64,000 nucleotides of DNA from Polytrichum commune. Lineage: Eukaryota > Streptophyta > Polytrichopsida > Polytrichales > Polytrichaceae. The stretch is from contig OX485805.1 in NCBI GenBank assembly GCA_950295325.1, positions 18,525,501-18,589,500 of the forward strand, written 5' to 3'. Shown piece by piece: positions 1-64,000 of this stretch; within the stretch, counting starts at the first letter, position 1, and the number at the start of each line of letters is the position of its first letter. The position numbers and the translations under genes were made by a program. The notes below the pieces were generated by a model that was given only the letters and a program-made list of their open reading frames with translations, searched no databases and was not told the DNA's origin.

Positions 1-405
1 ATGTGTGTGAAAGCTACTTAACTAAAATCTACTCAAAAATCTCCGGAGCAAGTTCCTGTAAGTGCATTGGGATGGCTGGATGCCTCCCCTGTAACTGAGG
101 GAGCTTTACCCGGTTTTTAGAAAAAACTTTGGTTATTTGGTAAAGTCAGGTGGGGAGGGGGCATAGTTACAGTAGTAGCAGTTCTCATGAACTTCATGCC
201 GGACGTTGACGCTCCCCAAACGAGCTGCCCGGGCTCCTGATTGAATAAGGACTGCTTGGGCAACTCTTGGGCAGCCCGCAATTTTTTTTTGTCTGAATTA
301 GACCAAGAAAAGCTGCCCGCACCGTCAGACTTAAAGAACAGTTTGCCTTTGCATTTTTGAAGGCTGCTTTTTCAACAAAAACGCACCCAAATTGAGTGCA
401 CCTCA
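1..405. other. No gene seen
   Basis: I see no convincing coding region or element here. The stretch 190-330 has GGGCAGC/GCTGCCC motifs that recur near 7560-7660 and 9520-9570, so it may be an old shared repeat, but no ends could be drawn. Confidence 0.4.
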
Positions 406-413
406 CCTTCAAG

Positions 414-776
414 CACTGTTCAAGATTGAAGTCTTCAGTGCCCTTGAAAGGTGATTTGGCCCTTCAAAACGCAACCCTAGATTGAAAATGAAGACGTCAC
501 TTGAAGTCCTCTATAGACTCTGCTTGCCACACGAACCAACAAGCGTAGGGCATTGTTATTACAAGAAGTGGAGTTAGATGGTTGATTCTTAATTCTTCAC
601 ATTGTATTGGAAACATGTACCATATAATTCATGCACAAGTTTAAGATGATTTTTGTATTTCATTTCTATATTCTTGGATTGACGTCTTGGATTTGAACCA
701 ACCCTTCAACTGAAGAGCTGAAATTTGAGAGCCCTTCAAAATGAAACTCATATGAGGGCTTCAATCTTGAACATTG
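414..776. mobile_element. hAT-type MITE, family A copy 1
   Basis: The element has terminal inverted repeats related to CAGTGTTCAAGATTGAAG; here the first bases read CACTGTTC and the last ACATTG, so the tips are slightly mutated. It is flanked by a perfect 8-bp duplication, CCTTCAAG (406-413 and 777-784). The CA..TG tips and 8-bp duplication are typical of hAT elements. It has no coding capacity. Related copies are at 10133-11081 and 21310-21685. Confidence 0.85.
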
Positions 777-1074
777 CCTTCAAGTTCCAAAATCCAAAAT
801 TCAGTGTTCACACTTCCACTTAGCAAGTAAGAAATTGACTGGGATTTCATTCCCGAAGTGAAATTGTCAATAGAGTATGTAATTAACTTGGAACTGATAA
901 ATATGGAAGAAACCCTCATTGGCAATGAGGTGATAGTCTTTGTGACCTACCATTTGCAAAAGCTTTTGTCATTATGGAGATGGACTTAAAGTAATGTAAA
1001 AATTTTAGTTGAATCATTTATAATACTTTACTTTATGCCTTCCCCTTTTAGAAGTGTTCATGCACATGCAAACA

Positions 1075-1892
1075 ACTACACCGTTTATGATATTTAGTGT
1101 CACATGCGTAATAGTGTTGCGTACCCTATTTTGAGGCATATGCGAGGTTACACTACACAAAATATGATATTTAGTGTTTGATACACTAAATACGAACACA
1201 TACACTAAATATCAATAACCCTATGAAAGTAAGTAACATTAAATGTAAACTTAAACACTAAATATCAACTATGGTAATATGTGGAAGTTACATGTTTGAA
1301 TTTAGTGTTAGTAAGGATATGAAAGAAAAGGATATAATAAGGGAGGTGATAGTAGGGAAGGTAGCGGCACATTTATGTCTAACACTAATTGTCAAAGAAT
1401 TGAAAATTAGTGTTGAGCATGGTGGGGTGGTAACAACACTAAATATAATCAAACACTAAATATCATATTTTGTGTAGTGATTAACAACTTCACCGTAAGT
1501 GTCAACTCATGACACTTAGCGTTCTAGTGCGCTAACTGATATCTTGGCATGAGTATGTTCAATAATGTTATGAGGTGCATGCCTATGTTATAATGTTACA
1601 TAATGGTCTACAAGTTGACTAAAGTATACACAAATGACACTTGCCATTAGTATACTAAAATATCTTCCTCTTGCATACTAAAATGTAAGACTATCATCTA
1701 AAGTATCCCAATGTACTACTCTAAATGTCATAATGTAGATATATATTTTTTTCACACTAAAAGAAGTTACTTATGTTGATGAATGGAATCAAATTGGCAA
1801 TTAACGGGCATGACACTTGGAGACCTCTAGGCATCTAGTGTAGGCCCTTTGCAAATAGTGTACATGACACTAAATACCATAAACGGTGTAGT
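1075..1892. mobile_element. CACTA-like non-autonomous element, family F, with a nested element
   Basis: The ends are inverted copies of ACTACACCGTTTATGG followed by TATTTAGTGTCA (left 1075, right ending 1892). A second element lies inside at 1151-1479. The tip sequence (CACTACACC in the best copy, ending 39880) suggests the CACTA superfamily, but I could not find a clean 3-bp target duplication. Noncoding. Confidence 0.6.
1151..1479. mobile_element. CACTA-like MITE nested in family F element
   Basis: Begins CACTACACAAAATATGATAT and ends with the inverse. The near-perfect terminal inverted repeat runs about 32 bp, into TTTAGTGTTTGAT. The motif ACACTAAATA repeats inside, as expected for subterminal transposase-binding repeats of CACTA elements. 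TTA occurs on both sides but is offset by one base on the right, so the duplication is uncertain. Confidence 0.7.
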
Positions 1893-2221
1893 ATTTAAAG
1901 AATTCCAAATGTTTTAGCCTTGACTCAATTGTGACCACACGCCCGCTTTAATATCTCCACTATGATACGAAGCACTTGCTTTATTGATGGTTTCACTTTG
2001 CAAAAAACGTCCCAATCAATTGTTACCAAGTGGAAGTGTACATTTAAATATTGGATTTTGAACCTTGAAAACAAGGTGCACTCAATATGGGTCTTGTGAA
2101 CAACTTTCAAAAATGCATGAGCAACTTTTCTAAATTTAGATGGGGCGGACAACGTTCTTCGGTCAGGTTCAGAAAAATATTTGCAAGCTGCCCAAAGGTT
2201 GTGGGCCTTCACCCTTGTCTT

Positions 2222-2724
2222 AGGGCCACTTCACACTCGGGACTGAGAGCCCGTGACCATTACTCTCCAAGCACTCTCATTGGTGGAAAGGACGGAGCCG
2301 GTCCAAGTTCGCTTCACACTACGCTTGAGGAGCCAACGGAGTATTTGAATGCAAGATGGATGTAAAGTCTACATGGATTCCTACATGGCATCGAATGGAT
2401 CACGTTTCATGGTCACTCGGACTATTTTCAAAAACCACCTCTTGGAGGTAGGCCTAACACAAAACCGGGAGACCACGACACTCCGAACGCTCACAACAGT
2501 TGGTTTATTCTACTTTATTATGTGTGAGGACCCACGTGAATAGAAATTCATTGAAATAGCGTTTGGTTGAGGGCCCGGTCACATATGACTTCACACTACA
2601 CTCGAGGGTCCGTGACCACACTACGTGATTGTGGAGGTGTGTTGGGACGGCCTTTGGACACTTTCTTTTGGGCTCTCACAATTTCATGGTCACGGCCCTT
2701 GGCTCGTGTGTGAATTGGCCCTTA
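2222..2724. mobile_element. Non-autonomous element, family J copy 1
   Basis: Inverted ends read AGGGCCACTTCACAC, then ACGAG-like sequence; the right end reads inversely at 2695-2724. The body, with CTACATGGATTCCTACATGG and a CCACCTCTTGGAGGT core, matches the copy at 9950-11478 in inverted orientation. No target duplication was recognised and the superfamily is unknown. Confidence 0.6.
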
Positions 2725-2890
2725 TCATAAAAGCCCTCCTCCCAAAAGGAGCTTGATTGGGAAGAATTAACATCCGGCATGAACTCCATGGGAACTGCTA
2801 TTGTCTTCAAGTAGCTTAAATTATTGCACCTAGTTTCTCGCGTAAATAGATGCACGATCATTGCAATCTGTAGAAAAAGCTGCTACCTCG

Positions 2891-3092
2891 ACACTAAATT
2901 GTCTAACTAGTGTGGTTTACCATTCGGAGTTACGTGTTGCTATAATTTTTTACGGGCATTATCATTTTTTCATCAACTAAGTTATATCATGTTCTTATCT
3001 TATCTTATTTGGGTAAAAAATGACACTCTAAGTAAAATGTTATAGCAATCTGTAACTCCAAATTGTAACCCACACTAATTAGACAAAAAGTG
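2891..3092. mobile_element. Short inverted-repeat element (about 200 bp)
   Basis: Left arm ACACTAAATTGTCTAACTAG and right arm CTAATTAGACAAAAAGTGT are inverted, and the pairing continues inward through GGAGTTAC and GCTATAA. The inner part resembles the subterminal region of family F (38540 and 39830), so this is probably a relative of that family. Noncoding. Confidence 0.6.
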
Positions 3093-3452
3093 TAGCTACG
3101 ATGATTGTCAGTCATGGTTTTTATTGCCGTGAGAGGGTCGATTGGGATTTTGGAATACAACACATGCATTACTATTGTTTGACCCTCAAAGGACCGAGGG
3201 TCTCTTTATACCTCAGGGAGTGCATTGTTCATTAAAACCAAAAATCACGTGCGTGCATGCCCCTTATTAAAACACCCATGTATACATTTTATTTTTGCTA
3301 AAATCAAGCAATATACTTACAAATCTCGTTGCTTCAAAATACATTTCCATACGTACACAAGGGTCCAAAAACAAATACAAAAATTGTATATAACATGTGT
3401 ACAAATGTTTGGAAATGCAAAAATATGGCCCTATTATATGTATAATATCAAA

Positions 3453-3635
3453 TCATGGATTTTTAGTTATAAAGTCGTTAAAGACTTTTTCATCACTTGG
3501 ATGAAGTTCATACGTGTCTGTTTCAGCATCATACGTCAAATTGGCCAAAGCAATAACCGTATCCAATTCTACCATAATATGATCTGTGAGATCATAACTC
3601 CAAATAAGGTCGTTACTTAGTGGATGAAAAAACAC
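3453..3635 (-). pseudogene. Unrecognised acidic coding fragment
   Basis: A 60-codon minus-strand frame with protein-like composition: hydrophobic residues alternating with acidic ones, and short runs such as DHIMVELDTVIALANLTYD and ETDTYELHPSDEKVFNDFI. It lacks neighbours that would extend it and I do not recognise the family. It could be a piece of a transposon protein or a chance frame. Confidence 0.25.
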
Positions 3636-4067
3636 ATGATTCTTGGTCCATGTCTGACTTGAACGCGTAAACGCGTAAACCCATACTTTACATATATTTT
3701 TCTATAGCCTTATCTCCAGCCTCATGTACCTTACATATATTTATGTACAGCCTCATATACTTTACATATATTTTTCTATACATGTATTTTTCTACTTCCT
3801 GCTTAATAACAATATGTTTCCTGTACATACATTTTGTACATGCTTGTTCTAAATAATACCCCTTTTGTGCACGCACATGTATATTTACAGTACTTGAACA
3901 GTACGTGCACTCCCTGGGCTTTATACGGGATACCTATGTGGCGGCAATTCCTACGGACCCTTAACAAGTGTTGAGTACTTAAGTGTTGAGTACTTAAGTG
4001 CTTTATTTGGTGTAAAGTAGATGTGCCTAAATCCAACATGGTAGTAATTTGAGCACCTAATTATTTG

Positions 4068-4300
4068 AGTTGTATGTGGTTAAGTGTGGATCTAAGAATG
4101 GACACCAAAAATACATATGTTGAACTACGTGTTTCAATTATGCTAGTCACTCTAGGGTCAATAGTCAAGATAATTGACAGGATTTATATAATCACTTAAT
4201 GAGCATCGTAATTTTCACTTTGATAATGAATAAGAAATTCATAAGAGCTACAAAATTTATGAGACAAATGACTACGGACACAAATTGGATTTAGTTATGC
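4068..4300 (+). repeat. Dispersed repeat H
   Basis: One copy of a noncoding repeat found at least eleven times in the window. Landmarks in order: TGTGGTTAGGTGTGGATCTAA, GGACACCAAAA, ACATGTGTTTAAAAG, TTGGACTACGTGCTC, ATAGTTGACATAATT, CACTTAATGAGCAT, CTTCACTTTGATAATG, ATATGAGCTCCAAAAATTATG. Other copies lie near 12755, 14560(-), 16790(-), 19690, 25665, 27920, 28190, 43770(-), 48600 and 60900. Confidence 0.7.
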
Positions 4301-4779
4301 TGCCTCTAAACTGTGGAGGTGACAAATGTCAAGTTATGGTTTGTGGAGAGGTTCCATTGTAAACCAGTTGAGACCACACTCCCATATTTGGAATAATCCA
4401 AAAATAACCAACTATGTTGAATCAAAATTATTCACGTGGCATGACATAGGAGACTTGAACATTCACAAAAGAAGTAGTTGAAACACTCCAAAAACCATCC
4501 AAACTCTTGTTAAAGGGGTCAAAACAAAATTTTCATGACCAAACTATGGTCGCATAGGACATTAAGGGTTAACCATTTTTCCCAATATAGAATTTCATGG
4601 GCTCTCTCTCAAAAAGAGAAACCACAATAAAGCCAAATCATGTCTTCATCCCCCCCCCCCCCGCCCCAATTCAAAACATGGATTGTTTGACTTTCTAAAT
4701 TGATTAGGCTCAAGTTTCATTTTATTCACCTTAATTTGAAGGAGAACAATGTTGCGAAGCTTTTTTGAAGCTCATAGAA

Positions 4780-4840
4780 GCACGGGGAGGTCACTCCATT
4801 GTAAAGCTGAACAACCACGTGCGAACACTTTACATGTAAA
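4780..4840. repeat. Solo end of MITE family B
   Basis: CACGGGGAGGTCACTCCATT and the following GTAAAGCTGAACAACCACGTGCG match the 40-bp terminal repeat of family B, but no partner end was found before the full copy at 5220. It is probably a truncated copy. Confidence 0.6.
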
Positions 4841-5219
4841 AAATCCTACTTTTTACATAAAATTTTCTCTAGGCCCACCAACCATTCTGCCAATTCTTTG
4901 AGAAAGATGTCTCACATGCATCACGGCCCATGAAGTGCAGTGGCACTCGTAGATGACTACAATGGTCTTTGAAATGGCTAATCCACAAGACAATGAAGTG
5001 ACATGATAACTCCACATCAATGAAACATTGTTGTGAGACAAAATGCTCCACTAGCACAATGTTTTTCGTATTCCCCCACTGCTATGACCATTGACCACCA
5101 TGTCTCAACCAAAGTTTTCACAACCAAATGAAGAACGATAGTTTAGAAGCGAGGAAAATCCTCTCATGCAAGTTCAATGGGGTGCGTGAAATAGTCCGCA
5201 TAGTCACTGTAGATCTAAG

Positions 5220-5628
5220 CACGGGGAGGTCACTTCATTTTCAAGTTGACACCACGTGCGGACAAAGTTTGCTACCCCTATATTACATGCCATATATAAT
5301 TTTAAAATTTATGATATTTTTTCTACATATACATAACCATTGATAGTATCTTTTGTATACTTTTTTGAAATTTTTAGTCATCTTTATTTTTTTAGTAATT
5401 GTTTTAGTTCAATTCTGTGTCATTCTAGTTAGAAATGGTATGTTTTATGAAAAAAACAAATCATCAAATTTAGTTACCACTTTTGACTATATCATAGGTA
5501 CTGTGTATATCTACTCATGAAAAAAAGTTGATAAAATTTTGACCCATTTTGGTGGTGCAACTTACCAAAAGAAGATTTTTTTTGGTCGCACGTGGTGTTC
5601 AACTTGACAATGGAGTGATCTACCCGTG
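5220..5628. mobile_element. MITE family B copy
   Basis: About 40-bp terminal inverted repeats: CACGGGGAGGTCACTTCATT at the left, the inverse of CACGGGTAGATCACTCCATT at the right, both running into CAAGTTGA and CACGTGCG. The flanks are GATCTAAG (5212-5219) and GATCTAAA (5629-5636), a 7/8 match, so this is an 8-bp duplicating (hAT-like) element. The interior is AT-rich and noncoding and matches 22282-22692. Confidence 0.8.
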
Positions 5629-6189
5629 GATCTAAAGATACATTTTTGTGCCAAAAGTTTGCTCTTGCTCGAATCTCTCAAAGCACTCTCTTTTGGACTT
5701 CAACGCATACAACCACACCTTCCTTGAGAAATCATCAATTAATATTTAATGGTTTTTTTTTTGGTACCATTCTAGTATATATGCCATGCAGAAACCCTCA
5801 TACCTAGACAAAACCGCCCATGTATCAATATCGATTAGAACGGCCTTGATTGAAAACAACAACAAGTATACAAAAGTTTCACTCGCCTTGACATACTATA
5901 GCACCTTTACCACATTGTTTGTTTATAGGCAAATACATATTATAGTTTCAAGTTTAGAGTCAACCATCCCGGATTTAAACGAACAATCGTTATTCCATAT
6001 TGATTTTTGAGATTTTAAAAATACAACTTCCAAAAAAATGGTTTTCTTTTCCCTTTACGTAGTTCAATTAGTACCAAAGTGGTCAAGGTACTACGGTAAA
6101 CACCAAATACCATTATTTGAGAGGTGTTGCAAAATTTTGTACCCACGGGTAGGTTCATTGATGTTGATTATTGATAGTACACATCAATG

Positions 6190-6414
6190 CCTGGGAAGTT
6201 TTTGGGCATAGTCACTCGGTGAAGATCCTAGTGATTCTAAATCCAACCGGTTACATGTTGACTTCATCTTCCGGTTTGGCTTTCATTCATTTGGGGTATA
6301 TTCTTCCATAGATTCCTCTAAAACAATCGGTGATTCTCCGGAAGTCTCCAACTTCAACCGGTTATTTCTCAAACTTAACCGGTTCATCGGTAACTAACCG
6401 CCGGTTCTTCCCGG
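6190..6414. mobile_element. CCGGTT-rich element, family C copy 1
   Basis: Left end CCTGGGAAGTTTTTGGGCAT, right end CCGGTTCTTCCCGG. CCGGTT occurs repeatedly inside. Other copies are at 6500-7440, 6643-6840, 35157-35777 and 40983-41532. The family ends are short inverted CGGGGAGA/TCTCCCCG repeats. It is noncoding and its superfamily is unknown. Confidence 0.6.
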
Positions 6415-6642
6415 ACATATAGCTACACATTCACTTTTAAGTAAACCGGATGCACACACATAGGTGTCCGGTTAAGTCAAGTGACCACATTATTAGTGTC
6501 CCGGGAGGATTTTAGGGCATAAATGGATCATAATCCTAGTGCTTCCAAGGCCAAGTGGTATCATGTTGACATCTCTTGGCGTTTCTTTCTTAAATGGGAG
6601 AATATTCTGCAAAATTCCTCTAAATGGATCCGTAACTATGAT

Positions 6643-6840
6643 CGGGGAGAACTCGTTGAGTTTGAGAAATAACCGGTTGAAGTTCATCAAGACTGCAGGA
6701 AAATTACCGATCATTTTAGAGGAATCTATAGAAGAATATACCCCAATTTCATAAAGGGAAACCGAAGGATGTCAACATGTAACCGGTTGGACTTGCAAAC
6801 ACTAGGATCTCAACCGATTAGTATGCCCAAAATCTCCCCG
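6643..6840. mobile_element. Family C copy 3, nested and reversed
   Basis: Begins CGGGGAGAACTCGTTGAG and ends ATGCCCAAAATCTCCCCG, the opposite orientation to copies 1 and 2. It lies in the GGTAATTTTCC region of copy 2. No exact duplication at the junction was found. Confidence 0.55.
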
Positions 6841-6917
6841 ATTAGTAATTTTCCGTAAAGTCTTCGACTTGAACCGGTTGTTTCTAGTATCTCAAACTCA
6901 ATCGGTTCATCTATAAC

Positions 6918-7414
6918 CACGGGTAGATCACTTAGTGCATTTAAAAAATGACGTGCGGCATAATATAGAGAGGATTAAAATCATTTGAAATTAAAATTAT
7001 AAAGGAATTCCAAATAATGAAGGGGCCATTAAATGTAGACAATCCCATTATAAGTAAGTTAGATGGACATAAAACGTGGGCCATTATTTTTTTGTAAAAT
7101 TAATATAAGGGCTGAAGATAAGGATCCTAGAAGGTATGTTTAGTATGGTATGTAAATGGGTTTAGGACTCACGGGGATGGATGATAATTGGGATTTCCGT
7201 CTGTCCAAAATTACTTAAAAGGAATATAGAATACAAAAAATTACAGTGACTTGGATAATATAAGTAATGGAAGGGTGCAAACAAATGAGCCATTTTTGAA
7301 ATTTAAGTAATTATAGGGAGGCTTTAATTCAGCCCTTGAAGGTAAATAGCCCCAAAACAAAAAACCCCCAGCCGCACGTTGTGCACAAAAATGCCTTAGA
7401 GTGATCTACCCGTG
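6918..7414. mobile_element. MITE family B copy with perfect target duplication
   Basis: Terminal repeats CACGGGTAGATCACT and inverse, with ACGTGCGGC about 35 bp inward on both sides. A perfect 8-bp duplication TCTATAAC flanks it (6910-6917 and 7415-7422). The duplicated octamer is part of family C sequence, which shows the order of insertion. Noncoding. Confidence 0.88.
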
Positions 7415-7440
7415 TCTATAACTAGGCCTGTTTGTCCCCG

Positions 7441-8203
7441 TTCATTTATACCATATCACTTTAAGGCCCATGGTACCCTCACCGTCCCCATAATTTTCAC
7501 AGAGCGACTACGTCACAAATTTCCTGGCAAAATGTTCAGGACGATTATTATGACAGCCCACTCCCTGGCCCAGCCTGCTTTGGCTGCCCGCCTGAGCACT
7601 GCAGAATCATGATTTTTTTTGTGTGCCCTCTGCCCGCTGCCCGTAGAGGTTCCTAAACCCATGCAACCTCTTTCAAGTCTTTGTGCGGACGAGATAGCTG
7701 GGTACGAATAGACTGGTGTTGATAGCATTGATGAGGTCTGAGTTCTTGAGTCCTTTGGGGCTTAGCTTTTGTATTTCTTTAAGGCGTGACAGGGAGAGTA
7801 CTTTATGAGAATTCTTATCAATGCTTTGTTGGGACATGGGCATTTTACCCAAATCTAGGTTCCCTTTAAAAGTGGTTGGACTGCGAATCAAAGGTTGGTA
7901 GATTAAGCTTCAAATTCTTGGCACGCTGAACATTTTGGTTTACTTACATCTAGATGGTCGGGCTCATCATTTGTATCATTAGTGTCACCTATTCACCCAA
8001 CCAACACTAGTATGTACCTTGAATACATGAATTTAAAAAAAAATTATGTATGAGTTTATAGCATGTGTTATGGGCCACGTAACGAGAACTAGTGGAATCA
8101 TGAATAATGAATGTCGTTACCATGATATACCTACCTAATTCCTTAATCCGATCATGACATGCATAAAGTGAATTTGATTACTAACTTGCAAAGTCTTGAG
8201 GTC
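7441..8203. other. No gene seen
   Basis: Unique-looking AT-rich sequence apart from a GC-richer patch at 7420-7660 with GGCAGC-type motifs. No supported gene. Confidence 0.35.
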
Positions 8204-8739
8204 AAGTCTTTCAGACCTTGGACAACTAGCCAATTCATTCAACCATTAGTTAATTAGTTGCCTTTCGTAACTATAGTTGTTTGCGATTTGGCATGCCAAA
8301 AGAGGTAGTTAACTATAATTGTTTCAAATTCGGTTTGCCAAGAATTATAGTTAATTATAGTTATATCTAGTTAACTAAAGTTGAGCGCGGTTTGTTCATG
8401 GAATACTGTTACAGTGTTGTAGTGTCACCTGTGTGTTATTTGTGTTGGTGATGTACATGGAGGTTGTTTTGGAGCCCAAATTTGTGAGTGATCGTATAAA
8501 AGCTTGTCTTGATGATCCTCAGTGGCCCAAGCATATTAAAAACCCTCAATTGAAACAAATCAAGAGATGAACTTCTTCCAACACATAATAATATTTAATT
8601 TTTTTTCTAGTTGACTATAGATGTTCTTCAAATCGATTTGAAAATTTTCTACTTAATTGCAGTTGTTCCCTAAAATGTATTGAAAAGAATTGAGTTAACT
8701 ATAGTTAACTCGACAGTTGCCCAAGGTCTGAAGTCTTTT
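8204..8739. mobile_element. GTTAAC-rich inverted-repeat element, family D copy 1
   Basis: Ends are inverted versions of AAGTCTTTCAGACCTTGG plus CAACT (left near 8204-8226, right 8714-8739). The interior carries several CTATAGTTAAC or related palindromes and a CCCTAAAATGTATTGA block that recurs inverted at 35494-35570. Noncoding. Confidence 0.55.
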
Positions 8740-8787
8740 AACTCGACACGCTCCCCGCGTGCGAATGGTGTCGAGCCTCCAAAGTTT

Positions 8788-9495
8788 TCAGACCTTATAC
8801 CACTACGCTAGTTAACTATTTTAACTACTTTTCTTGTACTTGGTTTAGGGCATCACTATAGTTAACTAGACTTCGAGGCTGATCCAATTGCTCATCACTA
8901 TAGTTAACTATTGCACAACCTGGCCCGCTTCTGCAACCACTATAGTTAAATAGGTCCACGAGGCCGACCTGTTACCGCACCACTATAGTTAACTACGATG
9001 CCGACTCTCATCAGCAGGCTGCAGGAAAAAAATACCAATGCCATCGAGGGACTCGAACCCAGACGAATCCACAACAAACAACCCAACTGAACCATTGCAC
9101 AATGAAAGTCCATTTCCGGACATTACCGTGTTCAACCGATAATATGAATGTAGAGTATCACCTTTTTTATCAATTCTAGTTCATATAAGTGTCACTTGCC
9201 TATATTACTGTCCCCGATAAGGGTTTAGGGTTTAGGGATATTTGCATTATTAGGGCACTATTACCATATATTCCACCCACTATAGTTAACTACATTTAAC
9301 TAACTATTTTGAGGCGCCACTTCTCACACCACTATAGTTAACTAACTATTTTGAGGCAACTCTTCTCACACCACTATAGTTAACTAACTTTTTTGAGACG
9401 ATGTTTCTTGCACCACTATACCCCATTTAGTGTAATTAGTGCCACTTTAGTGATGACTACGGGGTTAGTGGTATAAGGTCTGAAAGTTTTGAAGG
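8788..9495. mobile_element. GTTAAC-rich inverted-repeat element, family D copy 2
   Basis: The ends CCTCCAAAGTTTTCAGACCT then TATACCACTA, and the inverse of CCTTCAAAACTTTCAGACCT then TATACCACTA, form about 30-bp terminal repeats. The inside has at least seven CACTATAGTTAACTA units. The last three are regular (about 45-52 bp apart, each followed by ACTATTTTGAGGC or similar). A tRNA-like sequence sits in the middle (9025-9100, minus). Confidence 0.6.
9025..9100 (-). repeat. tRNA-like SINE head or tRNA pseudogene
   Basis: The minus strand reads a pol III A box TGGTTCAGTTGG (9083-9094) and, about 35 bases on, a perfect B box GGTTCGAGTCC (9049-9059). The GAGTCCCTCGATGGCA end follows, then a seven-T terminator (9025-9031). 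A/B spacing is shorter than in an intact tRNA, which favours a tRNA-derived SINE over a tRNA gene. No acceptor-stem pairing was verified. Confidence 0.5.
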
Positions 9496-10132
9496 AGGTT
9501 GGTTGGCTTTTAGGTTCTCCAAGGGCAGCAGACCGATTTTTTTTTTGTGACCGGGCAGCGGAAAAAAGGCCGGAACTGGCAGGGGAGGGGCCTGCCTCAC
9601 CTCAAATCCACTGGCCGATTCAGAGTAGAGTAGCTTATGTACTTATTATTACGAACTTTCAAAGTGATAAGCAAATATGATAGTGTCCCTCAAATAGCTG
9701 ACAACCTGAGGCTTGAGCATTTGCAGTGCTCAGAGTGCATGTGGAATCCAAGGCATTTCCTTTTCATAGTACCTGAAGCAAGTTTTTTGCCTAAAAAGTT
9801 AAAACTAAACAACAAACCAGCCCAGGGGACATGAAACCTTCCCCTACGAGCTTTTCCCAATATTTGGTGTACTTTATCCCATCAATCGCCTGGGCCAGGT
9901 GCCAGTGAAAGCCTTCTGCCTTGTCTCTTCAGGTGGCTTTAGGGCCACTTCACACATGAGCCAAGAGCCGTGACCTTGTAATGGTGAGGACCCTTGACTC
10001 TCATCCAAAGGCCGTACCATGGGTGTTGGGAAAGCCATTTTATGTAGTCTTTGGCCCTCAAGCATAGTGTGAAGTGAGAATGAACCATATTGCGGGACCA
10101 TTGCATATTTTGTTGGCGGAAAAAGAGGGGAG

Positions 10133-11081
10133 CAGTGTTCAAGATTGAAGCCCTCATATGAGTTTCATTTTGAAGGGCTCTAAAATTTGAGCCCTTCGGT
10201 TGAAGGGCTAGTTCAAATTCAAGACGTCAATTCAGTAATATAGAAATAAAATATAAAAAAACTCATATTAAACTTATGCATGATTTATATGGTGCATGCT
10301 TCCAATACAATGTGAAGAATTAAGAATCAACCATCTAACTCCACCATCTAACTCTACAAACCTTTAAATTTGTAGACCCAAATCAACACTGATTTCACAT
10401 TGATTGAATCACATCACACTACAACATTGACTCAATGCTTACCAAAGAAAGGGTTGGATTCCAATCTTTTGCAAGACCTAAAAAGTTGAATTCCAAGTCA
10501 AATCGATGTTGAATGAATCATTTGCTAGGTGTTGAGGTTGTCACTGTAGCGACCTCCACGACTGTGCTTCCTTCCCCTAATGCACTCGCAGCTGCAATTG
10601 CACTAATTGATGATCCTTTCAGAACCCCACCATCATGCTCCACCACTACCAGTGTGCTGGCCTTCACCCCACAAAAAACATTCATTCGTGATTAGCTTGT
10701 GAATTACATCACAAACCTTTAAATTTGTAGACCCAAATCAACACTGATTTCACATTGATTGAATCACATCACACTACAACACTGACTCAATGCTTACCAA
10801 AGAAAGGGTTGGATTCCAATCTTTTGCAAGACCTAAAAAGTTGAATTCCAAGTCAGATCGATGTTGAATGAATCATTTGCTAGGTGTTGAGGTTGTCACT
10901 GTAGCGACCTCCTCGTCAGTGTAGCGCTACAGTGTTGACGGGTGTAAAAATTTTGAGGACGTCAAGTGAAGTTTTCATTTTGAGTTTGGGGTTGCATTTT
11001 GAAGGGCTGTTTTGAGAGAGGTATATTTTGAAGGGCCAAATCGCGTTTGAAGGGCATTGAAGACTTCAATCTTGAACACTG
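10133..11081. mobile_element. hAT-type MITE, family A copy 2 (enlarged)
   Basis: Tips CAGTGTTCAAGATTGAAG and CTTCAATCTTGAACACTG, with a perfect 8-bp duplication GAGGGGAG (10125-10132 and 11082-11089). It is 949 bp against 363-376 bp for the other copies, because a block of about 200 bp is present twice inside (10356-10557 and 10711-10912, 355 bp apart) with unrelated filler between. Confidence 0.9.
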
Positions 11082-11220
11082 GAGGGGAGGATTTGGTTTA
11101 ATATAACATGTCTCCAAGTTTATCAATTTAAGATAACTACTTGGTGGTGTTTGTCTGTCCTGGAATCTGTCTTGGAATCTGTCCTGAAATCTGTCCTGCT
11201 GGAAAAAATATTAAAAAAAT

Positions 11221-11290
11221 CATGGTCTCCCGGAATTTGCGTCAAGCCCACCTCTTGGAGGTGGGCCTGACGCAAATTCCGGTAGACCAT
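11221..11290. repeat. Near-perfect hairpin inside family J
   Basis: Arms of about 34 bases starting CATGGTCTCCCGGAATTTGC pair with GCAAATTCCGGTAGACCATG, with the loop at CCACCTCTTGGAGGTGG. Copy 1 of the family keeps only the loop side (2437-2455). Confidence 0.75.
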
Positions 11291-11606
11291 GCACCCTTAT
11301 CCACAACTAGCCATGTAGGACTCCATGTAGACTTTTCATCCACGAACTTTTCTTTGGGCCTTTAGGCCTTCACCTCCTAGTGTGAAGTGAACTTGGATGG
11401 TCTCCGCCTTTTCGACCAATGAGAGCTCTTACATTGCCATGGTCAAGGGCCTTCAGCCTTGTGTGTGAAGTGGCCCTTAGTGTGCTGGTGAGGATTTGGT
11501 GATGGGCCATGAATTTGAGTGCAAGGTGGCACTAGGTGGACATTATGGGAGTTCTACTTGACCCTTATTCTTTTCATGGCATCTAATATTGGTTTGGTGC
11601 GATTAG

Positions 11607-11752
11607 CATAACATTATTTAGATTCATAACAGTGTTATGTGGGGTTCACAATATCTGGGTGCTCACAGTCTGAATGTGGGGAATATCCGGGAATACTACG
11701 TGGAATACTGTCAGTCCCACAAAACACTGTTATGGCATTGAATAATGTTATG
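11607..11752. mobile_element. Fold-back MITE, family E copy 1
   Basis: Starts CATAACATTATTTAGATTCA and ends with the inverse of CATAACATTATTCAATGCCA. The inner arms carry AACAGTGTT/AACACTGTT and GGAATA/TATTCC. It is a diverged relative of 15502-15642. A lone right end (TCAATAATGTTATGAGGT) also occurs at 1558-1575. Confidence 0.7.
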
Positions 11753-12754
11753 AGGTTTGTTTTCGTCCAATTAATTTGGGTTACCATAATCTTACAGTGC
11801 CATGCATCTAAAAAAAAACATCAAAGTAAAAGATAAGATAAGGTAAGTGGGCTCAAAACAACCATTTTTCTCTCAGCACCGCTCCTCTTGGAGATTGTAC
11901 ACACGATCCAAACGAGATGATTAGCATATCCAAGTTAAGGTTGTAGTCATTTTTCTAATAAAATTTGGAGCTCAAATGAGTATCTTATACATTATTAGGA
12001 CGAATTAAACAATATACAATGTCGGGCAATCTAATGTGAATTTGAGCCCATTGGCTCTCCCTTGCTCAAGGATTCTCTTGCTATAGGGTTGGGTGAACTG
12101 CCTACCTTGTGGTGGGTGGGCTCTTGGTTTTTCCGTGAAGTAGAGAGAAGATTTCACAGTCGGGAACTGAACTGCCAACACCTCCATTCGGATTTGGGTA
12201 TGTCTCCATTGTCATTTGGTAGTTTAGGATCATCTCGGACCTATCACAATGAATATATTCTTCTCTTTCAATGATCATATAGGCCCACTTAAATTGGTGG
12301 AATACTCACCAAGAACCTTCGGTGGTCATTCATTGTGAGAGATTAATAAAACCACGTGAAAGAATTAAAGGATGGAGAAAATTCCAAATATTATTTATAA
12401 AAAAAAGAAAAAGAAAAAGAAAAGGCACTAGATTTTTTTTTATAGAATTTATTGGAATAAATTGCGAGAATATTTATCGAACATATGGATTATCCCATGA
12501 CTATGTAAGCTATTTCAAAGCCCCCCTTGAAATTATCCCGATATTGCACGTAATGTATATCCCTATCTAGGAATCATCCCCCTTATAAATTTTGCATTAG
12601 GAATCCAAATAAGACATGTTTTGGTGCATTGGAGTCCCCTTTCCATTGCTAACTAACACTTTTTTTACAATTTTTTTAAAAACGAATTAAAATATTATAA
12701 GATAGGGGGGCCTCAATAAAACAGTGGACTAAAGCAGACACCTAGATTTGAATG

Positions 12755-12980
12755 TTATGTGGTTAGGTGCAGATCTTAAAACAAGCACCAAAACGACATG
12801 TGTTTAAAAGAGATTGGACTACGTGCTCCAAATATGCCAACCATTGTAGAATGAATAGTTGACATAAATTGAGGAGGTCTATACCTTACTTTTATGGCCA
12901 CTTAATGAGCACGAGAATCTTCACTTTGATGATACATAAGAACTTCATATGAGCTCCAAAAATGTAGAAAGGAAAATGGC
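12755..12980 (+). repeat. Dispersed repeat H
   Basis: Same landmark order as the copy at 4068 (TGTGGTTAGGTGCAGATC ... CACTTAATGAGCACGAGAAT ... ATATGAGCTCCAAAAATG). Noncoding. Confidence 0.65.
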
Positions 12981-13104
12981 CGTGGTTTTGATTTGCATGT
13001 GTTGATCATACACTAATTGCATGGTTCATATTGTATGAGAAGTGTCTGAATAACACATGTCTACCTTAATCATCGTATATATGCTCAGCGCTCAAAGTGA
13101 CTTT

Positions 13105-13519
13105 TTAGCACCATGATCTACCTGAGTGCCGATTCCTGAGTTGGCTATGGTGGAATAGTAGAGATTTTATTTCCAAGGTTGCACAAAAAATGCGAATTTC
13201 TATGAACAATCTGAACATGTGCACATGTGCCCCTTTCAACCTGGACAACACTTTCGCACATTTCAGATGCCAAAGGTTAGCTTCGTCAATTTTCAACCGG
13301 GACCTTTGACTATCAGAAGACCTTATGACCTTTCCTCTCCTCCACTCTTGGAACAGGGGAAGAATTAGGTCTCGTATCAATATTCCTAATTCCTTGCACT
13401 CCAGAATTAAATTTTCCCCTTTAAGAATTTGCTTGCACAGTCTAATTCCCGTCGTGACATGCATACTAATTACAGCAGCTGTGTTGATGATAGTGCTCTC
13501 GAGCTCCCAGGTCCCTTGC
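13105..13519 (-). CDS. Unrecognised coding exon
   Basis: A minus-strand open frame of about 138 codons. It begins just after a good splice acceptor (pyrimidine-rich run ending TTTTAG, about 13520) and can be read without a start codon from QGTWELESTI through MHVTTGIRLCKQILKG and ELGILIRDLILPLFQEWRRG to HSQLRNRHSG. It predicts amphipathic helices with scattered Cys. A second possible exon on the same strand lies at 14176-14400 (SVGSPISVPDPSSPALAILE). I do not recognise the family. The helical N-terminal regions of some plant kinases look similar, but that is only an impression. Confidence 0.4.
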
Positions 13520-15501
13520 TAAAAGATTCAATCTCAGTTTAGAGCCAGTGTACTAAATAAGTTGTTGAATATCATGGGCCAGCATATTATTAGTTCGGGC
13601 CGGGAGCCTGGCTTTCAACAGTTTGCTCAAAAACCTTAATACACAGAACATGCATTCCACATAACTGATGCAGTGTGTAAATTAAACTTACGATTCGCAA
13701 ATCACATGGCACGAGGTTCGCCTTCTCTACCTATCATTGTAGGTGAGCTGCGTTTGAACACAATGTGAGAATCTCATTTCAAAATGCAGGCTGACTGACG
13801 TTTTAATTCGATGAGCCTTCAGGGTTTGATATCTTTTCAACCTACCTCATCAACCATGTTGAGCTAATAAACCATTGAACATGGTTGAATTTAGCGTTTA
13901 ACCTTTTAGGTCTTGCATCTATGTTTACACATCCAAATGAAGATTAACATTGCAACTTCATGTTTAATAGGTATTGATTCCACGTTGGAGAGTAATATGA
14001 AAACAGTGTAGAGGCATGACTTGAGGTTCGTGATGCTGTTGAATCGCTTGGTCTTTGAAAGCATTGACAAAAAAAAGTTAAACCCCCAATCCAAATTGGG
14101 ATTATGTTCTAAATGTTACATCTGCATCAAATTTTCCACTACATCTGCATGCTTAACTTCAATTTGAGCGTCATTTTATGTGCCAGGCATGATGATCAAT
14201 ATTTCTGGGTTCGTCTGACTCGAGTGATAACTAAAGTGAACGAGCAAGTAGCACGGTTCAAAGGTCGTGTCACCTTGAAATGAGGCGAAGTGGTCACTGG
14301 CAAGCAAACAACCAAGCTCGAGAATGGCAAGAGCAGGAGAACTTGGGTCAGGTACACTAATTGGACTTCCAACTGACATACAGTTTTGACTCTTTGGATC
14401 AAATCGGGAATTGGCTCATCTGGTTAGCAATTGCGCATCATACAAATTTTTATTTCAAGTTTCAGTACAAAACTTCTAGTGCAGAAGTGAAGAGAGGTCA
14501 AAAGTGACCTCTCTTTCTTGTGAAGTGATCACAACTATAGGCCCTCCCAATTGTGCTAACTATTGAACCTAAAATGATTAAATGCACATAGCCAATCTCA
14601 TCCTCACCATAATGTGTCCTTTTGGTGTTCATTCTTAACTACAAACCTTGTCATATACCACTCAAGCTTACAAAATCATCAAAAATAGTGACCACATCAG
14701 GACCACGCACGTACTATAAGGATCATGTGGTCAAGTCACTGAAAAATCGACATGTTTAGAAGGTGGATATGGTGCATATGACTGGTCCATATATCTTATG
14801 TCTAAGTGCTGTCTGATTAATGAGGTGAGTTCATGCGAGAATGACCTTGCATGACAACTCTAAACTTTAACTCATAGATTAGTACATAATGTAATTCTCC
14901 AAGGACATGAGGCCAATGCTCTTGTCACGATTTAGACCGCCAATTGTTATCAATTGACAATCAATTAACAAGATCTTTGTTGTTAAGAAGGCCTGAACCG
15001 CCTCCACAGAAGCCGAGATTTCTTTCGGTTACTAGTAGGTTATCATTCTGCCCAGTGTACTGAGTGAAACCTGGAGTTGTTGAAAGTTAGGTTTCTGCTC
15101 TGAACTTTGGGATTATGTGTTGTTGAAACACTTGACTCATCAATTAGGTCACGCGCAGCAGGACTTAAACATTTGCAGCCCAGCAAATGTGTATGGAATT
15201 ATCTGCAATGATTAAGCAGCTAGGTAGTCACAGAAAACCATCGACCATCCAAAATCATAAAAGCCTTGTGTGACTAACTGCAAATTGTTGTGAATGCCAT
15301 AATTTACGTTCAACCCCAAACATCAGACTGCCTCGTCCCTCTTAGTCTTTCACCAGAAATCAACCATCATTTTCACCCTTAGGTAATTCACCTCAAAACC
15401 CTTATTGTAGCTTGGTAGATTTGGCGTCTATTACAATGTCATGTGGCAAGCTCCTTACATTCATTATTTAAGTCACAACCAATCACTCATCCAAGAGCAA
15501 A

Positions 15502-15642
15502 CATAACATTATTCAGATCCATAACAGAGTGTTCTATGGGACTGACAGTATTCTGTGGAATATTCCTCATATTATGTGAGGAATATTTCACAGAATACTG
15601 TCAGTCCCATAGAACACTGTTATGGATCTGAATAATGTTATG
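15502..15642. mobile_element. Fold-back MITE, family E copy 2 (near-perfect palindrome)
   Basis: A 141-bp element folding on itself: CATAACATTATTCAGATCCA pairs with its inverse at the right end. The arms also pair through GTTCTATGGGACTGACAGTA and GGAATATT, leaving a tiny loop at CTCATATTATGTGAG. It lies about 210 bp upstream of the aspartic peptidase start codon, so it could form a transcribed hairpin or affect the promoter. Confidence 0.8.
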
Positions 15643-15853
15643 AACTACTTATCAAATTTTAATACAATTTTGCATCCATGAAGGTGCAATCCTATCCATA
15701 ATTCCTGGATTGTATCTTTGAGTTGATCCATTGAGCAGGTAGAGGAAACGCCGCTACTGTGGATCATCATGCACTCTCCTCTACTTGGTTAAAGACTAGT
15801 CCATAATCTCACATAGGTAGCGTTTTTGAGTTAAGCCATTTTCCGAACACTAC

Positions 15854-16254
15854 TTGAAGTTAGTTTTTGCAAATTATGAGTTCTTGCAGGACGTCAATAC
15901 CCTCGCATCAGGCCGCACAGTTCGTGGAAGACGGGCTGGTCAGCTGATCATATTGTGCGTAAGTTCTTGTATTTTGCTTCTCCTTTGGGTGAAGTGGAAA
16001 TCATCTCAACCAGCCCTAGTACCCACCGGCATTGGAATCAGGTCTGAAGGGCCAGTTCAAGAGGCTGTGTTCCCTTTGTTCCGGTATTACAAACGGCCTT
16101 ATTTCCCAAACATCACGGCTGCTCCTGAGTGGACCCAGTTTCTGTCATCGCATCACCATAGGAGGCGAAGCAGGTCTTTACATGCGCTCAACAACCTGGA
16201 CAACACAGCACAATGGCCTCTTGGAGGTGGACAACGAACTTCGGATTTAGATAT
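15854..16254 (+). CDS. Aspartic peptidase exon 1 (membrane anchor)
   Basis: Encodes residues 1-133 and two bases of codon 134. The short N-terminus ends in RTVRGRRAGQ, followed by the hydrophobic LIILCVSSCILLLLW. This is a signal-anchor pattern, with the catalytic part on the lumenal or outer side. The donor is a consensus GTAAGT at 16255. The alternative start is a spliced exon beginning at 15890 (TTCTTGCAG just before). Confidence 0.75.
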
Positions 16255-19200
16255 GTAAGTATGTCGACAATATAAGCGTAGATGTGTGTTATTTGGATGT
16301 GTTCCTCTCTGCACCCACTTCCTCATAGGTTATGAAACATGCAATCTGTGTGAGATGATTAGCAAAGTATCCAAATCGTGCACATAAATCATTAACCTCA
16401 CAATGGCCGACAACTAACTTCGGATTTAGATATGTAACTAAGTATCATGTTGACAATATAACGTAGACGTGTGTTATTTGGATGTTTTCCTCTCTGCACC
16501 CACTTCTCATAAATTACTAAACACGCAATCAGTGTGAGATGATTAGCAAAGTATCCAAATCGTGCACAAAATCATGAACCTCACAATGGCCTCTTGGAGG
16601 TGGACAACGAACTTTGGATTTAGATATGCAAGTATGTTGACAATACAAACGTAGACGTGTGTTATTTGGATGTTTTCCTCTCTGCACCCACTTCTCATAG
16701 GTTATGAAACACGCGATCTGTGTGAGGTGATTAGCAAAGTATCCAAATCGTGCACATAATCATTAACCTCACAATTTTCACAGCTGATATGAATATCTTA
16801 TTCAATATCAAAGTGAAGATTCTGATGCTCATTAAGTGGTCATTTAGGTCTCCCCAATCATGTTGACTATTGAGCCTCGAATGGCTAGCATATCTTGAGC
16901 ACGTAGTCCAATCTCTTTTAAACACATGTCTATTTGGGTGTCCATTCTTAGATTCACACTTAAACCACATTCTACTCAAATATAGGTGCCCATATTTTTT
17001 CTATGTTTGATTTAGGCATGTCTACTTCAACATTGTTGAGCTTCTTTATGGGGCCATCCCTAGATGAGGAGTCAAAGCCATTGGAGGACGTTGAATGGAC
17101 CCATTCCATATGCAGTATAGTTGCAAGGAGCTTACATGGATCACTATATTCGTTAATTGGAGACTTTTTCATGATTTGGAGACTAATCAAGGACTTCAAG
17201 TTTGATATTGTGTTTAGTGCATGTTTTGATTATGATATAGATACTTATTATATTTAGAAATATATGTACTCCTCATGCATGAATATGTAGAAAGTTCACT
17301 ACCAATGTTCCCCACATTCACAATATTGCATCCCAAACTATGAGTAAAGTTTATTTTGAGACTTTCCAAAGTCTCCAATTTACGAATATAGTGATATGGG
17401 TTAAATACACTTACCTTGAATATGCTAGCTTGTCTAGATATGTTATGCAACTTCCCTTGTTTATGTTGGGTACGGAGTATAATAATCTAGTGGCGAAATT
17501 TTAATTATTTGGATGAGAATAATGTTTTGTAAGGCCTAGCTCAGGTGAAACCATGAGTGCGCCTATTATGGACCTTTTGAGCATTTCGGAATATGTGGGG
17601 GTTTGATAACAAACAAATAGAAACTACATGAGCACACGAGAATGAAAGGAGCATGAAATTTGTAATAGATGGAGTCCATGTGAATGTCTTGTGGATGCTT
17701 GAAATGAAACTCGTAGATGACGTTTAATGGATTTATTTCTTATAAAACATACTACATACTTAATCAGATATGTGTACATTAGGAATTTTTATGAGACAAG
17801 ATGGTGTTGCAATTAGTTTGTTGAGCTATGACAAAGGTTTCATCAGTTCATGGATCCAAGATTTTGCATACGTTCATATTTCGGGCTTTTATGAGGATAC
17901 ATTGACGATCAAAGGATCAGTACTTTGGTCTGGAAAAGGGGGCTACAAGGTTGTTGATGTTTCATATCTGATAGTCTGATGCAGGGAAGCCTACTATGTC
18001 GATGTGGCCTTTGGCACTAAGGACAGAATGAAACACTTTTTTCTGCAAGTTGACACGGGAAGCGGTGTTAGCTGGGTCCATTGCAAGTTTGGCAAGAGTC
18101 AAATTCTACACTTGGTAAAATCGCCTTCTTGTAAACAAGTCAAGTTTAACTGAATGAAACCATATAACTTCAAATCTAATGTGACTCAATAATATGTCAA
18201 CATTGTATTTTACTAACATATGCAAAAATTAGGCCCATCCTGACAGTCAACTGATGAAACCCCATTTGTTGTGTGTATTCTCCTCATGTTTGATGGAGGT
18301 TTGATAAGAATTAGTTCAATTCCAAATCATGAAGTTTGTGAGCCTCTGATAATGTGTGACCTTCTTCAATCTACTTTCATGTAGAGTTTTTGAAACTGCC
18401 TAGAGTCCAAAGTGACAATCTGGACGTGCTTGACCATCCAGAGTTAAGTTAGTACACCTAATCCTCGCTTCAAATACTAATGCAGGGTCCCAATGGACTA
18501 TATAACCCTATTTCAGCCATGTATGTGAACTGTAAGAAAGACAAACAATTATGTAAGGTTTTCCAAGAAGGGGACCCATCTGATTTACCTTGCACTAAGG
18601 AGAAAAAATACAAGTGCTTCTTCACCCATGAATATGGTGATGGTTTGCGTGTAAAAGGAGCAATAATCGAGACACCAGTGACCTTTGCCCTTCAAGATGG
18701 GAGCATGGCCAGTACTACTATGGCAATCGGGTCAGTGATCATCTCCTCTGCTTGCTCACATTTTTCTTGCCAAACAATCCACATTATGCTAAACATCTAG
18801 TTTAGTGTGACATTAAGATTCGTACTATGCCATGTTAAGTAGAGTGGCCTTTGTGATATGTTATGTAGCATCACCTATTGTATGTCATCCTCTGTAGTTG
18901 CCACTCAACGATTGCAAGATAATAAATGTGGGTCAATGATCAATAATGTAGGCCACATTGAATCAAATGTAAAATGTAGTCCCAACTAGTCAAGTTTTAG
19001 GAATTGTGAAGATTGTTCTTGTAGCCATTCATGTCAAAATGCAAGTGACCAATGTATAATGTTATGATGATACATATCATCCTTAGGGTGCTAACTTAAA
19101 CATCCAACTAATGATACATTCCAGACCAATTCAACTCATATATCAACCATTTATGCCTTGCTAGTGCGGTACACAAATGGCTACACAACTTTTGTTGCAT

Positions 19201-22200
19201 AGGCATGACATTGACATGCAAGAAAACAATGAGTTATTAGTTGATTACGCTTTTGAGCATGTTCCTAATCTGATAATGCAAGTGACTGGTGTTTGATGTT
19301 GAGTCAATGTTGCTAACCCAATATTGATTCAATCCATTGTTCAACCTTTAAGGTCTTGTAACTATGAAATATAGAAACAAAAGATAAAATTTGCAACTTC
19401 ATGTATGGTACACATGGATCGAATGTTGTATTTTGATGTGATTGAATCATGTCAAATGAATGCTAAAATCAAGGTAAGTGAACTCTATGTGGTCACTCTT
19501 CTTAATCAAGCAACCACAATTGTAACTTTCAAATGGGCATAGAAGTTGATAACTTGCACATGCTATGAACCCAAGGTTATCTTGAGAACACCTAAGTCGC
19601 AAAGTTACGCTTGTCAAAAAGAACCCAAAGAAAAAGATGTAAACAATGGTCAGGCCTTGAGCCCAGCCCTTCAGACAACTACATTTGAGTGGTAGATGGC
19701 AAGGCTTGTAGTTATGAGTGGAAGATAAAAAGATGTCAATCACAATGAGATTGGATTATATGCTCAAAATGTGATTACCATTTTGGGTTTAATAGTCAAG
19801 TTCTACAATTGACAACCGTACCTATGTGATCATTTGAAAATATATATAATTTGTACTTTGACCTCTTATAACAGTTCATGCACATCTTAAGTTTGATTCT
19901 AAAACTTGAAATGACAATCTTTATGATTCACAACTACTACTCAGATGAGACAATCCCCGATCTAACCCAATGGCCAAAATTGCTTGTAGAGTTTAGAGAC
20001 AACATACATACTGGTGGTGGTTGGTCTAGTAATATAGGTGAATGCATGGCACCGATAAAACACCATATTCGAAATTTTGGGAAAATTCCATGATTTTGGG
20101 AAAATACAGTTTAGGTTGAGTCGACCTAAAATGTACCCACTGGGTACATTTTAGGTCGACTCCACCTAAATTGTCATCAAATTGGGAGACTGGAAATCTC
20201 CCAAAATTTTGAATATGGTGTTAATCAACATCAAGGATGGTTTCAAAGAGCCTACCTGTGTGTATCGAAATTGTAAAGTAGAGAAATATTGATATTTGAT
20301 GGAATCTTATCCCATTTTATTATTTGGGTCAATGTCATTACAACCCATGCTAAGACAATTATACCTAGTACATATGAAAGATTTTTGCACGATATATTTA
20401 TCCGAACGGTATCAAAACAAAAGTACCTTCGAAAATCCATACCCTGTTGTATCAAAAAACAGGCAAAACACTCATTATAGATACCCAAATGGTATCAGAA
20501 AAAGAAGTCAATACCAATCCAACATTGATGGATTGGAATTCATGGCGTCTACATAAACTGATCCATCATGGATGACGAGACTCCAGTATAAAAAAAAGTC
20601 CTCAACAAAACTGAGAACCGAGTCGTTCCAATTTGACTACACTAAACTAATCCGAGGTCTGTGATTCTATTTCGGGAGTCTAGTTGTCTCAAATTGATCA
20701 GTAACAAGTTATAACATAATTCACTGCGTTATCGCCTTTGCAATTCATGAGGTTACGCAGACACCACAGATGTAGGTAGTATACCTTCATTAACGAGTCG
20801 AGGTTTGTGATGGCTCTGCAGATGTGTTCATAAGAAAGATGACAAGACTACAATCGCGCCAGGCCAAGAAACGATCGACACCGATGGACTCATCGCCATT
20901 GGCGAACACCCTGCGGCGTGGCAAAACCAGCTCAAGATTATGGGAATTATTGGCGACCTGATAATTGCGATCTGCATCGATGCCTCTGGTGCCACACCGC
21001 CTGCGCCTGCAGGATTCCTCTCGTTTGGGAACCTTTATGGAACTTACACGGCTGGCAAGATTGTATGGACGAATATGCTCGAGCCTAAAGACAAGTGGTA
21101 ATAATATGACATCCATAATTCACCCAAGCTCACCAGCCACAACATTACTATGCCGTCAGACTCTGGTCTGTGGCCGCACTAACTTAACAATAAGGACATC
21201 AGGGTTCCTTCGATTTGATGAGTGTTTCTGTCGTGTGATCTCCAGTCGGCCGTTTTGGGTTTTCAATCAATACTTGTGTTCTTTTCTTACTTGTGGTGAT
21301 GATCGGAGGCAGTGTTCAGGATTGAGGTCTTCAATGCCCTTCGAACGTGATTTGGCCCTTCACAATATACCTCTCAAAACACTCCTTCAGATCGCAACCC
21401 TAAATTGAAAATGAAGACGTCACTTGAAGTCTTCAATGTAATTTGCTCACCACAAGAACCAACAAGCGTAGGGCATTGTCACTACAATGGTTGGTTTTTA
21501 GTTCTTCACATTGTACTAGAAGCATGTACCGTATAACTCATGCACAAGTTTAATATGAATTTTGTATTTCATTTCTATATTCTTACATTGACGTCTTGGA
21601 TTTGAATCAACCCTTCAACTCAAGGGCTGAAATTTGAGAGCCCTTCAAAATGAAACTCATATGAGGGCTTCAATCTTGAACACTGCTCGGAGGGAGTGTT
21701 TGTGTTGGAATGAAAAACAACCCATTTCGGTCAATTGAGGGTCAAATTCATTTTAGTACTTCTTGGCAAGTCAAAATGCGTTCGAACCTCAACGACCCAA
21801 TATGAAATGTCCTTTGTTCAGACCTTCACACAATTATCCAAGCGTGCACCGAAAACTTACCAAATATGGAAGGTGTTGTATCCAAATCAACCGACTCCCA
21901 ACTAAAAGATTGGTTGAATTGGAGGATAACCCTAATATGCTCCTTGATCCATATTCATTGAATGTGAACTTGCAAGGACTTAGAGTGGGATCAACAACAC
22001 TTGTTTACATGCGAATTGTGTACTACCGGCTAGGAAGGAGGTTAGTGAGTCGCTATTGGTTGTGAAGGGGTCAATAAGATGGTACCACTTAGGAATGCAA
22101 TATGCAAGATGGTTACATGGTAGGCCTACTTATGGTAACTTGCTTTTAAGATAGATCTAGACATAATTTAATTTGGACTTTCGGTTGCTTCAATCCTATG

Positions 22201-25200
22201 AGCAGATCCAGTGATACACTTTTGATATATCCAAATTTTGTTAGAGATGTGTGAATCCTTAGTAATTATTTGAATATAATGCCTGGGGAGGTCACTCCAT
22301 TGTCAAGTTGAAAACCATGTGCGAAAGAAGTTTGCTACCCCTATATTATATGCCATAGATAATTTTAAAAATTATGATATTTTTTCTATGTATACATATC
22401 CATTGATAATATCTTTTGTATATTTTTTGAAATTTTTAGTCATCTCCATTTTTTCTAGTAATTTTTTTAGTTCAATTATGCGTCATTCTAGTTAGAAACG
22501 GTATGTTTTCTAGAAAGAAACAAATTATCAAATTTGGTTATCAATTTTTACTATGTAATAGATACCATGTATATGTACTCATAAATTTTTTTTGATAAAA
22601 GTTTGACCCATTTTGTTGATTCAACTTAGAAAATGTAGATTTTTTTCTTTCGCACATGGTTTTCAACTTGATAATGGAGTGACCTCCCCAGGATATAATG
22701 CTATGTCAATATGTTGAAGAAGATCAAGTATTGATTTTTGATGTCAAATCTATATAATGTGATGTTGAATAATGAAAGCATAATAAAAAAAACATGTTAT
22801 AATATGATCATATTGAACTTTTCATTTTCTATTGAAGGACCCTACCATACAATCTTATTAAACTATGCATGCTATTATGTACACTAATGCCTCAAATAAT
22901 ACTCCTTGCACTCACGTTAGTTCGTACATGGTATGAAGAGTCCACCCCTCGGGGACTTTTATCCAGTTTTACTCAAATATCAGTTAGGTTTGCGGTTCTC
23001 ATTTTAGTAGGGGAACCTAGGTTAGTAGCTTAGTATTGTTATGTTATATTGCCTACACATTACTTCTATGGATCTATTTTCCTTCATAACGCTACTTAGT
23101 GATACGAGACCATTCTCCTTCTAAAGGGTGTGCAGGGTATCCTAGTGTGGAACATTTGACTAACTTATAATTGATGTGCAACTATAGATTCAACATTGAA
23201 TATGTAGCCGTAAGACTATATGGGGAATAATGCGGCCACAAATTGAGATTTGATCATGGGAGTCCTAGCTAAATAATGTTACGTTACTTGCATTTTTAAT
23301 TGGTCATTTTCAGGCATAACTCAGATTCTTGGGGCAGATATCTATACGTTGGCCATTCCGGCAAAGGAGATTAGACTTTGTTGATGTCGGCGAGGCTTTG
23401 ATCAAGATCTCCTAACATTTTGTTGGCTAAGCACTTTGATGTGGAATGGGTGGGGGGTGTAAGAAGGAATAGATTTCTCTTACATTGTCTAACATGTAAG
23501 TTGGAGTGAGGCATGATCACATTACCCATTTTGAGTGTTATAAGACTAAAGATTCATGAATATTCATATCTCAATACTTTAGAAAAACAAAATAAATCCA
23601 AAAGACTATACGAACTCCGGACAACGGTTGGGTTTTATAAAAAAAATTATGCTTCTTTAAAAACCACTCAAGTGTGAGATAAAATAGCCTTGGGTCCATA
23701 CCCACATATTTTTGCAGATCTACTTTCTCCCCAATCAAATTAGACTCAAGTTTCCATTCAAAAAATAGAGAGGCGGTCAAGTCCTCGAACTTCAACCCCC
23801 CTATTATGCACGCTTATCACCGCTTCTTGTTCTTTAAGAGGGCAATTTGCACATGTGGGAACCGGTTAATTCGGTTAGAATTTACATGTTGAAAGATTGG
23901 CTTTCTAAATTGTTGACTCTTGTGTTGCCTTCATTGAAGCCTACAAAGCCACATACTGAACGTTACCAAGGGGACTCTCAATTGTGTTAGGATAAACTCA
24001 CTCATAATCAAGTCGGTGAAAATGTTGATGCTCGTCTTTTAAAAATATGCATCGTTTCTCTTCTTGCCTTCATTGACGAAACTCAAAACCTCATGCAATT
24101 TACATTGATAGGGAAGACTCCATGTACTCCGCAAAGTTGATGGCGATCAAATACCGTGGCGGTGTGTTTCCACTTCATGAGCCTCGGAAAAGGAGAAAGC
24201 AAGTTGGACCGGTTGGAGTCCAAATGGGTTTCGATAGCGGGAGTGACCTATCGTACATGACTACTAATGTTTATCGCCAAATCAAGGACTTTGTGAGCAA
24301 GGATCATTTAAGAAATTGTTCCAAGTTTTACTCAATGTTCCAAATTCTTTATCACTATATAATATTTGAATCTGGGGGGGTCCACTACCTATAGGGTTCC
24401 TGACCATATATGTTATAGAGGTTTTCTTTATGGAGGATTCTTATATAATGACATAGTATTAGAATATTGTAAATATTCAGATGATGTTGTGGAATGATTT
24501 CTAAAATAATCCTTCTACGTTGTTTTGAAACACCCTGTGATATGCATAACCCTTTGTATCACATCGTTGGATACTACCAATGTTTGAATCAAGATTTTTA
24601 GAATTACTGCCTCCAATGTATTAATCAACAACCTTATATTTTAACGTTGATGGTTGTTTTATTTGCGATCTCCAAGGTTTGAATTAGAAGCACTACAAGG
24701 ATATGAGTCCTAGGCAATTGACCTATAACTCTGGAAACTTGTCCTATGTAATTGACAGATTTACTAATCTAGAGTAGGGGTAGATTTGCATTGTTCTTTC
24801 ATCGACGTGGGACGATTGCGTAAGACTCATATGCTAGTACTCCCTCCGTCCCAAAATTATTGTCCTACTGCTCCCTGGAGTTTAATATCCCGAAATGTTT
24901 GTCCGAAACTCCAGGGAGCAGGAGGACAATCATTTTGGGACGGAGGGAGTAGTATCATATTATAGACACCACCACTCTTATTATAGAGACCATGGGTTTT
25001 GTGTGGTAGTATAGACGCCATTCTTATATGGTGCAATAGATTACGGAAGTGAAGTCTCGTGATAAGTCCTTGCAGAATGTTTTGAGTGGTTGAAATTGGA
25101 TGTGTAGGATGCAGCTCGACATGGATGCAAAAAGCATGGGTTATGTACACATAAAAGATTCAAAGGAGTTTGATGCATCGGAGCGGCGCTTGTGTTGGAC

Positions 25201-28200
25201 AAAGCCTAGGTGTGTAACATACTATCTAACCCATGTCCGTTGCATCTTAAAATCACTCGCAATAAATGTGAACAAATTCTTACTTGCTCTTAGAGGTTAA
25301 TTAGATGATTAATTAGCGGATGTAGGTCATAATTTAATTCCATTGCCAAATCAACTAAACATTCATTATGGACTTATATAAGTACCGAATCTTTACACTT
25401 CACCTTGTGGGTGGGCACTAGTAGGAAAAGTTGGTCTTGTTAAAAACACTCCATTTGGCATATTGTCATTCAGAACATCTTATAAACATCACATTTTGTG
25501 TCAATATAGTGCACTGCGCATAAATTGCGACTTTTTTCATGGATCTTGTGTTGCACATCCACATGGATCGAGTTGAAAATAGCTCCATTTCTACAAGTGT
25601 AAGATAAGTAGGTGTCATTTGGTCATTTTTTTTAATCGAACACATGTACTTCATTTGGTGTGACAATGTGGTTAGGTGAGGATCAAAAAATGAACATCAT
25701 AAAGACACATGTTTAAAAGGGATTGGACTATGTCTTCAAGTTTTTATAACTACTCCATCTTAAATACTTGGTTTCTAATGCACCCTATCACCTATGGTCC
25801 ACCCAATCATAATGGGGGTATCTGGGTGAAATGGATATTTTTCAACCAACCATATGGGAACATGGGGGCTTGCCCTTGGGGGAGGTAGGTGTCAGTTGGA
25901 TTGTCTACGCCCGTTCAAGTGTTTCGCCCTTGAAAGGAGGCAATATTCGTTGGGGGCCCCTTAATTTTCATAATGCCCATTTTGGGATTACATAAAGATA
26001 TAGACCAATTTGAAAATGAAGCAACATCATAAATCACACTAGTGGCAATATCATAGTCATTGTCTTTCTTTATTACTCCACACTCAACAATGAACACAAT
26101 TGGGACAACCTAGGTATTCAATTAAATAATTAATATACATGAATTTATGAACAAGTAGAAAACCAAGCCAAAAAGAACCGCAGTCAAAATTGGCTGCGGT
26201 TCTTTTGACCAGTCTGATCTGCAGTCGCTAAACGACTACAGATTTTTATTTTTTTTGTTATAGCAACTATACTTTAAAATTCCATGGCGTGTAACATATC
26301 GTTGGAAAGGTATTTTCAAGACCTTTCAAATGGTATATCACGTGCCCTCAAATTCCTAAAATTTCAGTCACTAAACCAAAAACAAAAATTATGCAGTGGT
26401 TTAGGGACTGCAGTTCAGGCTAGTCAAAAGACTGCAGCTGATTTTGGCTGTGGTTCTCTTTGGCATAATTTTCTACTAATGCTACAACTAAATAAGGGGA
26501 GATTCAATTTCTAGTCTTATTTTTCTTGATGTTTCATCATAATGGAACACAAATTTGAAACTTAAAAATGATCAAGAGAAGATGGAGAACAATAAAAACT
26601 TACAGAATAACACCCATATACATTAGTGGGCAACACGAACATGGATTTTCTACAGAGCCATGTTTGTCCATGGCTTTATCTTGAGTATAAACTTTACACT
26701 TGTATTATTTGACTGTTGATGACGTGCTAAGTGACTAGGATTTATGTGTCAAGTAGAGCTACACAGGATTCGATCCAAGATTTTGGCACTTTGGTATTTC
26801 AATTTCAGTCGAGCAAAAAGGATGGATCAACATCCGACTTACCCATTGCACCTGAAAATTACATCACCTGGGCAAAGGTAATCTTCCAAATACAGGCATC
26901 ATGACGTTTTTGACACCACAAGCATATGAGTCATGGGAACTGGTCATGCGTCACTGGAAACTTGTCCTATGTCACTAGAAAATCTAAAATTTGATCATAA
27001 TTATAAATTTGTATTGTTCTTTCACCAATGTTGTATGATTATCTCGGACTATGTTTGTAGAGAGAGAAATCTACATTGGTATATGCAATTAGGTTGCTTG
27101 ACACTAATTTATCAACCTTCCACATTATTTTGAATATCTACCACCTCAGTCACAAAATACATTGATTTTTCTCTTCTTCTTTTGGTTGTTATATGGATGA
27201 AATAACAAAGTTATGAGTATTCTGATTTGGTTTATGGATAAAGAGGCAACCTAATTGCACATGCCATTAGTGTAGACATCTCTATTCTATGGGCGAGACA
27301 GGTCTATATTAACATACATTGAAGTCTTGGGCTAAAGTTATACGCCCACCTCTTTGATTTGGGCACCTATCACTGTTACCGATGCAAAGGAGGTCAAGTA
27401 AAAACATGAGCCTCATCAGCTTGTGGTCAATTCATTTCAAACGGGTCCCTTGAAACCAATTTGAATCATGTGATGCTAAATTACAAAGCAAAATTATCAT
27501 TATATATATCAATCACACACATATTTATCAGCATGAATTTCATAGAATATGTGTCTACAACAACAAAGTGTTGAATTAGAGTTGTTTAAGTCGAACCATG
27601 TTCAAGAAAAATTTGATAATAGAGAAGTAAGGATAGTGACCAAGTTGGCCTCAAGTTTCTCCCCATTCACTGAGCTATGGCATGCTCTTAAGCCCAAAAT
27701 GTGCGACAAAACTCAACATAAACTCCAAGAGGGAACAACTTTTGAATCAAAGGAGAATCTTTGTCCAGCAGGTGAATAAATTAAAATCTCGCGTTTGCCT
27801 CAACATGCTGGAAGACAATGACTATGAATACGGGAACCTCGGAGGTATGATTCTTATGCAATTTAGTTTGATGACGATTTGTAGGTTGCTCTTTTTCAAC
27901 GAGATGCCTATATTTGATTGGTATTTGGCAAGGCTTGTTGTTAAGAACGGACACCAAAAACACATGTGTATTTTACCATGTGATTGGACTGTGTGCTCAT
28001 AATATAGACACCACTCTTATAGGTTCAATAGCTGATACAATCAAGAAGGTTTATGTGTCAATAATTGAAAGAGGAAGAGAATGTCCACTTTGACCTATTT
28101 TAACTTTTGTATCTCAACTTTTATTTCGAAACTTGAAATGACAATCTTATGGAAGTGTTGTGGAATTGCTTTGGTTATTGGCTTTAATTGGACACCGGTA

Positions 28201-28902
28201 TGTAAGTGGTGTGTGGATCTAAGAAAATCATCAAAATGACATGTCACTAGTAGAAAATTATACTAAAAAGAACCTCAGCCGAAATCAGCCGCGATTTTTT
28301 TGACCAGCCCGATCTGTAGTCGCTAAACAACTGCATATTTGTTCTTTTGGTTTAGCGACAAATTTTTTAGGAATTTGAGGGTGTGTAATATACCGTTGGA
28401 AAGGTCCTAAAAATACCTTTCCAACGGTATATTACATGCCCCAAAAAAAATATGAGATTGGATTTGCGAAAATAAAATAAAATATGTAGTTGTTTAGTGA
28501 CTGCAGATCAGACTCGTCAAAGAACCGCAGCTGATTTCAGCTGTGATTTTCCGGGACATAATCTTCTATTAATGTGTGTTTAAAAAAGATGAGAAGAAAA
28601 ATAATCTTCACTTCGATAATGAAAAATCAAAACCATATGAGCTCCGAAAATTATGAAGAAAATGGCTATGGCCTTATTTGGATTTACTAATCATGTCATA
28701 GTAATCATATGTTTAATATTCTACGAGATGTGGGCTAACCCTCTAAAACCCATTACCTTGGGTTAGACTGAAATTGTTTGAAATTGTTTCGAATGTGGTG
28801 ATTACAGTCGAAGTCATGAAAGGATACTTGACGATATTCAACAATGAGAAGAAGCGTATTGGATGGATGCCAACTGAATCTTGCATTGACATTCAAGCAT
28901 GA
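15854..28902 (+). CDS. Plant A1-family aspartic peptidase (nucellin/CND41-like), nine exons
   Basis: Exons read by eye: 15854-16254, 17985-18114, 18486-18730, 20822-21097, 24112-24292, 25115-25209, 26757-26877, 27772-27844, 28808-28902. All junctions keep frame: split codons give M at exon 1/2, G at 3/4, W at 4/5, R at 6/7 and V at 8/9. The product is about 538 aa, usual for the family. Residues about 30-46 are a membrane anchor after a basic stretch. The first catalytic site DTGSG is near residue 157, a flap-type YGDG is in exon 3, and the second catalytic FDSGS is near residue 392. The C-terminus FNNEKKRIGWMP is the family's closing strand. Sequence order resembles plant membrane-anchored aspartyl proteases that cleave peptide bonds in the secretory pathway. 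The start codon is uncertain: a splice acceptor at 15889 could replace it by an upstream exon. Confidence 0.85.
16211..16771 (+). repeat. Tandem triplication of exon 1 end plus splice donor
   Basis: Three head-to-tail units: 16211-16400, 16401-16583 and 16584-16771. Each starts CAATGGCC, runs through the last exon 1 codons and the donor, then CGTAGAYGTGTGTTATTTGG, CTCTCTGCACCCACTTC and GTATCCAAATCGTGCAC. Unit 1 contains the real exon end with GTAAGT. Unit 2 has lost about 14 bases of the exon part and reads GTAACT. Unit 3 keeps the exon part but reads GCAAGT. Confidence 0.9.
16790..16985 (-). repeat. Dispersed repeat H, reversed, in intron 1
   Basis: Reverse-strand copy with CACTTAATGAGCATCAG, CTACGTGCTCAAGATATG, TTTAAAAGAGATTGGA and GGACACCCAAATAGACATGTG landmarks. 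Confidence 0.65.
17985..18114 (+). CDS. Aspartic peptidase exon 2 (first catalytic Asp)
   Basis: The acceptor is GATGCAG and the donor GTAAAA. One base completes the split Met codon, then 43 codons begin EAYYVDVAFG and contain FFLQVDTGSGVSWVHC. D in DTGS is the first catalytic aspartate. The YYVDVAFGTK lead-in is the usual strand before it. Confidence 0.88.
18486..18730 (+). CDS. Aspartic peptidase exon 3 (Cys-rich insert and flap)
   Basis: 81 codons plus two bases between TAATGCAG and a GTCAGT donor. GLYNPISAMYVNCKKDKQLC carries the LY.P....V.C..D..C pattern of the nucellin-like subfamily. HEYGDG is the flap Tyr region, and the TFALQDGS strand leads into the AIGC turn completed by exon 4. 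Confidence 0.88.
19690..19870 (+). repeat. Dispersed repeat H in intron 3
   Basis: Diverged copy: AAGGCTTGTAGTTATGAGTG, GAGATTGGATTATATGCTCA, GGGTTTAATAGTCAAG, then a GTGATCATTTG tail. Confidence 0.5.
20059..20222. mobile_element. Fold-back element in intron 3
   Basis: Palindromic ends AACACCATATTCGAAATTTT and its inverse, plus a central palindrome AGTCGACCTAAAATGTACCC paired with GGGTACATTTTAGGTCGACT. The structure folds as a long hairpin of about 160 nt. No clear target duplication. Confidence 0.75.
20822..21097 (+). CDS. Aspartic peptidase exon 4
   Basis: Acceptor CTCTGCAG; one base completes Gly, then CVHKKDDK. It contains DGLIAIGEHPAAWQNQLKI, the position of the family's DGILGLGRG....SQL helix, then GFLSFGNLYG and IVWTNMLEPKDK (the family's LFFGDD....VVWTPM strand pair). 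The LIAIG in place of LLGLG is slightly unusual. The donor is GTAATA; two bases TG carry over to Trp. Confidence 0.88.
21310..21685. mobile_element. hAT-type MITE, family A copy 3, in intron 4
   Basis: Tips CAGTGTTCAGGATTGAGG and CTTCAATCTTGAACACTG. The flanks ATCGGAGG (21302-21309) and CTCGGAGG (21686-21693) agree at 7 of 8 bases. Length is 376 bp, collinear with copy 1. Confidence 0.88.
21730..22065 (+). repeat. Diverged relative of the 41.1-41.4 kb hairpin
   Basis: A short left arm (about 21730-21765, CAATTGAGGGTCAAATTCAT) pairs loosely with the start of a longer right part. That part aligns through its length with the right arm of the hairpin at 41255-41409 (CACGGAAGGTTTTGTAAGAAAC-like stretch here TGGAAGGTGTTGTATCC). 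The right part has an open frame of 100 codons (RPSHNYPSVHRKLTKYGRCC), but its protein family is not recognised and it lies in an intron. Confidence 0.5.
22282..22692. mobile_element. MITE family B copy in intron 4
   Basis: CCTGGGGAGGTCACTCCATT and its inverse form the ends. A perfect 8-bp duplication ATATAATG flanks it (22274-22281 and 22693-22700). The interior matches 5220-5628 almost throughout, including CCCCTATATTAYATGCCATA. Confidence 0.9.
24112..24292 (+). CDS. Aspartic peptidase exon 5 (second catalytic Asp)
   Basis: Acceptor TTGATAG; one base completes Trp, then EDSMYSAKLMAIKYRGG. A basic stretch EPRKRRKQVG precedes VGVQMGFDSGSDLSYMTTNV; D in FDSGS is the second catalytic aspartate. 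The donor chosen is GTGAGC at 24293 (phase 0). A later donor near 24320 joined to an acceptor near 25158 would also fit the family length. Confidence 0.82.
24840..24949. mobile_element. Stowaway-type MITE in intron 5
   Basis: Begins CTCCCTCCGTCCCAAAAT and ends with the inverse, flanked by TA on both sides (24838-24839 and 24950-24951). 110 bp, internally palindromic (CTCCCTGGAGTTT pairs with AAACTCCAGGGAG). This is the canonical Stowaway (Tc1/mariner-type) terminus. Confidence 0.93.
25115..25209 (+). CDS. Aspartic peptidase exon 6
   Basis: After GATGCAG: LDMDAKSMGYVHIKDSKEFD then ASERRLCWTKP, with two bases of the Arg codon before the GTGTGT donor. ERRLCW matches the family's LPLCWKG landmark. 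The 5' boundary is the least certain in the gene (see exon 5). Confidence 0.7.
25665..25740 (+). repeat. Dispersed repeat H (partial) in intron 6
   Basis: ATGTGGTTAGGTGAGGATC followed by GACACATGTTTAAAAGGGAT and TGGACTATGT. Only the left third of the unit is recognisable. Confidence 0.55.
26152..26481. mobile_element. CACTA-type MITE, family G copy 1, in intron 6
   Basis: The left end CAAGTAGAAAACCAAGCC is damaged and the right end is the inverse of CATTAGTAGAAAATTATG. The subterminal AAAGAACCGCAGTC and inverse motifs and a central CGTTGGAAAGGT match copy 2 (28245-28574). The target duplication is not clear here. Confidence 0.7.
26757..26877 (+). CDS. Aspartic peptidase exon 7
   Basis: Acceptor AAGTAG; one base completes Arg, then ATQDSIQDFGTLVFQFQ, matching the family's F.SL.LSF strand, and SDLPIAPENYITWAK, matching the PPENYLI..K landmark. 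Donor GTAATC. Confidence 0.85.
27772..27844 (+). CDS. Aspartic peptidase exon 8
   Basis: Acceptor GTCCAGCAG, then VNKLKSRVCLNMLEDNDYEY and GNLG, plus one base before GTATGA. VCLNMLED takes the place of the family's VCLGILDG strand. The usual IIGD that follows is reduced to NLGV, completed by exon 9. Confidence 0.85.
27920..28060 (+). repeat. Dispersed repeat H in intron 8
   Basis: GGACACCAAAAACACATGTG, GATTGGACTGTGTGCTCATA and GGTTCAATAGCTGATA landmarks. It abuts another copy starting near 28190. Confidence 0.6.
28190..28720 (+). repeat. Dispersed repeat H split by a CACTA MITE
   Basis: The left part (28190-28244, GGTGTGTGGATCTAAGAAAA then ATGACATGT) resumes at 28575 (TGTGTTTAAAAAAGATGA ... 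CTTCACTTCGATAATGAAAA ... CATATGAGCTCCGAAAATTA). Family G copy 2 sits exactly within ACATGTGTTTAAAA. Confidence 0.75.
28245..28574. mobile_element. CACTA-type MITE, family G copy 2, in intron 8
   Basis: Starts CACTAGTAGAAAATTATAC; the end is the inverse of CATTAATAGAAGATTATG. A 3-bp duplication TGT lies on both sides (28242-28244, 28575-28577), as CACTA elements make. The inside is a fold-back: AACCTCAGCCGAAATCAGCC near the left pairs with GCAGCTGATTTCAGCTG near the right, and ACCGTTGGAAAGGT pairs with ACCTTTCCAACGGT. Confidence 0.88.
28808..28902 (+). CDS. Aspartic peptidase exon 9 and stop
   Basis: Acceptor GATTACAG; two bases complete Val, then EVMKGYLTIFNNEKKRIGWM, PTESCIDIQA and TGA. This matches the family's closing ISMQDQ.VIYDNEKQ.IGW..., including the final Cys. 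Confidence 0.88.
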
Positions 28903-29800
28903 CACCATTTAACCCCCAAGGCTACAAAAGGATTATTTTGAGTGCATTTCACTCATTGTTGTTTGTGGATTTTTCATGGAAAAGTTTTGAGGTTAAAGTG
29001 GTATAAATCCAAAGGATCTTGAAACATGGGAGATGAGCTATTTGCAAGGAGGAAATTAGATTATGAATTATTGTTTGGATAATTATATTATAACATTTGA
29101 AGGAAGGGGTGTATATGAAAATGTCATGTTTTATCCCCAAAAAAGAACCTCTAACTGGTCAAATTCACCTAGAAAACCAGTGTAATATTTTTTGATCCAC
29201 TAGACAGGAACAACCCAATAGTTGAGCACCTCCACAAGCTCTCATGCATAGTTTTGAAAACTATAATGGGTTAGCCACCTTTCAATTGCATCATATAGAT
29301 TGTCCCATGTTTGTAACTACATGTATGCAAAGAATTCCTCAAAAACTTGATAGTGTGCAAAAGTTAAATTGAATAATTGATGTGAGCATGAAGGGCATAT
29401 TTACCTGATCATCACAAAATGTTGCACTTCTATAAAAAATAACACCTTGATGTTCAAGCAAAGTTTGCATCAGAGTGTCAAGCATTTGATGGGAGTCGAC
29501 ACCCTCATATGAGCTCTCAACACAACAAAAACATGATCACTTCCCATTTGAAAGTTTTTTTGCACATTCTAACCATCTCCAAATTGCACAGATTAGGTGT
29601 TTATGGGTAGATATCCATACATTGGCTTGATGTTCATAGTTTTTTTTTTTTTTTTTGTTGATGAATAAGGTAGATGTGATTTCATCACTCCTTTTGCTTT
29701 TCTTTTGAGGCTAACAAACTTTGAACAAGCATTCAACTAATTCAAAACAATTAAGGAGTCTATTTTTAAAAAAATTGATTAATGATGATTGATGTTAAGT

Positions 29801-30487
29801 CTCGGGGGGTGAACTCATTGTTAAAAGTATGTACCCATGTGGGTGCACAAAAGGGGTATTAATTTTGCCTAGGGGTTACAAAATATATATAAGGTATGGG
29901 TATTATATATATGGGTATAATATATTCGTTGTAGATAAATTTTGCAAAAAATGTACATATAATATAGGGGGCTCTCAAATAGTGAAACATGTCTACATGT
30001 AAAATACCATCACATATAATGGCCTCTTTTATCTAGTCAGCACATGTAGAATAACATGGAAGCAATTACTAGAGGTTGCGGGTTTAGGGTAGGGTCTGTG
30101 CTGGTGGACAAAAATAGGTAATTTTATGTTGAAAAAGCTTGGATGCATGACTTTAAATGCTAGCTAGATTGAACGTTACTGAACCAACGTATCCAATGTG
30201 AAGTTAATGTTCTCTACCTACGTGCCGGGAGGGAAAATTTCAGCGAGTTATCTGAATTGCAATCTTCTTTCCAATTCTCTTTGTCAATATAAGTAAAACA
30301 TGGTAATTTTAAATGATTTCCCCAAAAACTAATAATTATTGATAGGGTGTATTAAAATACAAGCATTTACCTTTATTTTGAAAAATACCATACCTTATAA
30401 TATTTTCTGCAGGGTAAATAGCCCCCCGATAAATCGGGCATGAGCACACATGTATGCATTAATATAAGAGGAAGTGACCTCCCCGAG
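29801..30487. mobile_element. Long family B-like element
   Basis: Left CTCGGGGGGTGAACTCATTG and right (inverse) CTCGGGGAGGTCACTTCC, both with a CATGTGNNTGC motif about 30 bp inward. 687 bp, AT-rich and noncoding. The flanks do not give a clear 8-bp duplication, so the copy is old or the ends are slightly misplaced. Confidence 0.5.
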
Positions 30488-32836
30488 GGTAATTGCACAT
30501 TGTCAAAGGGTAGGCTCACTAGAATCAAGTATAATATGTTGTATGTCAAACCTAAAGTTTAACTATCTAGAGTCGGGGATATTGATTACCTATTGAATTT
30601 GAGATGTAATCGTGTGGTATCATTTGTCTTTGAAATAGTCGTTGCAGGAGTGAAGAAAAGATGGATAAAAAAAGCATGTCAACTAAAATTTTGACCACTG
30701 AAACTTGGTATTTGGGAAGGGTCTATAGAATACATTGCAAATTTGCAACAGATGGATTGAGTATCGACAACTAATTGACCTCTAGAACCATCCTTGCAAT
30801 ATGGTATGGAATAAAGGTTATATTGGTATCAAAATAAGAATGGGTCAATGTGGAATTATTATTTGAAAAATCATTTGATGATAGAGTTGGAAACCATCAT
30901 TGCATTGGCTACAATGGCTTATATTGTGGAAACAAATTTGTTTGAGTTACATTTAGTGAATGAGTGAGTGTTCAATAATTTCATCAATGATGAATAAATG
31001 TGTCATGCTAAGAGTATTTTAGCCATATTTTTTGTATGGTATTTCCATCATATACATTTAATAGGGGTATATATGATTTATTATTTCTCAATTAATATGA
31101 AAGTAATTGAGGGGTTATCCTAGCTACATATTGAGCATATATCAATTTCAAGAGGGGAAAAAATCTTGTATATTAATTAGGGATATTAAATTCAGAGTCA
31201 TGTACACACGTGGTTCCTGGTCCTAACAATGAGTGCACCCCTTGTGTGTTAAGTAATTAATGATTAATAAATAAAAGATCTAAAACAATAGTAAACAAGA
31301 ATGGGACTAGGGGGACTCCCAAGTACCCAAATTATTCTTGGCTTCAACTAAAAAACAAGTATATATAAGAAACGAGAAGTAGTAAAGTGTCCTACAATTT
31401 TGACAATAGATAATTACAACAAGGTCAACCTCCAAGAAAATTGGGAGGTCTACCTATCCATGCCACTTGAAATAAAATACACTCAACAAAATATATAAAA
31501 TGAAGCACATGTGGAGAATAGAAATGGGATTTTGGAGATACAACTTTATTCATAAAATTTGTACGACAAGTTGTGCATTGCATCAAGCAATGTATATTAA
31601 ACCTAAGACAAGTTGTTTGCTAGGTTGATCATCGACAAAAAAAAATATTGCCCTCCTTGCAACCAGACATGTGGTGCCTCAAGAGGAATTCTTTATCTCA
31701 AGGAAGAAAGATACGTTACTACGATTGAGCCCGTTTGTATTTGTGCACTTTGATTTGCCCCACACAAATGCTAGTCTACGAATGAAGTTTCTTTGGAAAT
31801 AGGTGTCGAAGAACTTTATGAAGGACAACATCTTATGGGCATGACCACACAACGACGTGGAATTTTTTTAGGAGTGGTGACATGAATGGACGTAACCTTG
31901 AACGAACTTTGAAACCCCAAAACTTCTCCCTTCCAAGATTACCATGTCCATTAAAACATATAATGGCCTCCTATCTCACCCTCAACGAAGTGCAACTACA
32001 AAGTACACCATTGACGGAGAGAATGATCAACTTGAAGTGCATGGGTTGGGGTTGTTACATAGGCTAGACAAGATTGATAGGAACCTCAAAATCCTATGGA
32101 GAGGATGCATTAAGAGAGCTCTTGATCCCAATATCAAGAAACACATGGGTTGGAAAAATGTGGAACAAACAACAAATACATACATACGTATTCATTGATG
32201 GAAGCTTAAAACACTTTGGGTAATAAACAAAGAAGCATTTACAAGGACATGAAAGTATTAACAAATACAACTCACAGTACCTAGTTTCAAGATGAATATA
32301 AACAAAATGTAAGATATCAAAATCACAGAATCTCAAAAATTCACCACCCACATAAAAAATTAAAAGAACCCAAAGAAAACTAAAAAAAATGTAAACCCAA
32401 GCCCACCTTCATGACACTCTCAAAGGACGTGGGCATCTAGTGAAGATGTGTTGAACTGCATTATGAAAGTAATTGACCTATACGAATACTTCCGGACTAC
32501 CCAAAGTACTCAAGAACTTGTTGAGTTGATTTTATACTTTCCTTGAGAGCTAGAATAAGAATCTAGAAATTTTTCCACGACACCATCTTGGAAAAGGAGA
32601 ATCACTTCTTTCTTTTCTTCTTAGTGACTTCTTCCCCATGACACCTAAAAAAATAACATAGCACCATCAAACCCTTGAGAATGCATTGGGAGATCTCCCA
32701 ATGTTACTACTTTGGCACAAACTCCTTTGCTCCATCCACATCTTGACAACGGTGCCTCTTTGAGTAGCAATCTATTAGTCAAACCCAACAAGCGTCAAAC
32801 ATTCTTAGCTAGGATTTCCTAGATGGGAGGGGGTTC
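30488..32836. other. No gene supported
   Basis: AT-rich. The stretch 31780-32200 has overlapping plus-strand frames (such as TYNGLLSHPQRSATTKYTID), which may be a decayed coding region, but I cannot recognise or join them. Confidence 0.35.
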
Positions 32837-34290
32837 TTAGGAAACAAATTTCATGACTTCCATGTTTGACACCACGAAGCGTCTCAACCACTCAAGCAAT
32901 GGACCAATGAGGTACTTGTTTTCAATATTTGGATTAAGTTTTATAGTGGGAGGATGGATAGCTTGACTCCATTGATTATGAAAATTTTTATTTAAAGAAT
33001 CATCTATAAGTGGAACACTATGTAACATGGCATTCTTGAACTTCTTAAATACCCTAAATTGCAAATCTTTCATCAAAATTGTTGTTCCAGTTTATCACAA
33101 TGCCTAGAAACAGTGCATTGATCCTGATAACAAAATCCAACTTCTTCATCAAACTTGAAGTATCTACATTCTTCCATTAAGGGGGTCAATCCTTTACCTA
33201 GCTTTTGGCTTCCGATTAAAATTTTAAAATAGAATGTCAACCTTAAAGTGGCACCAATCTAAAAGCTCACGGGCACCCGGTTGCAATCAAACTTTGTTTT
33301 ATTTATGAACTAGTTTGGAGAACAAAAGCCCATTCAAATCAAATACTAGTAAATATTTTACTGTTGGCACACTAATGGACAGAGGAGGCACGTCACTCAA
33401 TGATGCAAGACAATAGAACATAATTTCATGAAACGATCTATTAACTTCTCCTACTTAATGTACTATTGTAAAGTGCCGAGCATGGGGAGGCCTCCCGGTC
33501 TTCATACATAACAATATAACCAAGCATTTAAATACAAAAAGAAGTATAAAACACACCTCTAGGAGACAAGTGTGCAGTTGGCGTCTCATATAGAATTGCT
33601 ACCTCTACAGTAATAGACTTAACAATATTATGTTTCTTGTCTTTCATGTTGCCATGTGTTGACCTTGTGTTGGGACCCTTTGACCCTGAACTACCCCGGG
33701 AAAGGACCCCAACCACTTGGGACTTTAGTTTTTGAGGGGTAGGTGATCGTGGGGCATATGCTCAAATAGAAGTTCCAACATTGGTGCAATAACACCCAAA
33801 AGCTTGTTCTTGTAGCAATGAATATGTGTTGGACTAAGTTGTTTCTCTAAAAGATCAGGTGCATGAGGTGGAGTTGGGGGCATAGAAAATGCATGGTCGG
33901 TAGTAGGTGTGGCTGCAACTTTATCGGCATGAACATAAGACGAGTGAGTTGGAGAGTGACTAGGGGATTACAATCCAACTTGGGGCATTGAGAGCTCTCC
34001 CAATACCTTGTGAATGTTTGAGCCCCCCCCCCCCTCTCACCCATAATCTTTGTATGAACATGATTACAAATCTCCGTCTCATCATTAGATTCATTGGCAC
34101 CCTAAGCCTACACATATTCTACCTCCTCCATGGCAACATGTTGCACATGTGGAGTCTCATTTTCAATCACCTCCATTGCAATGCTCTTATGTTTCCTCTT
34201 AGCTCATTGTGTTGCTTCAGCAATTCAGACCATCATTGCACCCTACATAAAGTTTATGATTCATTTTGCTATAGTCCTACCTCTTTAATA
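32837..34290 (-). pseudogene. Degenerate unrecognised protein-coding region
   Basis: Reading leftward on the minus strand, protein-like segments succeed each other with stops and frame changes: KRKHKSIAMEVIENETPHVQ (about 34190), HAPDLLEKQLSPTHIHCY (about 33840), EECRYFKFDEEVGFCYQDQC (about 33180-33120), then FRVFKKFKNAMLHSVPLIDD and LLEWLRRFVVSNMEVMKFVS (33076-32837). Acidic, Pro-rich and Cys-containing parts suggest a transposon-encoded protein, but I do not recognise the family. The poly-C run at 34022-34034 lies within it. Confidence 0.4.
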
Positions 34291-34398
34291 CGACAACCTT
34301 GATATTATGACACGAATTTTGTAAGCCAAACTTTCGTTAAATTCTATCTTTACAACACGATTGTGGCATTGTTAATATGACATGTCATATTATAGAGG
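34280..34398. mobile_element. Small TA-flanked MITE
   Basis: CCTCTTTAATACGACA at the left is the inverse of the right end CCTCTATAATATGACATG. TA on both sides (34278-34279, 34399-34400). 119 bp; its internal AACCTTGATATTATGACAC resembles the Tigger-like ends at 38611. Confidence 0.65.
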
Positions 34399-34695
34399 TA
34401 AAAATACATGTATGGTGGGTCCCATACATGTTTTAAGTACATAGTTAATATTAAATTTATGTAACGTTCACCTATGAATGTGGATAGAAGAAAATTTAAT
34501 GTAAAATGATATTAAAACATGGGTACTTAGGAAACTAGGTTCTCTATTTCAAAACTTAATCAAGACTCATTAGCTTCTGTCTCTTTCGCAACAAGTTTTC
34601 CACCTAAACCCTAAACCTAGGTGCATAGTCTAATTTCAACCATTTTGAACTCGATATTCATCATATTGCTTTGATCTGCATATTATTGGAAAGCA

Positions 34696-35156
34696 TTGGC
34701 AAAGAGAATCAAGCCACCTAGTTTTGACCTTCATGCAAAGCCCTTGCACTCTTTAGATGTTGATGAGAAACCTCCAGTTATTGTGAAACCGGTAGATGCT
34801 CAACATCTTGCTCAAATGTTAGCTACATTAGTGATGGACAACCCATTCGAGTTTACTCCTACAAACATAATGAAACTACAAACATGGCACATCGGAGAAG
34901 CTCAATAAGATATTTGTTGCTAACTTGACGTGACAACATCAACGGACTATTACTCCCTTCTTCAAGTCCACATAGATTTCATGAAAAAATTGCATATTTC
35001 AAAAACATTCAAAAAAATATCTAATGTGTGTTTTCATGAAATACCTTGTTATTATGACATAGAGGTCCAATTTGTCATATTATTGAATATATATGTGACA
35101 CCTCAACAATACAACGGTTTTGTCGCTTCCCAAACATGTCATATCAAAGCAATGAT
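34696..35156 (+). pseudogene. Unrecognised coding-like stretch
   Basis: A frame starting near 34696 reads PPSFDLHAKPLHSLDVDEKP and VDAQHLAQMLATLVMDNPFE, then stops. A second reads FKKISNVCFHEIPCYYDIEV (34930 on). Composition is protein-like but no family is recognised. It ends where a family C element begins. Confidence 0.25.
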
Positions 35157-35777
35157 CGGGGAGAACCGGCAATTAGTTATAGATGAACCGGTTGAGTTTG
35201 AGAAATAACCGGTTGAAGTTCAAGACTTCATGAAATTTACCGATCGGTTTAGAGGAATTTATAGAATATACCCCAATTTAACAAGAAAATGGTAGAACCG
35301 TGAGGCTCTGTCCTTTACTATGAAAGACTACAATTGTAGTTGTCCACTTTGCTCATGCCAATCCATGGCTATTTACTATACCAAACCTTTCTTGGATTTT
35401 GTGCACCTTCTTCTCAAATGCGGGTCAAGGATTGAAGCTACTCATTTATCACCCGAATTTTTTTAAATAAATAATCAAGAACTACCGAAATAACTATAGT
35501 TAACTAGATTTCTCTCAATGTATTTTAGGGAGCAATTATATACATAACTATAGTTAACATCCACATTAAATAAAGTGGACCAAAAATAACAAGAACAAGT
35601 AACGTCCAAGTGTGAACACAAAGTGGTTAGAAAATTTGCTCTTGAAACAAAGAAATTGATGCATAGTCTCTGTCCTACAGACAAAGCCAATAAAGGAAAA
35701 CCGGAGAATGCCATCATGTAACTGGTTACACTTGCAAACACTAGGATCTCAACCGATAATGCCCAAAAATCTTCCCG
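35157..35777. mobile_element. Family C copy 4 with a family D fragment inside
   Basis: Left CGGGGAGAACCGGCAATT, right ATGCCCAAAAATCTTCCCG, the same orientation as the copy at 6643. The family C body is broken between about 35290 and 35690 by unrelated DNA. That insert includes 35494-35570, with two CTATAGTTAAC palindromes around a TGTATTTTAGGGAGCAAT block, an inverted piece of the element at 8204-8739. Confidence 0.6.
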
Positions 35778-36249
35778 AGCACTGTATCAAAGGGCTAGGA
35801 CTCTATGTTTCCCGACAATTTAAATCTAAAAAAGTACCAAATTAATACTGCATTCTTGCCCCTTTTTGTGGACAAGCAACCGGATTCCTACAAACACCCA
35901 CCTTAGCTTCGAGTTGAACTAGCAAGCTATAAATCTCCTCCGCCAACTTGAGGCCCAACATTTGGAGTATTATCCTCGTCAACGGCGACTATTTGTGTGA
36001 CTATGTGGTGGGTGCAGGCTCCATGGATAAGAACAAAACATGGAGTTGCAGGGTACTTAGAATTTGGGAATGTGATATTTAGTGTCACTTACTATTTGGA
36101 ATTATGCAATGCTATAATTGTTTATTATACATCTCATTTGTTTTACCAACACAGGTCGAATTCGTTGTTTGGACATTATAGAACATTAACATCTTTGCGT
36201 GGTGAAAATTTACATTAATGATACAAAGATGTACTAGGAATGTGGTGTA

Positions 36250-36874
36250 CAGTAGCACCATAGTTGGTTCGTGCACCTCGAAACAAATGTTTGTTTGTTT
36301 TTTGAAAAATAAGGTTCGTCAACTAAAAATATTATTTTGTGAAGTTTCGTCAGTCCTATAATTTTAAAAGATTTAATTCGTTTTTTTGGTAAGGTCCAGT
36401 AGTGTTGGAAGTAGGTTGTTGTTTTTTTTCATTCATTCGTGGCGATTTCTTGGTCTTAAACCTAAGTATCCACCTTAACCTTACTTAGTGTGGCTCTTGT
36501 TTGTCTTTGCACAGTGTAATATGTGTTAGGTCTTTTTGTAGGTATTTGCACTTTGACATGTGTGAGAAGAGTGTTAGAAATGGCACCAAAACAACGACAG
36601 GTTGATTTTGCTTTGATCCCTATTAGCAAGGAGGAGAGGGAGATGGATATAGAAAGAGAGTTTGCCGCTTTGAGTGAGTAGGGTGCCGAGCCATTAACGC
36701 GTTAGCATGCAACCTCTTATGGCACGTTGATGTGGTTGGAGCTTAGAAGAGTCCAAAATTTTCACAAATTAGTTTTTTTCCTAATATAATTTTTCACTTA
36801 TTCGTTTGATTGGGTTCATAATTTTTGATTTTTTTTGGGAATTATTTTTGCACAAACCGGCTATGGTGCTACGG
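36250..36874 (+). mobile_element. Internal-deletion derivative of a pogo-like element
   Basis: Terminal repeats CAGTAGCACCATAGTTGGTT and the inverse of CCGTAGCACCATAGCCGGTT, flanked by TA (36248-36249, 36875-36876). At 36580-36681 it keeps the first 33 codons of a transposase (KQRQVDFALIPISKEEREMD) that align with the start of the enzyme at 54020 (about 19 of 31 residues identical by eye), ending at a TAG. The rest of the gene is gone. Confidence 0.85.
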
Positions 36875-37284
36875 TAACTCATAATAAAATAGTAGTGTAA
36901 CATGTAACATCATGAAATAACACAAAGTGCAACATTGTGATGCTAAAATTGATGATGCATACATGGGACACGAATAATCTCCCAAAGTTGCACACATTTT
37001 GCAAAGCTCAAATTTTCTAGGATTTTTTTGTTCAAATTTTATAACAATATGTAAAAATTGGTGAGAATAAATACATGTATAAAGATTAATTTAACACATA
37101 TAACATGTACGAAAAAATGTTCACTATTTACCATGAAACACGAACCTCTTGATATTAGGCTTTTGAGGTCACTGTTTTTTTCTAGTGTCAAATTACATGA
37201 ATGAATTTTAATACTGCCATTGATACTGCCACTGCAACCACCATAGCCAAAGTTTATGTTGCCATGCTTCAAGCTCTCTTTGGC

Positions 37285-37580
37285 AAAGTATGCATCACAT
37301 GAAGGCCATCGCAATGTCGCACAAGAACAAGCGAAGAGCCATGCATGACATCCACAAGACCTTTGTAATTTCAGTTCAAGGTTAATAACATTGGTTTGGG
37401 TTGGATTGCAAGCACTTGTGATTGATGCGTGTCACATGTGAGAAGGTGTGTGTCACATGGAGGCCATCGCATTGTTGCACGAGATCAAGGAAGGAACAAT
37501 GGGTGACATTCGTAGGAGCCCCTTAATTTCACGTCACAATTAGAATCATTGGTTTGGATTGAATTGCAAGTGAAATGGAT
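37285..37580 (+). repeat. Diverged tandem duplication, about 150 bp
   Basis: Two units (about 37285-37430 and 37436-37580) share CACATG-AGGCCATCGCA, TGTYGCACRAGAWCAAG, TGACATYC and ATTGGTTTGGRTTGRATTGC. No coding function recognised. Confidence 0.6.
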
Positions 37581-38393
37581 TTTGGTGCAAAATCATTTGC
37601 TTGGGGTGGGAGCAACAACCACAAATCTTTTGCTACACATTCATTATCCCAAATTCTTCAAAGCTTTGAGTTATTAATTCATGTTGCATGCATGTTTGTG
37701 GAACCATTTCATCCACAAAAGGTGGTAGAATTGTATGTGAATTCAAGAGCGTGAAGGCAAAGTTCATGACACGCAATAAATCCCAAGACTTCAAGTTGAG
37801 TTATGGTGCCAACTTCGCTTACCCCTTCAACAACAAAGTCTAAGACATTCAACAAAAATCTCAACCATGAAGACTGGATGCTTCCATAAACCCCTATAGT
37901 GGCATGAGGATGCATCACTACAATTATTACAATTCAAAGGAACTACCTCTTTGATAAACCCAAAATAAAATGAAAGCCATAAAAATTTCAAAGAACAACA
38001 ACGACCTTGACTTTTTAGAGAGATTTGACATATGGTGACCCTCAAACCAAAATTTGGACGCCCACCACCCCACTTCTTAAACTTGACGCATGTCCACTCT
38101 CAAAAAAACCCACATGAGTGGTAATATTCCCAACCTCTCATTTCACGAAGCTAAAACATTTCAAGGCTGGGATTATGTAGGTAAGGAGGGGAAACAACAT
38201 TGAAATGAATTTTGAAACACACATTGCATCTTCAACATGCCAATTTTTTTGACCTACATGTGGTTTGATCTCTGAAGGTAATTTTCTTTCACAATGTGCA
38301 GTGACCTTCAGTGATCATCTTTGCACATCAACTCAACTATGGTTTTTCAAGTTCATCAAGCCCTCTCAAAGTCTTTGCTCTCTGCTTCCTAAA

Positions 38394-38425
38394 CGCCCCC
38401 TAAACCCTAAACACTAAACCCTAAC
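38394..38425. repeat. Interstitial telomere-like run
   Basis: CCCTAAACCCTAAA plus degenerate ACTAAACCCTAACC, the plant-type telomere unit. Smaller runs occur at 9224 (AGGGTTTAGGGTTTAGGG) and 34606. Confidence 0.6.
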
Positions 38426-38610
38426 CCCCCTAATGCCTGAACCATGAAGGTAAATTGTTAAGAGAAAAAAATAACACGTAATAAAGGTAAAATGGATTGA
38501 GGTAATTCTACTACTGTTGTTTATGGTATTTAATGTCACTTACTATTTCAAATTACACAATGCAATTACATCTTAGAATAGACTTTAATTTTTTACTTTC
38601 AAAGGTTGTA

Positions 38611-39747
38611 CACCCTAACCTTGATAATGTCACACCCTCCGTTTCACCAAAAAGTGTGATATAAACAAGGTGTGACATACTTGATAATGTCACATTTTGT
38701 GCATAATGTGATATTATCAAAAAAATGTAGAAAATCAAAATATAATTACAATTTTTAAAAAATAACAAATACGAGACTTCAATGTTTTTTAATGTAAAAT
38801 CTAATTCAAAATTATGAATAACAACAAGAGCACATCATAATGTGTCATTGAGATCAGGTAAAGACCTCTCACTAGAGACAAAGAAGCTTCTAATGTCACA
38901 TTGTTTTGTTGATGTTAGATGTGCAACACCAATTCTAATGAGTTTGTCATGGATTTTTTCCATTTCTAACAACTCATGAGTGCTGAAAATCTGAGAACCT
39001 TGGCTAGCCATAAAATTCAAAACATCTTTAGCATATTTTTGTGCATCGCTTAGCTTCACTACTTTAGATTCATCATCACTGCTATCAACAATCAATGGGT
39101 CCACTTCCATGGAATCAAGAACATGTTCGCCATCTTGCACTAATTGCACAAGCTCCTCAGTAGAAAATTCCACCTCAAAATCATCTTCACCTTCCATGTT
39201 TATGTACTCCAAAGGACAAAGCTTTTCTACAGGCTTGCCTTCGACATCCAAACCCAAATTTAATGCGGCGATGAGTCTACCCAATTCCAAAGTTGCTTCC
39301 TCCATTTTGGACTTCATACGTTCATCAAGATCGTTTATATCTGCATTCCACTCTGCAGGCAATATGGCGGACTTTCTCCAACAATTTCTAATGGTTTGAT
39401 CATCTAATTTGAAATTACACAAGGCATCCCACTATGCTGAAAGCATTGAATGAGAGCTCATTCAATGACCCCCAATATGCTTTGCTTTAGCCCATGCTCA
39501 CCCATGAACAATAATATCAAACCCATGCCCACCCATTATAATATCGAACCCATGCCCACCCATACAATCCATCCATACTTGATATTATCACATTTACACT
39601 ACGGATTTTGAAAAAAAATAGTGACATTATCAAGGGTGATAGGGATAATAACGAGGGAGTTTTACACTATGAAAATCGGTTTCAAACTTTTAGGTAACAA
39701 TATCAAGGTGTTCTATTAACAAGGGTGACATTATCAAGGTTAGACTG
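38611..39747. mobile_element. Tigger/pogo-like deletion derivative, copy 1
   Basis: Ends CACCCTAACCTTGATAATGT and (inverse) CAGTCTAACCTTGATAATGT, flanked by TA (38609-38610, 39748-39749). It contains only the C-terminal part of a transposase on the minus strand. A 1045-bp sister copy is at 49176-50220. Confidence 0.88.
38835..39422 (-). pseudogene. Tigger/pogo-like transposase, C-terminal part only
   Basis: 195 open codons. Near the start, FKLDDQTIRNCWRKSAILP is the TI.NCW.K.GI.. signature that follows the DDE domain in Tigger/jerky transposases. An acidic tail follows (SMEVDPLIVDSSDDESKVVK) with a C-terminal STKQCDIRSFF. The DNA-binding and catalytic domains are absent, so it cannot transpose by itself. 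The frame is intact although the element is defective. Confidence 0.8.
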
Positions 39748-40472
39748 TATAGGTTGTTCATATAATATACACATAACATGAATTACTTTTCTTGGTAAAA
39801 TATGACATTCTCAATAAATAACTATAGCAATGTGTAACTCTAGATAGTAAGTGACATTGCATACCATAAACGGTGTAGTGCTTCCTCTGAAGCATCCGGC
39901 AACAAGCAAAACTAAACCATGGTATATGGGAAAGAAACATGACAACAAGGACTGAGATTTAAACTGAGAACATCCATTTCCTAGGGTTCCAGGATATAAG
40001 AGGAGTGACCGTAAAGAGGGTGATATTACGGAGGTTAGGGTGTAGTGCAAAGGTCAGAAATCTCTGTATCAGTTGGAAGTGCACACAACAAATATATATG
40101 TACGTACTTGCCCTACATCTTAGATTTGCTACTACTTATGTGCAGCACTCGTGGTTAAGAAGTTAAAGGAGTGTATCTAGGTGTAAAGCTTGGATTCCAG
40201 GAAGGAAAAGTAATGTAAATTATTCTCTGGCTCATCATTAGGTGGGAGCAGATGGAAGGTCGCGTCCACCGTCGATGGAGCCGGTTGCTTGCTGGGTCAC
40301 TTGTGCACAAGACCAGGGACTCAAACCCAAAGTAGATAATCCTATATTTAAGTTAATACCTACCAAATTTCATGATGGCACCAAAATTGCCAACGACCAT
40401 GAGAAAGACACAAGGTAACAAACAAAGAAGAAAACAACATGAGTCGTACCCTTCGGGGAGCTCCTTACAGCA

Positions 40473-40745
40473 CCCCACCACACAAAGGGACCCAGTATCT
40501 AGAAAGATGTAGATGGTACCATATCCACCTATATGTGAGAGTACGACATCTACCTAGCACCTAGATATTGGGACTGAAGCCATGAACTAAGTTGAGGTCG
40601 CCTGTGAAACCTCTGATGAAAGAACGAACATGTGTCACAAAGCCCAAGAGCCACACCACACGGAGGCCCAATATCTAGGAACTGTATAGATGTTTGTATA
40701 GGTGAAACTAGAACATCTCCCAGAGTCTAGATTTTGTGACATAGG
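40473..40745. repeat. Two copies of a short fold-back repeat
   Basis: Units near 40473-40590 and 40655-40745 share CACCACAC..GG.CCCARTATCTAG, GTAGATG and an inverse CTAGATATTGGG-type end; a third unit is at 41628-41740. Each folds on its CCCAATATCTAG ends. Confidence 0.5.
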
Positions 40746-40982
40746 TGGCCACGAGCTGGGTCCACCCGATGCCCATCATCTCACGTAATTTCCATCAGAA
40801 AAGAGATTGTGGCACACCTTTTAAAACTTTCGAGGACAATCTACATTGAACCACACGACAAGCATACGACATTTTCTCTTACTAACATTGGATGTGCCTC
40901 AATGCGAGGACTTGTTGATATCTTGCCGCTGGGAATTAGGAGGGAAGTTTTCAGGCCCATGTGACACCACCGACGCAATGTC

Positions 40983-41532
40983 CGGGGAGATTTTGGAGCA
41001 TATTTTCCAGTCAAGGTCCTAGTGTTTCCAAGTCCAACTGGTTACATGTTGTGGTCTTTTGGTTTTTCGTTTATCAATTTGAGGCATAATAGAGTTATCC
41101 TTTAACTCAAAGGAGTTTGGTAGGGAGTTTCTTACAAAACCTTCCATGTTTGGCAAGCTTGAGGTGCATGCGTCGGAGGTCGTGTGGAGGTTTGAACCAA
41201 TAACATTCTACATGAGGGAATTGAGGGTCAAACTCATTTTAGCAATGCATGCGGTGCTAAAATGAGTTTGACCCTCAATGAACCGATATAGAATGTTATT
41301 GGTTCAAACCTCCACACGACCTCCGACACATGCACCTCAAGCTTGCCAAACATGGAAGGTTTTGTAAGAAACTCCCTAACAAACTCCTTTGAGTTAAAGG
41401 ATAACTCTAATAATATTCTATAAATTCCTCTAAAATTCTTGGTAATCTTCCTAAAGACATCTTGAACTCCAACCGGTTATTTCTCAAACTCAACCGGTTC
41501 ATCTGTAATTAACTAAGCACCCGGTTCTCCGC
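40983..41532. mobile_element. Family C copy 5 carrying a long hairpin
   Basis: Left CGGGGAGATTTTGGAGCAT, right CCGGTTCTCCG. A 320-bp inverted duplication (41090-41409) occupies the position of GGGGTATATTCT in copy 1. Confidence 0.65.
41090..41409. repeat. Long perfect-length hairpin, 155-nt arms, 10-nt loop
   Basis: The left arm 41090-41244 and right arm 41255-41409 have equal length and are almost fully complementary. A single clear bubble lies around ACATGAGGGAATTG versus ATATCGGTTCATTG. The loop is ATGCATGCGG. The right arm aligns with the open frame at 21763-22065 (TGGAAGGTKTTGTA, GAGTTAAAGGATAACYCTAA). A transcript through it would be an hpRNA/miRNA-precursor-like duplex. Confidence 0.9.
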
Positions 41533-43769
41533 GTTCATTGCACTGACGACACTCAAAGAGAATGAAAGGAATTTAGTCACACCTCAATCCCAAGGAATCT
41601 CCCCCACACATATACTTCATATACCACCGTCCCACACCACACATAAGGGCCCCAATATCTACGCCGTGTGTAGATGGTGCTATGGGTGCAGGTGGTATAT
41701 CTGCCAGTCTTCTAGATATTGAGACAGAGGTTAGGATCGCTCTAGCGCAGCAGCGCCAGAGCCCCAGTACTGCGCACCATAAAGCCCGTTTCGTGGTCCT
41801 CTCACAACCCACCACTTCCTCTAGTCATTAGTGTTGTCTTAAGCCTCCCATCCCACCACCACCTCATCATCATGTGTGAAGAAGATGTGACATCCCATGC
41901 GCCGACAGATGATCTGTCTATACTTTTCAGAGTTGTTTTCAGAGTTGGTAGGCCAGTTACTTGTTGCAAACATGCAGGGCAATGATGAATGATCTACCCA
42001 AGTTAAGCCTACTTGGTGAGGGAGCATCATCAGTGATCAGGGGGTGCAGTTTGATCGATCCAGTTGGTTTAATTTGGTGCAGGATGGGGGCCGGCGAGAG
42101 GGAGGGATAGCCAGTTACGCGGTGCATAGACAAGCTCGTCTGTTCGTGAGCTGTGCATTTGGAGTGGTGCAGAAGGCACAACAAGGGGCGTCCTGGGGCG
42201 AAAATTGAAAAATGGGCGTGCAAAGCATGAAGGGCAGTGATGATGATCTATTGAGTGCTTTGATGAGTTGATGGGGTGCAGGATGGGGTGGGGCTAGTCA
42301 GTTACCGTAAGTAGTAGCTAGAGAGGCTCAGATGTGCTTGAGATGTACATTTGGGAGTGTTCTGGGGCGAATTGGATGCGTGGGATCCCTTTGCGATGAT
42401 GATGCATGGTGGTGACCTCCTGGTGTGGTTTCCTGAGGAATAGACAGTCTCTGACTTCTCGCATGGTATGCGTCAGAAGAGTGGGTTGTGAAAGTAAGTA
42501 GTGCGCGACAAACGGCCCGGGGAGGCGCTTGACATGCGGGAGATCAGAGACTCTCTTTTCCTTTGGTTTCTATTTTGATTACAAGTTTGCTTAATTTCCA
42601 TCAACGGAGGAGGAGCTACTTCTATCATCTTCTTCTACGGAGTACAGCAACTCGATGAGCCGGCATGCAACCCAGTAGCAGTGAGCACCTACTCGAGGAG
42701 GTTGGTTGGGTGCTTATTGCTAAGGTCTAATGCTTCGTTGCTGCCAGCAGTTTAATATTATGTAAAATGTTTGCAATTGAGAGAAAATTCCGTGTCTGAT
42801 TAGGCGTCAGGATAGTAACTGGCACTTGTGTTATTCAAGTTTTGGTGTACTGGAGCGGCAAGAATTGCCTTGAAACAGTTGACACGGTCCCTAGGCATCT
42901 GCAAGACTGATGTAACTATCTCCACGTCATTTTTGGAGTGGACGATACTCTACTTCGACCTTGGTGAGTGTGGCTGGAGCCTAGTCATGCGGCTTGATGA
43001 TCCATGATTAGATTCGTCTAAGTTCTTTGAAGTGACACTGGAGGATATTAACCGAAACTTGAGGCACACCGAATTGCCCACAATAACCTTCTAACTTAAA
43101 TTCAGAGAGTCACATGATCATGTTGTGCTGCTTCTGGATCTAAGTAACTGGGGACAGACAGGTGCAGCACTTTGTTGACCCAATTGCCCAAACCTACTCT
43201 GTCGATGTGGCAGTCCCATAACTCTGCACGAGCAGAAAATTCATTTTGGGATTTCTGTCAGCTCAAGTGCAGACACATGTGAATTAAGGGACTTGATAAA
43301 TTGCTGATTCCTACTTACCATGACCCCATCTTTGAGCAGCTAGTGTGAACCACCTCCAGTGGAACTTTTCATGGTGGAATCACGTTTGGAAATCGCAGTG
43401 CATCTGGGCCCAGCTTACAGCATAGCCTTAATGCAGATCTGCGTAGTCGAATTTGGGGCCAATTTGTGACTTCCACTGACAATCTGCCATGCAACTCCAG
43501 TGTCTAGTCGTGTATGTACCTGAGTCTACCCTGAAGTGTGGATAACCTCAATTGCAGATCATAGAGTGAACAAGTTTGTTGATAAGGTCTAGTTCCCTAG
43601 TGGGCTTATCCATGTTTGTACGTGATCCATGACTTGATATTATCATCATTGGCACAACTTATAAGGTAAGGGGGCCTAAAATTAACACTTATAGCTAAGC
43701 ACCTTAGACTTAATAGGGCATTTTTAGCAATTAACAAGAATCGAGGCTGTAGCTAATTTTTTTGTCATA
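41533..43769. other. GC-richer region without a recognised gene
   Basis: Contains the third short fold-back repeat (41628-41740). It then has sequence of higher GC with many start and stop codons in all frames and plausible splice sites, but no frame I can support. It may hold noncoding exons or a promoter region. Confidence 0.35.
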
Positions 43770-43990
43770 AATTTTTGAAGCATGCTCATATGAATATCTT
43801 CTTCTTTATCAAAGTGAAGAATAGTTTTTTGCTTATACTGTGATCGTGTAGGCTCCTGAGTTCTGTTGAACACTATTGAGCTTAGAATAGTTAACAAATT
43901 TTGAGCACATCTTTCAATATCTTTTAAGCACATGTATTTTGGGTGTCCGTTCTTTAGATCCACTCCCAAACACACGCCACTCAATTATAG
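43770..43990 (-). repeat. Dispersed repeat H, reversed
   Basis: Landmarks on the minus strand: GGACACCCAAAATACATGTG, AAAGATATTGAAAGATGTGC, TTCACTTTGATAAAGAAG, CATATGAG. Confidence 0.6.
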
Positions 43991-46900
43991 GTATCCTACT
44001 TTAGATAAGTAACCAAATTAGGCCTGTGTACCTTGAGCGTTGTGCCCAATAAACCTTGCAACCTTGATTGGAAGGGGAACAAAAGAGAGTAAGGTAGTAG
44101 TTAGTAGCACTATCAATTGATAGAATGATTTTGTGAACTTGTGTTTTGTGAACTTGTGTTTTGTGAACTACGCCATGGAATTTGACAGTGTATGGAATAG
44201 TTGCCATCAACAAAGCTGATCAGTGATAGGTTAATACTAATGTTTGCAGACAGAAATAGGTTTGCAAGTTTTGACTAGAGAGTAGGATATTGGGTGTGTA
44301 TATTGTGGTGACAGTTGAAATATGAAACCCAATTGTAAGCCCCATGTGAGCATTGTAAAAAAATTCAATCCTTCAACAGACATGTTTTTCGTTCTTTGTT
44401 TAAGCTCTATTTTCATGCATTAAAGGATACCCTTTTTCCTATTCCGGAATTGAATAATCAACATATTTTTCATGCCCTCATTTTTGAAGAGGAAACTATC
44501 ATCACTCACCAACTTTGACATTTTCAAGTAGGCAAATTGCTTCAAGTGGCACGGAGGCTTTTACTGATGAGATCGGCTTCAGGTTGTGACTTCTACATAT
44601 TCAGCAAATTTGGCTTTTGACACTCACACTTGTGGACTATTTTATTTTTTGGACAAAGGCCAGGCTTGACTTCCTGAAGATCGTTATGGAGTTGAGGATT
44701 GAGTGGCCTTGGTATGTAGTTGTAGGTGATGAGATTCATATGCTCATACAATTAAGGTACTTGACCACAAGCTCGAAGATAAGTGTTAAAAATGAGTTTT
44801 ACTATTATTAAAAGAACTTTTCAGAGACAAAATTGAAAAGTCAAATAGGCAGTGCCAAATATGAATGACAACAAGTTTTGGGAAGTGAGCATATATATAG
44901 TGTCCCATTTCTTGTGAGTTGGTCAACAAACTTGTAAGAGCATATTAGACACAGTACAGTATGCATGTATCCAATGTGCATGCAACCCGTATGACCCATG
45001 CAATAGAAAATATCTTTTGTACACCTATAATTCTTCTATCCACATCCCTACCATAAGCTTGCATCTCAAAATGTGTCATTCCAGATACACAGTAATACCC
45101 AGGTTATACTAGATGCTTGTCTCCAAACATCATAACTGCTCCTCTTATCTTCACTTATTCAAACTGAAGTGGTGACTTCATTCAGCTGACCTTGACTTAT
45201 CTGCAAGGGCCTAAATGTGCCCTGGTCCTGCACAGAATATGTACTTGTTTTTTTGGGCCCTTACAATGTCACACAATGTGTGTTCAAAGCAACCCAAAAT
45301 AAATAAATGTACCTTGTTATCTATTTTTCAAGCAAATGTAACACAAATAAAACGGGACACGGAAACCCAAAGAACTTTGTGCTTGAAAAGGACCAGGCTG
45401 GAGACCGACCAAGATATAACGGACCAAGTGCCAAGAACCAAGCTGGACAATGGAACCAAAGGTTAAAAAATACGCCACCGAGAACATATGAGAACCAATA
45501 AGGCCAAAGCCGTGGCATCTAGGATATCTAACCAAGGATGAGACAAAATGACCTAACACAACACATTGGTTATGCACTCCTTCAAAAAATAGTCGATTGT
45601 TCAACGTGTTAAAGAACATTTTTTCATGCATGTTTGCAAAGAACCTCTAGAGGTCCCACAACATGACAAATTGTTAAACATACCAATTGGACCTCTCCTC
45701 ACCTTTGGGTGTGGATTTTAACTTATACTTTGATAGGGTTTTTGTCCAACTTACACTCTTGTAACAGTTGGGTTCACCTACATATGGTGTGCTCTTGTAC
45801 ACAAGTTGCTAATTGGATATCAAGTTTGCAAAAACATTATATTGCATGACATCAAAAGAAATTTATTTTAAGTACTTGTACACTCAATCTAATACAAGGG
45901 TGGTAGTACAACTAAAAGATTGATAACAATTTGGATAAGACATAAATCTCGATTTGCAATGTCATAATTTGAATTTCTCCCATTGAGAATTTCCTTGAAC
46001 ATGGTTAGGCTTTTTGGCCACTTGGTTGTCCAACTCAATTTTCATGTGGTTGTTTAGAGATTGGACCTCTTGGATGCCTAGGGATTTGAGTCACTCTATG
46101 TGAACTCACAGAATGGATAATGAATCAAATGTTGGATACAAGTGGTGAAGGTTGACATGTTCATTTTATGATCTTCTTGAACTTGCAAATGAATTCTAGA
46201 CAAAAATGTGACGTGCCACTCTACATGAAGTTGCTTCATTTCAAATCCTCCTTTCAAAGCACACAACAACAATTGGAAGCAATCATTGAGCATACATTAG
46301 TCAAGGTTTGTGGGTCTCGTGTGGTCGTGACTCTTCTTATTTAGACACTCTAGTATGTGTGATTGATATAAGTCACAGGTTTTTTTTAAAGAATAAATAC
46401 AAATAATACACATGATGTCATAATGAAATTGGACTATCTGGTACAAATATAGACATAACTCTAAATAGAGGAATCTATGTTACTGCTTGAGGGAGAATCT
46501 TATATTACTTCATACCTGTTACTAGTCTTGCATCTCAATTCCTAGCATGGAACTTGAAACGAATTTCTTCCTGATTCGCAGGTTGTCAACCAGATGGAAC
46601 ATCTCCCAGTTTAATCCAACGACCAATATTATAATTGGAGTTGAAAGTGGCCACAACAGGGCCAGGACTACCTTATAGATGTAAAATACTACATGTTTCC
46701 TGCAAGCAAAGAACCAAGGTCCAACATATGGTAATCTGTAGCGTTATAGGTACCAATCATACTACTACACAACATAAGAATATCTCTATATTCACTCACT
46801 TGACGATTCATGCCTTGTTTTTTATACAATGAAACATAAAAAAAACTCTCTTGAATCTGTGAATCTGTGCACGCTGAGCTGATTATCAAGAACTCTGTCA

Positions 46901-48599
46901 ATGCCGTCACCCAGGATGCTTCATTGGTAAGTCAAGACAAACATTTTAGGACCACTAGTCATACATGCAGTTGGCAAGTGTGCCCTCTTGGCGTTGGAGT
47001 TTGGAACCATCGTACATATTAAGAATGGTTCCCATTTGTCACAATAGGCGTATTATATATAACCCTATTCCTTGACAGCCAGCAATTGGGAGGCAGCTGG
47101 CTCAGTGTCCCGAGATACACTGTCAAACTTTATCCAATCATTAGGTTTGCTTGAGATGCATGTTGGCATATTGAGCCTACGCCACCGATTAATGAGAACA
47201 TCGAGAAGAAGAAGCTACCGCATTTGTGTGCTGTGAGAAGATCGAGGTGATCTATATATATATATATATACTTCAACACACTTTCGCCCCTTCGGACGTT
47301 GTCAGCTTTAGTACTGTTCTCCCTCTTTAGTATGACACGTTTGGGAAACACACAAAAAAAAGTCATGTTATCAAGGTTTTGTCTTCTCATTAATATGTGA
47401 CACTAATAATCATATCTAGTGTAGTTGTGGGGAGCGATTAGGAAAATCTTAAATATGATGTCTCGTACTTTGTGAAATAAAGTCATACAGTTCATGAAAT
47501 TGATTTTGTGAAGTTATGAATATGAGTACCAAATCATGAAATTATTCACAACATGTAGTGAAGTTGGTTAAGATTTCAAGTTAAATTGGTTATTATATGG
47601 TGAACTTGGTTTAAGATTTCAGTGAAATGGGTAGAACTTATTGCTAAATTGGTATTTAAAATCATGAAATTGAGTTTTCATTTCTATCGATTCATCTTAC
47701 CAAAGGAGTATTACACTCATACACCTTACAAGTGGACTTCACACCACTTAGGTAAACACATCCATCATAGATAAGAAGCTCCAGTCGAAACAAGTCCTCT
47801 TATAGTTTGAAAGTCAAGTCATTCCAACTACACCCATGTAGTCTAATTTGGGGACTCTAATACCATTTTTCAAGTCAAATGGTCTGGTAACCAAAAAAAC
47901 AATTGTACTTAGAATAACTCGCAACACCATTTCACCTTTATAATAGATGGATTTACCTAGACACCACAAAGACACCATGTACCGGAATATTTGTATAAGG
48001 ATGTTTGAAGTCACCTATTTCAAACACTTTGGCAAATGTGTGTGCTTAGAGTGAACTGGTTAATATGCCAATTATATCCTCGGATTGGGCAAACTGGATC
48101 AATTACAAAGCCATGTGACACAAAGTATCTAAATCACATCTCAATTTTTTTTAAGCTGGAATATGCACGAACCCATTGTGCCCAATATACCCCATCCATA
48201 TGTGCTTCGGGCCATGTAGATCATGCCCAACCTCTTGCATGGGATAAGGTGCTTCCTTCATATCTTATTATGACCTTACTTGAACCTCATGATTATGATT
48301 ATGTGGGACCACAAGTGACATGCCACACTTGCTTATACCGACTTCTATATATAAATTGAAATAGAGTATGATAGAGGCAAGTCCATGGTCTTACGTAACA
48401 TAGTGGAGCTTCTATTCACTTGTCTTCAACGCAATACACTATGTGGTGGATGTGTCGTTTGTGCACATGCGGCATGCTAATGTCTTTATTTCATTTTGGA
48501 TATTTTTTAGAACCATTTAACATATACTTGTGTCCGTAATACCTTAAATCATTATTAAAGGAGGTTACCATAGATGCTTTTATGGGTTGGTGTGGATGT
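43991..48599. other. No recognised gene; one possible exon
   Basis: 46862-46926 reads VHAELIIKNSVNAVTQDASL in front of a consensus GTAAGT donor and may be a real exon of an unrecognised plus-strand gene. 44617-44760 (VDYFIFWTKARLDFLKIVME) is another coding-like piece. I could not link them. A (TA)9 run is at 47256-47273. Confidence 0.25.
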
Positions 48600-48790
48600 G
48601 AGATTTGGTTAGATTTGGTTAGGTGTGGTTAGGTTAAGTCAACACAAATAAAGAGGCCTATAGGCACATTGCAGAAGAAAGACATTTTGATAATGGTTAA
48701 ACATATTGTTCAGTGGAGCTCCAGAAATTATGACGAAGATGGTTACACTTCCTCCATTTGGACTTGCTACTCATGTGGTACCACAGTCCG
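48600..48790 (+). repeat. Dispersed repeat H
   Basis: GTGTGGTTAGGTTAAGTCAA, AAAGACATTTTGATAATGGT, TGGAGCTCCAGAAATTATGA and a GGACTTGCTACTCATG tail. Confidence 0.55.
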
Positions 48791-49175
48791 GGGAGTTCTA
48801 AGGTAGATGGTGCTTAATGAACCAACACTTTAAGCTATTGCACATACATATGGCTACATGGTTGATTATAAACATATATACACATATTAGCCTTTGTTCT
48901 AAACATAGGAGGACATCGGGTTGTTGGCATTACGAACGGACACTCTATTCACGCCGGCCCCTCAAAGGGACCGGAGTTTCTATCTATCTATCTATCTGAA
49001 CATAGGTATCAAGAAAGAAAACATATTTTTAGCCTCAATTAGATATTTGATGAATATTCAAAGTCAAAATCACTAGCTTCCTTAAATTAATATATAGACC
49101 ACTGTGTATGACGACCTTAGATATGATGACGATCCCCACTCTCATTGCCTAGAACCAACACAACATAGTTGAGTA

Positions 49176-50220
49176 CACCCTAACCTTGATAATGTCACAC
49201 CCTCCGTTTCACCAAAAAGTGTGATATAAACAAGGTGTGACATACTTGATAATGTCATATTTTGTGCATAATGTGATATTATCAAAATATATGTAGAAAA
49301 TCAAAATATAATTACAATTTTTTAAAAAAAACAAATACAAGACTTCAATGTTTTTGAATGTAAAATCTAATTCAAAATTGTGAATAACAACAAGAGCACA
49401 TCATAATGTGTCATTGAGATCAGGTAAAGACCTCTCACTAGAGACAAAGAAGCTTCTAATGTCACATTGTTTTGTTGATGTTAAATGTGCAACACCAATT
49501 CTAATGAGTTTGTAATGGATTTTTCCATTTCTAACAACTCATGAGTGCTGAAAATCTGAGAACCTTGGCTAGCCATAAAATTCAAAACATCTTTAGCATA
49601 TTTTTGTGCATCGCTTAGCTTCACTACTTTAGACTCATCATCACTGCTATCAACAATCAATGGGTCCACTTCCATGGAATCAAGAACTTGTTCGCCATCT
49701 TGCACTAATTGCACAAGCTCCTCATTAGAAAATTCCACCTCAAAATCATCTTCACCTTCCATGTTTATGTACTCCAAAGGACAAAGCTTTTCTACAGGCT
49801 TGCCTTCAACATCCAAACCCAAATTTAATGCGGCGATGAGTCTACCCAATTCCAAAGTTGCTTCCTCCATTTTGGATTGAGCATTTGGACTCCGAAACAC
49901 GTACCAAATTTGAAATTACACAAGGCATCCCACTATGCCGAAAGCATTGAATGAGAGCTCATTCAATGACCCCCAATATGCTTTGCTTTAGCCCATGCTC
50001 ACCCATGAACAATAATATCGAACCCATGCCCACCCATACAATCCATCCATACTTGATATTATCACATTACACTACGGATTTTGAAAAAAAATAGTGACAT
50101 TATCAAGGGTGATAGGGATAATAACAAGGGAGTTTTACACTATGAAAATCGGTTTCAAACTTTTAGGTGACAATATCAAGGTGTTCTATTAACAAGGGTG
50201 ACATTATCAAGGTTAGACTG
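49176..50220. mobile_element. Tigger/pogo-like deletion derivative, copy 2
   Basis: Same ends as copy 1 (CACCCTAACCTTGATAATGT and inverse of CAGTCTAACCTTGATAATGT), flanked by TA (49174-49175, 50221-50222). It is about 92 bp shorter; the deletion removed the TIRNCWRK coding part. Otherwise it is nearly identical to copy 1, so both moved recently. Confidence 0.88.
49481..49900 (-). pseudogene. Tigger/pogo-like transposase tail, copy 2
   Basis: Encodes the same acidic tail (KMEEATLELGRLIAALNLGL, SMEVDPLIVDSSDDES). It lacks the upstream signature because of the deletion, and a 1-base loss near 49517 shifts the last residues out of frame. Non-functional. Confidence 0.8.
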
Positions 50221-50222
50221 TA

Positions 50223-51181
50223 CTAGACCCAAACTACATCAAAGCCCAAGTAGTAATGGTACACAAAGCCACATGGCCACCTCCATGATCCCATCTAGTT
50301 TGCTTACAAAACCATCACCTTGCATCTCGGGAACCAACCCCCTTGCATCCTGGGAAATGACCCCTTTGTGCTTTGTGGACTTAGCTCCTTGGATTTGTGA
50401 ATAGAATGGCTAGAAAAGGCATTGACAAGCCACCCTAATACCACCTTGAACCAACCCAAGATAGAGTGGAGCCCATTACCTACCCTACATGAAGGTAGTG
50501 AAGATTGCTATGAGGTGGCACCATTAATGGCACCTAAAACTGTCACTTCATGGGCCCAAACACTCTTACATCACGGAAAACAGTTCAAGGTAATGAAATG
50601 TTGGCAATTGGGAGGTGTTTATAGGTGTTGATTTTAGGTGGGGTGTTGGTTTTAGCACCCTCTACCTTATACAAAAATCGGTACATTTCCGACCTTTCAC
50701 AAAGGCGTTTGGATTTTATTCTATTTACTCAGAAGCTATCTAAAGCCAATTTTTATTCTTGGTTAAATTCAAATATTTACCTTTATCATTCAGTAATTTT
50801 TTGATTTTTGAATTTCACTTCGGTATGTTTCCGAAGTCAGATTTTTTTTAAATAAAAAATAAATTAAAGAAAATTGGTGTTATGCTTTTAAGGGGGTGAA
50901 CTTGTATTGATAGAAATTCCAAATATCCTTGGAAGGATTTGAACCTTGCCAAGCCCCCACCAACTTGGGGCCAAGGATTTAGCCTTTCAAAAATGTATAA
51001 ATCCAAAGGAATTTATATATTTTTTAGAAGTTGGTTAGTACAACAATACATGCAACCTTTAAATATTGGTATCCTCATAATTAGAAAATATAACTAAAGT
51101 TACTGAACAAAATGAATCATTTGTAGAATACACATGATGTTTAGGATTAGCATATAAGAATTAGTACTTGGTTTCAATTTT
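50223..51181. other. No gene seen
   Basis: AT-rich transition into the hAT remnant. No supported gene or element ends. Confidence 0.35.
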
Positions 51182-53310
51182 TCATAGATGAATTGTTTTG
51201 TCAATAATATTGTCAAAGCTCTTATCTGACCCTTCCAAAGAAATTCTAAACATAGCTTCCAAATTTTTACTTCCAATCTTATTTTTTATTTGTATTTTAG
51301 TTAAGTTTTGGATGCTAAATACCCTCTCATAAATGGCTATTCATATACAATATAGTTTAGCTAAACTAGTAAGAACAAACAAATTAGGATATTGGGTTTG
51401 CAAATAATGATTCTATGTAATTATGTTCCATAAATCTCTTTAAGTCTTATCTTCCATTCGGTGGTAGCCTACAATTTGAAAGCTATTAACGCTTACGAGT
51501 CATCACATTAATAAAAAGGGGATTTTTAAATCATTTTGGAAGCAATCATGTCCATTCTAAGCTAGTAACTTCTCTAATTCAATCTCACCCCAATTTAAGA
51601 GTCTTATATGCTTTGAAGGCATATTAGTAGGATTTAAGATTTTAAAACATGAAATGAAATTTTATTCTATAAATCAATTATCCAAACTTACACTAACAAC
51701 CTCTGCAAATATACATTGAAATTTATGTATTTTTTCAATGTATTTTCCTAGCGTAGACATGATTTAATATAAAAGGTCGTGAGAAAACAAAATTCAACAA
51801 AATAATTCAAATCCTCCACTACGTAAAGCAACCCTAAATTACGAGTGTCAAAGTTCTATTGTAGTATTTTTTTATTCTTTAATTTCAATTTTTTTGTCTC
51901 AGACCTTTAGAGGTTTAAATTTATTCAAGTCTAGTTCTTCTCTTCTTCAATTCTAACCACTTCCGACCTCGATCATCCCTACCCTTTATTGAAAAAGTTG
52001 CTGCTACGTATTCAATAATTTGAAATGTTATTATTATTTTATTTTATTTTATCGATTAATAAAAATATTTTCTTATAATTCATTTAGTTTTTGTTCCTTG
52101 TGTTGAAGTTGTACTATATACATCTTTATTTGTTTGTAAAGCATAATTAGTTTTTATAAAATATTACATTAGTTAGTGATTTTATACTGAAAAAAATAGT
52201 AAACTTTCAAAGCCTACTACATCTTGCTTTCAAGTCTAATTATAACAAATCTTATATACATAGATAGTTATTGATTTATTCTTTCCAACAAAATCAGTCT
52301 TATAAAAATTTATAACTTTCTTTAGAAATTATATGTATTTCCGTGAGACAACTTTTGTTTTGATACTACTGACTTTGTAGTTTTATCCCGGCTTGCTAAG
52401 GCATCAGTTTTCTATGCATTTATATTTGAAGGTAAATATTAAAGTTATCATTCTATTCTAACTAATTTTGTTTTATTTTCAAAATCAAACTAAAAATTAT
52501 AAGCATTTTCATGAGGCAACTCATAAAATATGCAATCATCATCTTTTATTTTAAATAATTAGAGATTTAAAAATATCACATTAGTTTTCAGGCCACTTTG
52601 TATTGTATTTTAGTTAAAAAATAAGTTGAATAAGTTTATGTTATTTTTCAATCTTGTAGATATTCCACCATGAGAATCCACTATGGTGCTAACACCATCA
52701 TTGCCAAAAGCCATATATTTGCATAAATCAAGCTCCCAAAATTGTAAGTAGTTGGTTAAAAAATAAAAAATAATAATAGTATATTTTTTCTACCATTGAT
52801 TTCTTACAAACTTAAAAAAACAGTCAGAGACACACCTTCTTTTATAATCATAGCAAACACATCAAGGTGACCAACAACACTTATGACTGTAGATTCATCA
52901 ATCATGATATCATATAAAAGAGAATTTCAAATTCTATATATAATTTAAAAATATATATATTAGACATGCATCTCATTAAATCAATACATGATTTCTTATC
53001 ATGGTATATAAATGTAATGAAAGAGGTCTTTATACCTGCAAGCAATGAACACAAAGAAGAAAATTTGGAATAAGGGAGGGATTGTTTTTGTATAAACTAG
53101 GTTGCACGAAATAATAATGTTAATGGTTCATCACATACACATTGTCCTTGTTTGATCGCTTTCTCCATCACTTTACCATCACTTTGTAAAGCCTAGGAGA
53201 ACTTCTTATGTTCATTACATGTAATTTATTTTTTGGATCCCTCCTTGACATAAACAAAACGTCCACCCTTCTCTTTGCAACCTTTGCAAAATACTTTTCC
53301 TAAATCAAGA
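51182..53310 (-). pseudogene. Decayed hAT transposase
   Basis: At the minus-strand 5' side (about 53310-53160), VFCKGCKEKGGRFVYVKE then ITCNEHKKFS shows a C2..C/H zinc finger of the kind that opens hAT transposases. At the 3' end (51430-51182), HYLQTQYPNLFVLTSLAKLY leads into ERVFSIQNLTKIQIKNKIGS and NLEAMFRISLEGSD, the hAT C-terminal dimerisation domain, ending in TGA at 51182. Stops interrupt it (for example TAG and TGA near 51405 and 51345). The middle is very AT-rich and not readable. Terminal repeats were not found. Confidence 0.7.
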
Positions 53311-54019
53311 GAAAAATTTAGCCAATCATATTGGCTATTACAGTGATATTTTCATATACCTTGTGCAATCTTGGCTTGAGAAAGGGGGGGCAAATTATTC
53401 AATCTATATGTCCCAGATGCTAAGGATTCTAAATCGTATATGTCAATATTTCAAGAATTGGCAAAAAAAATGCTTCCTTAGAGATCTCTGTCATTTTGCC
53501 ATACCTAGCCCCAAGCCCAGTATACCATCAATAATTACAGCAACTATAAGAATTCAACGACCGATACAAATAATAGATTAGTTTTTCATAATTGAATCAA
53601 TGAGAATTTTTCTTAGTATAATTACGCTTCAGACGCCTAATGACATGAAGGATCATAAGGAAACCAACCATGTAAGCAACTACCGTAATATTATAGCAGG
53701 TTCGTCACCTGGCGAACGAAGATTTATTTTTTTTGAAAAAAATGTTCGTTTGCTAAAAATAGATTTTTTTGAAATTCGTTATTTTTTGAGGAAAAAAAAA
53801 TTCGTCTTGGAACAAAGTAGATGTACCGGGATGACAACTTAAATTGATATTTTCATCCATTTGTGCCGGGTCCCCTTGTTGAAACTTAATTTTTTGCCCT
53901 AATCTTGCTTAACCTAAGTACTTTCACTAAACTTGTTGTAAATTGTATGTCTTTTCTGTTTGCACACTTGTATGTATTTGTTTTTTGTTGTGTGTAAGTG
54001 TACAAGAGAGAAATTAGCG

Positions 54020-55810
54020 ATGACTCCCAAGCAACAAAGGGTAGATTTTGCATTTGTTCCTATTACAAAAGAGGAGAGGGCGGTGGAGATAGAGAAGGAG
54101 TTTTCAAGTTTGGACCAGAGGTTAGAGGAGGAGCGCTCAAGACTAGGCAAGGATATTTTGAAACGACCAGTGGGGAGACCAAAGAAGACAGAGATGGTGT
54201 TGTTGAAGCCAAAACTTGAGAAGATGAAGCGATCAGGAAAGGTTAGAGGTTCCTACACAAACCGGTTTACTCCAGTTCTTTGGCCGCCTATTTTCAATGC
54301 AATGAAACAACATAGATACATTGTAAGAACTTTGAATTTCTTGAGGGCAGCTTACAAGAAACCAGAAGATCTCTCTAGTGTGTATGACAGTTTATCTAAG
54401 AATTCTATGAGAGGTTGGTTCCATTCAAACGGAGAGCTGAAAGATACATACAAGAGATGTGTAGAATTTGGCACTTACTTTGCCAAATCTGCTCAACATT
54501 GTCCAGTGTTAGAATCTCACCCTGCCTTAAAAGAAGAAATTTGCACAGTCTTGAAGAAGATGAGGATGGCAGGACAACCTCTTTATGCAGTTTGCATCCA
54601 ACCATTAATAAAAGCAATCATCCTCGACAAAGCTCCACAAATTCTTGAAGGTACACATTCAACAGCTTTTCGTGTCTCTTATGAATGGACCAAGAATTTT
54701 GTCAAGTCTGAATTGAATTGGAGTTACCGAGCATCAACAACTGCAGCGGAAAAATTACCAAAAGACTTTGAAGAACAGGGCAAAGCAATGACACAACGTT
54801 GTGCATATTTGGTGAAAGTTCACAACATTTCTAAGGAATTAGTTGTGAACTTTGACCAAACAGGGATACATTTAGTACTTACAGGAGAATCTAGGACGTG
54901 AGAGACAAAAAAAACCAAACATGTCAAGGTACACGGAGCAGAGGACAAACGACAAATTACTGTTACAATCTCTTCAGCAGCAGATGGTCGTTGTTTGCCT
55001 TTCCAAGTAATTTTCCAAGGCACAACCACAAAATCTCTGCCTAAGTTAGAAGGAGGGAGAGAAGAGTGTGAATTATCAGGGTGGAATATTTCCTACAGCT
55101 ACAACCACTGGTCTACATTAGAAACGTGCAAAGAGTTTGTAGAGAGGATTCTTAAACCTTACTTGGTTGCACAAATTGAGCTCAAGGCACTTCCAACAGA
55201 TCAAAAGATGATCTGGCTCATAGACTGTTAGAGTGTGCACATTAGCAAAGAATTTCGGGAGTAGATGAAGATTCATCATCCCGAAATTCATGTGCTCTAC
55301 ATTCCTGCAAACTGTACAAGTGTGTTTCAACTAGCGGATGTTGTCATTCAAAGGCCCTTCAAGTATGCCTTTCGTCAGGAATTCAACCAATTTACTATGG
55401 ATACTATAACAAAGCAACTAAATGGAGGATCAGATGTGCACATTGATTTCAAAATGTCCAAGCTAAAGCCTCACATTTGTCATTGGCTTTACAAGGCTTG
55501 GATTCATGTTTCAAGCAAAATCAATATGATTAGCAAAGGATAGGAGCAAGCTGGACTTCTAAGAGCATTTGACAGTGAGTTTCAAAAACAAGCTATGATG
55601 GATAATATGGTAAAACCATTGTTTAACAGCAAAGGAGAAGAAGGAGTGCAAGCTACAGATACAGAATGCAATGAAGAGCTTGACGTCGAAGTGTCTTTAG
55701 ATACTATAATGGAGAATAATTTGAGCAGAGTGGCAGAACTTTCCAAGACAATCAACTCAAATCGAATGACAACAATACGGGAGCTTACAAGAAAAAAAAA
55801 AATTCACTAA
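54020..55810 (+). pseudogene. pogo/Tigger-like transposase, interrupted by four stops
   Basis: A single frame of 596 codons. It begins MTPKQQRVDFAFVPITKEER (start chosen to match the derivative at 36580). It has an AT-hook-like RPVGRPKK and a helix-turn-helix region around FLRAAYKKPEDLSSVYDSLS. The catalytic D residues are in VVNFDQTGIHLV, WLIDC and CTSVFQLADVVIQRPFKYAF, the DDD arrangement of pogo enzymes. In-frame stops lie at 54899 (TGA), 55229, 55262 and 55541 (TAG). At least three occupy places where a Trp is expected, so simple G-to-A changes explain them. No frameshift was seen. It cuts and rejoins DNA at TA sites when intact; this copy is dead. Confidence 0.85.
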
Positions 55811-55884
55811 GTTCTGATGTAAGTTTTTCCCACTGAAGTTTTATTGCATTCAAATTAAGTGTTGCTTTAGTACATGTACTTACA

Positions 55885-55920
55885 CATCATCTATCTTTCT
55901 ATCTTTCTATCTATCTATCT
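55885..55920. repeat. ATCT microsatellite
   Basis: Run of ATCT/TTCT tetramers. A similar TATC run is at 48979-48998. Confidence 0.8.
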
Positions 55921-56446
55921 TCTTACACTCACAGACATGTCTATGTGCAAATTCAGTTGCTAACTTGCAAGACACATCACAAGTACAAAAATAGTCAACA
56001 ACAAACAAATTCAACATTTGCTTCAATTGTAATCTCGTTCAAGCTATCACCAGTTTTGTAATCACAAGCCCACGGCCCCTGCATGGTCATGGTCACGGCC
56101 ACAACATAGTTACGACTTATGTTTCTGCTGGATCAATTCAGCTTGCTAAACTGTTTTCAAGTTGATTCTTAACCTTTCAGGTAATTCTTTGAGGACAATG
56201 GGCCGAGAGAACGACTTATGTCTCCCTTAGGCAGGTCTGTGATGATTGGGATGCAGGCATGATTCTACAAATATTAGACCGCATGATGTAGGAATCAAAA
56301 AATAATCCATTGTTGTGCAGTACATCTCTTCAGAGGTCAGATCTTGAGTTGAGTAGGTCAGAAATTTCACGTACCAAGCTAACATCGACAATTTTGCGTC
56401 TCTCACTCTACAACTTTGAGAGCTGAAAGGACATGATTTGCATCTT

Positions 56447-57179
56447 ATTTGGCCCACTGAAATGCATTGTCCAGTGCTTGCAAGGATCCAGATACAAATG
56501 GCGCTAGAGGATTAGGATCAGAAGCTATTCACCAACCAACAGGGATCCTGACGGTGTTTATACCACTGTTTGCAAGAAACTCGAAATCAGCCTCTTGGAT
56601 GAATGTGTCTCTGTGCTTCTACACAGGCACCAATTCAAAGAGTTAGTGTCACTCGATGAACCCAATTTTTTAGGCCAAAATTTGACATAAATCTACCCTG
56701 AACAAAAAACCCAGCACATGCAGAGATGAAAGACAAAATTCTGCTAGTCTCTAGATCATAAGGTCAGCAGCCACTCAATGTTGCAACAGCTAATTCATGT
56801 CTTGAAAAAAATTAGAGAGTCCTAAGAGAAAATGTTTCATTGCTTTCCTAGATAGGTGATCACCTGTAGATGGGGATGACTGTCACAGGTGAATAAGGGG
56901 TACGCAGTCAAGTCTGATACTCAAAGCACCCAGGTCCTTCTAAGTAGTGCAAAGGTCAAATGTCTACGCAGGCATGTAAATCAGGTGGACAGATCACATC
57001 AAGTTTCAGGAGGTTCCAATACTTCAAGATACTGATGGTAGATTGAAAGTTCACCTTATAAATAGCTGGTGCCGCTGAACCCTAGCCATTGGCAAGCTGG
57101 AAGTCACCACCCAGGGCAGTGTCAACGGTCATCAGGAATGTAACATCATTACTAGTCCATTCGGGATCTCCTTCAAAGT
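56447..57179 (-). pseudogene. Captured GH5 glucan 1,3-beta-glucosidase fragment
   Basis: Two exons on the minus strand with an intron kept between them. Exon A (57179-57055, acceptor CTGCAG, donor GTGAAC) reads DPEWTSNDVTFLMTVDTALG then GDFQLANG. Exon B (56618-56447, acceptor GTGTAG) reads DTFIQEADFEFLANSGINTV, RIPVGW and GSLQALDNAFQWAK. Both are landmarks of plant GH5 exo-1,3-beta-glucosidases (cell-wall glucan hydrolysis), in the right order. Breaks: TAG after LANG and TGA where the second Trp of VGWW belongs. The homology fades after WAK. Confidence 0.75.
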
Positions 57180-57435
57180 CTGCAGTAAGTTGATTTAAGT
57201 TTTTTGCCTGCACACCAACGATGTGAGCTTATAATTCAAGTTTACCCTCGCTATATGCTTTGAGAATATGCAAATAGTACAGAAATACGCTTGATTGACA
57301 AGAAAAAACCGAAGTTTCAAGGACCTAAGAGGATACGAGGGGGAAGAGCACGTAAGTAATTTTTAAAACTAGGAAATTCAAATCCTTGTGTCATTGGTTC
57401 GAGAGCTTCAGTAACAGGATGAATCAAAGTCCTAT

Positions 57436-57735
57436 GAGACGAAGGACATCCTGTTGTTGGATGTGGCGCCTCTGATGCTGGGAATCGAGACCGTGGGAGG
57501 AGTGATGACAAAATTGATCCCCAGGAACACCGTGATCCCGACGAAGAAGTCGCAGGTGTTCACGACATACCAGGACCAATAGTCGACGGTGTCGATCCAG
57601 GTTTTCGAGGGCGAGCGCAGTCTGACGAAGGACTGCCACGAGCTGGGAAAGTTGGATCTAACGAGCATTCCTCCCGCGCCCAGGGGCACCCCCCAAATCG
57701 AGGTGACGTTCGAGATCAACGCGAACGGCATTCCA
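57436..57735 (+). pseudogene. Captured BiP (ER HSP70) fragment
   Basis: 100 codons from [20 protein letters not shown] through [20 protein letters not shown] and [20 protein letters not shown] to [20 protein letters not shown]. This is the start of the BiP/HSP70 substrate-binding domain (roughly residues 415-515 of a BiP). One in-frame TAG follows YQDQ, where Gln is expected. G+C and third-position GC are far higher than the surrounding DNA, which marks it as foreign to the element. Confidence 0.9.
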
Positions 57736-59056
57736 GGTCCTTTGCTATAGTTCTACAAGCTGAAGGGTGCAAAGAAAGATTGGATAGTAGCCGGGCAGCA
57801 TGCTTCTGAATGTGGGTTGTAAGGGGGGCAATGGACTCCCCCTTGGCTTTAACTGGAGGCGTTTTATCTTGGTGACCTCCATTAGAAGGCTCAGGTGAAA
57901 CATCCTCTCTCTGGCATTCATCCTGTTCAGCAGCTGCCCATTGGTCGAAGTCATCACAAAGTAGGAGACGCCTCAGCAGACATAAACCACCTGCCTCTAT
58001 GATCCGCTGTCTGCTGACCTGTTAAATTGATCCAGATTAGCAACCTTGATGGAACTCTCATTCATGGTGAAAAGGGAAAGCAGCAACTAAAACATATATG
58101 ACGAGCATGGGCTTTGAAGCGCAACAAACCTGGTCCTCCGCTATTAACTCCGTCAAGGCCTTCACAGCTCTGAGTGTAGAATATAATATGCTGCCTCACG
58201 GGCTGTTACCTTCGGTACACTCTCCTTATTACCAGAAGAATGATCTTGAGCTGGGGACATATCAAAGCCTAGTAAGTCCACCATACGAAGCTCACGAGCA
58301 CTTGCTGCAACAGCTTGATCTGTCACTTTCGTTTCTGCACTTGAATTTTCAGCCTCACGTGCAACCACTTTTGCAATCTCTGATGCAGCAGCTGTTGCCA
58401 CTCACACTCTCTCACTCTACAATCAGCCACAGTACATCTACACTTGATCAATAAACTCTCCTAATCCCAGCATTTTCCATAATTCTTTATCTCCTGATCT
58501 GAAGTATACTTTGGGTGAAAACAAGTGTGCATCTGCAACATGTTTTTTCGAACAAACACACAGTAATGCGTCAATAAAAGGCATGGATATACCTGGACAC
58601 GATCTCTCTCCCTGGCCTCGCTGCCAGTATTTGAAGTTCCTTTACCTCTTCCAAGTTTTGGCTTGCTTTCAGTTACTATGTCCATCAGAAGCATAGCTAG
58701 CCAAGCTTGTGAAATTGGAATGCATCCTTGTCCTAGGTTATTCACCACACGATTCAAAACACGGCACCCGCAAGATCTTGCCAAACTATCTGGCTTGTGG
58801 ATGCATACCCATCTCAGAAGAATGGGCGACCATTTTTTGCCCTCGTCTAAGGAGAGCCCTGACCCAGCAGCTGTAAGCACATCAAGACTCTGTGCAAGTG
58901 CCCCCTGCACACTATCAGCTGATTCTGTCTGCTTGGCAAGGTCTCGAAGCAATGGAAGGTCTCACCACCTCCTCGGCCTCCTCTGACTGTGGATCTACCG
59001 GCTCCGAAACTGGAGCTGCGTCCTTCTCAACCACCGGTGTAGGTGCCTCCTCCGAA
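57736..59056 (-). pseudogene. Captured SERAC1-like ARM-repeat gene fragment with introns
   Basis: Minus-strand exons in order. About 59056-58593: EEAPTPVVEKDAAPVSEP, a +1 shift, then LLRDLAKQTESADSVQGALA and SPILLRWVCIHKPDSLAR to a GTATAT donor. About 58400-58210: ARELRMVDLLGFDMSPAQ. 58172-58130: RAVKALTELIAEDQ. About 58014-57736: SRQRIIEAGGLCLLRRLLLC and HIQKHAARLLSNLSLHPSAC. Wording and order resemble plant ARM-repeat alpha/beta-hydrolase (SERAC1-like) proteins as I remember them. Only the ARM part is present and no hydrolase domain. It abuts the BiP fragment tail-to-tail. Confidence 0.65.
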
Positions 59057-59317
59057 CAACAGGTGGCTAACAACAGAATACCCTAACGGACTTTCCAGCT
59101 CCTAAACCGTGATAATAGGATCTAGTGCGCTGTACTAGCCTGTGAAACTTGTAATGGCCTGCGAACAGAGTCTGCTTCACCCAATTTTCTGGATTTTCGT
59201 TCTTTTCAGAATATAATTTTCCATAATTTCGTTCTTCATGGCCTGGAATTTCTGATTTTTTTCGTTTTTTTTTGGAATTATTTAAGAACGAACCTGCTAT
59301 ATATGGTGTTACGGGTA

Positions 59318-60143
59318 TTACCAGGATGCTCATTCACATAGGTAAATTTAATTTCAAGTTGAACGTAGATGGTGGGAGGTGAGGTTTAATAACCTACGAG
59401 AAGCGAGCTACTGCATAGGCCATGTTTGCTCATCTCTAAGATATCTAAGAACATGAGAACAAAAATTTGGGAAGTGTGAATTTTACATCTGCAACACCAG
59501 ATAGTTACTTATGATGCAAAAGCTAAGGAGAAGTATTCTGGAGCAAATTTGATCTTCCAAAATTCATCAAATTATGGAGAACAAGAACGAAAAGAGTATA
59601 GAAAAGCAGATAAATTCTGGAGAGTGGGACGTAAGACTAGTTCCAACAGCTGAGAATGATGCAGTTGAAAATACATTGTTTATCACTGAAAAACCGGCAG
59701 GACACACCTTCGATAAATAATGGAATAAATAAAACACAGGCAGCATAAAAGTTCTACATGCTCCAACCCTTTTGCTTTGAGAGACAATAACCTAAAGATA
59801 TGCATATGGAATTCTCTTGACAAGGAAACGTATCAACTACATTGGGCTGTAGTAAGAAGTTTTTAAGAACCAAACAGGTTATCTTCATTTACTATCCTCA
59901 CTAGAATGCACTACAGAATTGAGTTTGTCTAATTTCCAAGATTTCTACATGGAACATGAGTGGAGAAATCTACATAGATATACCATATTGCTCCAAATGG
60001 TATCCCACACTAACTACACATAGACAGTGTAGTCATACAGCTGTTTTACATCATCTTCACAACAATGGAACTGAAAGATTTATCAAGTGAAAACTCATGA
60101 AGTTATTCGTCAATTTCAGAACCCAATAAGTTTCTGCGAAGAT
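59318..60143. other. No gene seen
   Basis: AT-rich unique-looking flank of the pogo element. Confidence 0.35.
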
Positions 60144-60420
60144 AAAAGTTACAGAGTTGCCGAATTTCAAGACGCAGAGTTGCCGAACTTACAGTCTAAA
60201 GTTGCACTTATAGTACAAAGTTGCAAAACTTATAGAGTCGCTAAATTTACTGTGCAGAGTTTCCGAACTTACAGAGTTGCCGAACTTACAATACAAAGTT
60301 GTTGATCTTAAACTACATAGTTGCCAACTTACAGTACAAAGTTGCTGAACTTACAAAACAAAGTTGCTGAACTTATAGAGTCGCCGAACTTACACTGTAG
60401 AGTTGCCGAACTTACAGACG
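60144..60420 (+). repeat. AGTTGCCGAACTTA minisatellite, about 13 units
   Basis: Units of 17-24 bp of the form RAGTTGCYGAACTTACA. Variants are AGTTGCAAAACTTA, AGTCGCCGAACTTA and AGTTTCCGAACTTA. It reads open on the plus strand for about 55 codons (VAELTIQSC-like), which is probably a by-product of the repeat. Confidence 0.85.
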
Positions 60421-60899
60421 TTACTTCTGTTTGACTAAGTTGGTTAGTTATTGAACAAATCACGTGAGAGATTACAAACTTCACATTCAAAAAACCACCA
60501 TAAATATTTGATTATATAACTTCAGAAGATCGGAAGCAATGTGTTTGTATCAACTACATCAAGTCCTTTTACATCATCAACAAATGGCATGTATCTCTTA
60601 ATTCTCACCCCGATTGAAATCAAAAGATTGGGGACACAATATTACAATCTCCTCTGAACCAGCGCCAAATCTTGTGCACATATGAACGCCATGAAGTTTC
60701 TTGTGCAAATGAGGGGAATCATCATGGGACAAACCAAAGTGAGATGCATCAACTATGAGAGTTTGTTTCATCTTACAATTGTCCCTCTCAATCAAAGGGA
60801 CAGTTTCGACTTTTCAATAATGGGAATACAATATTTTTATTTCAAAACATGATGGCCCCTCCACACTTGAGTCTATTTCCAACGGTTTAGGGTTTTTAC

Positions 60900-61010
60900 C
60901 TTGATAATGAATAACGTATCATTATGAGCTCCAAAAATTATCGGAAAAGTGACTACAACTTCGATTTGGATTTGCTAATCATCTCATACTAATCGTATGT
61001 TTATTATTGA
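60900..61010 (+). repeat. Dispersed repeat H (right part)
   Basis: TTGATAATGAATAACGTATC, ATTATGAGCTCCAAAAATTA, GGATTTGCTAATCATCTCAT, CTAATCGTATG. Confidence 0.65.
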
Positions 61011-62376
61011 ATGTCCATGAAAGAAGGTTCTATCTTTGTTTCATTTTAGAGATCTTGTAGATCTAATCTAGATCTAGATGTGAGTCACTTTCGTAAGTAA
61101 TTACCTATGTGAGAGAGAGTTGGGCATTTCTTGAGAGAAGCTAAGCTTACTTTCAAGCATAGTTCTTTTTCACATAACATCCTCTTGGCAAGAGGCCATA
61201 CCATTCTTCCATATATCTATGTATCTATCAAAACATGGGAGGGTGGGTGGGATCATTCCCCCATCCCATTGCAATGTAAATGCTAAAACATAACACTTTG
61301 GAGCTTCTTACAAAGATTTATGTTACAAGTAAAACCTTGGAGTATTCCATAATACTAAGGTTTTCCAATGTAAACCCTATCATAGTCTCCTTACAACTGA
61401 GCTCCAATAAATCAAATGTAAAAATGGTAACACCAATCAAATGCTCAATAAAATGCAATGTAGACTAAAACAGGTCATTGCATATATTATATGTAACCTT
61501 CATCTACACACACTATTTTACAATCAGATGGTATACAAAACCTAATGTGGCCGTCATATTTGTGAAGGGTCTGCCTCACCTGTGCCCATGCCACCAACCA
61601 AATCCACGGAGAGGGTTAGTAACGTACACGAGGTGAATTACAGCAGAACCCAATTGTTATCTATGTCACACAAACTTATACGGCATAATCAAACATTTAG
61701 TATCCCCATCATACACAATACTCAATACTTTCAATGAGTATTTTACCTGTTCTTTAGCCATTTGCTACCTTTGACGTTCAAAGCTTGAAGTCAGTCACTT
61801 CCACTTCCTACAAACTCACGTCACGTTTAACCTAATCCCAGAAGTTACTTAGAGTAAACTGCTAATGCGGTTTACACTTGGAAAGGAAGTACTGAGGTTG
61901 GCTTCCTCTTATTATAAGATTAGGTAAACTTTATGACCTTAGATGCAAGTTCTGGATCTACGGCTGAGCTTTTTTTAAAACTCCCTTTGCTGGACCCCTA
62001 AGGTGGAACCTTACCTAGGGTCATTTATACAAAGTGTTATAGTCTTTTAATGGCCTGCCAAGAACTAAGTAGAGAGAGAGAGAGAGGGAATTACTGCCTA
62101 CAAGTGTTTTTCATTCATCCAACAAGAAGCCTTGAAATAATAAACAAGCCTCAATTTACTATTTTTAGTCATTTAGACACTGGATTTAGGTTCAAAGACC
62201 CAAAATTGATATAGTCCAAATTATTTGAGATGAGTCCACCAAAAATCTATAAGGGACAAGTTTTTATGGTAGATGGAGGTGTTTTTAATTTCTACATTCT
62301 TACATTACAAGACAAATGCCAGCTTTTCATATAAAATGCTTAAAAACACTTCAAATACACATGTAATGTACAATGA
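61011..62376. other. No gene seen; short GA repeat
   Basis: No supported gene. An AGAGAG run lies at 62073-62089. It is followed by GGGAATTACTGCCTACAAGT and CATTCATCCAACA, which recur near 63116-63157. Confidence 0.35.
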
Positions 62377-62518
62377 GTCGGTGGCTAAGGTGTTGAAATA
62401 AGGTTGTGAGGTCCAAGGTTCACATCTCCTCACCAACACCCCTAGATCTCATCTGTAAGTGGGAAGAGCCCCTATAGGTTAGGTCAAGTTTATGGAATGT
62501 AAATTATTATTTATTTTT
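62377..62518 (+). repeat. Candidate tRNA-derived SINE
   Basis: A box-like TGGCTAAGGTG (62384 on) and, 35 bases later, B box-like GGTTCACATCTCC (one mismatch). The tail is TTATTATTTATTTTTT. The A/B spacing is the same as in the candidate at 9025-9100, but the sequences otherwise differ. Confidence 0.4.
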
Positions 62519-63329
62519 TGGAAATTCCCTTTGAAAGAACTCCCAAGTAGCACCTTCCTATCATCCATATAAAATGTCCCATCTACAAAATTTCTCATGT
62601 CCAATTAAACATTCCCATTATCAATCAAGGGACATGAGCAAAATTCCCACTCTTTCCACATTCCCTTCCAAGCCTTATGAACCACGGGACATGAAAGGGA
62701 ATTTTGAGAAATTTCCCCATTGGGACACAAGTGAAAGTTCCATGTGTATATGCACTCACACTCACAGGTATCTTGCATACTGTATTACCATTAAGATTGT
62801 TGCTCGTCTTATTATGCCTCTTCGATGCCGGTGTTGTGAACGAGCAAGCTTCTATCACTAATCAATCTGACTACTCTAACTAATCAAATGACTAATCTTG
62901 AACTAAGTAACTAATGCGAAACGCACTGACCCCAATACGAATTTGGTGACCAGGTTTTAAAAATTTGTTCGTCAACAGTTGCATCCAAGCAGTCCTCCTG
63001 CATTCACATACCAAAGTGACTTGGAATGAGCTGGGCATAAGGTTTTTCACGCTCGGCACTTAGCAAACTCATGAATTCCCCATGATTTTACCTGTTGAGC
63101 CTGGTCGAAGTGGAGAGAGGGAATTATTGCATACGAGTGCACCTCTCATTCATCCAACATTAACACTTGCCCCCTATAGGATTGTTGTTGATTCATCTCC
63201 AATGATTTGGAGGAGACTAATTCAGGTCTCTAAAAGCTAATTCTGGGTCATGGGGATATTAACTAAAATGAGACAAATGGTCCGCTCATTTTAATGTGGG
63301 GAACGTGATGGGAACGTAATGATTGCTTT

Positions 63330-63860
63330 TTTGTATGAGAGAATACCCGTAGAGGTTTTAGGTGTGCACCCATAAAGATTGAGAGTAACGCCAAGGAACA
63401 AAAGGAGAAGGATCGCCAAGGGAGACGAGAGCTCGGGAACTCGGAGAGCTCGGGAACTCGGAGAGCTCGGTAGGAGAGACGAGCACCGAGAAGAGCAGCG
63501 ATCGAGGGACCGTGAGAGAAGGGCAACGCGGGAGACAGCAGGAGACGTAGAGCGGCCGGGTAACGAGGGGAGCCGACGGCAGGAGAGAGAGAACATGACA
63601 GGTGGCAAGCCAGGGAGCACCGAGGGCATTGAAGACCGGATGAGGACCAGCCTCCCGGTTATGTAGCGGCCCGGGAACGCACGGGAACACACCAAGGCGG
63701 CCCGGGAACGCAAGAGAACGAGGGGAGCGACATCGGGAACGAGGGGAGCGCACGGGAACACACCGAGAAGGCTCGGGAACGAAGGGAGCGCACCGGGAAC
63801 GTACCGAGAGCCGGGAGAAGTGAACGACACCGGGAACGCCGTCATCAAGCCGAGAACGAA
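63330..63860. other. GC-rich, purine-rich island with GGGAAC repeats
   Basis: The base composition changes sharply. At least ten CGGGAAC units occur, several as ACGCACGGGAACACACC or ACGAGGGGAGCG blocks, plus a doubled GAGCTCGGGAACTCG. All three minus frames and one plus frame stay open for 85-185 codons. The plus frame is Arg/Glu-rich (RRDEHREEQRSRDRERRATR). The open frames follow from lack of T on this strand and are not evidence of a gene by themselves. Confidence 0.6.
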
Positions 63861-64000
63861 CGAGCAACTAAGTAGGATAGATAGTTAGTTGCTAGTGAAC
63901 ACCTAAGCAAGGGTAGATGAAAGACATGCCTAATAGGATGAAAGTCCTTTTTAGATGAACATAAACTATTCCCTTTAAATGAATAGTTGCATTCCGGATG

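Follow-up and report, generated by a model that had tools for sequence, protein, structure and literature searches.

How did recognisable pieces of three host genes come to lie inside a single DNA transposon, and did any of them move with it afterwards? The locus belongs to a 64,000-nt window (the whole stretch of DNA that was analysed) of the Polytrichum commune genome, and the search for related copies covered 408 Mb, with about 406 of 407.8 Mb assembled in seven contigs of 42-78 Mb each. Positions 53683-59315 of the window make up a single element, flanked by TA and belonging to a pogo-like (DDE_1) family; it is hereafter called WIN and is organized as follows.

53681..53682, left flanking TA (target site); the ends of other copies are likewise TA-flanked
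53683..53855, plus strand, 5' terminal block of ~173 bp
~53960..55810, plus strand, pogo-like DDE_1 transposase in a single frame with four in-frame stops
55811..56147, plus strand, family-native 3' non-coding DNA, without one stretch that is present in other copies
56148..57438, minus strand, captured fragment of a GH5/DUF7910 glucan 1,3-beta-glucosidase-like gene; parent C7:36441740-36443035, 98%
57436..57732, plus strand, captured intronless BiP/HSP70 fragment; parents C4:37643714-37644010 (+) and C4:37636781-37637077 (-), 96%
57729..58958, minus strand, captured SERAC1-like (ARM-repeat) fragment with introns; parent C1:10803879-10805103, 99%
58959..58962, 4 nt at the join between SERAC1 and native DNA that belong to neither side, either filler or the trace of a small deletion
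58963..59315, plus strand, native 3' region and terminal block
59316..59317, right flanking TA

The inverted ends directly inside the TAs match (CCGTAA...TATAGCAGGTTCGT vs CCCGTAACACC...TATAGCAGGTTCGT), and the combination of a TA target site with short inverted ends that marks the pogo superfamily is thus present. The genome contains at least ten long copies, the window copy included; both ends are kept in eight of the nine further ones, and L017 lacks the first ~147 bp. There is also a short derivative of ~325 bp, the left half of which is the 5' terminal block (matches to query positions 1-173 abut those to the right-end block). Eight of the ten long copies, which we call canonical, have a common 3' region, and matches to other copies identify 55811-56147 and 58963-59315 as 3' DNA native to the family rather than of host origin. 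Because family DNA borders the insert place to its left and right in the canonical copies, the insert lies inside one element, as a reading of the sequence alone had held; two unrelated partial ends with flanking DNA in between are thereby refuted. The stretch 58963-59082, considered as a part of the SERAC1 fragment, was rejected as such, being native repeat DNA of the family.

The same sequence-only reading had recognised a pogo transposase between TA-flanked inverted ends, which the matched ends, the nine further long copies and the DDE_1 matches bear out. The transposase frame is full-length and free of frameshifts, and its four in-frame stops show that it is broken. It matches DDE_1 (PF03184) in two pieces (E 4e-4, 20.3 bits, under the cut-off of 22; E 3e-7, 30.5 bits), and its relative P0001 scores 54.2 bits against the same cut-off of 22. 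Among 35 transposase relatives, the best has 81% identity across 96%. In an alignment, the catalytic D422 is invariant and D299 almost invariant, and of the 24 rows extending to position 460, 23 have a third catalytic aspartate there (by visual count), at a spacing of 37 residues; the range published for pogo is DD29-56D (PMC7386202). Both the DDE_1-type catalytic domain and the three aspartates of the superfamily are accordingly present. Pfam detected no N-terminal CENP-B/HTH DNA-binding domain in the window copy, and in P0001 there is a weak match to HTH_Tnp_Tc5 (E 0.069, below the cut-off).

In WIN, 2.8 kb of foreign DNA (56148-58958) takes the place of the middle of the common 3' region, while the transposase frame, over its full length, and the two ends have stayed where they were. 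This DNA is tiled by three parent loci on three other chromosomes (C7, C4 and C1), with neighbouring pieces meeting within 4 bp, and all three fragments named at the outset, GH5 (-), BiP/HSP70 (+) and SERAC1-like (-), align to parents in the same genome. The GH5 piece comprises two recognisable exons, their intron and flanking DNA of the parent, which extends past the captured part (DUF7910 before, Cellulase after). The BiP parents are an identical inverted gene pair on C4, a full open gene. Against P0036, the match of the SERAC1-like parent covers residues 9-424 and that of the insert 19-314. Given that introns are retained in the GH5 and SERAC1-like pieces and that all three parents survive, the pieces were copied from DNA, in agreement with what the intron borders had suggested. 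The captured copies contain stops at two places in GH5 and one in BiP, where the parents are open. Misassembly is hardly a reasonable alternative, given the 1-4% divergence between the insert and its parents. Matches to NAD-GH on the antisense strand were taken as a mirror of HSP70, and a 15-nt direct repeat (56399, 58408) was discarded as a capture footprint, both copies lying within parent-derived DNA.

The complete three-gene mosaic is single-copy (21 of 21 candidates scored). As to whether other copies share the fragments, a question already raised from the sequence, BiP also occurs in a sister copy on another chromosome, L013 on C2, and the full mosaic was found in WIN alone. The mosaic of L013 is a different one, consisting of a fucosyltransferase-like piece, BiP, an unnamed locus from C1:52.1 Mb, an HMA-like piece and BiP again, with BiP split into two pieces. 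In the right native part, WIN and L013 have three deletions in common that are absent from all four canonical copies aligned there; the match lists have the same gap against all eight canonical copies. Furthermore, trees group the two copies with local support of 0.845 (left) and 0.999 (right), and the 1-kb flanks of WIN have no match in the flanks of L013. Because BiP and the private deletions are common to copies with different flanks, a jump of a BiP-carrying ancestor after the capture is most likely.

The joins between pieces offer a view of the capture itself. Strict overlaps at the WIN joins are 0, 3 and 4 bp, followed by a 4-nt gap, and the L013 joins have a 2-nt gap, 2 bp (read from the alignment), 4 bp and a 1-nt gap. 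Four of the eight joins hence overlap by 2-4 bp and the other four have no strict overlap; the chance of four of eight with at least 2 bp is 0.025, and that of three of eight with at least 3 bp is 0.006. These overlaps moderately back template-switch repair.

We therefore propose, with a probability of about 0.85 for the account as a whole, that WIN is a pogo-like copy with a mosaic captured via template-switch repair, that a BiP-carrying ancestor transposed, and that later re-patching and decay followed. The process would have started when the element broke internally or was left with an excision gap; repair synthesis would have moved from template to template, in part where these share short words, run through unrelated genes and then rejoined the element. 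The BiP-carrying ancestor would have transposed, and each descendant would have been patched again later, partly inside the older BiP piece. Against this account stand the four joins without strict overlap, the broken transposase and the single find of the complete mosaic, whose mobility in its present form is therefore hypothetical; the break, moreover, may stem from ordinary damage rather than transposase activity.

The fragments would then have decayed after capture, at least partly via the C>T changes usual for methylated DNA. Divergence from the parents is 3.7% for BiP, 2.2% for GH5 and 0.8% for SERAC1, and C>T plus G>A account for 9 of 11, 12 of 28 and 1 of 10 changes, respectively. A capture order of BiP, GH5 and SERAC1 is only suggestive because BiP has many CG sites and the order vanishes once C>T and G>A are removed (2/294, 16/1288 and 9/1221 changes left). 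Uniform methylated decay is at odds with the single such change among ten in the SERAC1-like piece, except if this piece is young.

Separate captures of BiP by WIN and L013, which would do away with the evidence for post-capture transposition, appear unlikely. Only one derived base is common to both copies in 203 compared columns, and the differences (9 between WIN and the parent, 14 between L013 and the parent, 21 between the two copies, in an alignment with a few poorly aligned L013 columns at its end) are nearly additive, as independent capture would have it; the identical inverted BiP pair could also have been a favoured template. However, WIN and L013 are sisters with private deletions in common, and a chance choice of overlapping stretches of one gene would be improbable. 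A more substantial possibility, albeit one that we do not favour, is that an ordinary break was patched independently of transposition and the element was merely where the break fell. The replaced stretch is internal, as in animal single-copy Pack-TIRs, most of which are described as fitting transposition-independent gap filling, with internal breakpoints and microhomology (PMC8277862). Nevertheless, the patches of both sister copies fall into one and the same 3' region, and the sources are interchromosomal, which the same source ties more to a transposition-linked model in plants.

Neighbour fusion, in which two nearby elements move as one and take the intervening host DNA along (a macrotransposon), is the model favoured for Pack-TYPE elements in rice and maize (PMC8903248), yet it is very improbable here. 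It would deliver adjacent DNA of one place. The pieces in WIN instead have their sources on three chromosomes and alternate in strand; moreover, the insert is bordered left and right by 3' DNA of the element itself, and the parents account for the whole insert to within 4 bp. The mosaics are at odds with neighbour fusion here and favour copying from multiple templates. Helitron- and MULE-like elements are the usual gene capturers, but that a nested element of these or another gene-capturing kind did the work is scarcely credible. The tiling leaves no room for further ends; no exact inverted match longer than 12 bp exists within 55701-59250, and imperfect pairs reach at most 25 nt at 72-79%; and the one site with a Helitron-type hairpin and CTRR end is located inside BiP. 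On the end and inverted-repeat search together with the tiling, a nested Helitron, CACTA or MULE was rejected. WIN itself also differs from Pack-MULEs, which have long terminal repeats and duplicate 9 bp at the target, in that its ends are TA-flanked.

Returning to template-switch repair within a mobile element, we tentatively suggest, at somewhat less than even odds, that those elements of this pogo-like family that retain their transposase frame might collect pieces of unlinked genes in this manner, jump, and collect again within older captures. If so, multi-gene mosaics would be built stepwise, with six source loci on C1, C4 and C7 for WIN and L013 and BiP as the oldest layer.

The sequence-only reading had stated that no standard description of gene capture was known for plant pogo elements. 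This claim has to be narrowed because gene capture has been documented for TA-flanked elements of the Tc1/mariner group, namely Pack-Mariner of rice and maize (PMC8903248) and Pack-Tigger1 of gibbon, captured DNA in a Tigger element (PMC8277862), Tigger being placed in the pogo group (PMC7386202); what stands as new is a plant pogo-like element with a full-length, now broken, transposase and capture from several chromosomes. Like WIN, Pack-Mariners have TA-flanked Tc1/mariner-group ends around host gene pieces (Gisby and Catoni, 2022, PMC8903248), and 19% of those in rice hold several distinct loci. They are described there as non-autonomous, with Stow-type ends and capture by neighbour fusion, in contrast to the pogo-like ends, full-length broken transposase and directly joined multi-chromosome pieces of WIN. 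Animal Pack-TIRs share with WIN breakpoint microhomology and the template-switching gap filling that is proposed here (Tan et al., 2021, PMC8277862), but in 56.9% of the animal cases counted there the parent is no more than 15 kb away, whereas the parents of WIN are on other chromosomes, and the available text of that study makes no mention of multi-chromosome mosaics. Intron-containing gene pieces from another chromosome are likewise carried by maize Ds2 and Ds-l4, which are hAT elements with other ends and target sites (PMC3260210). Lemi-type land-plant elements belong to the pogo superfamily (1.2-5.2 kb) and have a TA target; they are reported from 23 eudicot species, and the word 'captured' is absent from the main text of that source (PMC7386202).

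WIN works like a Pack-TYPE/Pack-TIR element, with host gene pieces between cognate ends and parents elsewhere, and is not a standard member because such elements are non-autonomous and devoid of a transposase gene, whereas WIN has a full-length frame with four stops. With regard to multiplication after capture, which some such elements show and others do not, the whole mosaic is single-copy and BiP is common to WIN and L013. This type of gene shuffling is known, and in the pogo family it is hardly described; gene capture is thereby extended to pogo-like elements of a plant, and sister mosaics traceable to surviving parents are a rare readable record of gene pick-up by DNA transposons.

The sister-family copy L020 has a long 3' region, for which the presence of a host gene was considered and rejected (best Pfam match E 0.029, below the cut-off); of L019, L020 and L022, this check covered L020. 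Around WIN, the 3.6- and 4.7-kb flanks gave only two weak Pfam matches below the cut-off (E 0.079 and 0.087), and Rfam and tRNA scans gave zero matches. A search of viral contigs returned zero relatives, and that of contigs from other genomes returned one, a complete element of ~2.07 kb on a contig of a bacterial MAG that looks like contamination.

The pogo/Tigger-like element with three host-gene pieces that the sequence-only reading placed at 53683-59315 is confirmed, element and pieces alike; the limits of its host DNA have been corrected. The ends of this copy lie directly inside the flanking TA and form a matching pair. When the genome was searched for parents with 55811-59182 as the query (21 of 21 candidates scored), the insert was found to be tiled by three loci, on the large contigs C7, C4 and C1.

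Flanking TA and captured fragments of the window copy, with their parents
53681-53682, flanking TA, left
56143-57438, match to the GH5 parent on C7; 29 mismatches in 1296 bp
57436-57732, BiP fragment; parent on C4, an identical inverted pair; 11 mismatches in 297 bp
57729-58958, SERAC1-like fragment; parent on C1; 10 mismatches in 1230 bp and one 5-base gap
59316-59317, flanking TA, right

All three parents extend beyond the captured DNA or are complete. In the GH5 parent, DUF7910 and Cellulase are matched outside the captured part; the frame of the BiP parent is complete and open, and its HSP70 match spans the whole profile; and the match of the SERAC1-like parent to the database protein P0036 continues past the captured part. 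This last parent matched no Pfam family at E 0.01; "SERAC1-like" is a name taken over from the earlier reading; what the searches themselves support is an ARM repeat (E 9e-5), along with a 441-aa relative that carries no name. The intronless BiP genes on C4 (C4:37636781 and C4:37643714) form an inverted pair with 100% identity over 2239 bp, apparently the product of recent duplication or gene conversion.

The genome was searched from both ends of the element, once with its first 601 bp and once with its right 234 bp. Both searches recovered an identical set of ten long copies (the window copy and L010-L018); copy numbers are lower bounds because 40 candidates were scored in each search, out of 292 and 141, respectively. 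The nine other copies mostly show 89-96% identity in left-end matches (86% in one 56-bp piece) and 90-94% in right-end matches. Both ends are present in nine of the ten, L017 lacking approximately the first 147 bp. The outer matches span 5634 bp in the window copy, 4336 bp in L013 and 3401-6672 bp in the remaining eight; L010, L015 and L018 carry inserts of ~1.0, ~1.0 and ~3.2 kb, respectively, in or beside the transposase gene.

Eight copies (L010-L012 and L014-L018) are mutually alignable through the 3' region, and it is this alignment among family copies that defines native 3' DNA. Colinearity of the window copy with them extends from the left end as far as 56147, resumes at 58963 and continues to the right end.

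The other exception is L013 (C2:47.48 Mb), which clusters with the window copy. Both have three deletions in the right native part, none of them present in L010-L012 and L016, as well as an identical gap, in the match list, relative to all eight other copies; their flanks, as tested, do not match. The search for parents of a 1752-bp stretch of L013 (13 of 13 candidates scored) revealed a different mosaic.

Pieces of the L013 mosaic, in order
1, C1:69.09 Mb, 95%; XG_FTase, E 2e-4, below the cut-off
2, BiP, 98%
3, C1:52.1 Mb, 97%; three forward frames searched for domains, none found
4, tandem filler of ~120 bp, in part like C1:52.1
5, C7:26.66 Mb, 93%; HMA, E 0.2, weak
6, BiP once more, 92%

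At the joins measured in the window copy and L013, neighboring pieces overlap strictly by at most 4 bp; the chance expectation for overlaps was calculated with base frequencies taken as equal. In the window copy, the native/GH5 join has no strict overlap (TTGC is common to both sides, one base off), the GH5/BiP and BiP/SERAC1 joins overlap by GAG and CATT, and the SERAC1/native join contains 4 nt belonging to neither side. The strict values in L013, with the tandem-filler and BiP/native joins left out, are a 2-nt gap, overlaps of 2 and 4 bp, and a gap of 1 nt.

Divergence from the parents is 2.2% for GH5, 3.7% for BiP and 0.8% for SERAC1, compared with 5.1% for the left native part between the window copy and L013. 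Of the changes in the three pieces, C>T and G>A account for 12 of 28 (GH5), 9 of 11 (BiP) and 1 of 10 (SERAC1), and they make 27 of 37 private changes in the window copy's own DNA. Divergence and these counts suggest that the SERAC1 piece may be the youngest, and younger than the split from L013; this timing is no more than suggestive, because the order among the pieces disappears when C>T and G>A are excluded.

Capture of gene fragments has been reported for Pack-Mariner elements in rice and maize (PMC8903248), Pack-Tigger1 in gibbon (PMC8277862) and Ds elements (PMC3260210). Our literature search, with thin coverage of subscription journals and bioRxiv preprints excluded, found no such capture by a plant pogo-like element.

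The transposase of the window copy occupies a single frame with DDE_1 matches, four stops and no frameshift; the best relative in the database shares 81% identity with it. In comparison with the database relative P0001, stops occur in 12 of the 13 elements examined, including all ten family copies; one copy of a sister family has none across the matched length. Among left-end matches, this sister family (L019, L020 and L022; L021 and L023 match partly) stands at 72-75%. A short derivative of ~325 bp consists of the left 173 bp joined directly to the right 151 bp (e.g., C2:24845818-24846142), with ten left-right pairs paired by eye across the scored matches of both end searches. In a distant complete relative, L001, ~100 bp separate the stop from the right end; this pogo-like element has 30-bp ends, and the contig that holds it, although assigned to a Dehalococcoidales MAG, is probably a eukaryotic contaminant.

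Elsewhere in the window, 36250-36874 holds a relative of 625 bp. It has TA-flanked ends of the same type, includes the beginning of the transposase gene and is 71-77% identical to the main element in three stretches; it is a MITE-like derivative of a sister family. The segments 38608-39749 and 49173-50222 are 91-98% identical to each other (705 and 344 bp aligned), and their frame presumably resembles the C-terminal region of a different Tigger-type transposase; a Pfam search of 36000-41000 gave no match. Around 18000 lies part of a gene resembling those of plant aspartic proteases (TAXi_N, E 7e-4, below the cut-off).
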